Of a stretch of DNA of 64,000 nucleotides, positions 1 to 64,000 are shown in pieces. A program made the translations under genes and the position numbers. How positions within the stretch are numbered: position 1 is the first letter of the stretch; each line of letters starts with the position of its first letter. The stretch is from positions 186,001 through 250,000 of the forward strand of contig NZ_NJIH01000003.1 in assembly GCF_002209565.1 (NCBI RefSeq), written 5' to 3'. The notes below the pieces were generated by a model that saw only the letters and a program-made list of their open reading frames with translations, was not told where the DNA came from and did no database searches. The stretch is from Candidimonas nitroreducens (GTDB lineage Bacteria; Pseudomonadota; Gammaproteobacteria; Burkholderiales; Burkholderiaceae_B).

Positions 1-973
1 GGCATGACCTTTACGCATCCTATGACCTGTACGCATCCTGTACTTGCGTACCGGCCTACGTATTGAATGAGTCGCCCAGCCTGCGCCCGGGTGGCAATAT
101 CCGGGGGGGCCGACTTGGGCGGTTTACGCAAAACCGCCCAGCCACGAATAACGTAAAAGAGCGGGTCTTGCTTCTGCCAGAAAACCAAAACGCCTGCCCC
201 GAAAGAAACCCGAAAATGGAGTTTGCTTCCTAGTAGCTGCTTTCTGGCTTTTATTGCTTACTGCCCCAGGGCCCGGGGTTACCCGAGCCTCGGGCGACAC
301 GGCTGCTCGGCGCGCTTGTACCGCGCTTGTGCTCTGCCGCCCGTGTTCTGCGCCGGCTCGGGCGCACTTCACTTGCTTGGGCTTTGCACTTTGCTCTGCA
401 ACCTGTCTCGCCGCGCGGGCATCCGCCCGCTAGGCTATAAGCCAAAGATCCTGACAAAATCTTTAGTTAGCTCGCCATCGTACCATAAGGGTCGACAGAC
501 GGTCAATGACTGCCCCAACCGCGGCCGTCCGCTCGGCGGGCCAAACTCGGCCGCGAATTCCCGCGGCGCCGATCCCGAAAAGCCCGATGAGTGAAAACCC
601 CGGCAGTGAAAACCCCCGGCCCATGAGGCGAATACTCGACAGATCAGCGCTCTTTAACATAAGATGCTCGAATTCGCATGCAAACTCAGGGCTTTTTTCC
701 AAGATTCGCAAGTAATCCGAATATCGCGGAAATTGCCCCCCAAGGGCTTGCCGCGGGTCGAAGCTTTTTTGTCGGCGTCCGGATCTTGAGGCCTCGTCGC
801 GAAGCACCACGGCGAAAATTCATTTTCATGCAAGGCGCAAAACACGGACACAACCCGTATCATATAGCGAGTATTTGCACCGCCATGCAGCCGCCCGCCG
901 AACCCTCCGTTCGACGAACCTCCGACCCTTGGCACTAGATACGAACGCCCACCGGCGCTCACGCAATCACTAT
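1..973. other. Region without a convincing gene
   Basis: I see no open frame here with protein-like composition; the longest frames are rich in Arg, Pro, Ser and Cys, overlap on opposite strands and have no family likeness. The visible structure is a near-perfect 18-bp tandem repeat at 4-21 and 22-39 (one mismatch), an inverted repeat at 117-139 (9-bp arms, 5-base loop) and a short one around 433-456. The right part, roughly 840-973, must hold the promoter of the response-regulator gene. The left edge may be the tail of something outside the window. Confidence 0.6.
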
Positions 974-1681
974 ATGAACATAGCATCTCTCGAAGACGAC
1001 CCGACCCAGGCGCAACTGATCCAGCAAACCATCTCGGAGGCTGGCCACACCTGCACCATTTTTCCTCTGGGCGGCGAGTTGCTTGCGGCACTGCAAAAGT
1101 CCCAGCCTTTCGATCTGCTGCTAATCGACTGGGAAATTCCCGACGTCTCCGGCCTGGACGTGCTGCGCTGGGTACGCGGCAATTTGGGCTACACCATCCC
1201 GGTGCTGTTCCTGACCAGCCGCACGCTGGAAGAAGACCTGGTGATCGGCCTGCAGGCCGGTGCGGACGACTACATGACCAAGCCCATACGCCGTGCCGAA
1301 CTGCAGGCGCGCGTTGCGGCGTTGCTGCGCCGCCACAATTCGGGAGCAGCCGACAACCAGCCATTTCACCTGGGCGCCTATAGCGTCGACCCCTCGGCCG
1401 CCAGCATCAGTCTGAATGGCCAGGCCGTTACGCTGGCCCCCAAGGAATACGAGCTGGCCCGCTTGTTCCTGCGCAATCCCGGGCGGCTGTTTTCCCGCGA
1501 CGTGCTCAGCACCACGGTCTGGAATCGGGAAATCCCCGCCACTTCGCGCACCCTGGACACACATCTGTCCAACATCCGCCAGAAACTGCAGCTGCGTCCC
1601 GAAAACGGCGTGCGCCTGATTTCTTCCTATGCGCTCGGCTACCGCCTGGAACTGGTGGCGAACTCCAACGAATCACAATAA
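974..1681 (+). CDS. OmpR/PhoB-family response regulator
   Basis: A 235-residue cytoplasmic two-component regulator. The receiver domain (about 1-118) shows the acidic pair D8/D9, phospho-acceptor D52 in the LLLIDWEIPD stretch, T81 and K103 in MTKPIRR. A winged-helix DNA-binding domain follows (about 128-230, with the LAPKEYELARLFL and RTLDTHLSNIRQKL segments). The ATG at 974 was chosen over an upstream in-frame start at 875 because the receiver fold begins directly there. It is followed 52 bases later by a LysM-FecR gene and then by a CHASE2 histidine kinase on the same strand, so that kinase is the likely partner and the three probably form one transcription unit. The target genes are unknown. 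Confidence 0.9.
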   Translation: MNIASLEDDPTQAQLIQQTISEAGHTCTIFPLGGELLAALQKSQPFDLLLIDWEIPDVSGLDVLRWVRGNLGYTIPVLFLTSRTLEEDLVIGLQAGADDYMTKPIRRAELQARVAALLRRHNSGAADNQPFHLGAYSVDPSAASISLNGQAVTLAPKEYELARLFLRNPGRLFSRDVLSTTVWNREIPATSRTLDTHLSNIRQKLQLRPENGVRLISSYALGYRLELVANSNESQ

Positions 1682-1733
1682 CGGCAAAGGCCGCCAGGCC
1701 CCGCAACAAACCAGCAATAAGAAGGCAAGAACC

Positions 1734-2837
1734 ATGCTTCTGCGCCCTACCCGAATTTCCGCGATATTCCTGCTGGCGGCGACGCTGGCGGCCGCCCCTC
1801 GGATCGCCTGCGCCCAGGCCTCGGGCGCGCGCGGCGACGACTTCCTGTACAAGGTCATGAGCGGAGACACGCTGATCCAGCTGGCGCAGCGCTACACCAC
1901 CGGCACGGCCACCTGGCCACGCCTGCAAAGCCTGAACAATGTGCAGGACACCACCGCACTGCCCATCGGCAAAGAACTGCGCATCCCGTTTTCCATGATT
2001 CCCGAGGTGTCCGCCGACGCCACCGTAGTGCACGTCACAGGGCAGGCCAGCGCCAACGGCAGCGCGATACGTCAGCAGTCCCGCGTGGCCGAGGGCCAGA
2101 CCATCGTCACCGGGCCGGACGGCTTCGTCACGCTGCAGCTAAGCGACGGCAGCCTGCTGTCGGTGCCGTCTTCTTCGACGCTTACGCTGCAGCGCCTGCG
2201 CACCTTCAAGAACGCCGGCCTGACCGACTCCATCCTGCACATCAAGCAGGGCTCGGTAGAGTCGGCCGTGGCACCCAAAGGCTCGGGCGTCGGGCGCTTC
2301 GAGGTTCACACCCCGCTGAGCATCACCGGCGTGCGCGGCACCGTGCTGCGCGTACACGCCTCGGCGCAGGGCGCGCAAAGCGAAGTGGTCAAGGGTATGG
2401 CGCACGTCCGCTCGCAACAGCAGCAAAACGCCACCCTGCAGCAAAGCCAGGGCACCGCCATCAATGCCCAGGGCAAGCTGCTCGGCGTGCGGCCCCTGCT
2501 GCCGGCCCCCGCCCTGCCCGAGATCGATCCGAAACAGCTCGGCGCCCATACGCTGGCATTTCCCGCTGTAGCCGGCGCCAGCAAGTACCTGGTGCGGGTA
2601 TCGTCGGACGCCGCCGGCGCCGACCTGGTGTCCAGCCAGGAATTCACCGAGCCGAAAATCAATTTCTCCGCGCCCGGGCCGGGCACTTACTATGTGGTGG
2701 TTCGCGCCATCGATTCCCTGGGCATCGGCGGCCTGGACGCGCACGCCAGCTTCCAGGGCGCAAGCGTCCTGCACAGCCTGGACGGCACCCCCATCAAGAC
2801 GGGCTTCGGGGGCTACGTCCGCTTGACAGACTATTGA
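1734..2837 (+). CDS. Exported LysM-FecR domain protein
   Basis: A 367-residue protein with an N-terminal signal peptide (hydrophobic stretch ending near IACAQA, about residue 24), a LysM peptidoglycan-binding domain (about 36-86, YKVMSGDTLIQLAQRY) and a FecR-type beta domain (about 110-220, ending in the typical SITGVRGT segment). The C-terminal third resembles a fibronectin/Ig-like wall domain. The ATG at 1734 directly precedes the signal peptide; an upstream in-frame start overlaps the previous gene. It lies between a response regulator and a CHASE2 kinase, so it may give the envelope-side signal to the kinase; that role is inference. FecR/LysM/CHASE2 sets recur in proteobacteria, but the ligand is generally unknown. 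Confidence 0.85.
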   Translation: MLLRPTRISAIFLLAATLAAAPRIACAQASGARGDDFLYKVMSGDTLIQLAQRYTTGTATWPRLQSLNNVQDTTALPIGKELRIPFSMIPEVSADATVVHVTGQASANGSAIRQQSRVAEGQTIVTGPDGFVTLQLSDGSLLSVPSSSTLTLQRLRTFKNAGLTDSILHIKQGSVESAVAPKGSGVGRFEVHTPLSITGVRGTVLRVHASAQGAQSEVVKGMAHVRSQQQQNATLQQSQGTAINAQGKLLGVRPLLPAPALPEIDPKQLGAHTLAFPAVAGASKYLVRVSSDAAGADLVSSQEFTEPKINFSAPGPGTYYVVVRAIDSLGIGGLDAHASFQGASVLHSLDGTPIKTGFGGYVRLTDY

Positions 2838-2959
2838 CGTGAGACGATTTTCAGGGCCTGTACGTCCGCGGCCCGCCTGCCGCGCAGGTGCGGCAGCCAT
2901 GAAGCAGCCGGCAAAGGTCGTGCCGCACTCCGGCGCATCTTTCTTGCGGCGGCCCTAAG

Positions 2960-5347
2960 ATGACGCGGCGCCCGCGCAGGTCACGCCGGGGTTTCTGGGA
3001 TCGCCTGGATCGGCGTATTTTCTTCGAGTGGCAGATGGTGCTGGCGGCGCTGGCGCTGTTTACCTTCCTGCTCAGCTACTTCGCGGCCGATACCGGCCTG
3101 GCCCGGCTGAACCAGGTGTTCTACGATGCCAGCCTGGTCACCTCCAGCAGCCGCCCGGCCCTGCAGGACATCGTCATCATCGCCATCGACGACGGCAGCC
3201 TCGACGAACTCGGACATTGGCCCTGGCGCCGCGAGGTACATGCCAGGCTGCTCGACAAGCTGCACGCCGCACGCGCAGTCGGCATGGACATCATGTTCGA
3301 CGCACCGGTCTCCTACTTCCCGCAGGACGACGTGCTGCTGGCCCAGGCCATACACGCCCAGGGCCGGGTCGTGATGCCGCTGGTGCTGGACGGCCAGTCG
3401 GTACGGCGACCGCTGCCCGCCCTGGCCGAGGCGGCCCGCACCATGGGCTACATCAACATACGCCCCGACTCGGACGGCACGGTGCGCTCGATCACCCTGG
3501 GCCATGAATTCGCTTCGGGCCGCTACCTGCCCCACTTCGTGGTCGCGTTGCTGGAAGCCGCGGGGGCGCACGAGGTGCTCGCGCGCCTGCCGCCGCCCAC
3601 GACCTTGGCCCCGAGGCTCATACCCTACGCCGGCGGGCCGGGCCATTTCACCATGTATTCCTACCGCGCCGTGCTGGACGGGGCGGTGCCCGAGACGGCA
3701 TTCGCAGGCAAATACGTGCTGATCGGCGCCTGGAGCACCGGCCTGGGCGACGCATTCCCGACACCGCTGGCCGGTAGCGGCAAGGGCATGGCCGGCGTCG
3801 AAATACTGGCCAATGCCTTGCAGGCCTCCATACAAGACGCCTGGATACACACCCCCACGCGCCTGCAGACTGCACTGCTGGCGGTGCTGCCGGTCATCAT
3901 CGCATGCCTGCTGATGCGCTACCTGTCGCCGCGGCGTTCGCTCTTCGTGACGGTATCGATACTGGCGGCAATTGTGATCGACGACTGGCTGTACATGCGC
4001 TACGCCCATGGCTGGGTGGCGCCGGCCGCCGCCCTGATCGGCACCGCGCTCAGTTACCCGGTATGGAGCTGGCGCAGCCAGGAGGCCGCGCTGGGCCAGA
4101 TCGACCGGGAGCTGTCCAGGCTGCAGCACGAACACACCCCCTTCAGAGAGCATGCGCTGATACGCGACGCAGGCGGCGGCGACCAGTCCCTGCCCGGGCG
4201 CGTCATCAAGCTGCACAGCGCCATCGACCAGGTGCGCCACCTGCGGCGCTTCTTCGCCGACAGCCTGGACGCCACACCCGACCCCACCGTCATATTCGAC
4301 ACCGACGGCGTGCTGCGCTTTGCCAGCGCCGCCGCGCTCGCGTATGCTCAGCGGCTGGACGATGCGCGCCCGGCCGACGGCACGGTCGCCGACGAATACC
4401 TGCGCAGCATCGTCACGGCCGCCGACCTGCGGCACCGCATTTCGCTGCTGCTGGGCCAGGCAGGGGCCAAGGGGCCGCCCGACGGGGCGCCGGTGCTGGA
4501 TCTGTGGCACCAGGGCATCGAGGTCAAGGATCGCGGCGGCCACGACATGCTGCTCAAGGGGCTGCCCATCCGCCGCGCCGACGGCTCCAGCGCCGGCACG
4601 ATCCTGACCCTGGTGGACATTTCCCCCATACGCGAGGCGCAAAGGCGGCGCGAGGAAACCCTGCGCTTCGTGTCGCACGACATGCGCTCGCCGCAGAATT
4701 CCATCCTGGCCCTGCTGGAGCTGCAGCGCAACCCGCGCACGGCCTTGCCCGAGCCCGAGCTTTTGGCCCGCATCGGCCAATACTCGCGCAAGACGCTGCG
4801 GCTGGTCGACGGCTTCGTGCAACTGGCCCGCGCGGAATCCATGGCCATGGCGTACCGGCCCATGAACCTCGTGGATCTGCTGAGCGAAATCTGCGACGAG
4901 TACTGGGCCCTGGCTCACAAGCGGGGCAGCAGCGTCGAACTGCGCTGCGATGAATCCGAAGCGCCGGTGCAAGGCGACCACGACATGCTCGGACGAGCGC
5001 TGGGCAACCTGGTGGACAATGCCATCAAATACAGCCCCGCCGACAGCCGCGTGCTGTGCCGCCTGGGCGCCCAGGCCAGGTACTGGGTAGTAGAGATACA
5101 GGATCAGGGCCGCGGCATGGATCAGGCCCAGCTGGCAACGCTGTTCACGCCTTTCGTGCGCCTGGACGAGGACAGGCCCGACAACCCGCCCGGAGCGGGC
5201 CTGGGCCTGGCCTTCGTCAAGGCCGTCATCACCCGCCACGGCGGCACCATCGAAGCCGCCAGCCGTCCCGGCGCGGGCAGCATCTTCACCGTGCGGCTGC
5301 CGCGCGAGTCCGAATCCGGCGCGGACGACTCCTCTTCTTTAATGTGA
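2960..5347 (+). CDS. CHASE2 domain sensor histidine kinase
   Basis: A 795-residue membrane sensor kinase. One membrane segment near residues 25-43 precedes a periplasmic CHASE2 sensor domain (about 45-300), then three closely spaced membrane segments (about 300-375). A PAS-like linker (about 430-550) follows. The kinase core has the H-box at H573 in RFVSHDMRSP, the N-box NLVDNAIKYSP, the G1 DQGRGMD and the G2 PPGAGLGLAF motifs. The H-box departs from the common SHELRTP form but keeps the phospho-accepting His. The gene follows the LysM-FecR gene after a 122-base gap, and the regulator at 974 is the likely phosphate acceptor. The ATG at 2960 has no strong ribosome-binding site, so a slightly different start is possible. 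Confidence 0.9.
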   Translation: MTRRPRRSRRGFWDRLDRRIFFEWQMVLAALALFTFLLSYFAADTGLARLNQVFYDASLVTSSSRPALQDIVIIAIDDGSLDELGHWPWRREVHARLLDKLHAARAVGMDIMFDAPVSYFPQDDVLLAQAIHAQGRVVMPLVLDGQSVRRPLPALAEAARTMGYINIRPDSDGTVRSITLGHEFASGRYLPHFVVALLEAAGAHEVLARLPPPTTLAPRLIPYAGGPGHFTMYSYRAVLDGAVPETAFAGKYVLIGAWSTGLGDAFPTPLAGSGKGMAGVEILANALQASIQDAWIHTPTRLQTALLAVLPVIIACLLMRYLSPRRSLFVTVSILAAIVIDDWLYMRYAHGWVAPAAALIGTALSYPVWSWRSQEAALGQIDRELSRLQHEHTPFREHALIRDAGGGDQSLPGRVIKLHSAIDQVRHLRRFFADSLDATPDPTVIFDTDGVLRFASAAALAYAQRLDDARPADGTVADEYLRSIVTAADLRHRISLLLGQAGAKGPPDGAPVLDLWHQGIEVKDRGGHDMLLKGLPIRRADGSSAGTILTLVDISPIREAQRRREETLRFVSHDMRSPQNSILALLELQRNPRTALPEPELLARIGQYSRKTLRLVDGFVQLARAESMAMAYRPMNLVDLLSEICDEYWALAHKRGSSVELRCDESEAPVQGDHDMLGRALGNLVDNAIKYSPADSRVLCRLGAQARYWVVEIQDQGRGMDQAQLATLFTPFVRLDEDRPDNPPGAGLGLAFVKAVITRHGGTIEAASRPGAGSIFTVRLPRESESGADDSSSLM

Positions 5348-5499
5348 AAGAAGCCTCTTTCATCCTCGGGGGTGGCCGCAACTGCCATCCCCGTTAGGGT
5401 AAAGGCCCCATGCACAAAGCCGAGCGCCTGCAACACGCCTGGGGCGCTCGCAGCGCAATGGGCGCCCGAGCGGCACCTTGGCAGGGGTGGACGCGTGCC

Positions 5500-6306
5500 T
5501 CAGGCGGCGGCCGGCACCACCGATACCGAAGCCTCGCTGGTCAGCATGAGGAACGTCAGCGTTTCATACAAATAGAGCCGCACCACTTTGTCGTCGTGGC
5601 TCTGGTAGCCGATCGACAGATCCTGGCCGAGGTGCAGTTCGAAGTCTCCGCCGCGGGTCGACAGCACGCAGCCGCCGTTGATCGCCGGAGCCCAGATGAT
5701 CTCGCCGTTGAGTATGCGCTTGATATGGCCAATGACCGGGTAGCCCGCATCGCTGCCGCCGCCCAGCGCGGTATAGGCGTCGGCGCCGAGCAAAACGGAA
5801 TAAGGGCCGTCCACACCCGCCAGCCGCAGCTGTTCGAGCGCATTGCCGATGGCTTCGGGATAGTCGCCGACGTCTTTCGGCAGGGTCAGGGCGGTATTGG
5901 ACGAGCCCTCGCGTATGCCGACGATGCCGGCGGCCTTGTAGCCATCGAAGATGGCGCGATCTTCGGCGTAGGCGAGTTCTTTGGCGGCGTCCTTCGCTGG
6001 CTGCCAGTCGGAATCATTGGCGCCGAGCTCGACGTCGTCGATGGCCTCGCGCTGCAGCTCGAAGGGCACGGTCAGTTCGACTACCGCCTTGAACTCGCGC
6101 AGCTTGGCGTTCACGCCCGACTGCGGGGCCGCCACGGCTCGCCTGTGGCCGGTGCCCACCCCGGCCAGCTCGGCGCCGGCCGGCCCCTTGACGTCAACCA
6201 CGCGGCGGCCGGCAACGGAACGCTTGAAGGTGCGCGCAACTTCTTCCTCGATTTGCTGCCAGGCTGCGCTGGAAACGGGGGCGAGTTCGCGGTGCAGATT
6301 ATTCAT
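5500..6306 (-). CDS. Encapsulin nanocompartment shell protein
   Basis: A 268-residue family 1 encapsulin (linocin M18-like; HK97-type capsid fold). It begins MNNLHRELAPVSSAAWQQIE, typical of the family, and keeps the RRVVDVKGPAG segment. Length is normal for the family. Encapsulins self-assemble into icosahedral protein shells that load an enzyme through a short C-terminal peptide. Its start overlaps the end of the upstream DyP peroxidase gene by 8 bases, so the two are almost certainly translationally coupled, with cargo first and shell second. No further ferritin-like cargo is seen next to it. Function as a peroxidase compartment follows from the cargo gene. Confidence 0.95.
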   Translation of the reverse strand: MNNLHRELAPVSSAAWQQIEEEVARTFKRSVAGRRVVDVKGPAGAELAGVGTGHRRAVAAPQSGVNAKLREFKAVVELTVPFELQREAIDDVELGANDSDWQPAKDAAKELAYAEDRAIFDGYKAAGIVGIREGSSNTALTLPKDVGDYPEAIGNALEQLRLAGVDGPYSVLLGADAYTALGGGSDAGYPVIGHIKRILNGEIIWAPAINGGCVLSTRGGDFELHLGQDLSIGYQSHDDKVVRLYLYETLTFLMLTSEASVSVVPAAA

Positions 6307-7372
6307 ATTGGGTAGTTCCTTTGAGAGAGCCGATATTCAGCGAGCCGTCCGGCGCGGCCGCGGATACGGGGGCGGGTGCGGGAGACGCCGCGGCTGCGGC
6401 GTCTTCGCCGGCACCGGCCTCAGCCGCCTGTGGGTCGCGCTCTGCGAGCGCTTCGAGCAGATCGGCCGACGGGACGAAAAACAGGCCGCCCGTGACCGCC
6501 CGGCTAAAATCGAGCAGCCGGTCGTAGTTGCCCGGCGGCTTGCCGACGAACATGTTTTCCAGCATCTGCTCGATCGGCGCCGGCGAGCGGGCGTAGCCGA
6601 TGAAATAAGTGCCGAATTCACCCGACCCGGGCCGGCCGAAAGGCATGTTGTCGCGCAGGATCTTCACTTCCTGCCCGTCTTCGACCAGCGTCGTCAGCGA
6701 GCTGTGCGAAGAACTGGGCTTGACGGCCTCGTCGAGCTCGATGTCGGCCAGCTTGGTACGGCCGATGACGCGTTCCTGCGCCTCGACGGGAAGCGCATTC
6801 CAGGCGTCCATGTCGTGCAGGTATTTCTGCACCACCACATAACTGCCGTTAGTGAATTCCGGGTCGTCGTCGACCAGGGTGAATTCGAGCGCCTCGCGGC
6901 CGGCCGGATTCTCGGTGCCGTCGACGAAGCCCACCATGCTGCGCAGGTCGAAGTAGCGGAAGCCGTGCACTTCGTCGACCACCGTGACCGCGGCGCCCAG
7001 CCGCCCCACCAGTTGCGTGGCCAGCTCGAAGCAAAGATCCATCTGATCGGCGCGTATATGCAGCAGCAGATCGCCGGGCGTGGCGATGGCGTGGCGCTCG
7101 CCGGCGCCGAATTCGCGGAACGGATGCAGGGCAGCGGGCCGCGGCGCGCCGAACAGGCGATCCCAGGCCGCGGAGCCGAAGCCGCAGACACAGGACAGAT
7201 TGCCGGCGGGTACGCGCTTGCCGACCGAGCGCACCAGCGCGGCGACGTCCGCGCACCAGGCGCGTACCGTATCGAGGCCGGCCTCATCGGCGGCGAGCGT
7301 CGCGACGATGAAGATCGCGCTACGCGTGACCGGCGCGATTACGGCCTGGGGTTCGGGAGAGTTATCGGGCAT
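6299..7372 (-). CDS. Dye-decolourising peroxidase, encapsulin cargo
   Basis: A 357-residue DyP-type haem peroxidase. The GFVDG motif at 148-152 supplies the distal Asp151; His223 (SSSHSSL) is the likely proximal haem ligand and Arg240 (LRDNMPF) the distal arginine. After the fold ends near 312 comes an Ala/Pro/Glu-rich flexible tail (about 313-340) and then DGSLNIGSLKG (342-352), the classic encapsulin-targeting peptide. The enzyme therefore very likely sits inside the shell encoded by the next gene and reduces peroxide using an unknown small donor. There is no Tat signal, in line with cytoplasmic folding and packing. The promoter should lie in the 227-base gap upstream. Confidence 0.96.
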   Translation of the reverse strand: MPDNSPEPQAVIAPVTRSAIFIVATLAADEAGLDTVRAWCADVAALVRSVGKRVPAGNLSCVCGFGSAAWDRLFGAPRPAALHPFREFGAGERHAIATPGDLLLHIRADQMDLCFELATQLVGRLGAAVTVVDEVHGFRYFDLRSMVGFVDGTENPAGREALEFTLVDDDPEFTNGSYVVVQKYLHDMDAWNALPVEAQERVIGRTKLADIELDEAVKPSSSHSSLTTLVEDGQEVKILRDNMPFGRPGSGEFGTYFIGYARSPAPIEQMLENMFVGKPPGNYDRLLDFSRAVTGGLFFVPSADLLEALAERDPQAAEAGAGEDAAAAASPAPAPVSAAAPDGSLNIGSLKGTTQYE

Positions 7373-7599
7373 GGATCCAGTGGTATCGGGTTCTTGTGGC
7401 CTACAGTTCTATCGGTTCCGACTGTCTTGGTGTATTGAAACAGAATTATCCAATATTGGCACGGGAGCGCCAAAGGCGCCCCCGGCAGCCGGGCCGATGC
7501 GGCTATATATCATATACCTCGAACCGATCCATTCCTGCGGGCCGCGCCGAAGGCAAGCGCGCCTTGCCTATTCAGGGCGAACGGCGGCGACGGCGCGTC

Positions 7600-8589
7600 T
7601 TATTGTTCCAAGCGTATGCCCGTGCGCCGCGCAAAGTCGCGGTACTTCATGTACTCGTCCTGGTTGAATTTGCCGAATTGCGCTGCGGTCATCGTGACGC
7701 GCCGTATGCCCAGCTTGGCGAATTGCTCGACGACATCCGGCGTGTTCAATACACGTTCGATGGCCTTGTGCAGAATATCGATGATCGGGGCCGGTGTGCC
7801 TGCGGGAGCGACAATGCCGTACCAGTTCGTGATGTTGAAGGACTTGTACCCCAGCTCTTCCATCGTGGGGACATCGGGCAGTTCCGGGTCGCGCTTCTGC
7901 CCGGTCACGGCCAGAGCCCGGAGTTTCCCTGCCTTGATGTAGGGCAGCACAGATGCCGTCACGTCGAAATTCATGTCTACGCGTCCCGCCAGCAAGTCCA
8001 CGGTGGCCGGGCCGCTTCCGCGGTAAGGCACGTGGAAAAGCTTCGCGCCGCTTTCGAAGCGCAGCATCTCGCCCGCCAGGTGGTTCGTGCTGCCGAAGCC
8101 CGGCGACGCGAACGACAAGCCGTTGGGCCGCGTCTTGGCTAGCGCCAATAGCGCGGCCACGCTATCGACCGGGGTCGCCGCCGGATTGATCACCAGAATA
8201 TTGGGCAAGTACCCGATATAGGCGACGGGCGCGAAGTCCTGCACCGGATCGTAGGGCGGATGATCCGTCAGCGCCGGCGCGATCGCCTGCGAATTGACGT
8301 GCCCCATCAGCAGCGTATAGCCGTCGGGCGGGGCAGTGGCGACGAATTTAGCCGCGATCATGCCGGTCGCCCCGCTGCGATTCTCCACAACGATCGACTG
8401 TCCAAGTTCTTTCGTCAATTTCTCGGCAAGCAGCCGAGCGACGATGTCGGTGCCGCCGCCCGGCGCGAACCCGACCACCAGCCGTACCGCCCTGGTGGGG
8501 TAGCTACCGGCGCGGGCCTGGCTGAATACGGCGACCGAAGCCAGTACCAGCGCCAATGACAAACATATGCCGATCCGCCTTAGCGCCAT
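7600..8589 (-). CDS. Bug/TctC-family substrate-binding protein
   Basis: A 329-residue periplasmic binding protein of the tripartite tricarboxylate transporter receptor family. It has a signal peptide (about 1-27, ending SQARA) followed by the family's first strand YPTRAVRLVVGFAPGGGTD. The ATG at 8589 is preceded by GGAGAG five bases upstream, which decides the start over longer in-frame options. No TctA/TctB membrane genes are nearby, as is common for these 'orphan' Bug proteins in Alcaligenaceae. It is the last gene of a leftward set with an amidohydrolase and an isocitrate-lyase-fold enzyme, so it probably binds a carboxylate that those enzymes process. The ligand cannot be read from the sequence. 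Confidence 0.9.
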   Translation of the reverse strand: MALRRIGICLSLALVLASVAVFSQARAGSYPTRAVRLVVGFAPGGGTDIVARLLAEKLTKELGQSIVVENRSGATGMIAAKFVATAPPDGYTLLMGHVNSQAIAPALTDHPPYDPVQDFAPVAYIGYLPNILVINPAATPVDSVAALLALAKTRPNGLSFASPGFGSTNHLAGEMLRFESGAKLFHVPYRGSGPATVDLLAGRVDMNFDVTASVLPYIKAGKLRALAVTGQKRDPELPDVPTMEELGYKSFNITNWYGIVAPAGTPAPIIDILHKAIERVLNTPDVVEQFAKLGIRRVTMTAAQFGKFNQDEYMKYRDFARRTGIRLEQ

Positions 8590-8657
8590 TTGTACTCTCC
8601 ATGACCTCTTGTTCAAGTGAAACCGCAGCATCATTTTTCTGCTCCGTAATTTCTTGC

Positions 8658-9536
8658 TTAAGGGAAACCGTACAGCCGCGCAGGATTCCCAACCAGCAGG
8701 CGATACCGCGCCTGCTCGTCCGGGATCCACGTTGCAAGCAAATCGACCAGATCCGCATCCGCCTGCATCTTTTCGCGCGCGCTGGCGTGCGGCCAGTCCG
8801 TGCCCCACAGCACACGATCCGGCGCCGACCGAACCAATGCCTCGGCCAAACCAGCCACGTCCGTGTAACCGGGCATAGCAGCCGAGATGAAATAAGGCGC
8901 CGACAGCTTGACCCAGGAGTCATCCCGGGCCATGAAGCGAAGCAAGGCCCGGAAGCCGGGCGAGCCGGCGCCAGACTGCGCGGGAACCCGCCCGAAATGA
9001 TCGACCACGACAGGAACCGGCAGCGCGGCAAGCAGGTCTCCGACTTCCGGATTTCGATGAAAGTCGGCATATACCTGCAGGTGCCAGCCAAAGCCGCGAA
9101 TGCGTTCTGCCAGCGGGCTTGCGTCATTCAGCGTGAGCCCGCGGGTTCCCGCTGCCACATTGATTCGCACACCCCGAAACCCCAGGCCGTGCAGGCGCTC
9201 CAGCTCCCGTTCCGTCACATCGGTCTCGACCACGGCAACGGCCCGCAGCGCGATGTCGCCGGACGAGGACAGCGCATCCTCGATCGCCGTATTGTCCGTG
9301 CCGTATACACTGGGTTGAACCAATACTGCGCGCTCACAGCCGATACTGCGCAGCATGGCCGAGTAATCGCTCCATGGCGTTTCCCTCGGCACGAAATGCG
9401 TATCGCCGAGCAGCGGGTAGCGATCCTGCGGCCCGAATACGTGGGCATGGCAATCGGTGGCGCCGGAAGGCAATCGCAGCGCCGGCCGGCGAGTGGGCGC
9501 CACGGGGCCCGGGATGTCGGGTCGTCGCACGATCAA
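8658..9536 (-). CDS. Amidohydrolase, 2-pyrone-4,6-dicarboxylate hydrolase-like
   Basis: A 292-residue TIM-barrel amidohydrolase of the LigI/COG3618 type. The DCHAHVFGP segment near residue 28-36 is the metal/active-site HxH strand, and VVVDHFGR (about 170-180) and WGTDWPH (about 250-256, the Asp of the barrel's last strand) are also present. Family members hydrolyse lactones such as 2-pyrone-4,6-dicarboxylate or muconolactone-like compounds. The start is a TTG overlapping the TGA of the upstream gene (TTGA at 9533-9536); there is no in-frame ATG, and a GTG at 9530 is the alternative. The coupling argues for joint action with the isocitrate-lyase-fold protein. The exact substrate is unknown. 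Confidence 0.85.
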   Translation of the reverse strand: MIVRRPDIPGPVAPTRRPALRLPSGATDCHAHVFGPQDRYPLLGDTHFVPRETPWSDYSAMLRSIGCERAVLVQPSVYGTDNTAIEDALSSSGDIALRAVAVVETDVTERELERLHGLGFRGVRINVAAGTRGLTLNDASPLAERIRGFGWHLQVYADFHRNPEVGDLLAALPVPVVVDHFGRVPAQSGAGSPGFRALLRFMARDDSWVKLSAPYFISAAMPGYTDVAGLAEALVRSAPDRVLWGTDWPHASAREKMQADADLVDLLATWIPDEQARYRLLVGNPARLYGFP

Positions 9537-10432
9537 TCTTTGGGCTGGCGCGCCTCGACCGTTGCGGCCTCGATCGCATAATGTTCATTCAAATCGATCA
9601 GATCCTCGATCTCTTGACGCGACGCCACCCACTCGGCCTGGCTGAGGCCCTTGAAATCGCCCGTGTTCCTTAGCTCGGTCAACAACTGCTTCTGATAGTG
9701 GAAGTTGCTGCATATGACGACCTGAGCCTCGATGCACGCCACATAGCCCATGTCCTGCAGATCCTTGCGGCTGTAGATGGGCCGCCCATCCCGATTTCCG
9801 CGGCTCTGCACATAAACCAGGGGAAGCCTGGATTTCCGCGGGGCCTCTTCCGCGTCCTTAGGATTGCGCGGGAAAAGCAGCCCCAGATCGGCGCCGACGT
9901 CGGCCGCCCGGTTCACCCGCATCAAGGCTTCCTCCAGGCCCATCGCCCGGGCGGTATCGGAGCGGGCGATGATCACGAAGTCGGGATCCGCCGCATCCCG
10001 CGCCTTTACCGCATATTCGATCTTCTCGACGAACTCGTCGACGGGTATGCCGTGAACCACGTAGGTGTGGTAATGCGCCCGCTTGGGGTAGAGCGCGTCT
10101 TCGATGTGCACGCCCGCGATACCGGCGCGTATGAATTCGCGCACGGTACGCATGGTATGCAGAGGCTCGCCGAATCCGGCGCCGGCGTCCACCACCAGCG
10201 GAATACTGATCTTGCTTGCGATTTCCTCGGCCAACCGAACCTGTTCGGTCATGGTCAATTGCGGCTCGGTCACCGTGGAGGCACCTCCCGTCACATAGCC
10301 GCCGACATATGTCGCCTCGTAACCCAGCGATTGCACCAGGCGCCCGGTCAAGGCGTCGTAGACGGCAGGCATGTGGAGGAACGTTTTGCTGCGAAGCAGT
10401 TCGCGCAGGCGTGTTGATTGTCGCTGTTGCAT
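9533..10432 (-). CDS. Isocitrate lyase/PEP mutase-fold protein with altered active site
   Basis: A 299-residue member of the isocitrate lyase/phosphoenolpyruvate mutase superfamily (AVYDALTGRLVQSLGYEATYVGG at the N-terminus). The usual metal-site DADTGYG strand reads DAGAGFG here, so the second Asp is lost, and the usual catalytic loop KRCGH reads KRAHYH, so the Cys is lost. It is therefore unlikely to be a standard isocitrate or 2-methylisocitrate lyase; a decarboxylase, hydrolase or different lyase is possible. The ATG at 10432 was chosen over a TTG at 10468. It is first in a leftward operon with a LigI-like hydrolase and a Bug protein and is divergent from a LysR gene, its probable regulator. 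Confidence 0.8.
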   Translation of the reverse strand: MQQRQSTRLRELLRSKTFLHMPAVYDALTGRLVQSLGYEATYVGGYVTGGASTVTEPQLTMTEQVRLAEEIASKISIPLVVDAGAGFGEPLHTMRTVREFIRAGIAGVHIEDALYPKRAHYHTYVVHGIPVDEFVEKIEYAVKARDAADPDFVIIARSDTARAMGLEEALMRVNRAADVGADLGLLFPRNPKDAEEAPRKSRLPLVYVQSRGNRDGRPIYSRKDLQDMGYVACIEAQVVICSNFHYQKQLLTELRNTGDFKGLSQAEWVASRQEIEDLIDLNEHYAIEAATVEARQPKD

Positions 10433-10500
10433 TGTCGTGTTGCCCTGTGTGAGTTGAAGTACAGGCAAAATTCTCGGCGCGCACAGGAATTCCGTCTAGT

Positions 10501-10511
10501 GATTTAAAATC
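10501..10511. promoter_or_regulatory. Possible LysR operator in divergent promoter region
   Basis: The 105-base gap between the leftward isocitrate-lyase-fold gene and the rightward LysR gene contains the small palindrome GATTTAAAATC. LysR regulators usually bind such dyads between themselves and a divergent target operon. The arms are short and AT-rich, so this is only a candidate. Confidence 0.3.
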
Positions 10512-10537
10512 ATAGAGCTATTACTTCTGGATATGCC

Positions 10538-11476
10538 ATGCCTGCGTCCGCCAACCACCTTCTCGCCCGTCTGCGGTTCCGCCATCTTCAACTCGTCACA
10601 GAGGTGGGCCGCACCGGCAGCCTGAGCCGGGCGGCAATCGCCTTGAGCCTGACCCAGCCGGCACTGAGCAAGGCGTTGAAGGAAATCGAGGACATGCTCG
10701 GCTTCAGCATCTTCCATCGCGGCCCACGCGGCCTTCAGCAAACCGAGCAGGGCGCCGTGGTCGTGCGAGGGGCGCAACTGATGTTGCGCGAACTGCACCA
10801 TATGCGCGAGGAGGCCGATGCCGCCGCATCCGGCGCCCGTGCGGCCGCGGTGCTGCGCCTGGGGAGCTCCGCTTTCATCGCACTGGGCATCCTGCAACCC
10901 ATCATTTCACGACTGACCTGCATGGAGCCCCCCGTCGTCGTGCAGGTAACCGAGAACAATGTCCCGCGGCTTTTCGAGACGCTGATAGCGGGCGATCTGG
11001 ATGCGCTGATCTGCCTCTACAACTCGGATGTAATGGCCTCCCAGGCGGGGCGCGACATGCGGTTCGAGAAGCTGGGCGAAGAGCCCTACGTCGTCATCGC
11101 CCCGGCAGGCCATCGGCTATCCAAGGCCCGTGCGGTCACCTGGCGCAGGCTTGCCGAGGAGCGCTGGGTACTGACCCGCAAGCCGTCGTTTGCGCGGGTT
11201 CTCGTCGAAGACAGTTTTCGCCAGCATGGCGTGACGACGCCCATACCGGTATGCGAGACGGACGGGCCGGTGACTGCAGCCAAGCTGGTCGCCAACGGCG
11301 TCGGACTGAGCAGTGTGCCGGCGTCGACCGCGCAAGAGCACGTGCGCAGCAAGGCCGCAAACCTGATCCGACTGCAGAGCCCCCAACAGACTGCCATCCT
11401 GGGCCTGGTGTATCGGGAAACAAGTATCGACCACCCGAGAATCGCCCGGCTGCGCGAAGCCCTCGATCTCGCTTGA
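10538..11476 (+). CDS. LysR-family transcriptional regulator
   Basis: A 312-residue regulator with an N-terminal winged helix (about 12-70: RFRHLQLVTEVGRTGSLSRA then AIALSLTQPALSKALKEIE) and a C-terminal periplasmic-binding-like effector domain (about 95-305). It is divergent from the isocitrate-lyase/hydrolase/Bug operon and most likely controls it in response to a small carboxylate effector; this link is inferred from gene arrangement. The ATG at 10538 follows an AT-rich promoter-like stretch. It ends just before a hairpin it shares with rpoC. Confidence 0.88.
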   Translation: MPASANHLLARLRFRHLQLVTEVGRTGSLSRAAIALSLTQPALSKALKEIEDMLGFSIFHRGPRGLQQTEQGAVVVRGAQLMLRELHHMREEADAAASGARAAAVLRLGSSAFIALGILQPIISRLTCMEPPVVVQVTENNVPRLFETLIAGDLDALICLYNSDVMASQAGRDMRFEKLGEEPYVVIAPAGHRLSKARAVTWRRLAEERWVLTRKPSFARVLVEDSFRQHGVTTPIPVCETDGPVTAAKLVANGVGLSSVPASTAQEHVRSKAANLIRLQSPQQTAILGLVYRETSIDHPRIARLREALDLA

Positions 11477-11513
11477 CGCTTTCCCGGCCCATTACGACCG
11501 CCGTCGAAAAAAA

Positions 11514-11539
11514 AAGCCGGGCCACTTTCGGCCCGGCTT
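11514..11539. terminator. Bidirectional rho-independent terminator
   Basis: A 10-bp stem (AAGCCGGGCC / GGCCCGGCTT) with a 6-base loop. Read leftward it is followed by nine T residues and closes the rpoBC transcript; read rightward it is followed by TTTT and can end the LysR transcript. Confidence 0.9.
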
Positions 11540-11567
11540 TTCATCCCTCGACAACAGGATCCAGCAG

Positions 11568-19933
<8,366 letters not shown>

Positions 19934-20050
19934 GAGCACTCCGACTCGAGGTTACATTGGCCGTCAACCACGGCCCTGGTTTACGACTCCGGAAAACCCG
20001 ACTCAAGCGCGCACGCAGAGATGAATCGCAGGTTTTCTGGAAACGCAAAA

Positions 20051-20079
20051 GCCCGGGAAGGCCATTGCTCTTCCCGGGC
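20051..20079 (-). terminator. Attenuator-like hairpin between rplL and rpoB
   Basis: A perfect 10-bp stem (GCCCGGGAAG / CTTCCCGGGC) just after the rplL stop, followed in the leftward direction by TTTTGCGTTT. The position is that of the partial terminator known between rplL and rpoB in other proteobacteria, which lowers rpoBC transcription relative to the ribosomal genes. The broken T-tract suits partial read-through. Confidence 0.75.
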
Positions 20080-20093
20080 AAGCGAAAAAGCGC

Positions 20094-20474
20094 TTACTTG
20101 AGCTCGGCTTTCGCGCCAGCTTCTTCCAGCTTCTTCTTGGCGGCTTCGGCGTCAGCCTTGGCCAGACCTTCCTTCACGGGCTTGGGAGCGCCGTCGACCA
20201 AGTCTTTGGCTTCCTTCAGGCCCAGGCCGGTGATTTCACGCACCGCCTTGATGACGCTCACCTTGTTGGCGCCGATTTCGGCCAGCACCACGGTGAATTC
20301 GGTCTGCTCTTCAGCAGCGGCGGCAGCGCCACCGGCAGCGGGGGCAGCCACGGCCACGGCAGCGGCAGCAGCCGACACGCCGAATTTTTCTTCCATTTCC
20401 TTGATCAGCTCGGACAGCTCGAGCACGGTCATGCCGGCGATCGCGTCAAGGATCTCAGCTTTGCTTAATGCCAT
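20094..20474 (-). CDS. rplL: 50S ribosomal protein L7/L12
   Basis: 126 residues with the three-part L7/L12 layout: N-terminal dimerisation helices (1-35), an Ala/Gly-rich hinge (about 38-57) and a globular C-terminal domain carrying the elongation-factor-binding helix ([20 protein letters not shown]). Multiple copies bind L10 to form the ribosomal stalk that recruits EF-Tu, EF-G and IF2. It follows rplJ after 73 bases; synthesis of both is normally controlled by L10 binding to the rplJ leader. Confidence 0.98.
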
Positions 20475-20547
20475 TTTCTAGAACTCCAGATTAATTAAAT
20501 GCCAGGGTTGGGTGTCGCTCGGTCGTTCGACGAAGTAGCGCCCCGCT

Positions 20548-21072
20548 TTACGCGGCTTGCTTCTGGTCGCGCACGGCTGCAAGGCCGCGGGCGAACTTGG
20601 TGGGAACTTCGTTGAGCGTACGCACAAATTGCGCGATCGGGGCTTGCATGGTGCCCAGCAGTTTCGAGAGCAGCTCGTCGCGAGAGGGCATGGTGGCCAG
20701 GGCCTTCACGCCATCCAGGCTCAAGACGTTATTGGGCAATGCCCCGCCTTTGAGAACCAGCTTGTCGTTGCTCTTTGCGAAACCGGCAAGTACCTTTGCC
20801 GCCGATACCGGATCGGTGCTGATGCCATAGATCAGCGGACCGGTAAGCTGTTCCGACATACCCTCGAAAGGGGTGCCGGACACAGCGCGGCGAACCAGCG
20901 TGTTCTTCAGAACACGCAGATACACGCCCGACTCACGCGCAGTTTTGCGCAATACGGTGACAGAGGCGACGTCCAGACCACGGTACTCGGCGATAACAAT
21001 CGATTGGGCCTTTGCAATTTCTGCAGCTACCTCTTCGATTACTACCGCTTTCTCTTGGCGATTGAGACTCAC
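20548..21072 (-). CDS. rplJ: 50S ribosomal protein L10
   Basis: 174 residues, usual length. It begins [23 protein letters not shown] after a GTG start, with GGAGTG eight bases upstream. L10 binds 23S rRNA at the stalk base and carries L7/L12 dimers on its C-terminal helix. In related bacteria the L10-L12 complex represses its own mRNA through the leader, and the 262-base gap upstream fits this. The gene lies between rplA and rplL as expected. Confidence 0.98.
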
Positions 21073-21334
21073 GGTTTGAACACTCCATCAAAAGACGCCT
21101 GGGAAAGATTCCCTTGCGTCAACCGAATGCGGCGCACCTGGTCGAGTTCTTCAGTAAAGAATTCTTCCATGGACGCCGTCTGCGCTGGATCCGATGCTGC
21201 GCACAGCTTCGGGATTAAGCCTGAGCACGTGGGACTTGCAGCATGTCGCACGAGCCTGGGCTCCAGCGGTCTTTGACAGCAGCGCCCGGCAAGCCGGGCG
21301 CGGCCCAAAGTTCTTGGCCTACGCTATACCGCTA
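21073..21334 (-). promoter_or_regulatory. rplJ leader (probable L10 autoregulatory region)
   Basis: A 262-base untranslated gap between rplA and rplJ. It contains a perfect 20-base inverted repeat at 21282-21301 (GCGCCCGG arms around CAAG) near its upstream end. This is the position of the known L10(L12)4-binding leader in other bacteria. I did not fold the whole element, so the exact binding structure is inferred. Confidence 0.5.
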
Positions 21335-22030
21335 TCAGGCGGTCAGCGTGGCGATTTCAACGCGCGCACCGCCGCCCATGGTGGACGATACGGCCAGCTT
21401 GCGCAGGTAAATACCCTTGGCGGCGGCGGGACGAGCCTTGTTCAGGGCGTCGACCAGCGCGGCCAGATTGGTTTGCAGCTGTTCCACACCGAACGAGGCA
21501 CGGCCGATCGTGGCATGCACGATGCCCGCCTTGTCGGTGCGGTACTGCACCTGGCCGGCCTTGGCATTCTTGACCGCGGTAGCCACGTCGGGCGTAACGG
21601 TGCCGACCTTCGGGTTGGGCATCAAGCCGCGGGGGCCGAGGATCTGGCCCAGGGCGCCGACCACGCGCATGGTGTCGGGCGAAGCGATCACCACGTCGAA
21701 GTCGAGCTGGCCGCCCTTGATGCGCTCGGCCAGGTCTTCCAGGCCGACGATGTCGGCGCCGGCGGCCTTGGCGGCTTCAACCTTGTCGCCCTGGGCGAAC
21801 ACGGCCACGCGCACCGACTTGCCGGTACCGGCGGGCAGCACCACGGAGCCACGCACCAGCTGGTCGGACTTCTTGGGGTCGATGCCCAGCTGCACGGCGA
21901 CGTCGATCGATTCATCGAACTTGGCGGTGGCCGTTTCCTTGACCAGGGCCAGCGCCTCGCCGACCGGATAGAACTTGCTGCGGTCGATCTTGGCCTGGAT
22001 GGCGGCAGTACGTTTGCTGATCTTGGCCAT
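21335..22030 (-). CDS. rplA: 50S ribosomal protein L1
   Basis: 231 residues; begins [20 protein letters not shown] and keeps the L1 core ([20 protein letters not shown] and [20 protein letters not shown]). L1 binds 23S rRNA at the mobile stalk by the E-site and, in many bacteria, represses the rplKA mRNA by binding a mimic site. It starts three bases after rplK ends, so the pair is translated together. Confidence 0.98.
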
Positions 22031-22033
22031 GGC

Positions 22034-22465
22034 TTACACCCCTTCAACCGTAATGCCCATGCTGCGGGCGGTACCGGCGATCGTGCGCACGGCGGCATCC
22101 AGATCGGCTGCGGTCAGATCCGGCGTCTTGGTCTTGGCGATTTCTTCGGCCTGGGCACGAGTCAGGGTGCCGACCTTGTCGGCGTTGGGCCGCGCAGAGC
22201 CCTTCTGCACGCCGGAAGCCTTCTTGATCAGGACGGTGGCCGGCGGAGTCTTCATGATGAACGTGAAGCTCTTGTCGGCGTACGCGGTGATCACCACCGG
22301 AATCGGCAGGCCCGGCTCCATGCCTTGGGTCTTGGCATTGAAGGCCTTGCAGAATTCCATGATGTTCAGCCCGCGCTGACCGAGCGCGGGGCCGATCGGG
22401 GGTGACGGATTGGCTTTACCAGCCGGGACTTGCAGCTTGATGAAGCCGACGATTTTCTTCGCCAT
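22034..22465 (-). CDS. rplK: 50S ribosomal protein L11
   Basis: 143 residues, standard length; [20 protein letters not shown] start with the proline-rich N-terminal domain and the C-terminal rRNA-binding domain ([25 protein letters not shown] region). L11 shapes the GTPase centre with 23S rRNA and is needed for RelA activation. It lies between nusG and rplA in the classical order, with 65 bases to nusG. Confidence 0.98.
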
Positions 22466-22530
22466 GCTTTGCTCCTTGCGGGTTCAGACGCGGGGACGGA
22501 CAGCGCCGCCCTGCTCCCCGGTAATGAAAA

Positions 22531-23064
22531 TCAGGTCTTTTCGACCTGGCCGAAATCGAGTTCCACAGGAGTGGCGCGGCCGAAAATCGTTACCGACACC
22601 CGCACCTTGCTTTTCTCGTAATTCACTTCTTCGACGTTGCCGTTGAAATCGGCGAACGGGCCTTCCTTGACACGCACCATCTCGCCCACCTCGAAGAGGA
22701 TCTTGGGCCGGGGCTTCTCGACGCCTTCTTCCATCTGCGACAGAATCTTCTCGACCTCGCGTTCGGAGATCGGCGCCGGGCGGTTGCCCGAGCCGCCGAG
22801 GAAGCCCGTGACACGGTTGGTGTTCTTCACCAGGTGCCAGGTTTCATCGGTGAGATCCATCTCGACCAGGACGTAGCCCGGGAAAATGCGCCTTTCGGAT
22901 ATGGACTTCTTGCCGCCCTTGACCTCTACCACTTCTTCAGAGGGAACCAGGATGCGTCCGAAGGAGGTCTGCAGGCCAGCGCGCTCGATGCGCTCGAGCA
23001 GCGCCCTGTGCACGCTTTTTTCCATCCCCGAATAGACATGGACGACATACCAACGCTTGCTCAT
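22531..23064 (-). CDS. nusG: Transcription antitermination factor NusG
   Basis: 177 residues, N-terminal NGN domain ([20 protein letters not shown]) and C-terminal KOW domain ([21 protein letters not shown]). NusG binds the RNA-polymerase clamp, raises processivity, and couples to Rho or to ribosomal S10 through the KOW domain. It is 9 bases from the end of secE, the usual operon partner. Confidence 0.98.
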
Positions 23065-23073
23065 GCGTGCCCT

Positions 23074-23454
23074 TTATTTCCAACCCAGCAGCAGGCCATA
23101 GATGATCCATTCCATCAGCTTGTCGACCACCCACAACAGCAGCGCCATGGCGGCCACGAAAGCGAACACGATACCCGTCATCTGGGTCGATTCCTTGCGT
23201 GTGGGCCAGGTAACGCGCTTGACTTCGTTGTAGGAGTCGCGGCCGAAGCTCAGGGTGCGGCGGCCCGGTTCGCTGAACCACGCAATAAGCGCGGCCACCA
23301 CCAGGCTGCCTATGAAGACACCGACGCGAACCAGAGGGGGCCGGCCCTCGAGCATGGAAAAAGCCACGATGCCGGCGATGATGACAAGCACCGCCAGGCC
23401 CAGCTTGAGACGATCTCGAGTGCTAGTAACGGTTTCTACGTTGGTGTTAGACAT
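23074..23454 (-). CDS. secE: Preprotein translocase subunit SecE
   Basis: 126 residues, the longer proteobacterial form with three membrane segments (about 18-38, 43-63 and 95-118) and the conserved amphipathic region SYNEVKRVTWPTRKESTQMT before the last one. It joins SecY and SecG in the inner-membrane channel. The ATG at 23454 was preferred to an upstream in-frame codon. It is preceded by tRNA-Trp, as in many bacteria. Confidence 0.97.
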   Translation of the reverse strand: MSNTNVETVTSTRDRLKLGLAVLVIIAGIVAFSMLEGRPPLVRVGVFIGSLVVAALIAWFSEPGRRTLSFGRDSYNEVKRVTWPTRKESTQMTGIVFAFVAAMALLLWVVDKLMEWIIYGLLLGWK

Positions 23455-23503
23455 ATTCCGACGCCAGATCCGCGCCATCGGCGCGTTCTTGCGATGTGAT
23501 TCG

Positions 23504-23579
23504 TGGCAGGGGCAGAAGGAATCGAACCCTCAACCTTCGGTTTTGGAGACCGACGCTCTGCCAATTGAGCTATACCCCT
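23504..23579 (-). tRNA. tRNA-Trp (CCA anticodon)
   Basis: A 76-base cloverleaf on the minus strand. The acceptor AGGGGTA pairs with TGCCCCT, followed by discriminator G and an encoded CCA end. The anticodon loop reads CTCCAAA. GGTTCGATTCC is the T-arm. It lies between tuf and secE, the usual place for this gene in proteobacteria. Confidence 0.97.
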
Positions 23580-23831
23580 AAACCCGACGAGCGGCTATCC
23601 CGATTCGCGCCACTGCTTCCACGCCGAATCAAAAGCCCCACTCTTTGAAACTACTTCGTCAAAACTTCGCGGTGTTCACGTGGCCAGCACGCAGCCCCTC
23701 GGTTTTCACGCTGTTTTCGTGCAGATCCCACGCTGTAATCCCGCTGTATTCCCGTGGTATCCGCAAGATTCATCAACAGGCGTCTGCTCAAAACCTTCTA
23801 CAGACGCCCGTCGAACCTGTAAGTATAACGC

Positions 23832-25022
<1,191 letters not shown>

Positions 25023-25077
25023 GGCTGACTCCTGACTGTGGAATAGAGCTGTAAAGCGATGTGTGATGAAAAAGAAG

Positions 25078-25153
<76 letters not shown>

Positions 25154-25196
25154 TACGCCTTGCATTGCACTTCGACCTTGCGGACGAAAACAAAAC

Positions 25197-25270
25197 TGGA
25201 GCGGGTGAAGGGAATCGAACCCTCGTCATAAGCTTGGAAGGCTTCTGCTCTACCATTGAGCTACACCCGC
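25197..25270 (-). tRNA. tRNA-Gly (TCC anticodon)
   Basis: 74 bases on the minus strand. Acceptor GCGGGTG pairs with CACCCGC, discriminator T, encoded CCA. The anticodon loop CTTCCAA reads TCC. It lies between tRNA-Tyr and tRNA-Thr in the tuf transcript. Confidence 0.97.
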
Positions 25271-25304
25271 GAGAGGGATTCAATTCTTGGTAACCATGCT
25301 CTTT

Positions 25305-25391
25305 TGGTGGTGGGGGTTGGATTCGAACCAACGTAGGCGCAAGGCCAACAGATTTACAGTCTGCCCCCTTTAACCACTCGGGCACCCCACC
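25305..25391 (-). tRNA. tRNA-Tyr (GTA anticodon)
   Basis: 87 bases with the long variable arm of a class II tRNA. Acceptor GGTGGGG pairs with CCCCACC, discriminator A, encoded CCA. The anticodon loop CTGTAAA reads GTA. It is the first RNA of the tRNA-tuf transcript, so that promoter should lie between 25392 and the parB stop at 25579. Confidence 0.97.
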
Positions 25392-25578
25392 GAAAGAGAA
25401 CTGCTAATTATGTAGAGTTTCCATGTGTTTGTCAAACTGGGCCAGCGCTCGCAGCATTTGGGCGATACCTTGTATCAAATATTTTCGCGGGCAATCGCAC
25501 CCGGCTCTTGCAAGCATCACCGTCGGCGCGAAATCCGCGGCGCAACGCGCCCCGCATGGCGCGAAAGCGAGCCCGGGC

Positions 25579-26505
25579 TCAGTGGTCGATGACGTCCGAC
25601 AAGCCCTGGCGCTCGAGCAGGGAATTCAGGTGTTCCCAGCCATGGAAATCGATCAGCAGCTGACCGCGCTCTTTCGCCCCCATCTTCAGGGTGACCCGCG
25701 TGCCGAGGTGGTCGGACAGCGCCTGTTCCAGGCGCTTGGCGTCGCCCGTAAGCACCGCCGCCTTGCGCACACGCCCCGACGCGGCTTCATCGGCCTCGCG
25801 CAGGTTGCGCGCCACCAGCTTTTCCGCTTCGCGCACCGACAGCCGCCGGGCGACGATTTCATTGGCCAGCAGGATCTGCGTGGCCGCATCGGCCGCCAGT
25901 AACGCCCGTGCATGGCCCATGTCTATGTCGCCGGCCAACAGCATGGTCTGCACCGGGCCGCTCAGGTTCAAGAGCCGCAGCAGATTGCTGGTGGCCGAAC
26001 GCGAACGGCCTATGGCCTGTGCCGCCTGCTCGTGGGTCAGGCCGAATTCGTCGAGCAGCCTGCGCACGCCATGAGCCTCTTCCAGCGGGTTCAGATCCTC
26101 GCGCTGGATATTTTCGATCAGCGCCATGACGGCGGCGTTCTCGTCGGCGACGTCACGCACCAGCACCGGGACTTCCGCGAGCCCCGCCAGCTGCGCCGCG
26201 CGGAAGCGGCGTTCGCCGGCGATGATTTCGTAATTGCCGGCATCCTTGCCCGCCAGCGGGCGCACCAATATGGGCTGCATGATGCCCTGGGTGCGTATGG
26301 ACTCGGCGAGTTCGGCCAGGGCGCCCTCGTCCATGCGTGTGCGCGGCTGGTAGCGGCCGGCGCGCAGCTTCTTCACAGGCAGGGCGGACGGCACCTTGGC
26401 GGGCGCCGCGGCCGGTTCCGTGCCCAGCTTGTCGATGGCGTCGGCATCGGCGCCGAGCAGCGCTTCGAGGCCGCGTCCCAGGCCCTTGGGTTTCTTGCTT
26501 GCCAT
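25579..26505 (-). CDS. parB: Chromosome-partitioning protein ParB
   Basis: 308 residues. It begins [20 protein letters not shown], the conserved ParA-contact start; the longer upstream frame was rejected for this reason. The CTP-binding/sulfiredoxin-like domain with [13 protein letters not shown] (GERR motif) is followed by the helix-turn-helix ([24 protein letters not shown]) and a C-terminal dimerisation domain. ParB loads at parS, spreads as a CTP-dependent clamp and is moved by ParA. Three parS-like sites lie 3.5 kb to the right, next to mnmG. It is the last gene of the mnmG-rsmG-parA-parB set. Confidence 0.97.
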
Positions 26506-26539
26506 GATGATGTATTTCCTTGTTCTTGCGGCGCCCGGC

Positions 26540-27352
26540 TCAGGCGCGCGCCGCGGCGGCCTCGCGGCCGACCCGCTTGATGAGTTCCTTGCCGAACTCG
26601 ACATAGGCTTTGGCGCCCCGGGAATTCTTGTCGTACACCGTACCGGGCACGCCATGGCTGGGCGCTTCGGCCAGCCGCACGTTGCGCGGCACCACGGCCT
26701 TGAACACCTTGTCGCCGAAGTGCCGTTCAATTTGCGCCGATACCTGCTGCTGCAGGGTGACGCGGGGGTCGAACATCACCCGCAGCAGCCCTATGAGCTT
26801 GAGATCCGGGTTGATGTTGCGATGTACGCGCTTGACGGTATTGACCAGATCGGACAGGCCTTCCAGCGCGAAATACTCGCATTGCATGGGAATGATGATA
26901 CCGTCGGCGCAGGCCAGGCCGTTCAGAGTCAGCAGCGACAGTGTGGGCGGGCAATCTATCAGCACGAAGTCGTATTGGCCACCCACGCCGGCCAGCGCCT
27001 GGCGCAGCTGCTGTTCACGGGCATCCATCTGGATCAGGTCGATTTCCGCGCCGGACAGTTCTCGATTCGCCGGCAGCACGTCGTAGCCGCCCGCGTCGGA
27101 GCGCACCCGCACCTCTTCGACGCTGGCTTCGCCTATCAGCACCGCATACAGGTTCTTTTGCTCCGCATTTTTGTCTATGCCGCTGCCCATGGTGGCGTTG
27201 CCCTGCGGGTCGAGATCGACCAGCAGCACGCGCTTGCCCTGGGCCGCCAGGGCTGCCGCCAGATTGATGGCCGTGGTGGTCTTGCCCACCCCCCCCTTTT
27301 GGTTGGCAATACAAAATACGCTGGTTCCGTTGCGGGCTTTTTGCTCAGTCAT
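26540..27352 (-). CDS. parA: Chromosome-partitioning ATPase ParA
   Basis: 270 residues, the short chromosomal (Soj) type without an N-terminal DNA-binding extension. It has the deviant Walker A KGGVGKTTT near residues 19-27, Walker A' region VDLDPQGNATMGSG and Walker B VLIDCPPTLSLLTLN. ParA makes an ATP-dependent gradient on the nucleoid that pulls ParB-parS complexes apart. Its start overlaps the rsmG stop by four bases. The ATG at 27352 was chosen because the conserved fold begins about 10 residues later. Confidence 0.97.
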   Translation of the reverse strand: MTEQKARNGTSVFCIANQKGGVGKTTTAINLAAALAAQGKRVLLVDLDPQGNATMGSGIDKNAEQKNLYAVLIGEASVEEVRVRSDAGGYDVLPANRELSGAEIDLIQMDAREQQLRQALAGVGGQYDFVLIDCPPTLSLLTLNGLACADGIIIPMQCEYFALEGLSDLVNTVKRVHRNINPDLKLIGLLRVMFDPRVTLQQQVSAQIERHFGDKVFKAVVPRNVRLAEAPSHGVPGTVYDKNSRGAKAYVEFGKELIKRVGREAAAARA

Positions 27353-28035
27353 AGGTTTCCTTGGCGGCGATTCATCCAGACCAGACAGCGCCGGGCATTG
27401 AGTTCGGGAACGGAGACGGGCTCGACGCGCGCGACTTCCCATTCGGTTTCTTGCAGGGCCTGGATTTCGTCCAGAGGTTCACGCCCCTTCATGGCGAGCA
27501 TGCAGCCGTCCGCGGCCACGTGCCTGCCCGCCAGTATGGCAAAATCGAAAAGCGAAGCAAAGGCCCGCGACACCACTACGTCTGCGTTCAATACCGGCAG
27601 CGCCTCGACACGCGCGTGCGCGGCGTGCAGATTGGCCAGGCCCAAAACCCCCGCAGCCTGCCGCACGAAAGCCATTTTCTTTTCCACCGCGTCCACGCAA
27701 TGCACTTGCCAGCCCGGAAACATGACGGCCAGCACCACGCCTGGCAGGCCTGCGCCCGAACCAATGTCGGCCACTCGCGCAGCGCTTTCTTCCCGCCCGT
27801 GCCTGCGCAGTTCCGCCTGTAGCGGCTGCACCACCGACAAGCTGTCGAATATATGCTGCACCAGCATCTGCCGCGGATCGCGCACCGCGGTCAGATTGTA
27901 CGTGCGGTTCCAGCGCTGCAACAGGGCTATATAGTCGAGCAGGGCCTGCTTTTGCGCAGGCTGTAAAGGCACGTTCATTGCGCGCGCGCCCTCGTCCAGG
28001 GACGCGCCCAACCTCGGGTCGTCTGCCGCCATCAC
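27349..28035 (-). CDS. rsmG: 16S rRNA (guanine527-N7)-methyltransferase RsmG
   Basis: 228 residues, normal length. It has the SAM-binding loop [20 protein letters not shown] and the downstream [12 protein letters not shown] motif. It methylates G527 of 16S rRNA; its loss gives low-level streptomycin resistance in other bacteria. It overlaps mnmG upstream by four bases and parA downstream by four bases, so the whole set is translationally linked. Two adjacent ATGs at 28035 and 28032 are both possible starts. Confidence 0.97.
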
Positions 28036-29942
28036 GCGGCTTTCTTGCCGTATTGCAGGCGTTTCAAATGCACCAGCAGCAGCGAGATCGCCGCCGGCGT
28101 AATGCCCGAAATGCGTCCCGCCTGGCCTACGGTTTCGGGCCGGGCGGCCTTGAGCCGCTGGCGCACCTCGAAGGACAGGCTGGCGATCGAGTCGTAGTCC
28201 AGATCCACCGGGATAGGCTGGGATTCCAGCGCCGCCAGGCGCTCGACTTCCTCCTGCTGCCGTGTGACATAGCCGGCGTACTTGGCTTGCAGCTCCACTT
28301 GTTCCGCAGCAACGCCGTCTTCCAGGCCCGGGCCGGCAAGCAGGCCATCGCCGCCATCCGAAACCGACATTAGGCCGCGGTAGCTGACTTCGGGTCGCCG
28401 CAATAAGTCGAAAAGTGAGTACTCACGTTCAATTTGCTTCCCAAGCAAGGTTTGCGCCGTATGCGCCGACAAAGTCTTGGGATTGACCCAGGAGGACTTA
28501 AGGCGCTGTACTTCAGCAGCTACCGCGTCGCGTTTGCGATTGAAAGCGTCCCAACGTGCATCATCGACCAGGCCCATATTTCGCCCTACTTCGGTCAAGC
28601 GCATATCGGCATTGTCTTCTCGCAGGCTTAGCCGGTATTCCGCTCTCGAAGTAAACATACGGTACGGCTCGGTAACTCCACGAGTAACCAGGTCATCGAC
28701 CAGCACGCCGAGATACGCTTGATTGCGCGCAGGCACCCAAGGATTCAGTCCACGAGTCTGGCGTGCAGCATTCAGGCCTGCCAGCAAACCCTGTGCCGCG
28801 GCTTCTTCGTAGCCGGTGGTACCGTTGATCTGGCCGGCAAAGAACAAGCCTTCTATGGCTTTAGTTTCCAGGCTTGATTTCAGGCCCCTGGGGTCGAAAT
28901 AATCGTATTCGATAGCGTAGCCCGGCCGCATGATCACGGCGCGCTCCAACCCGGGCAGCGTACGCAGCAAGGCCAGCTGGATATCGAACGGCAAGCTGGT
29001 GGAAACCCCATTGGGATAGATTTCCGTGCTGTGCAAGCCCTCTGGCTCCAGGAACACCTGGTGGCTGTCCTTGTCTGCGAACCTCTGAATCTTGTCCTCA
29101 ATGGACGGGCAATACCGCGGCCCCACTCCTTCAATAATCCCGCTATATAACGGAGATCGATCCAGGCCAGAGCGGATGATATCGTGGGTACGTTGATTGG
29201 TGTGGGTTATCCAGCACGGCATCTGGCGGGGATGCATGTCCGCCGACCCGATATAGGAAAAAACCGGCACTGGCTTGGTATCCCCGGGCTGCACTTCGGT
29301 GCGATCGAAATCTATGCTGCGCGCATCCACACGCGGAGGGGTTCCGGTCTTAAGGCGCCCTTGGGGCAGTTTGAGTTCCTTCAGGCGCTGACCCAGGCTG
29401 ATGGCCGGAGGGTCGCCCGCGCGACCTGCTGAATAATGATCCAATCCCACGTGAATCAAGCCGTTGAGAAAAGTTCCGGCAGTCAAGACAACCGCACGAC
29501 CCTTGAACGTGAGACCTATCTGGGTCACAGCACCAGCAACCCTGTCACCATCCAGCACCAGGTCTTCCACCGACTGCTGGAATATGCTGAGATTTGGCTG
29601 ATTCTGCAGCATCGTTCGTATGGCGCGCCGGTACAGTGACCTATCAGCTTGTGCCCTTGTTGCCCGCACTGCTGGGCCTTTGGATCGATTCAATATACGA
29701 AATTGAATGCCTGCTTGATCCGTGGCTAATGCCATCGCACCGCCCAGGGCGTCGACTTCTTTGACCAGATGTCCTTTACCTATTCCTCCAACAGAAGGAT
29801 TGCAAGACATTTGGCCCAGAGTCTCCATATTGTGCGTCAGCAGCAGCGTGGAAGCGCCGGAGCGAGCGGCAGCTAGGGCGGCTTCCGTGCCCGCATGCCC
29901 GCCACCGATGACGATCACGTCGAATTCTTCAGGGTAAATCAT
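28032..29942 (-). CDS. mnmG: tRNA uridine 5-carboxymethylaminomethyl modification enzyme MnmG (GidA)
   Basis: 636 residues, close to the 629 of E. coli. It has the FAD-binding [18 protein letters not shown] motif at the N-terminus and the conserved [22 protein letters not shown]. With MnmE it builds the 5-carboxymethylaminomethyl group on the wobble uridine of several tRNAs; MnmE is encoded at 37895. The ATG at 29942 starts exactly at the flavin fold; an upstream in-frame codon at 30026 lies within the parS sites. It is the first gene of the leftward mnmG-rsmG-parA-parB operon, beside the putative origin. Confidence 0.98.
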
Positions 29943-29988
29943 TTTTCGCTGGGAAACTTTTAGATGCTGAATTATAGCGCCGAGCTTG

Positions 29989-30004
29989 TGTTTCACGTGG
30001 AACA
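29989..30004. promoter_or_regulatory. parS-like site 1
   Basis: TGTTTCACGTGGAACA differs from the consensus parS (TGTTTCACGTGAAACA) at one base. It lies 47 bases upstream of the mnmG start, so ParB bound here could also affect mnmG transcription. Confidence 0.85.
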
Positions 30005-30025
30005 AAGAAAACATCCAAGCAGGCA

Positions 30026-30041
30026 TGTTTCACGTGAAACA
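30026..30041. promoter_or_regulatory. parS site 2 (perfect consensus)
   Basis: TGTTTCACGTGAAACA is the exact 16-bp bacterial chromosomal parS palindrome. ParB, encoded 3.5 kb away, is the expected ligand. Confidence 0.95.
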
Positions 30042-30089
30042 TAGCTACTAATTATGATTTAAGTTTCACCAAATCAGCATAGAGGAATT

Positions 30090-30105
30090 TGTTCCACGTG
30101 AAACA
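30090..30105. promoter_or_regulatory. parS-like site 3
   Basis: TGTTCCACGTGAAACA, one mismatch from consensus. It is the mirror of site 1: each has one altered half-site, flanking the perfect site 2. Confidence 0.85.
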
Positions 30106-30860
30106 TCAAAACATAGAAAACACAACAAGCCAGTATGTGGATAAGTATGGGGATAACAAGGGAATATCGAGTTGATAGATTGTGAATAAAACTGCACTCA
30201 CAGAACAAAAAGCTAGACGGCACTTAAGGGTAGGGGTAAGCAAATTAACCGCTGAGACAACGCAAAGGCTAAAAATTCAAGACCAATTACCCAGTCATCA
30301 AACTTGACACATGTGAACCCGCTTCAGTCATCCAACATACCGCTGCACCAAACAAACCTGCAGGTACCAAGGCCTGAAACTTATGATCAAGCTATGCTGC
30401 CACAGTTCACATGTGCTCGTATATCTCGTACATGTCAGGGCGTGCCCACAGAAGAGCAACGGCCGTCATTTCTGTCTTTTCCCTAAGATGGGCTTCATGG
30501 GGTGAAATAGCCGAAAAACACCTGGAACCATACATACCAAGCACGCGTAGTGTTTATGTGGATCGTGCCTGACTACAAAATACTCTAGCCAAAGCTGTAC
30601 ATGATTCCATCCTGGCTAAGCCGCCTGGCCTTATAAATATAAAGGCCAGGCCGCAAGCAACGAACAAATGCAGGAAAGCCGAAACACGGGAAAGCCGCAG
30701 AGCAGAACAATTCATCCGCGGATCAAGTTCAAGATCCGGAATGGGCAGCACAAAAATATATGTTGAATTCTTTCAGCACCTGCTCAACGCAGCGCTTCGA
30801 AGAATGCAAATACCCAAGCCGGGCGCTATGGAGAACAAAAGGGCACGAACAAAACAAAAA
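30106..30860. other. Gene-free AT-rich region, candidate origin part A
   Basis: No gene is seen between mnmG and cspA. Within 50 bases are three DnaA-box-like 9-mers in the same orientation: TGTGGATAA at 30136 (perfect complement of TTATCCACA), TGGGGATAA at 30148 (one mismatch) and TGTGAATAA at 30181 (one mismatch). They sit next to three parS sites and the mnmG gene, a common oriC setting, and the region is richer in A/T than the coding DNA around it. A 10-bp inverted repeat lies at 30623-30651. Confidence 0.55.
30623..30651. repeat. Perfect 10-bp inverted repeat with AT loop
   Basis: GCCTGGCCTT and its complement AAGGCCAGGC flank the 9-base loop ATAAATATA. It lies in the gene-free stretch left of cspA. 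There is no T-tract on either side, so it is not a clear terminator; it may be a protein-binding or structured site in the origin region. Confidence 0.6.
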
Positions 30861-30883
30861 CGCCCCGGTTATACACCGGGGCG
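30861..30883 (-). terminator. Rho-independent terminator of cspA
   Basis: A 9-bp stem CGCCCCGGT / ACCGGGGCG with a 5-base loop, followed in the leftward direction by TTTTTGTTTT. It lies 40 bases after the cspA stop. Confidence 0.9.
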
Positions 30884-30923
30884 CTGAAAATCTGTGCAGA
30901 AAACTACACAAATCTAGCAAAGA

Positions 30924-31130
30924 TTATAGAGGGCGGATCTCCGCGGCTTGCGGGCCTTTGGGGCCATCTTTGACTTCGAATTCAACTTCCTGACCTTCGT
31001 TCAAGCTGCGATAGCCGCGGCCTTCGATAGCGGAGAAGTGAGCGAACACGTCGGAACCGCCAGCGTCGGGAGTAATGAAACCGAAGCCTTTATCGGCGTT
31101 GAACCACTTAACTTTGCCCTTTTGAGCCAT
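30924..31130 (-). CDS. CspA-family cold-shock protein
   Basis: 68 residues, a single cold-shock domain with both RNA-binding motifs: KGFGFIT (RNP1) and DVFAHFS (RNP2). Such proteins act as RNA chaperones or transcription antiterminators. The ATG at 31130 fits the family start ([19 protein letters not shown]). The 286-base gap to the divergent aminotransferase leaves room for the long structured 5' leader typical of csp genes. A clear terminator follows. It lies inside the putative origin region. Confidence 0.97.
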
Positions 31131-31416
31131 GATGTGTAGCGTCCTAAAAATAAACAAAATTGCAATGAACCAAGAACGCCGACAAGAACCGGGCTCGATT
31201 CCGCCATGAATGCCATTTATGCAATCAAAGCATGAATCAAGCAAAACGAACCCGTATACGGCTTGATTTCAAGTGCAGGTGTGAGCATAACCACGCTTTG
31301 ATCCTTAATCAAATACTTGTTTACCCCAATGTGGTATTTTTTCGTCGCTAGGGTCAGTATTAGACAACTTAGCCACATTTACGCGCAAAACACCTCCACT
31401 TCCATTTGCCCCTGTC

Positions 31417-32586
31417 ATGAATCTCGAATCCAAACTTCCCAATGTAGGAACCACCATATTCACAGTAATGAGCCAGCTGGCAACAGAACAGCAGGCCATC
31501 AATCTGGGGCAGGGCTTTCCCGACTTCAATCCCGACCCGCGCCTGCTGGACATGGTCAGCAAAGCCATGGCCGACGGACACAATCAATATCCACCCATGC
31601 CCGGCATCGTGGCATTACGCGAAGAGATAGCCTCGAAAGTACACAAACTGTATGGCGCGAATTACGACCCACTGACGGAAATCACCGTTACCAGTGGCGC
31701 CACCGAGGCGTTGATGGCTACCATACAGGCCTTCGTGAGGGCTGGCGACGAAGTCGTGGTCATAGAGCCCTTCTACGACTTGTATCTGCCCGCTATCGAG
31801 CTGGCCGGCGGCATCCCCGTGGTGGTTCCCATGCAGGCTCCGGATGCGACTCATGCTACTTACCGGGTCGATTGGCAGCGTGTACGCGCAGCCATCGGGC
31901 CCGCTACGCGCATGCTGATGCTGAACTTCCCGCATAACCCGACAGGCATCGTCATGACGGAGGCCGATCTCGACGCCCTGGAAAGCATCGTGCAGGACAC
32001 CGGGGTCATGCTGCTGTCCGACGAAGCCTACGAGCACATAGTCTTCGACGGCAACATCCACCAAAGCATCGCGCGCCGCGAACTATTGGCCGCGAATGCC
32101 GTGGTTATATCTTCTTTCGGCAAGACCTACCACACCACCGGATGGAAGATCGGCTACTGCTGCGCCCCGCAAGCTCTGACCGCCGAAATACGCAAAGTGC
32201 ACCAGTTCATTGTGTTCACCGTGCCATCACCCATGCAATATGCGCTGGCACACTACATGCAAGACCCGAAACCTTATCTGGGCTTGTCCGATTTCTATCA
32301 GGCCAAGCGTGATCGCCTGCATGCCGGCCTGGCCAAAACCCGCTTTCAGCCTCTGCCTAGCCTAGGCACTTTCTTTCTGCTGGCCCGCTACGATGCCATT
32401 TCGGATTTGCCTGAAGCAGACTTCGCCCGCTGGCTGACCCTGGAACACGGCGTGGCCGTCATACCCGTGTCCGCTTTCTACCGCCAACCCGATGCCCCGG
32501 AATCGAACCACCGGATCGTACGTTTCTGCTTCGCCAAGCAGGACTCGACGCTGGATGAGGCCGTAGCCAGACTCGCCCGCGTCTGA
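31417..32586 (+). CDS. PLP-dependent aminotransferase, probably methionine aminotransferase
   Basis: 389 residues, fold-type I aminotransferase closest in appearance to the YbdL/kynurenine-aminotransferase group. The PLP-binding lysine is in SSFGKTYHTTGWKIGY (near residue 235), with NFPHNPTG upstream and the C-terminal substrate-binding arginine in the HRIVRFCFAK segment. YbdL-type enzymes prefer methionine and other large amino acids with 2-oxo acids; methionine salvage is a likely role but the substrate is not proven by sequence. Single gene, divergent from cspA, closed by a strong terminator. Confidence 0.9.
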   Translation: MNLESKLPNVGTTIFTVMSQLATEQQAINLGQGFPDFNPDPRLLDMVSKAMADGHNQYPPMPGIVALREEIASKVHKLYGANYDPLTEITVTSGATEALMATIQAFVRAGDEVVVIEPFYDLYLPAIELAGGIPVVVPMQAPDATHATYRVDWQRVRAAIGPATRMLMLNFPHNPTGIVMTEADLDALESIVQDTGVMLLSDEAYEHIVFDGNIHQSIARRELLAANAVVISSFGKTYHTTGWKIGYCCAPQALTAEIRKVHQFIVFTVPSPMQYALAHYMQDPKPYLGLSDFYQAKRDRLHAGLAKTRFQPLPSLGTFFLLARYDAISDLPEADFARWLTLEHGVAVIPVSAFYRQPDAPESNHRIVRFCFAKQDSTLDEAVARLARV

Positions 32587-32682
32587 AACAACCATCTATC
32601 CCTACAGCGGCATGCACCCCGTACAGCCCTGATCGCGAATTCTTCAGACACAGCACACCTACACAAAAAAACGTGACACACC

Positions 32683-32736
32683 GGCTTCAGTCCGGCCAGT
32701 TGCAGGACACTGGCCGGACTGAAGCCGTTTTTTTTA
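32683..32736 (+). terminator. Strong rho-independent terminator
   Basis: A perfect 18-bp stem (32683-32700 with 32711-32728) and a 10-base loop, followed by eight T residues. It ends the aminotransferase transcript and isolates the DnaA-box-bearing region to its right. Confidence 0.95.
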
Positions 32737-32918
32737 ACCCCATCTTACGGGCGTCTCTGCGGTGGATGCGACGGTAATTCCCGCGAGCTTTCCGGCTGGC
32801 GCCCATTCTATGGGATTTTCATCGAGGGTGTCGTGATTGGCTAGCTGCCTGGAAAAAGAGAGATGTTTTGATTTTTTCCTTATTGCTTTCTATAAAAAGA
32901 TAACTGATGATGGGTGTC

Positions 32919-32927
32919 TGTGGATAA
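32919..32927 (-). promoter_or_regulatory. DnaA box (perfect)
   Basis: TGTGGATAA, the complement of TTATCCACA, next to an AT-rich run. Confidence 0.7.
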
Positions 32928-33098
32928 CTGGCATATCTTGTAAAACTTCAAGTATTACAAGAGCTTGCCAGTGATTTTCAGGATGCACAACTGCGGTGTA
33001 GCGCGTGGATCGAAATCGAACAACTTTAGGCTAGACCCGAAAGAGGGCACTTGTCCCTGTTCGATCCACAATCTGTGCACATCGGCGCTTCCTAGCAG

Positions 33099-33107
33099 TT
33101 ATCCACA
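33099..33107 (+). promoter_or_regulatory. DnaA box (perfect)
   Basis: TTATCCACA, facing the box at 32919 across 171 bases. Confidence 0.7.
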
Positions 33108-33245
33108 GCCCTGTATTTTGAAACAAAATGTATAATTATGGTCATGAAGGCTATGGGCAAGCCATGACGGGACACAGCCAGCTATTGGCATAGCGGCCTC
33201 GAGCGCGGCGCTTGCCACGCCTATTCATGTCTGGAAGAGATGGGC

Positions 33246-34295
33246 TCAGGAAGTCTCGAGCGTTTGCCCGGAATCGAACACCAGGCGCTTCTCTGGCCAC
33301 TGCAGCGCGGCCAAACGGAAGCGTGAGGCCCCGATAGGCCGACCGGCCTTGCGGTCACGCCAGCGCGCTCCTACTGAGAAATCCACGCAAAACACATTGC
33401 GGCGCTTGCCGTGCCAACTGATGGGGTCTATGCCGCTGAACAGCAGGCTATAGCGTGCCGCGCCGCTGCGCGGCGGGTTGAACATGCGCCAATAGTGGCC
33501 AATTACCACTGGAACCTGGTCGTCATAGTCGTTCCACCAACTGACCCGATCGGAGAATCGCCAACGGTTGCCGGCGAAAAAAGGCTTGTCGGTCAGGTTT
33601 TCCACCCCCGAAGTCAGCACCTTCAGTGGATTGATCATCTGCTGGGTGGCTTCGTATTGCGCCACGGCGTGCAGGAAGGGGGGAGGATTGTGTTCGTCTT
33701 CCAGTTCCCGGGCCCAGTGCTGCCGCTCTTGCTGATAGCGATGGTAGAGGCCGGTAGTGGTAGCCGTAGCCTGTGCCAGGCGATCCCATTGCCGGAATTG
33801 TTCCGCTACGCTGCCCAGTGGCAGCGATTCCACCGCACGTATCGCCTCGGCCGTCCAGGCGGCATGCACGATACGGATGTCGTGCCGCTGCAGGGCAACG
33901 GGAAGGCTGCCCAGAAATTGCCTGATCTCGTGGCGTTCCGCGGCGGGTGTGCGGCTGAACGGCGCGTAGAACTTCAGGTCGCGTTCGTGGCGCTCGTCGA
34001 AAAACCAGCCCGAACCGTCCTTGGCGTCGTCAACCAGCAGATTCATTTCGTGGTTGCCGAGTATGACGCTGGCGCCGCCGTGTTCCACCAGGGCTTGCAC
34101 GTGGCGGATCACACCGTGGCTGTCGGGCCCGCGATCGCACAGATCGCCGACAAACACCAGCTTGCGCCCGCGCGGGTGCCTGCCGCGCGCGTCATAGCCC
34201 AGATGGCCAAGCAAGGCCACCAGCGCAGTTTTTTCCCCGTGGATGTCGCCGATGATGTCCAGAGGATTGTCGGGCAGGCTTTGGACGAGATGCAT
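33246..34295 (-). CDS. Calcineurin-like metallophosphoesterase
   Basis: 349 residues with the full PPP-type metal-binding set: GDIHG (about 17-21), GDLCDRG (about 50-56) and GNHEMN (about 80-85), then His-bearing strands further on (VIGHYWRMF near 266). This is the group containing bacterial Ser/Thr phosphatases and ApaH-like diadenosine tetraphosphatases; it is longer than ApaH by about 70 residues and lacks its typical C-terminus, so the substrate is open. It faces away from the Nudix gene at 34379, with 83 bases between their starts; both may act on nucleotide phosphates, which is inference. Confidence 0.85.
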   Translation of the reverse strand: MHLVQSLPDNPLDIIGDIHGEKTALVALLGHLGYDARGRHPRGRKLVFVGDLCDRGPDSHGVIRHVQALVEHGGASVILGNHEMNLLVDDAKDGSGWFFDERHERDLKFYAPFSRTPAAERHEIRQFLGSLPVALQRHDIRIVHAAWTAEAIRAVESLPLGSVAEQFRQWDRLAQATATTTGLYHRYQQERQHWARELEDEHNPPPFLHAVAQYEATQQMINPLKVLTSGVENLTDKPFFAGNRWRFSDRVSWWNDYDDQVPVVIGHYWRMFNPPRSGAARYSLLFSGIDPISWHGKRRNVFCVDFSVGARWRDRKAGRPIGASRFRLAALQWPEKRLVFDSGQTLETS

Positions 34296-34378
34296 AGTGA
34301 ATCGAGAATACCACGCCCGATTGGCCGGGAAAGGCCATGCTAAGCTTTGTGGCAGTCTTAGTCAGTTTCGCCCAAACC

Positions 34379-34972
34379 ATGTCAGAGTCAGATAAAGACG
34401 ACACCCATCTTGTCGAAACGCGGGTCGACAGCCAGGTTCTGGTGCAGGGCGGCTTCCTGCAGATGCGCCGCGATACGGTGCGCCTGCCCGATGGCGCGCT
34501 GGCCAGCCGCGAATATGTAGTGCACCCGGGCGCCGTAGTAATCATCCCGCTGCTGGATGACGACAGGGTGCTGCTGGAGCGCCAGTTTCGCTATCCGGTG
34601 GGCCGGGTCATGACCGAATTCCCGGCCGGCAAGCTCGATCCAGGTGAAGATCCGTTGGACTGCGCAAAGCGCGAGCTGTTGGAAGAAACAGGCTACAGGG
34701 CAGGGCAGTGGGCCTGCGCCGGGGCCTTGCACCTGGCCATAGCCTATTCCACCGAAATCATCCATATATTCTTCGCCCGCAACCTGGTGGGGGGCACCCC
34801 GCAGCGTGACGACGACGAATTCCTGGAAGTGGTCACGGCTGGCATCGATGAATTGTCGGAAGCCTGTCGCAGCGGCGGCGTGACGGATGCCAAGACCTTG
34901 ACCTGCATGCTTTGGCTGCAGAATGTGCAGGCTGGAAACTGGCATCTGGACTGGCAGGATACGGAAAGTTGA
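34379..34972 (+). CDS. Nudix hydrolase, ADP-ribose pyrophosphatase-like
   Basis: 197 residues. The Nudix box is GKLDPGEDPLDCAKRELLEETGY (about residues 84-106) with all consensus Gly, Glu and Arg positions. The N-terminal half with RDTVRLPDGALASREYVVHPGAVVIIP matches the ADP-ribose pyrophosphatase (NudF-like) group, which splits ADP-ribose to AMP and ribose-5-phosphate. The ATG at 34379 was chosen because the family N-terminus begins soon after it; an in-frame start at 34337 is possible but would overlap the divergent promoter region. Confidence 0.9.
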   Translation: MSESDKDDTHLVETRVDSQVLVQGGFLQMRRDTVRLPDGALASREYVVHPGAVVIIPLLDDDRVLLERQFRYPVGRVMTEFPAGKLDPGEDPLDCAKRELLEETGYRAGQWACAGALHLAIAYSTEIIHIFFARNLVGGTPQRDDDEFLEVVTAGIDELSEACRSGGVTDAKTLTCMLWLQNVQAGNWHLDWQDTES

Positions 34973-35120
34973 GTGCGGCTTGGCGCGTTGTCAGTTGGCC
35001 GCGCGCCGGGCCTAATCCGTTCGTTGCGAGGCAACGAGAATTCAAGCGCAAGAAACGAATTTCCAGCTGTATGGATGCAGATTAACTTCGCATATATAGT
35101 CCTACGTATCCGGAGCATCC

Positions 35121-36221
35121 ATGAGCCGCAAATCCGCCAACCGCCTGCCAGACAAGACCTATGCCGACGTAGACAGCCGCTGGGCCGCTGTGCTCGCGCG
35201 CGACATTGCTGCCGATGGCCATTTCGTATACGCCGTCAAGACTACCGGCGTGTACTGCAGTCCCAGTTCCTCGGCCCGCCTGCCCAGGCGTGAAAACGTA
35301 GAGTTCTTCGACACCGCGCAAGCCGCGGAAGCGGCGGGGTATCGTGCCAGCCGGCGCATGGTTGCGGATCGCGGCGCGGCGGCAAAGCGACGCACCGCGG
35401 TGGTGGAACAGGCATGTCGGCTCATCGAAACCCTGGATCCACAGCCTGGCTTGCAGGAACTTGCCGCGCAAGCAGGCATCAGCCCGTTCCATTTCCACAG
35501 AATCTTCAAAAGCGAGACCGGCCTTACGCCCAAGGATTACGCCAGCGCCTTTCGCGCCGGCAAGCTGCGCCGCGCATTGGGCCGTGCCGGTACGGTTACG
35601 CATGCCATTTACGACGCCGGTTTCAATTCCAACAGCCGCTTCTACGAGAACTCCACAGCCATGCTGGGCATGCGGCCGCGCGACTATCGCAGCGGGGGTC
35701 GCCATGCCGAGATTCATTTCGCCGTCGGGCAGTGTTCACTGGGTGCGATCCTGGTCGCCCGCAGCCAGCGCGGCATCTGCGCCATATTCCTCGGCGACGA
35801 TCCCGATAAGCTGGTGCGCGAATTGCAAGATCAGTTTCCCGAAGCACACTTGATCGGCGGCGATCGGGATTTCGAGCGACTGGTCGCGCAGGTTGTGGGC
35901 TTCATCGAGGCGCCCGAACAAGGGCTGAACCTGCCGCTGGACATACGCGGCACCGCTTTCCAGGAACGCGTATGGAAAGCCTTGCGTGAAATCCCCCCGG
36001 GCGTGGCGGTCAGCTACGCGCTGGTGGCGCAGCGCATCGGCGCGCCACGGGCCGTGCGGGCCGTGGCGCAGGCCTGCGGCGCCAACCGCCTGGCCGTGGC
36101 CATACCCTGCCATCGTGTGGTGCGCCGCGACGGCGATCTTTCCGGCTATCGCTGGGGCGTCGAGCGCAAGCGCAAATTGCTGCTGCGCGAAGCTGCCACG
36201 GCGGAAGAGGGCTGGAAATGA
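35121..36221 (+). CDS. ada: Ada-type methyltransferase/regulator with degenerate N-terminal zinc site
   Basis: 366 residues with the three Ada parts: N-terminal phosphotriester domain (about 10-85), AraC-type helix-turn-helix (about 95-175) and C-terminal O6-methylguanine-DNA methyltransferase (about 200-360) with the intact acceptor motif AVAIPCHRVVRRDG. In E. coli Ada the N-domain zinc is held by four Cys (38, 42, 69, 72). Here the matching stretches read YCSPSSSAR and YRASRRMVAD, so only the first Cys remains; the others are Ser, Ser and Met. The O6-repair activity should be intact, but zinc binding and methyl-switch activation are doubtful. The nucleotide sequence is clear at these sites. 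Confidence 0.93.
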   Translation: MSRKSANRLPDKTYADVDSRWAAVLARDIAADGHFVYAVKTTGVYCSPSSSARLPRRENVEFFDTAQAAEAAGYRASRRMVADRGAAAKRRTAVVEQACRLIETLDPQPGLQELAAQAGISPFHFHRIFKSETGLTPKDYASAFRAGKLRRALGRAGTVTHAIYDAGFNSNSRFYENSTAMLGMRPRDYRSGGRHAEIHFAVGQCSLGAILVARSQRGICAIFLGDDPDKLVRELQDQFPEAHLIGGDRDFERLVAQVVGFIEAPEQGLNLPLDIRGTAFQERVWKALREIPPGVAVSYALVAQRIGAPRAVRAVAQACGANRLAVAIPCHRVVRRDGDLSGYRWGVERKRKLLLREAATAEEGWK

Positions 36222-36320
36222 AGCGCTGGTAGGGGCTGTGGAAAATGATCGAGGCCGCGATAGCATTCCCGCGCCCAGTCGCTGGCGGCTCGCAAGCTGA
36301 ATGGTTGTGGAGCGACGTGT

Positions 36321-36833
36321 CTATGTGGCGGCCGCCATTTCCGCCAGTTTGGCGATGGTATTCATATTGCGCGCCGTTCCTGATTCGGCGGCCGGTATCC
36401 TGAATTTCGATCGCCCCATACCCGAGCCGTACCATACATAGATTTCCCGCTTGCCGAGCCGGGCCTCTTCGTCCTGGCGGCCGCGGGCATGCTCGAGCGC
36501 GTCGGCTGCAGGCGGCGCATCGAGAAAGATTGCTGCGACCTGGCTCGGCGCGGCATCGGGAAAGGGATTGGCTTTCAGCACGTCGGCCATTTCCGATGCC
36601 GTGCGAATCGCGACACCCACGGGCTTGCCCGCGTATTCTCGCAGGCGGTTTTCCAGCCGCCTCTTGACTTGCGTTTCGGGCAGCGGGCTTGAAAACACCA
36701 CATTGCCGCTGGCAATATAGGTGCGAACCTCCGAGAAGCCCTCGGCCATGCACATGGCTTTGAGTTCAGTCATGGGCAGTTTGCCGGTTCCGCCAACGTT
36801 TACCGCGCGCAGCAGGGCTATATAGGCTGTCAT
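36321..36833 (-). CDS. DUF1697 family protein
   Basis: 170 residues, full family length. It begins MTAYIALLRAVNVGGTGKLP with the conserved LRAVNVGG and TYIASGNVVF segments and ends with a positively charged tail. The function of DUF1697 proteins is not established. The ATG at 36833 was chosen because the conserved domain begins there. It stands alone, convergent with ada and divergent from the exported hydrolase gene. Confidence 0.88.
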   Translation of the reverse strand: MTAYIALLRAVNVGGTGKLPMTELKAMCMAEGFSEVRTYIASGNVVFSSPLPETQVKRRLENRLREYAGKPVGVAIRTASEMADVLKANPFPDAAPSQVAAIFLDAPPAADALEHARGRQDEEARLGKREIYVWYGSGMGRSKFRIPAAESGTARNMNTIAKLAEMAAAT

Positions 36834-36977
36834 GAGTGTTTCCCGTGCTGGAGTTGGATAGCGGTCATACGCCGTACCAAGTGTACCGTCCGCGCTTCGC
36901 TTTTGCGCCCGAAGATTGACCGGCTCATTGCCAGGATCTATAGTTTTTCGCCGAAACTCTCGTCCCATGGGGTTCGC

Positions 36978-37766
36978 ATGAAACGCTTATGTTGCACGGT
37001 GGCCGCCGTTCTTGCTGCGGCTCAATTGCATGCAGCGCCGCTGGATCATGGGGCACTGGTGGTTTTTCCTACACGAGCGGGCGTGACGCAAGGCCTTTAC
37101 GTCCAGACGCCTTCGGCCAGCCCGCCACTCGTCGTGGTCATATATTGCGGGGGTGGCGGAATCCTGCGCTTGAACAGCGCCGGCCCTACACAGCTGCATG
37201 GCAATTTCGTGATCCGCACTGCGCATTATTGGGTCGACAAAGGATATGCCGCCGTGCTGGTCGATGCGCCGTCCGACCGGCAGTACAAGCCCATGGATGA
37301 CTACTACCGGCTGGGCAAGGATGCCCTGGCGGATCAGAGGTTCGTCATCGAACAGGTGCGCAAGCACTTCCCCCGCTCGAAGATTGTCCTGCTCAGCACC
37401 AGCCGCGGCACGGTAACGGTCGGCAACGTGCTTCAGCACGCGCCGGAACTGGCCGATCTATATGTGCTGACTTCACCCTTGTCGATCGCCGCGCGCGGCC
37501 CGGGTATTGCCAACCTGGCCGTGCCGCCGGCCATGCAGGGACGCACGCTGCTGGTTTCGAACAAGCATGATGCGTGCGATGTATCGCGGTATGACGGCGG
37601 CAAGCGCCTGGCCGAGCGCAATCATCTTGCTTTCATCACCGAAGAGTCCAGCAAGGGCGGCGGCAGCCCGAAGGCCGACTGCGGCGGGCATTCGCCTCAT
37701 GGTTTCCTGGGCGTCGAGGACAAGACCCTGAATGACATCAACAGCTGGATCAGACAAAAGCTGTAG
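36978..37766 (+). CDS. Exported alpha/beta-hydrolase-like protein
   Basis: 262 residues with a signal peptide (about 1-19, ending LHA). The body looks like an alpha/beta hydrolase: the elbow STSRGT (about residue 140; Ser in place of the usual first Gly), an Asp in SNKHDACD (about 200) and a late His in GGHSPHGFLGV (about 241-251). The CGGGG stretch near 50 may form the oxyanion region. Two Cys (DACD and ADCGG) may pair in the periplasm. Substrate unknown. The ATG at 36978 was selected because it opens the signal peptide. Confidence 0.7.
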   Translation: MKRLCCTVAAVLAAAQLHAAPLDHGALVVFPTRAGVTQGLYVQTPSASPPLVVVIYCGGGGILRLNSAGPTQLHGNFVIRTAHYWVDKGYAAVLVDAPSDRQYKPMDDYYRLGKDALADQRFVIEQVRKHFPRSKIVLLSTSRGTVTVGNVLQHAPELADLYVLTSPLSIAARGPGIANLAVPPAMQGRTLLVSNKHDACDVSRYDGGKRLAERNHLAFITEESSKGGGSPKADCGGHSPHGFLGVEDKTLNDINSWIRQKL

Positions 37767-37894
37767 GGCACGCGCTGCCGCAGGCCGGGGCCCGTAAAGA
37801 TCGTCGATTCATGCTCGGGATGTGCCACAAGATATCGGGTGCGCCTGCCGGGGACGCTGCGGGAATACGTCGGTGGGCGTCCGCAGATTCAGCC

Positions 37895-39460
37895 TCATTT
37901 TCCAATACAAAAGCTCGAAAAAATTTCCCCCAGCAAATCGTCGCTGGTGAACTGCCCGGTGATGGCGCACAGTTCGTTGTGCGCCAGGCGCAGTTCTTCA
38001 GCGAACAGATCCAATGCCTGGTCGTTGTTGCTGGCGTGGCCGGCGGCGAGGTCGATGTGTTGGGCGGCCAGCTGCAGGGCGCGCTGGTGACGCTCGCGGG
38101 CGAGCCAGGGGGATTCGGCGCCGGGGTTCCAGCCGGCTATGTCCAGCAGATGTTTGCGCAGGGCGTCCAGGCCGCGGCCGGTCTTGGCTGAAATTCCCAA
38201 CGTGGACGGGGAATGTATGCTGGCGGGCCCCGGGATGTTGGGTGGAACAGGGTGAGTGGTAGTGGACGAGACAGATGCGCCAGTAGAAGTTTCCGAGGAG
38301 GCGGGAACGGTGCTGTTATTGGCGTCGGTGTCGGAACGGGAGCGAACGCCGCCGCCGGTTCGGGCATCGACACTGGCACGGATTCCCGTACTGTCTGCCT
38401 GCGCGGCCAGCATCGTGGCCTGCTCGTCGGGCGCCAGCAGATCGATCTTGTTGTAGACGGTCAGCACCGGGGTGTGCGCCGGCAGGCGCCGCACGATGGC
38501 GCGGTCGAGTTCGTCGCCGGGGCGGCGGGCGTCCTGCAGATGCAGGATGACGTCGGCTTTTTCGATTTCGGCCCAGCTGCGTGCTATGCCCAGGCTTTCC
38601 ACGGTGTCTTCGGTGTCGCGCAGGCCGGCGGTGTCGACGATGTGCAGCGGCACGCCGTCGATATGGATCTGCTGCGCGACCTTGTCGCGCGTGGTGCCGG
38701 CGATGGGCGTGACGATGGCGACGTCATCGCCGGCCAACGCGTTCAGCAGGCTGGACTTGCCGACGTTGGGCTGGCCCGCGAGCACGACGTGTAGCCCGGT
38801 GCGCAGAATCATGCCCTGGCGGGCCAGGGCGATGAGGGCGCGCAGGTCGTCCTGGATGTGCTGCAGGGCGGGGCGCGCCTGGTATTTTTCCAGGAAGTCG
38901 ATTTCTTCTTCGGGGAAGTCGAGCGTGGCCTCGACCAGCATGCGCAGGCGCACGACTTGGTCTGCCAGTGTGTTGACGCGAGCGGAGAAGGCGCCGCTGA
39001 GCGAGGCCATGGCGCTGCGTGCGGCGGCCTCGGAAGAGGCGTCGATCAGGTCGGCGACGGCCTCGGCCTGGGCGAGGTCGAGCCTTTCGTTGAGGAATGC
39101 GCGCTGGGTGAATTCGCCGGGTTCGGCGTGGCGCAGGCCGAGATCCGCACCGGCTTCCAGGCAGCGCCGCAACAGGCGCTGCAACACGGCGGGGCCGCCA
39201 TGGCCCTGCAGTTCCAGCACGTCTTCGCCGGTGTAAGAGTTGGGCCCCTTGAAGTACAGGGCGATGCCGGCGTCTATGGGCTGGCCCGCGGCGTCGTTGA
39301 ACGGCAGATAGTGGGCGTGGCGCGGCGCCAGTGTGGTGCCGCCGAACAGTCTGTCGATCAGCAGTGCGAGCTCGCGGCCCGAGACGCGCACTACGCCTAT
39401 GCCGCCACGGCCCGGGGCGGTGGCGATGGCGGCGATGGGGTCGCTGGCGAAGGTTGTCAT
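37895..39460 (-). CDS. mnmE: tRNA modification GTPase MnmE with a large insertion
   Basis: 521 residues against about 454 in E. coli. The N-terminal tetrahydrofolate-binding domain ([20 protein letters not shown]), helical domain and G domain are present, with GQPNVGKSS (G1), TTRD (G2), DTAG (G3), NKID (G4) and the C-terminal CIGK ending with the essential Cys. The extra length is a Ser/Thr/Pro-rich run between NKID and SAKTG (G4-G5), coded by about 38201-38395. It works with MnmG on wobble uridines. Here it is separate from the rpmH-yidC cluster. The ATG at 39460 was chosen over 39511. Confidence 0.96.
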
Positions 39461-39852
39461 GGCGTGTGGTGGATGAGTATCTGGCGTGGCCACGCGGTAG
39501 CCTGCGATCAAGCCCTGCTGTGGCCGGAATCGGTGCCGCGCCCCCGATCCGCATCCATGAAATTATGTCTGCGCACACATGGCGGCGTTGCAGCTTGGCG
39601 CGAAAGCTGGCGGCTGTTGCTGCGTCTTGGGTCTCGGCTTGCGCACCAATCCGTCAATTTTATAGTGGGCGCGAAGTCGGGGCCACGACGCCGGTGGACA
39701 CTGGCGGACTAGCGGAATTGTAAATGGATGCGCCGGTCTTGCTCTTGGCAAACCGATCCGGCTTGGACGATGGGCCGTGCTCGGCTATTCTGGCGGCATT
39801 GCACCGCGGCGGGCGGGATGCTGCCGATCTGCCGGCACTATACGGAACCATC

Positions 39853-42800
39853 ATGTACTTCGACACCAGACTCTGGGCCATGACGCGCGGGACGCGGCTG
39901 CGCATTGCGCTATGTGCCTTGCTGGGCCTGCTCGGCCTGGCCGCGGGCATCGCCCGCTTCGCCTTGCTGGGGCGGTTCCTGGCGCTGTTGTTCGCCGGTG
40001 CGCCGGTGGCGGCGTTGTGGCCGCCATTGGCGGGCACGGCGGCGGTCATCGTATTGCGCGGCCTGTTCGAACATTGGCTGAACACACAGGCCAATGCCAA
40101 CGCGGCGCGCATCCAGGAGCGCCTGCGCGCGCGGCTGTACGACAAGATCGTGGAGCTGGGGCCGGCGTGGTTCGGCGGACAGCGCACCGGCGGGGTGATG
40201 CTGGCCGTCATCGACGGGGTCGAGCAGCTGCAGGTGTTTTTCGGGCGCTACCTGCCGCAATTGTTCGTGGCGGCCTGCGCACCGGTGATGATCTTCGCCT
40301 TCATCGCCTGGTGGGACTGGCCGGTGGCTCTGGTGCTGCTGGTGGCGGCACTCATTACCCTGATAATGCCGTTGGCCTCGCATCGCGCCAACCGTGTGGC
40401 GGCGCAGGGGCGGCAGCAGGCTTTCAAGGAATTCGGCGAGGAATTCCTGGATGCGGTGCAGGGCCTGCCCACGCTCAAGGCCTTCGGGCAGAGCCGCGCC
40501 TGGGGCGAACGCCTGGCACGGCGCGCGCGGGCGCTTTCGGACAACACGTTCAAGGTGCTGGGACGCGAGGTCTCGGCGCGCTTCCTGACCGATCTGGGCA
40601 TTACGCTGGGCGCGGCCGCCGCGCTGGCTCTGGGTGCTTGGCGCGTGTCGCACGGGCAGATGACGCTGGCGGCCTTGCTGGTGGTGCTGATGGCCGGCAC
40701 GGAAATATTCCGCCCCTTGCGCGACCTGCGTTCGGTGCTGCACAGCGGCATGGCCGGCCAGTCTGCCGCGGCCAGTGTGCACGAACTGCTCGACGCCGTA
40801 AGCACCGCGCCGCGCGCTGCCGCGGGGGCGGGCGGTTTGCGTGCCGGGCCCGACGGCCTGGCGCTGGCGCTGCGCAATGTGACGTTCGGGTATCCAGGGG
40901 CGCAAGCCGCCACGCACCGTGGGCTGAGTTTTTCGGTGGCGGCGGGCGAACGGGTCGGCATCGTCGGCCCCAGCGGCGCGGGCAAGTCGTCGCTGGTGCA
41001 ATTGCTGCTGCGGCTGTACGACCCGCAAGAGGGCACCGTCGAGATCGACGGCACGGATCTGCGCCGGCTCGATCCGCAGGCGGTGCGCGCGCTGATTTCG
41101 GTGGTGGCGCAGGACAGCATGTTGTTCCACGGCACGGTCGAGGAAAACCTGATGCTGGCGCGCCCAGGTGCAACGCGCCAGCAAATGGAGGCGGCGGCCC
41201 TTGCGGCCAATGCGCACGACTTCATCATGCAACTGCCGCAAGGCTATGCCACGGTGCTGGGCGAGCGTGGCGCCCAGCTTTCGGGCGGCCAGCGCCAGCG
41301 CCTGGCGATTGCCCGTGCGCTGCTGCGCGATGCGCCCATACTGATCCTGGACGAGGCGTTGTCTTCGGTGGACGCCGCCAACGAGGCCGAGATCCAGCAG
41401 GCCCTGGATCGCCTCAGCCGCGGCCGTACCACGCTGGTGCTGGCGCACCGTTTGTCTAGCGTCGTCAATGCGGATCGCATTCTGGTGCTGGACGGCGGTC
41501 AAGTGGTTGAAACGGGAACGCATGCCAGCCTGATGAGGGAGGACACGCTGTATCGGCGCCTGATGGGGGCGCAGGATGGCGAGCTGTCGGTGGGCGAACG
41601 CGACGCTATTGCGGCGCAAGGCGCGCGCCCGCATGAAGGCAAGCGTGCCGCCGCGGATGTGGATGCGGGCGAGCGGTCGTCCGTGGTGCCGCCATTGGAC
41701 GAAGATGCGCAGCGGGCCAAGCCGGGCAAGCTCGTGCATACGCTGTTGGAGATCATACGGCCCTGGCGCCGCAGCTTCGCCGTAACCGTGGTCAGCGGCA
41801 TCGGCCGCGTGGTGGCGTTTATTGGCGTCTCGGCGCTTAGCGCGTTGATCATTGCGCATCTGAAGGACGGCACACCATACAATGCACTGCTGGCGGGCTT
41901 GTTCGTCGCGGCGCTGGCCGCCGCCACCTTGCATTGGATCGAATCGTGGCTGGCGCATTCCATCGCCTATCAGCTGCTGGCCGAGATGCGCATTGCGCTG
42001 TACGACAAGCTCGAAGCCCTGGCGCCGGCGTATCTGCTGCGGCGCCGTTCGGGCGATTTGGTCGGCCTGGCCACGCAGGACGTGGAAACGGTGGAATACT
42101 TTTTCGCCCACACGGTTGCGCCGGCTTTCGTGGCAGTGCTGGTGCCGCTGGTGGTGTTGATCATTCTTGGCATTAGCGCCTGGCCCTTGGTGTTCGCGCT
42201 GCTGCCGTTCCTGGCGTGGGCGGCGGCCACGCCGGTGCGCAGCCGCGCGCGCGTCGACGCCATGGGCACGCGCGCCCGCAAGGGGCTGGGTCTGCTCAGC
42301 GCCCATCTTTCCGAGACCATCCAGGGCCTGCCCGATCTGCTGTCGTTCTCGGCCACGGGCCGGCGCCGCGATGCCTTCCTGGCTTTGCTGCGCCGCTATC
42401 AGGCCACGCGGCTGGCCTTGCTGGCCGACCTATCGCGCCAAAGCGCCTTGCTGGAAATCGCCACTGGCCTGGGAGGCCTGTCCGTCGCCGCGGTGGGAGC
42501 ATGGTGGGTGATGCAGGGCCATCTTGCGGCCGCGACGCTGCCGCTGTTGATTTTGCTGTCGGTCGCAGCCTTCCTGCCGGTGTCCGAAATCGCGCAGGTG
42601 AGCCGCCAGCTGGCCGATACGCTGGCGTCCACGCGGCGCCTGCGCGCCGTGCACGACGAGCCCGTGGCGGTTACCGATGGCACGCAGGCGCCGCCCTTGC
42701 GCGCGGGTGGCCTGCCAGTGGATTTCGACCACGTGTCGTTCACCTATCCCGGCCGCCACGCGGCGGCGCTGGACGGGGTCAGCCTGAGCCTGCCGGCGGG

Positions 42801-43455
42801 CGCCACCCTGGCGCTGGTGGGCCCCTCGGGGGCTGGCAAGAGCACAATCGCCAGCCTGCTGCTGCGCTTCTGGGATCCGGTGCAAGGCGTCTTGCGCATC
42901 GACGGCGTGGATCTGCGCGATCTGACGCTTGAGGCGCTGTATGCCCGTATCGCACTGGTGGCGCAGGACACCTGGCTGCTCAACGGTACGCTGGAAGACA
43001 ATATCCGCCTGGCGCGGCCCGACGCGGATCTTGCCGATGTGCAGCGCGCGGCCGAACAGGCGGCGCTGGGGGGCTTCGTGGCGACGCGCCCCGAGGGGCT
43101 GGCCACCCGCGTCGGAGAGCGTGGCGTGGCCTTGTCGGGCGGCCAGCGCCAGCGCATCGCCATTGCCCGGGCGTTCCTGCGCGATGCACCGATACTGGTG
43201 CTGGACGAGGCAACCTCGCATCTGGATGCGGTCAGCGAGGCGCAAGTCCACGAGGCCCTGGCAGTCCTGATGCGCAACCGCACCACCTTGATCATCGCGC
43301 ATCGCTTGTCCACGGTGCGGCAGGCCGACGCCATTGCCGTCGTCGACCGCGGCCGCATCGTCGAGCATGGTACGCACGAGCAATTGCTGGTGCGCGGCGG
43401 TGTCTATGCGCAGCTGGTCAGCCGCCAACTGGCGGCGGCGCGCCAGGCGGCATAG
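39853..43455 (+). CDS. Fused double ABC exporter, CydDC-like
   Basis: 1200 residues holding two complete half-transporters in one chain: membrane domain 1 (about 1-310), ATPase 1 with Walker A GPSGAGKSS (near 372), LSGGQ (near 476) and LDEALSS; then membrane domain 2 (about 610-900), ATPase 2 with GPSGAGKST (near 990), LSGGQ (near 1094) and LDEATSHLD. The first half has the YLPQ and VEQLQ features of CydD and the second looks CydC-like, so export of cysteine/glutathione for cytochrome bd is possible; a general type IV exporter is the alternative. No cydAB is in the window. The ATG at 39853 was chosen; an upstream start at 39724 adds unlikely sequence. Confidence 0.85.
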   Translation: MYFDTRLWAMTRGTRLRIALCALLGLLGLAAGIARFALLGRFLALLFAGAPVAALWPPLAGTAAVIVLRGLFEHWLNTQANANAARIQERLRARLYDKIVELGPAWFGGQRTGGVMLAVIDGVEQLQVFFGRYLPQLFVAACAPVMIFAFIAWWDWPVALVLLVAALITLIMPLASHRANRVAAQGRQQAFKEFGEEFLDAVQGLPTLKAFGQSRAWGERLARRARALSDNTFKVLGREVSARFLTDLGITLGAAAALALGAWRVSHGQMTLAALLVVLMAGTEIFRPLRDLRSVLHSGMAGQSAAASVHELLDAVSTAPRAAAGAGGLRAGPDGLALALRNVTFGYPGAQAATHRGLSFSVAAGERVGIVGPSGAGKSSLVQLLLRLYDPQEGTVEIDGTDLRRLDPQAVRALISVVAQDSMLFHGTVEENLMLARPGATRQQMEAAALAANAHDFIMQLPQGYATVLGERGAQLSGGQRQRLAIARALLRDAPILILDEALSSVDAANEAEIQQALDRLSRGRTTLVLAHRLSSVVNADRILVLDGGQVVETGTHASLMREDTLYRRLMGAQDGELSVGERDAIAAQGARPHEGKRAAADVDAGERSSVVPPLDEDAQRAKPGKLVHTLLEIIRPWRRSFAVTVVSGIGRVVAFIGVSALSALIIAHLKDGTPYNALLAGLFVAALAAATLHWIESWLAHSIAYQLLAEMRIALYDKLEALAPAYLLRRRSGDLVGLATQDVETVEYFFAHTVAPAFVAVLVPLVVLIILGISAWPLVFALLPFLAWAAATPVRSRARVDAMGTRARKGLGLLSAHLSETIQGLPDLLSFSATGRRRDAFLALLRRYQATRLALLADLSRQSALLEIATGLGGLSVAAVGAWWVMQGHLAAATLPLLILLSVAAFLPVSEIAQVSRQLADTLASTRRLRAVHDEPVAVTDGTQAPPLRAGGLPVDFDHVSFTYPGRHAAALDGVSLSLPAGATLALVGPSGAGKSTIASLLLRFWDPVQGVLRIDGVDLRDLTLEALYARIALVAQDTWLLNGTLEDNIRLARPDADLADVQRAAEQAALGGFVATRPEGLATRVGERGVALSGGQRQRIAIARAFLRDAPILVLDEATSHLDAVSEAQVHEALAVLMRNRTTLIIAHRLSTVRQADAIAVVDRGRIVEHGTHEQLLVRGGVYAQLVSRQLAAARQAA

Positions 43456-43870
43456 CTGCGCGCCTGTCTGTACGGCCTGCGGCTTCTGGCGCCGGCACAA
43501 GAGCATGCCGCGCGGATAAGGCCGGTTCATAAGGCCTATGCCGGCGCTGCGTAGCCATTGCGTTGCGCGGGCCGGTCGCGGTCGTGGCCATGGCCGTGGT
43601 TCAAATAAGCATTATTAGAAATCGCTAATGTGTTCGGCCCCGCCGTAACGCAATAATTTGCGCTGCCCATCGAAGGCCGCTGCGTGCGCTGCGCGAGCCG
43701 AGGCTGTTCGCGAAGAACTGTCGCATGTCCGCGTTTGTTTCGCGGCGCGATGCCGTGTCGACGCGCACAGGCCCGCGGCTTGCTCCATTGTGCGCGCGAC
43801 TCGGGTGCTTTCCCGCAGCGGGAGGGCAGTGACGGCGAATTCAAAATTTTCAATAACGGACGGAGACTAT
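43456..43870. other. Intergenic region upstream of porin gene
   Basis: A 415-base stretch without a believable gene. The AT-richer part near 43600-43660 is the likely promoter area of the porin gene. I see no clear operator or terminator. Confidence 0.5.
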
Positions 43871-44917
43871 ATGGGTATCAGGAAGCCAGTATTGGCCGGC
43901 TGCATCGTGGCCGCGGCACTGTGTGCGAGTGGCGCGGCCTGCGCCGCTTCCAGTGTCGAGCTGTACGGCCAGGTCGATGCGTGGATGGGTGCGCAGAAGA
44001 GCCCCGGTGGGTACGATCGTTCATGGACGCAGGGCGGCGGCGGCATGTCGACCTCGTACTGGGGCCTGAAGGGTTCCGAGGATCTCTCCGGCGGCTGGCA
44101 TACGGTGTTTGCCCTGGAGGATTTCTATAGGCCGCAGACCGGCTCGATGGGCCGCTATGACGGCGACGCTATGTTTTCCCGCAATGCCTATGTGGGGCTG
44201 CAAAGCGATACCCTGGGCAAGGTGACGCTCGGCCGGCTGACGACGCCTTATTTCGTGTCCACGATACTGTTCAATCCCTTCGTCGATTCATACACTTTCT
44301 CGCCCATGGTGTTCCACACCTATATGGGCATGTCGGGCCAGGGCATAGTGGGCGATTCGGGCTGGAACCACGCCGTCATGTATTCGACGCCGTCCGTCCA
44401 CGGGCTGACGGCCAATGTGATCTACGGCTTCGGCAATGACGAGAATCATTCGGGGCAGAACAAGTGGGGTGCCAATGCGTTGTATTTCCATGGCCCGTTT
44501 TCGGCAACCCTGGCCTACCAGCGGGTGGATTTCGACAGTACCCCCGGCGACCTCGACAACCTGGCGCCCGGCTTTCGCCGCCAGCAGGCCGCGCAGGCCG
44601 GTGCGGCCTACGACTTCGGCTGGGCCAAGCTGTACGCCCAATACCAGTACATCAGGAATGTCATCAGCGGCGGCGACGTGACGATGAACGGTGGACAGGC
44701 AGGCGTGTCGGTACCGTTGGGCGGCGGCTCGGTGATGGCGTCTTATGCCTATACGGCCAGCGGCGGTGCGAGCGACGTCAAGCGCAATACCTGGGCACTG
44801 GGCTACGACTACGCCTTGTCGAAGCGCACCGATGTCTACGCAGCCTACTTCTTGGACAAGATCACCGGCTTGTCGCACGGCGACACCTTCGGCGTGGGGA
44901 TCCGCAGCAAGTTCTAG
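43871..44917 (+). CDS. Gram-negative (Neisseria-type) outer-membrane porin
   Basis: 348 residues with a signal peptide (cleavage likely after SGAACA, about residue 26). The mature chain starts SSVELYGQVDAWM, the typical first strand of betaproteobacterial porins, has alternating beta strands throughout and ends in Phe (GVGIRSKF), the outer-membrane assembly signal. It should form trimeric 16-stranded channels. GGAG sits seven bases before the ATG. It stands alone between the ABC exporter and catalase genes. Confidence 0.95.
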   Translation: MGIRKPVLAGCIVAAALCASGAACAASSVELYGQVDAWMGAQKSPGGYDRSWTQGGGGMSTSYWGLKGSEDLSGGWHTVFALEDFYRPQTGSMGRYDGDAMFSRNAYVGLQSDTLGKVTLGRLTTPYFVSTILFNPFVDSYTFSPMVFHTYMGMSGQGIVGDSGWNHAVMYSTPSVHGLTANVIYGFGNDENHSGQNKWGANALYFHGPFSATLAYQRVDFDSTPGDLDNLAPGFRRQQAAQAGAAYDFGWAKLYAQYQYIRNVISGGDVTMNGGQAGVSVPLGGGSVMASYAYTASGGASDVKRNTWALGYDYALSKRTDVYAAYFLDKITGLSHGDTFGVGIRSKF

Positions 44918-44941
44918 GCGGCTTGTGGCCGCAGGGCGCAA

Positions 44942-44971
44942 GGCCGCGCGCACGAACCGGGGCGCGCGGCC
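44942..44971 (+). terminator. Possible terminator hairpin after porin gene
   Basis: A perfect 10-bp GC stem (GGCCGCGCGC / GCGCGCGGCC) with a 10-base loop, 25 bases after the porin stop. There is no T-tract, so it may be only a 3' stabilising hairpin. A second hairpin lies at 45026-45055, before the convergent catalase end. Confidence 0.45.
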
Positions 44972-45084
44972 CTGGCGTGCATCGACGGTTTGTATCGGTG
45001 ATGAGACTGCATAAGTCCGCCCGCTGGGCGCTCCGCGGCGAGCCGAGGAGCGCCCCATGCGGTGGCTAGGCGAGCGGAGATGAG

Positions 45085-46512
45085 CTACAGCCCCAGCGCT
45101 GCCTTGACGCCGGCGCCATAGGCCGGGTCGGCCTTGGTGCAGTGCTCTATGTGGCGCAGTTGTATCTCGCGCGTGACCCCGCCTATGGCCCTGGCGGTGT
45201 TCTCGAACAAGGCCTGCTTCTGGGCATCGCTCATCAGCCGGAACAGGGCGCCGGGCTGCGAGTAGTAGTCTTCGTCCACCCTGTGGTTCCAGTGGTCGGC
45301 GGCGCCTTCCAGCGACAGGGGCGGTTCGCGGAACTCGGGCTGCTCCTGCCATTCGCCCTGGGCATTGGGCTCATTGCCGGTGATGCCGCCGTAGTTGCCG
45401 TCCACGCGCATGGCGCCGTCGCGGTGGAAGCTGTGGAACGGACACTTGGGCGCATTGACCGGAATCTGGTGGTGGTTGACGCCCAGGCGGTAGCGCTGCG
45501 CATCGCCGTAAGAAAACAGCCGCGCCTGCAGCATGCGGTCGGGCGAGAAACCTATGCCCGGCACCACATTGGCCGGGTTGAACGCGGCCTGCTCGATCTC
45601 GGCGAAAAAGTTGTCGGGGTTGCGGTTCAGCTCCAGTACGCCGACCTCGATCAGGGGGTAGTCCTTGTGCGGCCACACCTTGGTCAGGTCGAAGGGGTTG
45701 AGGTGGTACGTGCCGGCCTCTTTTTCGGGCATGATCTGCACGTACAGTGTCCAGCGCGGGAAGTCTTGGTTCTCGATGCTTTCGAACAAATCGCGCTGCG
45801 AACTTTCGCGGTCGTGCCCGACGAGTTCGGCGGCCTGCGCGTCGGTCAGGTTCTGTATGCCCTGTTGCGTCTTGAACGTGAACTTCACCCAGTAGCGTTC
45901 GTTGCGGTCATTGATGAAGCTGAAGGTATGGCTGCCGAAGGCGTGCATGTGGCGGAAGCCGCGCGGAATGCCGCGGTCGCTCATGACGATGGTGACCTGG
46001 TGCAGGGCCTCGGGCAGGCCGGTCCAGAATTCCCAGTTGTTCTGGGCGCTGCGCATGCCGGTGCGCGGATCGCGCTTGACGGCGTGGTTCAGGTCGGGAA
46101 ATTTCAGCGGATCGCGGAAGAAGAACACCGGCGTGTTGTTGCCGACCAGATCCCAATTGCCTTCTTCGGTATAGAACTTCATGGCCACGCCGCGAATGTC
46201 GCGCTCGGCATCGGCCGCGCCGCGTTCACCGGCAACTGTGGAGAAGCGCATCAACACGGGGGTTTCCTTGCCGACGGCCGAGAAGATCTTGGCGCGCGTG
46301 TATTGCGTGATGTCGTGGGTGACTTTGAATGTGCCGAAGGCGCCCGCGCCCTTGGCATGCATGCGCCGTTCGGGGATGACCTCGCGGTCGAAGTGAGCGA
46401 GTTTTTCGATCAGCCACACGTCCTGCAGCAGCGCGGGGCCGCGCGGGCCGGCTGTGAGGATGTTCTGGTTGTCGGCAACGGGGGCGCCCGCTGCGGTGGT
46501 GAGCTTTTTCAC
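45085..46512 (-). CDS. Haem catalase (small-subunit, clade 3 type)
   Basis: 475 residues, typical of monofunctional small-subunit catalases. The distal His is in [10 protein letters not shown], the Asn in [13 protein letters not shown], and the proximal haem Tyr in the [12 protein letters not shown] motif. It converts hydrogen peroxide to water and oxygen in the cytoplasm. The start is a GTG with a strong AGGAGG six bases upstream. No OxyR gene is adjacent. The 3' fragment of the SDR gene (70-bp repeat) lies 240 bases upstream of its start, so the SDR gene was probably once its direct neighbour. Confidence 0.96.
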
Positions 46513-46853
46513 TGGTGACCTCCTGTTGTGGAAGCGGGTGGAATCGGCGCCCTGGGTTTTCTGCGGATTCCCGCTAAAGGGCGCCGGCGGGGAACCGGAA
46601 GGCTGTATGCCGGGCTTGTGCTTAGGTTAGCCGGCAGGGGTTTAAAAACAAAGGCAATTAATTCTAATAATCCAATAGTCAACAACTATTCTCGTGCTGG
46701 GGAATGCGTGCATATTCAATTTCCAGTCGTGGGATCGCAGTCTTTCTGGATGCTTATCCCCGGCCTACGAACGGCATCTTGGTGGCCATGACGGTCATGA
46801 ACTGCACATTGGCCTCGAGCGGAGGATCGGCCAGCGGATGCACGATGCTAGTC
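46513..46853. other. Catalase upstream region with copy of an SDR gene 3' end
   Basis: A 341-base stretch without an intact gene. The part next to catalase (46513-46752) should hold its promoter. At 46753-46822 lies a 70-base copy of the end of the SDR gene at 55799. Between the repeat and the LysR gene, similarity to the SDR gene falls away at once. Confidence 0.75.
46753..46822 (-). repeat. 70-bp direct repeat, left copy
   Basis: Identical base for base to 55798-55867. Read leftward it codes for the last 22 residues of the SDR protein ([20 protein letters not shown] and on to the stop). After 46822 the two copies diverge, with only scattered matches. It marks the left edge of the 9-kb accessory block. 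Confidence 0.95.
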
Positions 46854-47795
46854 TCATTGAGGACGAAAGAACCTCTTTCCATTGTCCGGATTGCAGAGTT
46901 CGCTAACAAGCGAAAACACTCGACGTGCGATCGGACTGGCTTCTTCGGCGTTTACCGCAACAATAACTTGTAATTCCGGAGTTCCGTTGATGCGGACGAA
47001 TTCAAGCTGGGGTAGCTTCAGGATGGCGGCAGAGCTCGGAACAAATGCGATTCCCATTCCTGCACTCACCAATCCCATAACCATCAGGAATCCGTCTGCT
47101 TCTTGCACGCGATCCAGCGCTACATTTTCTCGCGCCAGCCAGCGCATAAGAGTGACATGAACACCTAGCTCTCCTCCGTAATCGGGGAACATAATGAGTC
47201 TTTCGTTCAGGAGGTCGCGCAGTTCCACGCATTCCATAGTGGCAAGTCGATGGCCCGCAGGGACGGCGAGCGCAAATTCGTCCCGGTGGATTATGGTCTG
47301 TTTCAGATCACGGCCGGCCATTGGAGAACGAAAAAAACCAATATCGATCTCGCCTTCAAGCAGGGCCCGCCGCTGGTTGTAGACCGAAACGGGTTTGATG
47401 ATCAGATTGACATCGGGGAAATGCTCCGCAATTTTCGCGATCAGAAAAGGGGTGCCGACGAACGCCAGGGATGATATGTGTCCGATGGTCAATGACCCCG
47501 AAATTCCTTGAGAGGCGTGCAAAGTGGCTCGTAGTGCTCTTTCGGCGTCCGCTAGAAGGGGGCGCGCATGGTGCAGCAATTCTTTGCCAGCTTCGGTTAG
47601 TTCGACCGCTCTTGATCCCCTCCTGAACAGCGTTACTCCGAGGTTGTTCTCCAGTGTCCTGATTTGCATGCTTAGCGCGGGCTGAGCGATATGCAGAACG
47701 TCCGCGGCCCGGCCGAAGTGCAGCTCTTCAGCCAGGGCAACGAAATAGCGAATGCTCTTCAATCCAAGGTGCCATAAGGAAGGCTGATGAGCCAT
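46854..47795 (-). CDS. LysR-family transcriptional regulator
   Basis: 313 residues. The winged helix is at about 13-72 (LKSIRYFVALAEELHFGRAA and the following AQPALSMQIRTLENNLGV) and the effector domain at about 95-305. It is CbnR/BenM-like in its first part. It is divergent from the luciferase-like monooxygenase gene with a 109-base gap containing a perfect 15-bp palindrome, so control of the rightward monooxygenase genes is likely. It lies at the left end of the acquired block, 31 bases from the repeat. Confidence 0.9.
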   Translation of the reverse strand: MAHQPSLWHLGLKSIRYFVALAEELHFGRAADVLHIAQPALSMQIRTLENNLGVTLFRRGSRAVELTEAGKELLHHARPLLADAERALRATLHASQGISGSLTIGHISSLAFVGTPFLIAKIAEHFPDVNLIIKPVSVYNQRRALLEGEIDIGFFRSPMAGRDLKQTIIHRDEFALAVPAGHRLATMECVELRDLLNERLIMFPDYGGELGVHVTLMRWLARENVALDRVQEADGFLMVMGLVSAGMGIAFVPSSAAILKLPQLEFVRINGTPELQVIVAVNAEEASPIARRVFSLVSELCNPDNGKRFFRPQ

Positions 47796-47807
47796 GAAAA
47801 ATTTCCT

Positions 47808-47822
47808 ATTGGACTGTCCAAT
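47808..47822. promoter_or_regulatory. Probable LysR operator
   Basis: ATTGGACTGTCCAAT is a perfect palindrome with 7-base arms and one central base, and contains the T-N11-A pattern of LysR sites. It sits 13 bases upstream of the LysR start and 83 bases before the monooxygenase start, as expected for a shared divergent control region. Confidence 0.7.
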
Positions 47823-47904
47823 CTCTTAATCCTAGCATTTGTCGGCCAAGGTGCATCTCGCCTTGCAGCGATATCTTTTGCTGCTTTTTTGCTTTGAGGT
47901 CTTT

Positions 47905-49008
47905 ATGCCAGTGAATATTATCGGAATGATCGGGGCGGCGCCTCCTCCGGCGCGCGCTGTTCACGTTATCGGCGGCGGGGTCGATCCTAGTTTCCTGGTC
48001 AAGAACGCCCGCGCGCACGAACAAGCCGGCTACGACGAAGTTCTCGTTGGGTATACTTCGGCGTCGCCCGATAACTGGGGATTGACGGCCTGGGCTGCTG
48101 CACACACCGAGAAGCTTCGCTTCCTCGTTGCTCATCGGCCAGGACGTATCGTACCGGCGCTGATGGCGCGAAAGGTGGCTACCCTAGATCAGTTGTCGGC
48201 CGGGAGGATTTCGCTTCACATCATCATTGGCGCATCCGACGGCGACATGGCCGCTGAAGGGGATTTTAGCGATAAGCCCGCCCGATATCACAGGGGTGCA
48301 GAGTTCCTAAATATTATGCGAAGCATCTGGACTGCTGACGGGCCGGTCGATTTTGAGGGGGACTTCTACCGCGTACGTGGCGCACAGTCGAATGTGTCGC
48401 CTTTCCAGAAGCCGTACCCACCGATTTATTTCGGCGGATCGTCCAACGGCGCCTTGGAAATGGGGGCGCAGCACTGTGATGTGTTTGCCATGTTCGGGGA
48501 GCCATTGAAAGAAACTGGCGAGCGGGTTCTGAGCTACCGGAAACGGTGCGCCGCACACGGCCGCACCGCGCGATTTAATATTTCTTTCCGCCCGATCATC
48601 GGTGAAACGGAAGAGCAAGCATGGGACAAGGCGCATCAATATCTGAGCGAGTTCAGCGCAGCGTCGCAGGATCCTCACTTTGTGACGAACAAAGCGAAGA
48701 AAGATGTGCCGATTAGCAAATCGAGCCAGCGGATCGTGCAGCTTGCGAACAAGGGCAATGTATATGATGAACGCCTCTGGATGCCGCTGGCCGCGGCCAC
48801 AGGCGGAATTGGAAATACGACTTGTCTCGTCGGCACGGCCGAGCAAGTTACCCGCGCGTTGATGAAATATTACGCTCTAGGTGTCACTTCTTTCTTGCTC
48901 CGTGGGTTTGAGCTGGAGCAGGATCTCGAGATTTATTCTCGTGGGCTCTTTCCGCTCCTACGAGCCGCGGCTTTGGAGCACGACAAAACCAAGGGGCTCG
49001 CGGCATGA
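47905..49008 (+). CDS. Luciferase-like flavin-dependent monooxygenase (SsuD-like)
   Basis: 367 residues, TIM-barrel LLM-class oxygenase. It shows RPGRIVPALMARKVATLDQLSAGR, FEGDFYRV and PYPPIYFGGSSNGALE segments as in alkanesulfonate monooxygenase SsuD. Such enzymes use reduced FMN from a partner reductase to oxidise a carbon or break a C-S or C-N bond. The next gene is a flavin reductase overlapping by four bases (ATGA), the natural partner. The start at 47905 has GAGGT shortly upstream. The substrate is unknown; a sulfonate is possible, but no ssuABC or tau genes are present, so other substrates are equally likely. Confidence 0.88.
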   Translation: MPVNIIGMIGAAPPPARAVHVIGGGVDPSFLVKNARAHEQAGYDEVLVGYTSASPDNWGLTAWAAAHTEKLRFLVAHRPGRIVPALMARKVATLDQLSAGRISLHIIIGASDGDMAAEGDFSDKPARYHRGAEFLNIMRSIWTADGPVDFEGDFYRVRGAQSNVSPFQKPYPPIYFGGSSNGALEMGAQHCDVFAMFGEPLKETGERVLSYRKRCAAHGRTARFNISFRPIIGETEEQAWDKAHQYLSEFSAASQDPHFVTNKAKKDVPISKSSQRIVQLANKGNVYDERLWMPLAAATGGIGNTTCLVGTAEQVTRALMKYYALGVTSFLLRGFELEQDLEIYSRGLFPLLRAAALEHDKTKGLAA

Positions 49009-49973
49009 GGGACGCTGAGGCTGAAGTTTGTTCGACGCTCGTAGATGGCCTTTCCGATTGGGACTCCAAGGAGCTCCGCCGATGCCTGGGGCAATACGCC
49101 ACCGGCATCACAGTGATGACGGGAAACGTGGGAGGCAGGCTCATCGGTGTCACCGCCAATTCGTTCGCATCTGTTTCGTTAACACCACCGTTGATTCTGT
49201 GGTCCGTGGATCGCGCCTCCCGCAGTTACGATGCGTTTGCCAATTCGGAAAACTTTTGTGTCAACGTCCTTAGCCAAGAACAGAGCGCCGTTTCCCAATT
49301 ATTCGCGAGCAAGGTTGACGACAAGTTCGCCAGTTGCCGGTTTGTTATGGCCGCGAATGGATGCCCTGCTTTCGAAGATGCCCTGGCGATACTGGAATGC
49401 AAGGTTGATCGGACATACGAGGCTGGTGATCATCTATTGATGGTTGGTCTGGTGACTCGTATCAGAGTCAGGGAAGGCAAACCGCTACTTTTCGCCCAAG
49501 GTCGGTACGGTATCTTTGATGATTTCCCTCTCGTGACGGGTGCGAGTCGATCTGCGGCGATCGGTAGCGATGTGGCATATGAGAATACGATTACCGCCCT
49601 GCTTCTGCATGCATATCATCGCACAACTCAGAAATTCGCTGCGCAACGCGCCGCCTTTGGCCTGGACGTTGCTCGCGGTAGAGTGTTGGGATATCTCTAC
49701 GTGCACGGCGAAGCGTCGATCACAGCGGTATCGAAGCACATGTATCTTGGCGCGAGAGAGTGTGAAGAAGCCGTTCGTCAGCTGATCGATTCGGGCGCCG
49801 TGACGAAAGTGAGCCACGATAAATATGCTTTGACCTCTTCGGGACGAGATCTGAGAGAAACAATGGGAAGAGAGTTTCTCGAGTTCGATAGAGCAGTGTC
49901 GGTTGCGCTAACGAGCGATGAGGCTGACATACTTCGAAGCGGTTTGCGCAAATTAATAGAAACAACCCACTAG
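49005..49973 (+). CDS. Flavin reductase fused to a MarR-type winged helix
   Basis: 322 residues in two parts. Residues about 20-175 form a HpaC-like flavin reductase (LGQYATGITVMTGNVGGRLIG and NSFASVSLTPPLILWSVDRAS). Residues about 185-320 resemble a MarR winged helix (TALLLHAYHRTTQKFAAQRA, VARGRVLGYLYVHGEASITAVSKHMYLG). The same layout is known in the C1 reductase of Acinetobacter baumannii p-hydroxyphenylacetate hydroxylase, where the MarR-like part binds substrate and releases autoinhibition. It is coupled to the upstream oxygenase and should feed it reduced flavin only when the substrate is present; this control is inferred by analogy. Confidence 0.88.
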   Translation: MRDAEAEVCSTLVDGLSDWDSKELRRCLGQYATGITVMTGNVGGRLIGVTANSFASVSLTPPLILWSVDRASRSYDAFANSENFCVNVLSQEQSAVSQLFASKVDDKFASCRFVMAANGCPAFEDALAILECKVDRTYEAGDHLLMVGLVTRIRVREGKPLLFAQGRYGIFDDFPLVTGASRSAAIGSDVAYENTITALLLHAYHRTTQKFAAQRAAFGLDVARGRVLGYLYVHGEASITAVSKHMYLGARECEEAVRQLIDSGAVTKVSHDKYALTSSGRDLRETMGREFLEFDRAVSVALTSDEADILRSGLRKLIETTH

Positions 49974-50066
49974 CATTGGCGGTGCAAAGGCATGGTTGTG
50001 CCTGGGCGAGTTTTTGTCGGAACCGCTTTGGGTGTCGGCGCGACATGAATATAAAGGAGACGAAGC

Positions 50067-51047
50067 ATGAGCTTTAATGAGAATAGGATTGGGAGAAGAG
50101 CCTTCCTGGTTTTGAGTGCTGGCGCGCTGCTCTGCAAGCAGGCATTCGCGCGTAGCGATTTTCCGAATAAGCCGGTAAAGGTAGTTGTTCCTTATTTGCC
50201 TGGTGGTAATTCCGATGTTTTGGGACGGATGCTGGCCCGGGGTTTATCGGCCCTATATGGGCAGCAGTTTTTTGTCGAGAATAAGTCGGGCAGTAACTCG
50301 ATTATTGGAACGAATTACGTTGCGAAGTCTCCCGCTGATGGCTATACCTTGCTGTTTGCGATAAGTGCGCTTGCAAACAACGAGACTCTTTACAAGCGTC
50401 TCCCATACAAGCGTAGCGAGTTAACGGCGGTTGCTGGGGTGGCAAGAACGCCTTTGGTTCTGGCAACCGGCCATCCGGTTGAAAGCCTGCAAAAGTTCAT
50501 AGAATTTCTCCATGGGCGCTCCATGGTTTCGTATGCCACGAGTGGTGTAGGATCTGCCGCGCACCTTTTGTCGGAACGGTTCGTCCAAGCGATGAACCTG
50601 CAATCTGCCACACATGTTGCATATAAAGGAAGTGCCGCGATCATTGCAGATCTGGTACCGGGAAGAGTCGATTTCACCTTCGATTCCGTCACGCTCATGG
50701 GCGGGTTGATCAAGCAAGGAAAATTGCACGCCCTTGCCGTGACGAGCGAAGAACGGCTACCCGCCTTGCCCACTGTTCCGACTCTGAAGGAGTTGGGGTT
50801 TCCCTCGCTTACGTTTTATGTATGGGGAGGTGTTTTTGCGCCCGCCGCTACCCCTCCAGCGGTGGTGGACAGCCTTTCGGCCGCTGTTCAGGAAGTGTTG
50901 GGCAAACCGGAAGTGCGTGCCAAGCTGAGAGAGCTGAATATTGAGCCTTTCCTCATAAAGTCGGCCGAGTTCAATAGATTTATTGACCGGGATATTCAGG
51001 AAAGTGGTGATCTGATCCGGCGGATGAAAGTCGTGCTGGATCAATAG
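50067..51047 (+). CDS. Bug/TctC-family substrate-binding protein
   Basis: 326 residues. The N-terminus has a twin-arginine-like start (IGRRAFLVLSAGALL) before cleavage near residue 29, then FPNKPVKVVVPYLPGGNSDV, the family's first ligand-binding strand. Membrane partners TctA/TctB are absent here. Codon use is clearly AT-richer than in the other two Bug genes of the window (7600 and 60986). Located 93 bases after the flavin reductase and 35 before the aldehyde dehydrogenase, it probably binds the pathway substrate or a product. Confidence 0.9.
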   Translation: MSFNENRIGRRAFLVLSAGALLCKQAFARSDFPNKPVKVVVPYLPGGNSDVLGRMLARGLSALYGQQFFVENKSGSNSIIGTNYVAKSPADGYTLLFAISALANNETLYKRLPYKRSELTAVAGVARTPLVLATGHPVESLQKFIEFLHGRSMVSYATSGVGSAAHLLSERFVQAMNLQSATHVAYKGSAAIIADLVPGRVDFTFDSVTLMGGLIKQGKLHALAVTSEERLPALPTVPTLKELGFPSLTFYVWGGVFAPAATPPAVVDSLSAAVQEVLGKPEVRAKLRELNIEPFLIKSAEFNRFIDRDIQESGDLIRRMKVVLDQ

Positions 51048-51082
51048 CGTCGATTCCTCCATTTCTTGAGCGAGAAATTCAC

Positions 51083-52432
51083 ATGGTATCTCTGGTTTGC
51101 GGTATCGAGACGGAAAGCCCTTCAATTGAAAATTGTCTGGAAGCAACTTCGGCCATTTTCGCTCATGTGAAAAGCACAAGCCCTGCACACCGGGCGGACA
51201 TCCTTGATGCGATCGCTGACAAGTTGAAGGCCTCCGTCAAAGAGACAGCGGCTACTCTGGTGGCCGAGGCTGACTACCTGTCGCGATCGGACATGGAGTT
51301 CGAATGCGAACGCGCAGCAGAGTTGTTCAAGCTTGCTTCCGCTCAAGTCCGCATTGGAATGACGGAAACTTTGCAAGTTGATGTCGTCGAACGCGGTCAA
51401 GGGGCGATCGGGTATGTCAAGCGGGAACCGATCGGAGCAATCCTTGGCATAACCGCGTTCAACGCTCCTTTGCTGATTCCCGCTCACAAGATGGCTCCCG
51501 CAATTGGCATCGGTGCTCCAATTGTCATAAAGCCGTCCCCACGTGTGCCCCGCGCCGCGGTTGAGCTGGTGAAACTGGCCCTTGAGGTCGGCTGGCCCGC
51601 GGAGGCGATTTCGGTTCTCAACGTTTCGGATAGCGAGACACAGGCCTTGATCAAGGACGAGCGGCTGCCTGTAGTCAGCTTCACGGGCGGTCGATTCGGC
51701 TGGGTAATCAAGGAGATGATTCCCCGCAAGCACGTTCATCTTGAATTGGGCGGGGTTGGCGCCGTAATCATAATGGGCGATGCGAACATACGCCTTGCGG
51801 CCAAGGAGTGTGCCGCTGGGGCGTTCGTACGCTCGGGGCAATCCTGCATTTCGGTTCAGAGAATTCTTGTAGAACAGGGCAGGTACGGTGAATTCGTCGA
51901 TCTCTTCGGCTTGCAAGTCAAGGCATTGGCGGCTGAGGGCGATGTCCCGCTGGGAACGATGGTTGATGAGGGGTCTGCTGCTCGAGTTGAGGCCCTGGTT
52001 CAGGAAGCCGTTGATAACGGAGCGCAGGTGGTGTGTGGTGGCGCGAGGTCGGGCGCGCGTATAGAGCCGACTGTCGTGCGTGATGCCAAACCTACGATGA
52101 AGGTCATGCGGGCCGAAGCGTTCGGCCCAGTAGTCGCGATCATGCCGTTTGCGAACATTGAGGACGCCGTCGCCGAGGTAAACGCGGTTGGAGGCGCCAT
52201 CCAGCACGGTCTCTATACGGCGAACATCGATCTGGCGTTGGCTGTGGCGGATCGGATTCACGCTGGCGGGGTGATCATCAACGGGCCGAGCACCTGGCGG
52301 CTTGACCACATGCCTTATGGAGGTGTCGGGGATTCTGGATACGGGCGTGAAGGCGTCCGCTATGCAATGCTCGAGTTCACTAGGCCCAAGGCTGTTGTCA
52401 TTCGCCCGACGGGTATCGCGAGCCGGATGTAG
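51083..52432 (+). CDS. Aldehyde dehydrogenase family protein
   Basis: 449 residues, slightly short for the roughly 480-500-residue family. It has the Asn-bearing ITAFNAPL loop, VIKPSPR, FTGGRFGW, the general-base Glu in HLELGG and the catalytic Cys in SGQSCISVQRI. It oxidises an aldehyde to an acid with NAD(P)+; closest in look to salicylaldehyde/vanillin- or lactaldehyde-type enzymes. It is last in the rightward monooxygenase set and convergent with the lyase/CoA-transferase genes. It probably oxidises an aldehyde freed by the flavin monooxygenase (inference). Confidence 0.9.
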   Translation: MVSLVCGIETESPSIENCLEATSAIFAHVKSTSPAHRADILDAIADKLKASVKETAATLVAEADYLSRSDMEFECERAAELFKLASAQVRIGMTETLQVDVVERGQGAIGYVKREPIGAILGITAFNAPLLIPAHKMAPAIGIGAPIVIKPSPRVPRAAVELVKLALEVGWPAEAISVLNVSDSETQALIKDERLPVVSFTGGRFGWVIKEMIPRKHVHLELGGVGAVIIMGDANIRLAAKECAAGAFVRSGQSCISVQRILVEQGRYGEFVDLFGLQVKALAAEGDVPLGTMVDEGSAARVEALVQEAVDNGAQVVCGGARSGARIEPTVVRDAKPTMKVMRAEAFGPVVAIMPFANIEDAVAEVNAVGGAIQHGLYTANIDLALAVADRIHAGGVIINGPSTWRLDHMPYGGVGDSGYGREGVRYAMLEFTRPKAVVIRPTGIASRM

Positions 52433-52472
52433 CCCCGCTCCCTTCGCTAGGAGTTCGGGCGCCGCAGTTCTG

Positions 52473-53384
52473 CTACTGATGTTGGGGCGGGTGGAGTTCC
52501 GTACTGTGGCCGGCCTTTGCAACCTGTCCCGGAACCTCATGTCCGACGATTCTTGGCATTTTACGCGCGGCGGCCATCAGCTGAGACAGATTGATCCCCG
52601 TGTCATATCCCATGGCTTGCAGCATATGGATGGCATCCTCGCTGCAGATGTTGCCGGTGGCCCCTGGAGCGTAGGGGCATCCGCCCAGCCCGCCGAGCGA
52701 ACCGTCGAACCGGTCGATGCCGGCCTGCACGGCGGCAAGCACGTTGGCGAGACCCATTCCGCGCGTGTTATGGAAGTGCAGCGTGAGCTGTAGGTCACTG
52801 AAGCGGGCTATAAGTGCTTCCGCCATCCTGGCCACTTGGATGGGGTGCGCCATGCCGGTCGTGTCGCAGATGGTCAGGCCGCGCACGCCGAGACTGGCGT
52901 AGCGGTCGGCCCAGCGCAGCACTTCGTCCAGGGGGATTTCGCCTTCCATTGGGCAGCCGAAGGAGGTCGAAAGCGATATGTTCACTGGCACATGGCCGGC
53001 AGCTAGGGCAATTACGTCTCGGAGGTCGGCAAGGCTTTTCTCCCGCGACATTCGGAGGTTTGCCAGATTATGGGTTTCAGAGACCGACATCACCAGGTTC
53101 AACTCGTCGGCCCGCGATTTGAGCGCGCGTTCCGCTCCACGGACGTTCGGCACGAGCACACTGTATTCCACGTCGGAGCTGCGGCGAATGCGCCTCATTA
53201 CCTCCTCGGCATCTCGCAGCATCGGGATGGCCCGGGCAGAGGTGAAGGAGGTTGCCTCTATCTTGGAGAAACCGCATTGGCCGAGTTCGTCGATCAAGGC
53301 GATCTTCTCGTCCGTGGGGATGAACGTGGGTTCGCTCTGGAATCCGTCCCGGGTAACGACTTCGTTGAAGTGGATGCGCTTCAT
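52473..53384 (-). CDS. HMG-CoA lyase-like enzyme
   Basis: 303 residues, DRE-TIM metallolyase. It has the EVVTRDGFQ start (metal Asp), HFHNTRGMGLAN (metal His pair), and the signature GGCPYAPGATGN with the catalytic Cys, followed by ICSEDA. Enzymes of this type split 3-hydroxy-3-methylglutaryl-CoA or related citramalyl-type CoA esters to acetyl-CoA and an oxo acid. It overlaps the upstream CoA-transferase by four bases (ATGA), so its substrate is probably the CoA ester made by that enzyme. Confidence 0.9.
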   Translation of the reverse strand: MKRIHFNEVVTRDGFQSEPTFIPTDEKIALIDELGQCGFSKIEATSFTSARAIPMLRDAEEVMRRIRRSSDVEYSVLVPNVRGAERALKSRADELNLVMSVSETHNLANLRMSREKSLADLRDVIALAAGHVPVNISLSTSFGCPMEGEIPLDEVLRWADRYASLGVRGLTICDTTGMAHPIQVARMAEALIARFSDLQLTLHFHNTRGMGLANVLAAVQAGIDRFDGSLGGLGGCPYAPGATGNICSEDAIHMLQAMGYDTGINLSQLMAAARKMPRIVGHEVPGQVAKAGHSTELHPPQHQ

Positions 53385-54604
53385 GCGGCTGTTCCTGCAA
53401 TGATGCCCCGGTTCTTCAATGCTTGGATCTGTTCCGGGCTCAGGCCGATCTCATGCAAGACGGCGTCGGAGTCTTGGCCCAAGTGGGGTGCGTTGCGACG
53501 CCAGCGGCCTGGCGTGCGGGACAGCTTCGGCACGATTCCCGGGACGGCGAGCTTGGTACCATCTTCCATTTCGACCTGCTGCAGCATCCCGCGGGCACGG
53601 TAGTGGGGGTCGACGGCGATATCGGCTACGGTGTAGATCCGCCCAGCTGGGACGGACGCACCTTCCAGCAGTTCCAGTGCCTCTCGAGCGCTCCTGTCTG
53701 CGATCCAGGCGCCGATCGCTTCGTCCAGCTCTGCCACTCGCGACACGCGTCCCGCGTTGTCAGCAAGACCGGGATCATTGCCCAGGTCGCCGCGGCCAAT
53801 GACGTTCATGAGCCGACGGAAGATACTATCGCCGTTGCCCGCGATAACTACGAAACCGCCGTCGTTGCAGCGATAAGCGTTGCTTGGGGCGATCCCCGGG
53901 AGAGCACTGCCTGCAGGGTCGCGCACTTTGCCGAAGGCGCTGTATTCCGGCACTAGGCTTTCCATGCAATTGAATACTGCTTCGTACAGCGCCACGTCAA
54001 TGATCTGGCCCCTGCCGCTGAAATGCCGTTCGTGCAACGCCAGCAAAATGCCGATTACGCCATGCAGCGCGGCGAGCGTATCGCCGATGCTGATGCCCAC
54101 GCGAACGGGTACGCGGCCCAGTTCACCAGTCAGGTGCCGCAAGCCTCCCATGGCTTCAGCCACCACGCCGAAGCCGGGCCGCCTCTGGTAAGGGCCCGTC
54201 TGGCCGTAGCCGCTGATACGTAGCACAATGAGCTGCGGGTTCAGTAGTTGCAGAGCTTCTGGGGCGAGTCCCCAGCCTTCGAGCGTACCGGGACGGAAAT
54301 TCTCGATCAGCACGTCTGCTTCGCTCGCCAGTTTGCGGATGATCTTTTGGCCATCGTTCTCTCGAAGGTCGAGAGCTACTGAGCGCTTATTGCGCGACTG
54401 AACCTGCCACCAGACGGAAGTGCCATCCTTCAACATGCGCCATTTGCGCAATGGGTCGCCGGCTCCGGGGGGCTCGATCTTGATTACGTCGGCGCCGAAG
54501 TCAGCGAGTGTTTTCGCGGCAAACGGGCCGGCGATGAGTTGTCCTAGCTCGAGAACCTTCAGTCCCGCGAGCGCAGCCGGGGAGGGTTGTATAGCGGTTT
54601 CCAT
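53381..54604 (-). CDS. CaiB/BaiF-type (class III) CoA-transferase
   Basis: 407 residues, normal length. It begins with the conserved LAGLKVLELGQLIAGPFAAK and NKRSVALDLR segments, and has the catalytic Asp in GISIGDTLAALHG (about residue 170). It moves CoA between carboxylic acids. It is first in a two-gene leftward unit with the HMG-CoA-lyase-like gene, and a LysR gene starts upstream on the same strand. Together they would activate and split an organic acid. Confidence 0.92.
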   Translation of the reverse strand: METAIQPSPAALAGLKVLELGQLIAGPFAAKTLADFGADVIKIEPPGAGDPLRKWRMLKDGTSVWWQVQSRNKRSVALDLRENDGQKIIRKLASEADVLIENFRPGTLEGWGLAPEALQLLNPQLIVLRISGYGQTGPYQRRPGFGVVAEAMGGLRHLTGELGRVPVRVGISIGDTLAALHGVIGILLALHERHFSGRGQIIDVALYEAVFNCMESLVPEYSAFGKVRDPAGSALPGIAPSNAYRCNDGGFVVIAGNGDSIFRRLMNVIGRGDLGNDPGLADNAGRVSRVAELDEAIGAWIADRSAREALELLEGASVPAGRIYTVADIAVDPHYRARGMLQQVEMEDGTKLAVPGIVPKLSRTPGRWRRNAPHLGQDSDAVLHEIGLSPEQIQALKNRGIIAGTAA

Positions 54605-54652
54605 GCGCCACAGTATCCGATACCCGCCTCCCCGCGTCCATTCGAACCTCGG

Positions 54653-55576
54653 TCAGGCTGTCTTCGCATTTCGCGAAGGTGCACATAGGAAATTCCTTAA
54701 CGCTACAACGGCCGTATCAGGCCCGGGGCGGATGGCCACCTTCAGCTGTCGTTGTGCCCAGCCGTCAGCCAGAGGGCGCCAAGTCAGCCTCAATGCGCGT
54801 GCGAGCGGCACGGCAGTGCCCTTGGGGAGGGCTGCGATGCCAAGTCTTGACGCCACCAGATTCCCGACGGCATCGAAGCTGCGTACTTGCATGCGCAGCT
54901 TGAACGTGCGTCCAGCGGCAAGCGCGGCCTGTTGCTGCTTTTGCAGCATGGCTGCGCCAGCGTTCAGGCTGATCCATTGCTCGTCTAGCGTGTCGGCGAA
55001 GCTGATCGGCGTACGTCCCGCGAGCCGATGCCCGGCCGGCAGTACCAGTACCAGTTCGTCTTTCCGGAAATCGCGCACCTCCAGACCATAAATATCAGGG
55101 CCTTCGACAAAGACACCGATATCCGCTCGTCCGTCCCGCAGTGACGCGACGACGAGTTCGGAGAGTTGCTCTTCCACTTCCACCTGTATTTGGGGGCATG
55201 TTTCGGCGTGGCGTGCCAGCAACGGTGACAGAAACTGGTTGATCGCCGCAGTGCTTGAACATAGCAGGATATGTCGTGCGATACCTTGGCGGAGGTCGGC
55301 GATTTCAGATGCCAGGCTCTCCATCTCTTGCAGCATGTTGAGGCTGTGTTGCAAGAACACGCGCCCCACGGCCGTGGGCGCGAGCCCGCGCGAATGCCGT
55401 TCGAACAGCGCATCACCCAGCGCGTTTTCCAAATCGCGGATGCGTCGGCTGGCGGCCGGCAGCGACAGATTGCGGTCGCGTGCGGCGGAAGTCAGGCTGC
55501 CAGTCTGGGCACAAGCCACTGCCAAGTGGATAGACACGAAGTCGAACCGGGCGAGGTTGAATCCGGAGGGAGGCAC
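54653..55576 (-). CDS. LysR-family transcriptional regulator
   Basis: 307 residues from a GTG start at 55576, which has GAGGAA five bases upstream and lies right before the winged helix (FDFVSIHLAVACAQTGSLTS, then LPAASRRIRDLENALGD). The frame runs further upstream but the extension is not protein-like. The effector domain spans about 95-300. It lies 48 bases upstream of the CoA-transferase gene on the same strand, so it may be cotranscribed with it. It is the right-most gene of the acquired block, next to the right repeat. Confidence 0.85.
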   Translation of the reverse strand: MPPSGFNLARFDFVSIHLAVACAQTGSLTSAARDRNLSLPAASRRIRDLENALGDALFERHSRGLAPTAVGRVFLQHSLNMLQEMESLASEIADLRQGIARHILLCSSTAAINQFLSPLLARHAETCPQIQVEVEEQLSELVVASLRDGRADIGVFVEGPDIYGLEVRDFRKDELVLVLPAGHRLAGRTPISFADTLDEQWISLNAGAAMLQKQQQAALAAGRTFKLRMQVRSFDAVGNLVASRLGIAALPKGTAVPLARALRLTWRPLADGWAQRQLKVAIRPGPDTAVVALRNFLCAPSRNAKTA

Positions 55577-55797
55577 GCGGGTTCCTCGTCTTGCGCAGAA
55601 TATGCAGGGGATTTTCCAAGTATGCCCGATCGGCCTTTGCTCGTCGACTGGAAATTGTCCGGTGACTCTGCCTTTTTTTGGCAGCAGCGTGTATGGGTCG
55701 AGCTGTGCTGCCCGGCCTACGCGGGCCGGGCTGGCCGAATCGCATAGCTTGCGGGTGCCATGCAGGCCGGGCCGCACTGGTGCTGCGGTCGATCGTC

Positions 55798-55867
55798 CTT
55801 ATCCCCGGCCTACGAACGGCATCTTGGTGGCCATGACGGTCATGAACTGCACATTGGCCTCGAGCGG
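55798..55867 (-). repeat. 70-bp direct repeat, right copy (SDR 3' end)
   Basis: Identical to 46753-46822. It covers the stop codon and last codons of the SDR gene plus one base beyond. Because it is inside an intact gene, it is the likely original and the left copy the derived one, or the reverse if the incoming DNA brought its own SDR end. Confidence 0.95.
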
Positions 55868-56557
55868 CAGGCCGGCCATGTAGAGCACGGCGTCGGCCAC
55901 GTGCTGTACGTTCATGGTGGGCTCGGCGTGTACCGTGCCGTCGGCCTGCAGCACGCCCTTGCTGATGCCCTCGGTGAGTTCGGTCGAAGCATTGCCGATG
56001 TCGATCTGGCCGCAGGCGATGTCGTACTTGCGGCCGTCCAGCGAGGTGGCCTTGGTCAGGCCGGTGATGGCGTGCTTGGTGGCCGTGTACGAAACGGCTT
56101 GCGGCCGCGGACAGTGGGCCGAGATCGAGCCGTTGTTGATGATGCGCCCGCCGCGCGGCTGCTGCGCCTTCATGATGCGAAAGGCTTCCTGGGTACAGAG
56201 GAAGGCGCCGGTCAGATTGATGTCCACGGCCTGCCGCCATTGTTCCAGCGGCAGGTCTTCCAAAGAACATGAGGCGTTGAAAATGCCGGCGTTGTTGAAC
56301 AGCAGGTCGAGCCGCCCGAAGCCCGCGCGGATCCGGGCGAACAGCGCCTGTACCGACGCCGGGTCGCTGATGTCGGCGCTGATGGCCAGCGCTCGCGCGC
56401 CCTGCTCTGCACCTTGCGCGGCCACCGCCTGCAAAGGCTCGAGGCGGCGCCCCGCCAGCACGACCGCATAGCCATGGCGCATCAATGCCAATGCGATGGC
56501 CTTGCCTATGCCCGAGCCGGCGCCGGTGACCAATGCGACTTTGGCGGCGGAATTCAT
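55799..56557 (-). CDS. Short-chain dehydrogenase/reductase
   Basis: 252 residues, classical SDR. It has the Rossmann motif [11 protein letters not shown] (about 10-20), NNAGIF (about 88-93), the catalytic Ser in NNGSIS and YTATK (Tyr/Lys pair near 156-160). The start at 56557 follows GGAGA closely; a much longer open frame upstream overlaps yidC and was rejected. The C-terminal 22 codons are duplicated at 46753. Substrate unknown. It lies between the islet and yidC and was probably next to catalase before the islet arrived. Confidence 0.93.
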
Positions 56558-56644
56558 GCGGTGTCTCCTGGTGATGGCGGCCTTGCTGCCAGCATAGCCC
56601 AGGCGGATGCGGCGTGACAATAATCGCGGCTGCCGCAAACAAAA

Positions 56645-56667
56645 ACGCCCGGCGCGCGGCCGGGCGT
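56645..56667 (-). terminator. Rho-independent terminator after yidC
   Basis: A 9-bp stem ACGCCCGGC / GCCGGGCGT with a 5-base loop, followed in the leftward direction by TTTTTGTTT. It closes the rpmH-rnpA-yidD-yidC transcript 22 bases after the yidC stop. Confidence 0.88.
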
Positions 56668-56688
56668 ATCGTCTCGTTGCTTGTGCCG

Positions 56689-58383
56689 TCAGCGGTGCGC
56701 TGCCGCGGTCTCTTTCTCGAGTTTCTTCATGATGTAGCGCTGCTGCGCGATCGACACGGCGTTGTTCACGCAGTAGTACAGCGCCAGGCCGGCCGGGAAG
56801 AAGAACATCATCCCGCCGAACACCAGGGGCATGATCAGCATCAGCTTGGCCTGCATCGGGTCGGGCGGCGCGGGGTTGAGCTTGATCTGCAGGAACATGG
56901 TGGCGGTCATGAGAGCCGGCAGGATGAACCAGGGATCGCGCACCGACAGGTCGTGGATCCAGAGGATCCAGGGCGCGCCGCGCATTTCCACGCTGCCCAG
57001 CAGCACCCAGTACAGCGAGATGAAGACCGGCACCTGGATGATCATGGGCAGGCAGCCGCCCAATGGGTTGATCTTCTCGGTGCGGTACATCTCCATCATG
57101 GCCTGGTTCATCTTGGCCTTGTCGTCGCCGAATTTTTCCTTCAGCAGCTTGAGCCGCGGCGCCACCTGTTTCATCTTTGCCATCGAGCGGTAGCTGGCGG
57201 CGGACAGCGGGTAGAACACGGCCTTGATCAGCAGCGTCAGGGCGACGATGGTCCAGCCCCAGTTGCCCAGCAGGGCGTGGATCCAGGTCATGAGCTTGAA
57301 CAGCGGCTTGGCGATGACGGTCAGCCAGCCGTAGTCCACCACCAGTTCCAGCCCCGGGGCGAGCGCGCTCATGGCCTTCTGGTCTTGCGGGCCGACCCAG
57401 AGATTGGCCTTGACCGTCTGGTGCTGGCCGGGCTGGATCACCCCTACGGGCTCGATCGTGCGGATGGCGTACAGGTTGTCGGACAGGCGCAGCATCTGGT
57501 TCTGGCGCACCACGCCTTGGGGAGGCACCCAAGCGCTGGCGAAGTAATGCTGCACCACGGCGATCCAGCCGTTGTTGGCCTGCTTGATGTAGTGGGCCTT
57601 GCCCTTTTCGATGTCGGAGAAAGTGGCCTTCTGGAACTTGTCTTCGTTGGAATAGAGCGCGGTGCCGGTGAAGGAATGGGTGTAGCCCGTGGCATCGCCG
57701 GTGGGCTCGTTGCCGTCACGCGTCAATTGCAGGTACAGCGACGGGCTGATGGGCGATGCGCCCAGGTTGTAGATGTCGTTGCTGACGGCGATGTCGTAGC
57801 TGCCGCGGCGCAAGGTGTAGGTCTTGACCACCTTGACGTCGGCGCTTTCGGCCTCGAACACCACCTTGAGGCTGTCGCCGCTCAGGCTGCGTTCGGACGA
57901 AACCACCTTGAAGGGCGTGAGGTGCGTGGGGTAGCTGCTGCCCTCGGGAGCGCCGACCACGCCGGTCTGAGCCACGTAGGTGGCGTTCGGGCCGGAGTCG
58001 TCCAGCAGCACCATGGGTTGCTTGGGATGGTCGGGCGCGTCGTACTTCAGCAGCTCGGCCCGCACCAGCTGGGCGCCCTGGGTGTCGAACGTCAGCTTGT
58101 AGACGTCGGTGGTGACCGTGATTTTCTCGGACTTGGAGGCCGCCGGCTGGGCGCTGCCCGGCACGTGCGTCTGCGGTTTGGCCGCGGCCGTCGCCGCCGC
58201 GGACGGCACATCGGCGCTGCTGGTTCCGGGTGCCGCCGCGGCCTTGGGTGCGTTGGCCGTGTGCGTGGCGGTCGGCGTGGCGCCGAACAGCGAGGGCTTG
58301 CCGTTGTGAACCTGCCAGTTGTTCCACAGGAGCAACAGCGAGAAAGAGAAGATCATCCAGAGGACGGTGCGTCGGATATCCAT
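56689..58383 (-). CDS. yidC: Membrane protein insertase YidC
   Basis: 564 residues, Gram-negative form: N-terminal membrane anchor (about 5-24, [18 protein letters not shown]), large periplasmic domain (about 60-345) and the conserved five-helix insertase core at the C-terminus with the functional Arg in the [15 protein letters not shown] stretch and the [20 protein letters not shown] helix. It inserts and folds inner-membrane proteins, with or without SecYEG. The first periplasmic part after the anchor is Ala/Pro/Thr-rich. Last gene of its operon. Confidence 0.98.
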
Positions 58384-58506
58384 AGCGCCTGTATTCGAAT
58401 CTAAGCCGGGCAAAAAAGCCCATCAGTTTAACGTAGCCCGGCCCAAGTCGCGCCCGAGCGGGGAAACTACAAGAAAAACTCCGGATGCCGCCGGCCCGCA
58501 TGCCGG

Positions 58507-58740
58507 CTATCCATCTTTATGCCGGGGTTCCGGTACCGGATCGTAGCCACCGGGACACCACGGATGGCAGCGGCCGATGCGCCGTGCCGCCAGCCATGAC
58601 CCGCGCAATGCCCCATGCTTTTCGATGGCTTCGATGGCATAGGCCGAGCAGGTCGGGGTAAAACGGCAGCTTCTGCCCAGCCACGGGCTGAGGAAGTACC
58701 GGTAGAACCGGATCGGGGCGATGAGCAGCATTTTCAGCAT
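58507..58740 (-). CDS. yidD: Membrane protein insertion efficiency factor YidD
   Basis: 77 residues, usual length, with the three conserved Cys: [13 protein letters not shown] and RIGRCHPW, and the closing GGYDPVP. It is a small membrane-associated protein that aids YidC-dependent insertion. It overlaps the end of rnpA by seven bases, the standard arrangement. The tail EPRHKDG is short. A 123-base gap separates it from yidC. Confidence 0.97.
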
Positions 58741-59108
58741 CGCATGGCTCGATCCAACAGATTTTCCACTTCGTCGCGCACCCGCCGTTTCAGGCCGCTG
58801 AGGGTAAGGTCGGCGTCGATGCGGGAATGCAGGCGGAACACCAGGTCGCGCGGCGGCAGGGCGTGGCGGCGGTGGCGGAATGCGTCGCGCACCACGCGCT
58901 TGATGGCGTTGCGCGTGACGGCGCGTACGGCATAGCGCTTGGCCACGATCAGCCCCAGTCGGGCCCCCGACGCTTGCTCGGCAGCGGCGCTTGCTCGCGG
59001 CGTTGTTACAACGAACAACGCCCCTCGGGCGATACGCCTGCCTTGCAGGGCGGAGGCGTATTCGGAGGGGCGGTGCAAGCGCGCCGAAGGAGGAAACGTG
59101 GCACGCAT
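58734..59108 (-). CDS. rnpA: Ribonuclease P protein component
   Basis: 124 residues. The RNR motif region reads [29 protein letters not shown], where AVTRNAIKR is the signature. It pairs with the catalytic M1 RNA to process tRNA 5' ends. The ATG at 59108 opens the conserved N-terminus ([16 protein letters not shown]); the frame runs on upstream for 630 bases but without family likeness. It follows rpmH and overlaps yidD. Confidence 0.95.
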
Positions 59109-59266
59109 CAGCCTATGTGCCTGCGGGCCCGGTGTGCCGGCGCTTAATACGGGTTTGCGATCAAAACGGCGAGCGCGTCGAGGGAACAAGACGCATAGCC
59201 GTGGAACAACGCAGATAGTACGGCAAGGTGCAGCGGCGCCGTTATCTCTTTGATCGCGGATCCGTA

Positions 59267-59401
59267 TTAAACGGCCAGGCGCTTGCGGCCCTTGGCGCGG
59301 CGTGCGTTGATCACGGCACGGCCGCCGCGGGTCTTCATGCGGACGCGGAAACCGTGGGTGCGCTTGCGGCGGGTGACGGAAGGTTGGTAAGTGCGTTTCA
59401 T
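59267..59401 (-). CDS. rpmH: 50S ribosomal protein L34
   Basis: 44 residues, exactly family length: starts [19 protein letters not shown], ends KGRKRLAV. It is the very basic small protein in the large subunit near the exit-tunnel domain. It is the first gene of the rpmH-rnpA-yidD-yidC run and lies 3.0 kb from dnaA, on the opposite strand. The gap between them holds a quinone oxidoreductase and a Bug gene, which is an insertion relative to the common rpmH-dnaA arrangement. Confidence 0.98.
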
Positions 59402-59898
59402 GGATAGTCCAGATAAAAAAGCAGCCGCGTAGCCTCTGGGCCATTGCCGCGGCAGGCGTTTGGGCGTGTGTCGCCCTGTTCGGAGTAACTTTGGGTCGGG
59501 CCGCCAAGGTGCAGGCGGTGCTGCCGTATCGGACGGCGCGGCCGTAAAACCACCAGCCCGTCAACCGTAATCCTGTACTTCGGGCAAGCCTTAGACCGAC
59601 CCTAGGCCAACAAAATCGGCCCGGCGAGCCTGGCCTGGAAATACCGCGGGCCGAAATTCGGCCACGCGAAAGGTATTTCGATGAATGCCAAGCTTGGGCG
59701 CCAAGCCCGGGCGCATTCAGCGCGCCTGTGCCGGGCACCCAGTGCCAGAATTCTTAAAGGCAGCCCGTTATTTCAGCAAATTATGGCCAATTAGTCAACT
59801 TTGTCAGTACTGAGCCCCTGATCTGCAAGATATTGGCGGTGCGTTCACACCCTGCTGCCGCAGCGCCCGCGCACCGCCGCCTTGCTGTGGGCAGACCC
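59402..59898. other. rpmH upstream region
   Basis: About 500 bases without a gene. The rpmH promoter should lie in its left half. The right part (about 59760-59810) is AT-richer and borders the end of the quinone oxidoreductase gene. I see no DnaA box here. Confidence 0.5.
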
Positions 59899-60885
59899 CT
59901 AGTTCAGCGTAAAGATCGTCGATCCGGTCGTTTTGCGCGTGGCCAGCGCGGTTTGCGCGGCTCCGGCGTCTTCCAGCTTGAAGCGTTGGCCGATGATGGG
60001 GGTGATTTTCTTTTCGAGAATCAGGCCGAAAAGTTCGTCGCTGGCCTGCGTGAGTTTTTCGTAGGTGGGTACGTAGGCGCCCAGCACCGGCCGCGTAACG
60101 TACAGGGATCCCTTGGCGGCCAGTATGCCCAGGTTGACGCCCTGCACGGGGCCCGAGGCGTTGCCGAAGCTGACCATCAGGCCGCGCGGCTGCAGGCAGT
60201 CGAGCGACGTCAGCCAGGTGTCTTTGCCCACGCTGTCGTAGACGACCGGTACTTTCATGCCGCCGGTCAGCTCGCTGACGCGGTCGGCCACGTTTTCCCG
60301 GGTGTAGTCTATGACTTCCCAGGCGCCGTGCGATTTGGCCAGGGCTGCTTTTTCGGGGCTGGACGTCGTGCCGATCAGCTTGACACCGAGCGCCCGGGCC
60401 CACTGGCAGGCGATCAGGCCGACGCCGCCGGCCGCGGCGTGGAACAGTATGGTTTCGCCGCCCTGCAGGCGGTATGTCTGGCGCAGCAGGTATTGCGCCG
60501 TAAGGCCCTTGAGCATGATGGCGGCGGCCTCTTCGAAGCCGATGCCGTCGGGAATCTTGACGACCTGGTGGGCGGGTACGTTGCGGATTTCCGCGTAGGC
60601 CCCGATGGGGCTCTGGCCGTACGCGACGCGGTCGCCGACCTTCAAGTGCCGCACCTCGGCGCCCACCGCGCTGACCACGCCCGAACCCTCGAATCCGAGA
60701 CCATGGGGCAGAGGGCGCGGATACAGGCCGGTGCGGCAATATATATCGGTGAAATTCAGGCCGATTGCCTTCTGTTCAATGGTGACCTCGTTTTTTTGCG
60801 GCGCGGGCACCGCCACGGTGACGAGCTTGAGGACTTCCGGCCCGCCATTCTCTTCGATACGTATGGCCCTGGTTTGCGTTTCCAT
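59899..60885 (-). CDS. NADPH:quinone reductase-like zinc-free MDR oxidoreductase
   Basis: 328 residues, QorA type of the medium-chain dehydrogenase family. It has the GLNFTDIYCRTGLYP start, the conserved GFEGSGVVSAVG, and the nucleotide-binding AAGGVGLIACQWARALG. The zinc-ligand Cys of alcohol dehydrogenases is absent, as expected for quinone reductases. It likely reduces quinones or alkenals with NADPH in the cytoplasm. It is downstream of a Bug gene on the same strand with a 100-base gap; the two need not share a function. Confidence 0.92.
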   Translation of the reverse strand: METQTRAIRIEENGGPEVLKLVTVAVPAPQKNEVTIEQKAIGLNFTDIYCRTGLYPRPLPHGLGFEGSGVVSAVGAEVRHLKVGDRVAYGQSPIGAYAEIRNVPAHQVVKIPDGIGFEEAAAIMLKGLTAQYLLRQTYRLQGGETILFHAAAGGVGLIACQWARALGVKLIGTTSSPEKAALAKSHGAWEVIDYTRENVADRVSELTGGMKVPVVYDSVGKDTWLTSLDCLQPRGLMVSFGNASGPVQGVNLGILAAKGSLYVTRPVLGAYVPTYEKLTQASDELFGLILEKKITPIIGQRFKLEDAGAAQTALATRKTTGSTIFTLN

Positions 60886-60985
60886 CTTGAAAAGGTCTCC
60901 TTGCTTGAGATTCGTCGGCAGCCTTGCCGGGTTGGCACGGCCGTCGCGCCGGCTGGGGCGCCGCGACGGCCGTGTTCGCCGGGCC

Positions 60986-61996
60986 TTATTGCGTCTGGAT
61001 GTGCCGGTCTTTGATCAGCTTGCTCCAGCGCTGGCGTTCTTTGTTGACGAACGCCCCCAGGTCGGCGCCGAACAAGTGGCCCGCCTCGGCCCCTTGCTTG
61101 GCGAAGAGCTCTTCGAGCTTGGGCGACTTGAGCGCGGTTTTGGAGGCGGCGATCAGTTTGTCGATGACGGGCTGGGGCGTGCCCTTGGGCGCCCAGAGGC
61201 CGAACCAGGCGATGACGTCGAAGCCCGGCACGCCGGACTCGGCGACGGTGGGCAGGTCGGGCAGGGCGGGCGAGCGCTTGGCCGAGGTCACCGCCAGGCC
61301 GCGCAGCCGTTCGCCGCTTTTGATCTGGGCCAGCGAACTGGGCAGATTGTCGAACAGCACGTCTACGTGGCCGCCGGTGACTGCGGGCATGGATTCGGCG
61401 CCGCCCTTGAACGGGACGTGCAGCATGTGTATGCCCGCCTCTTGTTCAAAATAGACGCCGGTAAGGTGCACCGACGAACCGACCCCCGGCGAGGCGAACG
61501 AGAGCCGATCGCTCTTGCCCTTGGCATCGCGGGCCTTGGCCGTTGCGATCAGGTCGCCCAGTGTCTTGATTTTCGACTTCGCCGACACGGCGATGACATT
61601 GGGGGTGGTGATGACCAGGGCGATGGGTACGAAGGCCGTGGACGGGTTGTACGGCATGTTCTTGTATATGAACTGATTGATGCTCTGGGTGCCGATCGTT
61701 CCAAGCCCGAGGGTGTAGCCGTCGGGCTTGGCATGCGCCACCAGGCCCATGCCTATCATGCCGCCCGCGCCGGCGCGGTTTTCTATGATGATGGGCTCCT
61801 TGAGTTCGCCTTCCATGACGTGGGCGACCGCCCGGGCCGCGATATCGGTGGTGCCGCCGGGCGGGTAAGGCACGATCAGGGTAATCGGCTTGTCCGGGTA
61901 GGTGGCGGCTTGCGCGCCGGTAGCGCTGGCCAGGGCGAGCAGCGCCGCGCAGGCGAGGGGCTTGAGCATCTTCAGGGAAAGACCAGATTGCGGCAT
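60986..61996 (-). CDS. Bug/TctC-family substrate-binding protein
   Basis: 336 residues with a signal peptide (about 1-30, ending ATGAQA) and the family start YPDKPITLIVPYPPGGTTD. GGAGA lies close upstream of the ATG at 61996. This is the third orphan receptor of this family in the window and has no TctAB partner nearby. Ligand unknown. It is divergent from dnaA, with a 420-base gap. Confidence 0.92.
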   Translation of the reverse strand: MPQSGLSLKMLKPLACAALLALASATGAQAATYPDKPITLIVPYPPGGTTDIAARAVAHVMEGELKEPIIIENRAGAGGMIGMGLVAHAKPDGYTLGLGTIGTQSINQFIYKNMPYNPSTAFVPIALVITTPNVIAVSAKSKIKTLGDLIATAKARDAKGKSDRLSFASPGVGSSVHLTGVYFEQEAGIHMLHVPFKGGAESMPAVTGGHVDVLFDNLPSSLAQIKSGERLRGLAVTSAKRSPALPDLPTVAESGVPGFDVIAWFGLWAPKGTPQPVIDKLIAASKTALKSPKLEELFAKQGAEAGHLFGADLGAFVNKERQRWSKLIKDRHIQTQ

Positions 61997-62416
61997 TGAT
62001 TGTCTCCTGTGTTGTATACAGATTTGTGGCTCGGCCCGGGCCGGTCGTCGCCCGAGATCTGGGGGGAGATCTGGCCCGGGCGTCCCGTATCGATGGTGCC
62101 GCGCAATGGCTGCGCAGCGTTCCGTGCGGCCGTACAGGCTTGCGGCATGCGCGGCTGTGGCCTGCCGATGGGGGCGGGCCCGCCCGAATATCGAGACGGA
62201 ACCTGATCGATTCTACTCGCCAGATGTAACAGAATCCACCTATACCTGCGACCCCAGTAGACCTTTAGGGCTTGGGTCGCGGCCCTCGAGCCGCCCGGGC
62301 GGGTATGCGCCGGATCGGGCTTCGGCAGAGGCCTGCGACACGTCGCGGGCAGGTGGGCGCCTGTGGATAACCACCCCCCGACAAGGTAGAATCGAGGTTT
62401 ACCGAAGTGGCAGACA
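61997..62416. promoter_or_regulatory. dnaA promoter region
   Basis: A 420-base gap between the leftward Bug gene and dnaA without another gene. It contains one perfect DnaA box at 62362-62370 near its right end, fit for autoregulation of dnaA. The many boxes and AT-rich run expected of a full oriC are not visible here. Confidence 0.6.
62362..62370 (-). promoter_or_regulatory. DnaA box upstream of dnaA
   Basis: TGTGGATAA, complement of TTATCCACA, 46 bases before the dnaA start. A single box here fits repression of dnaA by its own product. Confidence 0.7.
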
Positions 62417-63841
62417 ATGAAAGATTTCTGGCAGACCTGCATTCAGCGTCTCGAGCAGGACCTTCCCCCCCAACAGATCAGTGCATGGATACGTCCATTG
62501 GTTCCGCTTGCGTTTGACGAGGCGCAGGCGGTGCTGCGGGTGGCTGCCCCGAATCGTTTCAAGCTCGATTGGGTGCGCAAGAATTTTTCACACCAGATCG
62601 AGTCGCTGGCCTCGGAATGGTATGCGCGGCCGGTGCAAGTAACATTTGAACTGGCGGCTTCCCCAGCCGCGGCGCGCCCCGCTGCTGCGGCCCCCGCGGG
62701 CCTGACGGGGGCGAGCGCGGCGGTGGCTGCCGCAGGGCTTGCGGCGGCTCCGGCCACCGCTGCTGCGCCCGCCCCGTCGCCCGCGCCCGCCGCCGCGGCG
62801 GCCGAGGCCCTGCACGACCGTTCGCGCCTGAATGCCGACCTTACTTTTGACAATTTCGTCACGGGCAAGGCCAACCAGCTGGCCCGCGCCGCGGCCCTGC
62901 AGGTGGCCGAGAACCCCGGAGTGTCCTATAACCCGCTGTTCCTGTACGGCGGCGTGGGCCTGGGCAAGACGCACCTCATCCATGCCATCGGCAACGCGCT
63001 GCTGGCGGCCGGCAACGGTGCACGCGTGCGCTACGTGCATGCCGACCAGTACGTCTCGGACGTGGTCAAGGCCTACCAGCGCAAGGCCTTCGACGAGTTC
63101 AAGCGCTATTACCATTCGCTCGACCTGCTGCTGATCGACGACATCCAGTTCTTCGCCGGCAAGAACCGTACCCAGGAAGAATTCTTCTACGCCTTCGAGG
63201 CCATGGTGGCCCAGCGCAAGCAGATCATCATCACCTCGGATACCTACCCCAAAGAACTGTCCAACATAGACAGCCGCCTGATCTCGCGTTTCGATTCGGG
63301 GCTTACGGTAGCCATCGAGCCGCCCGAGCTGGAAATGCGCGTGGCCATCCTGCTGCGCAAGGCCGAGTCGGAAGGCTTCGCCATGCCCGAGGAAGTGGCG
63401 TTCTTCATCGCCAAGCACCTGCGCAGCAATGTGCGCGAGCTGGAAGGGGCGCTGCGCAAGGTGTCGGCCTATGCGCGCTTCCATGGGCGCGAAGTGCTTA
63501 CGGTGGACGTCTGCAAAGATGCCCTGAAAGACCTGCTGTCGGTGTCCAATGGCCAGATCACGGTCGAGAACATCCAGAAGACCGTGGCCGACTTTTATAA
63601 AATCAAGGTGGCCGACATGTATTCCAAGCGCCGGCCCGCCAATATTGCCCTGCCGCGCCAGGTGGCCATGTACCTGGCCAAAGAACTGACCCAGAAAAGC
63701 CTGCCCGAGATCGGCGATCTGTTCGGCGGGCGCGATCACACCACCGTGCTGCACGCGGTGCGCAAAATATCGGACGCTCGATCGAAGCAGTCCGAACTCA
63801 ATCACGCTCTACACGTACTAGAACAAACCTTAAAAGGATAA
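62417..63841 (+). CDS. dnaA: Chromosomal replication initiator DnaA
   Basis: 474 residues. Domain I (about 1-80) begins [20 protein letters not shown]; domain II (about 85-135) is a long Ala/Pro run; domain III is the AAA+ ATPase with Walker [10 protein letters not shown] and Walker [10 protein letters not shown]; domain IV has the DNA-binding signature [15 protein letters not shown]. It opens oriC by binding DnaA boxes. dnaN follows two bases after its stop codon. The gene is about 30 kb from the origin-like regions at 30-33 kb. Confidence 0.98.
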
Positions 63842-63843
63842 CC

Positions 63844-64000
63844 ATGCAACTCGTACAAACGACTCGCGATGCACTGCTGAAACCGTTGTCGACCGTGGCG
63901 GGGATTGTCGAACGGCGCAACACGCTGCCGATCCTGGCCAACATCCTGTTGCGTAAAGAGGGCAACAAGGTCGCGTTCATCGCGACCGACCTCGAAGTCC
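63844..64000 (+). CDS. dnaN: DNA polymerase III beta clamp (5' part)
   Basis: Only the first 52 codons are in the window: MQLVQTTRDALLKPLSTVAG, then ERRNTLPILANILL, the conserved N-terminal segment of the beta sliding clamp. The ATG lies just after the dnaA stop (two bases between), so the two genes are cotranscribed. The gene runs off the right edge. Confidence 0.97.
   Translation, partial: MQLVQTTRDALLKPLSTVAGIVERRNTLPILANILLRKEGNKVAFIATDLEV

Follow-up and report, generated by a model that had tools for sequence, protein, structure and literature searches.

The window, a stretch of 64,000 nucleotides from the genome of Candidimonas nitroreducens, carries eight genes that run from one LysR regulator gene to a second. 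All eight open reading frames gave strong matches in a Pfam profile search. The genes and the sequence elements around them are as follows.

46753-46833, + strand: left copy (81 nt) of a direct repeat that corresponds to the 3' end of the neighbouring SDR gene
46854-47795, - strand: LysR1 (Pfam LysR_substrate 3.4e-34, HTH_1 1.7e-22), divergent from the oxygenase operon
47808-47822, no strand assigned: perfect palindrome ATTGGAC-T-GTCCAAT (7-1-7), candidate LysR1 operator
47905-49008, + strand: LLM, a group C (luciferase-like) flavin monooxygenase (PF00296 Bac_luciferase 1.2e-62)
49005-49973, + strand: flavin reductase of the C1 type with a C-terminal MarR-like domain (Pfam Flavin_Reduct 1e-40)
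50067-51047, + strand: Bug/TctC periplasmic solute-binding protein (Pfam TctC 2.3e-55; PDB 5oei 1.1e-49)
51083-52432, + strand: aldehyde dehydrogenase, ALDH (Pfam 4.4e-100)
52473-53384, - strand: HMG-CoA-lyase-like enzyme, HMGL (Pfam HMGL-like 1e-46; NCBIfam PRK05692; PDB 6nds)
53381-54604, - strand: CaiB/BaiF family III CoA-transferase, CaiB (PF02515 CoA_transf_3 6e-127)
54653-55579, - strand: LysR2 (Pfam match), preceding CaiB in the same orientation
55798-55878, + strand: right copy of the direct repeat, at the 3' end of an intact SDR gene (55799-56584, - strand)

The genes form two convergent units, LLM-reductase-Bug-ALDH on the forward strand and LysR2-CaiB-HMGL on the reverse strand, and only 40 nt separate their ends. 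There is a 4-nt overlap between LLM and reductase and another between CaiB and HMGL. The gene content given in the original prediction is confirmed, and the coordinates bear out its two convergent units with two LysR regulators. The span it assigned, 47905-54604, covers the enzymes and the Bug protein but leaves out both LysR genes, which lie just beyond its ends; the natural unit extends further, from LysR1 through LysR2, and is enclosed by the repeat. The palindrome next to LysR1 is the only match to this sequence in the window when up to three mismatches are allowed, and a counterpart at LysR2 was not found within the same limits.

The two repeat copies are 95% identical over 81 nt, with the first 70 nt identical, and no further copy occurs in the genome. 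In one other genome of the genus used for comparison (G001), the DNA is alignable only up to 46690 and again from 56633, and an unrelated branched-chain ABC transporter occupies the spot between the equivalents of these positions. Because the repeat lies on both sides and the block is absent at this spot in the other genome, the block of approximately 9 kb is an insertion. Its GC3 values (0.56-0.74) are below those of five flanking genes (0.80-0.91), and they also differ between the two units (0.56-0.64 versus 0.67-0.74). A megablast search for DNA closely matching the block, covering plasmids only, with records of this or very near genomes possibly excluded, returned 35 records with a best coverage of 8%.

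The oxygenase was originally described as SsuD-like, which holds at the family level: its best PDB matches are SsuD and MsuD, and like these enzymes and their NADH:FMN reductases it combines a luciferase-like fold family with a paired flavin reductase. The sulfonate-binding residues, however, are lost. Ser and Thr replace SsuD Arg226 and Arg297, Phe replaces Trp196, and TGGI stands in place of the RGGA loop. In the alignment, the Arg226 position is Ser in all 37 LLM rows with a residue there, the Arg297 position is Arg in 0 of 36, and neither position is Arg in any of the 38 aligned rows having it. According to excerpts of a study of MsuD (PMC8234197), the corresponding residues R225 and R296 are tied to sulfonate binding, and no sulfite could be measured with the variants R225A, R296A and W195A. 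The alkanesulfonate monooxygenase equivalog TIGR03565 is not reached by the LLM protein (210.1 bits versus a cut-off of 518.2), and a Bug gene takes the place of the Ssu ABC transporter of SsuD/MsuD systems. The structure model of the oxygenase, with a mean pLDDT of 56.9, was uninformative. By sequence, the enzyme is a member of an uncharacterised branch of SsuD relatives without the sulfonate-binding arginines.

A link to sulfur appears among its relatives: more distant homologues sit among organosulfur genes. Across 30 oxygenase neighbourhoods, acyl-CoA dehydrogenase homologues occur at 16 of the 23 loci outside the clade of the window (three of them query-source loci, and one, L147, a short weak match), and rhodanese homologues at 10 of the 23 (two of them query sources), in contrast to 0 of 7 inside the clade for both. 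Within the clade, a cysteine-dioxygenase-like gene, one of the query sources, is present in G149 (L144), and a cysteine-synthase homologue in G500 (L130). The ancestry of the oxygenase may be organosulfur. Desulfonation of a sulfonate by an alkanesulfonate monooxygenase would agree with this context, with the best solved relatives and with the ALDH, whose best NCBIfam models, those for lactaldehyde, phosphonoacetaldehyde and sulfoacetaldehyde dehydrogenase, all score far under their cut-offs. The absence of the sulfonate-binding arginines weakens this option, and 11 sulfur-related query proteins gave no match in positions 38001-64000 of the window. On the active-site residues (Arg226 to Ser, Arg297 to Thr), desulfonation was rejected as the leading idea and is considered highly improbable.

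Residues 20-318 of the 322-residue reductase align to the C1 reductase PDB 5zc2 (4.7e-40), which covers both domains, and NF045919 matches residues 19-319. The latter match, at 183.6 bits, is below the cut-off of 340, which makes the enzyme a relative of the p-hydroxyphenylacetate (HPA) reductase, not the HPA enzyme itself. The C1 reductase of p-hydroxyphenylacetate 3-hydroxylase is self-inhibited until ligand binding, as stated in excerpts of PMC10816480. The window enzyme shares with this Acinetobacter baumannii protein a flavin reductase domain followed by a MarR-like C-terminal domain, but it adjoins a luciferase-like oxygenase and not one of the HpaB type. The near full-length match supports a C1-type reductase, in line with the gated reductase of the original prediction, and ligand gating of the C1 type is putative. 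An HTH_45 winged-helix match in the protein stays under its cut-off, and its structure model, with a mean pLDDT of 34.8, was uninformative. A second gated-type reductase (40%) was found in G251, where a Bug gene adjoins it and a luciferase-like gene lies no more than about 5 kb away. The C-terminal domain could instead be a DNA-binding regulator or a remnant, since taken alone it matches MarR regulators, if weakly (best 0.0014). A match to the C1 reductase that spans both domains speaks against this reading, which we regard as very unlikely.

On the reverse strand, HMGL scores 321 bits with PRK05692 (cut-off 246), its best solved match is PDB 6nds (1.3e-100), and the family motifs TRDGFQ, CDTTGMA, HFHN, GGLGGCPYAPGATGN and CSED were all located. 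The PF02515 match of CaiB covers positions 1-365 of the 366 in the profile, and its solved matches include PDB 4ed9 (2.9e-71) and human SUGCT (9br6, 3e-62), although two other distinct solved sequences rank above SUGCT, and the succinate-glutarate CoA-transferase equivalog NF052585 is not reached (269 versus 750 bits). Both families are confirmed, and the proposed logic of a CoA-transferase followed by a lyase holds. The pair resembles human SUGCT and HMG-CoA lyase, as CaiB matches SUGCT and HMGL matches HMG-CoA lyases, but here the two genes are neighbours in a bacterial genome and are accompanied by a LysR regulator. In Chloroflexus, the (R)-citramalyl-CoA lyase is HMGL-like and its CoA-transferase belongs to family III; by analogy, the same two-step chemistry would be expected for CaiB-HMGL. 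The Chloroflexus enzymes are named succinyl-CoA:(R)-citramalate CoA-transferase and (R)-citramalyl-CoA lyase in excerpts of PMC8307300, and a different lyase fold for HMG-CoA and citramalyl-CoA is described in excerpts of PMC6689899. The CaiB-HMGL set probably splits small branched acids.

The pair recurs in other genomes. At least 49 of the first 82 HMGL matches listed, window included, have a CaiB within 400 bp from among the 150 CaiB matches listed, and 33 have no listed CaiB alongside. For the four nearest HMGL relatives (72-74%, L167-L170), CaiB was not found in the stretches examined, and CaiB relatives at 65-75% (L113-L118), two of them in this genus, likewise lack HMGL nearby. Among 17 CaiB-HMGL neighbourhoods, 12 contain a LysR2 homologue, 10 a Bug gene downstream on the same strand and none an LLM match; as they were chosen for having the adjacent pair, they demonstrate that the pair can exist independently, in many cases accompanied by a LysR and a Bug gene of its own, but not how often it does so. 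An HMGL match is present in 55 plasmid records; from the 12 listed, 6 were examined, and among these C. necator pBB2 has the order LysR-CaiB-HMGL-leuC-leuD-Bug.

The claim that both units serve one pathway finds partial support at other oxygenase loci, three of which lie near CaiB with HMGL or a hydratase. In G149 and G016 the oxygenases are close relatives. G149 has LLM-Bug-reductase, with ALDH-CaiB-HMGL on the opposite strand; in G016, a sister in the tree, LLM-reductase-Bug, ordered as in the window, converges on CaiB-enoyl-CoA hydratase-LysR; and contig C30 of the same genome has a more distant LLM with Bug, ALDH, CaiB and HMGL. Leaving the window aside, two of the family's seven oxygenase loci have an HMGL gene within 9 kb, compared with six of the 150 listed Bug loci of this genome; the latter count was made by eye and includes both the window and contig C30. 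The oxygenase locus search returned 15 loci, of which the 7 at 54-57% identity (L028-L034) were kept and the 8 at 25-37% left out; 1079 plasmid records match the oxygenase, and 8 of the 30 listed were examined. Among 25 oxygenase neighbourhoods outside the window, which include L028, L030 and L031, the remaining four of L028-L034 being short, HMGL, ALDH and the reductase are each present in 2 and CaiB in 3. The partners at related loci are, by sequence identity, non-orthologous to those of the window (ALDH 29-30%, CaiB 25-43%, HMGL 35-38%), and the reductases there (approximately 30%) are without the C-terminal domain. Moreover, the 5.6-Mb genome has at least 150 Bug matches (150 of 302 candidates scored) and 78 first-look CaiB candidates (6 scored). 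With so many Bug and CaiB genes, such neighbours can arise by chance.

These data leave considerable room for two unrelated modules with different substrates that were inserted together, a reading whose probability falls somewhat short of even. The reverse-strand genes would then use an imported branched dicarboxylate directly, and the forward-strand genes would constitute a separate oxidation route to a carboxylic acid. The separate regulators, the GC3 difference, the palindrome at LysR1 only, the CaiB-HMGL pairs without an oxygenase, the absence of HMGL from 23 of the 25 oxygenase neighbourhoods and the non-orthologous partners fit this arrangement. Against it stand the single repeat-bounded insertion, the lack of a Bug gene on the strand of CaiB-HMGL in the window, the three other oxygenase loci with CaiB and a lyase or hydratase, and the higher HMGL frequency at oxygenase than at Bug loci. 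Coupling of the two units is plausible, with about an even chance.

We tentatively favour, at close to even probability, a horizontally acquired catabolic island of 9 kb built from two prefabricated modules that probably operate one after the other, module A with LysR1, the LLM oxygenase, the putatively gated reductase, Bug and ALDH, and module B with LysR2, CaiB and HMGL. We infer that uptake of a carboxylate-bearing compound would involve the Bug protein. The reductase would be idle until a ligand occupies the MarR-like domain and would then deliver reduced flavin to the oxygenase, which would oxidise a carbon next to a heteroatom other than that of a sulfonate and release an aldehyde for oxidation to the acid by ALDH. 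If module A feeds module B, CaiB would activate a 3-hydroxy-3-substituted dicarboxylate, e.g., (R)-citramalate or 3-hydroxy-3-methylglutarate, and HMGL would split the CoA ester into acetyl-CoA and pyruvate or acetoacetate. A more specific proposal remains doubtful: an oxygenase branch in which a conserved Ser/Arg pair, Ser227 and Arg229, replaces the sulfonate arginines, and which is partnered here by a gated reductase, would open an undescribed pathway in which a C-heteroatom bond of a branched, hydroxylated carboxylate is cleaved oxidatively; CoA transfer and a lyase step to acetyl-CoA plus an oxo acid would come next. Each enzyme type is already known. The original statement that no named pathway has this gene set agrees with the literature covered, mostly titles and abstract openings with few subscription journals, in which no description was found.

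If the modules act in series, the island would encode a route not yet described, in which a two-component flavin oxygenase is coupled to a lyase that releases acetyl-CoA, and which would include a gate against the waste of NADH. Should they act separately, the oxygenase branch would still indicate where annotation of SsuD-like proteins as desulfonating enzymes is probably wrong, and LysR-CaiB-HMGL-Bug would constitute a recurring and testable dicarboxylate pathway.

All eight genes that are named in, or follow from, the original prediction, which read 47905-54604 as one possible degradation pathway, are real, as judged from reading frames and Pfam. That span correctly marked the enzymatic core, but the actual block is larger:

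46753-46833: 81-nt direct repeat, left copy, the 3' end of an SDR gene
46854-47795, minus strand: LysR1, divergent from the oxygenase
47905-49008, plus strand: luciferase-like flavin monooxygenase (LLM oxygenase)
49005-49973, plus strand: flavin reductase
50067-51047, plus strand: Bug, a TctC-type periplasmic solute-binding protein
51083-52432, plus strand: aldehyde dehydrogenase (ALDH); the oxygenase-to-ALDH unit converges on the next two genes
52473-53384, minus strand: HMGL-like lyase
53381-54604, minus strand: CaiB, a family III CoA-transferase
54653-55579, minus strand: LysR2, preceding CaiB and the HMGL-like gene
55798-55878: 81-nt direct repeat, right copy, the 3' end of the SDR gene adjoining yidC

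A terminator-like hairpin with a T run (47865-47884), possibly an attenuator, lies directly ahead of the oxygenase start codon; terminator-like sites are not enriched in the region (6 found versus a mean of 10.6 in shuffles). Outside the block, 39724-43455 is a single 1243-aa reading frame, which from its translation seems to contain two ABC-transporter halves.

The LysR1-to-LysR2 block is an insertion. The repeat copies are 95% identical overall and identical over their first 70 nt, and a whole-genome search found these two, flanking the block, and none elsewhere. In the sole other genome of the genus compared (G001), alignment stops at 46690 and resumes at 56633, with a branched-chain ABC transporter between the two parts; the spot is therefore variable, and what differs includes the SDR gene. 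Between catalase and yidC (46691-56632), this genome carries the island plus the SDR gene, and G001 carries the transporter. GC3 is 0.56-0.64 from LysR1 to ALDH, 0.67-0.74 from HMGL to LysR2 and 0.80-0.91 in the surrounding genes (ABC transporter, porin, catalase, SDR, yidC). Pfam found no integrase among the eight block genes.

The CaiB-HMGL module recurs widely. Of 268 family genomes, the own one included, 228 have a CaiB match at 1e-120 or better and 145 an HMGL match at 1e-95 or better. Among the first 82 HMGL matches listed, 49 have a listed CaiB within 400 bp, and for the other 33 no CaiB is listed alongside. Of seventeen neighbourhoods chosen for having the pair, 12 include a LysR2 homologue, 10 have a same-strand Bug gene at most about 2.5 kb downstream of HMGL, and none shows an LLM match. 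CaiB is immediately upstream of HMGL in all six annotated plasmid loci, with a TctC-type protein nearby in four and a dicarboxylate symporter in two. In Cupriavidus necator pBB2, leuC and leuD sit between HMGL and Bug, an arrangement suggesting that this module acts on citraconate or (R)-citramalate.

Whether this module is coupled to the oxygenase module is about evenly balanced. In favour, the genes of genome G149 divide by strand: LLM, Bug and a reductase share one, while ALDH, CaiB and HMGL occupy the opposite one, and further out come an HpcH/HpaI aldolase and another CaiB. Genome G016 has LLM, reductase and Bug ordered as in the window; there they converge on CaiB, followed by genes for an enoyl-CoA hydratase and a LysR-type protein. 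Contig C30 of the own genome also has Bug, ALDH, CaiB and HMGL within 9 kb of a 43% oxygenase homologue that falls outside the clade described below. Against coupling, the 25 oxygenase neighbourhoods besides the window contain HMGL and ALDH in the same two, CaiB in three and a reductase in two, and the partner genes there are non-orthologous to those of the window. HMGL lies within 9 kb of 2 of 7 family oxygenase loci, window excluded. In a control tallied by eye it does so for 6 of 150 listed Bug loci from the own genome, the window and C30 accounting for two of these; the difference, from a small hand-made set, is suggestive.

HMGL-type lyases require a CoA ester with a C3 hydroxyl. If the modules are coupled, the acid entering the CaiB-HMGL module should for this reason be citramalate- or HMG-like, the preceding aldehyde would be a semialdehyde with the skeleton of that acid, and the starting compound would bear a heteroatom at the carbon that becomes the aldehyde. 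This scheme combines established enzymology with inference.

Residues 20-318 of the 322 in the reductase align to C1 reductase (5zc2, 4.7e-40), and the C-terminal part searched alone is weakly MarR-like. According to PMC10816480, the C-terminal domain of C1 reductase is self-inhibitory before ligand binding, and we infer ligand gating for the window reductase. A related full-length reductase in genome G251 (40%) adjoins Bug and lies about 5 kb or less from a luciferase-like gene.

The oxygenase family is rare: counting the own genome, 6 of 268 genomes in the family and 13 of 399 in the order have matches, at 1e-60 and 1e-62 respectively. Its closest solved structures are SsuD and MsuD. By alignment, SsuD C54, R226, H228, R297, Y331 and H333 are replaced by S, S, R, T, F and L, and W196 by F. 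PMC8234197 describes MsuD R225, R296 and W195 (SsuD R226, R297 and W196 by numbering offset and alignment) as touching the sulfonate, and sulfite as not measurable with their alanine variants. Of 38 aligned LLM rows, all 37 that have position 226 carry Ser there, and none of the 36 with position 297 carries Arg.

In the tree, the window oxygenase forms a clade with 11 others (support 1.0), the G016 enzyme being its sister (0.997). All 12 members have Phe or Tyr at position 196, as do L143 and L178 outside the clade. Within it, the oxygenase has a Bug gene nearby in the window and at loci L142, L144, L145, L029, L030, L031 and L032, and none at L028 and L130; in L033 and L034 the sequence ends inside the oxygenase gene. 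The own genome (5.6 Mb) has at least 150 Bug/TctC matches (150 of 302 candidates scored), and because this expansion is very large, Bug neighbours are weak functional evidence.

More distant oxygenase homologues often have genes for an acyl-CoA dehydrogenase, a rhodanese and a thiol dioxygenase nearby, and the ancestry of the oxygenase is therefore probably organosulfur. A rhodanese, a 3-mercaptopropionate-dioxygenase homologue, an acyl-CoA dehydrogenase and a luciferase-like oxygenase share one stretch in 6 of 30 oxygenase neighbourhoods (L133, L136, L137, L139, L140 and L146; L179 excluded as query source), apparently a conserved organosulfur cluster. A cysteine-dioxygenase-like gene (L144:2988-3593; Pfam CDO_I 25.2 bits, cut-off 23) also lies within a few kilobases of the oxygenase cluster of G149.

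Anatomically, the block consists of two inserted modules of known type, and its most novel part is the uncharacterised oxygenase branch.
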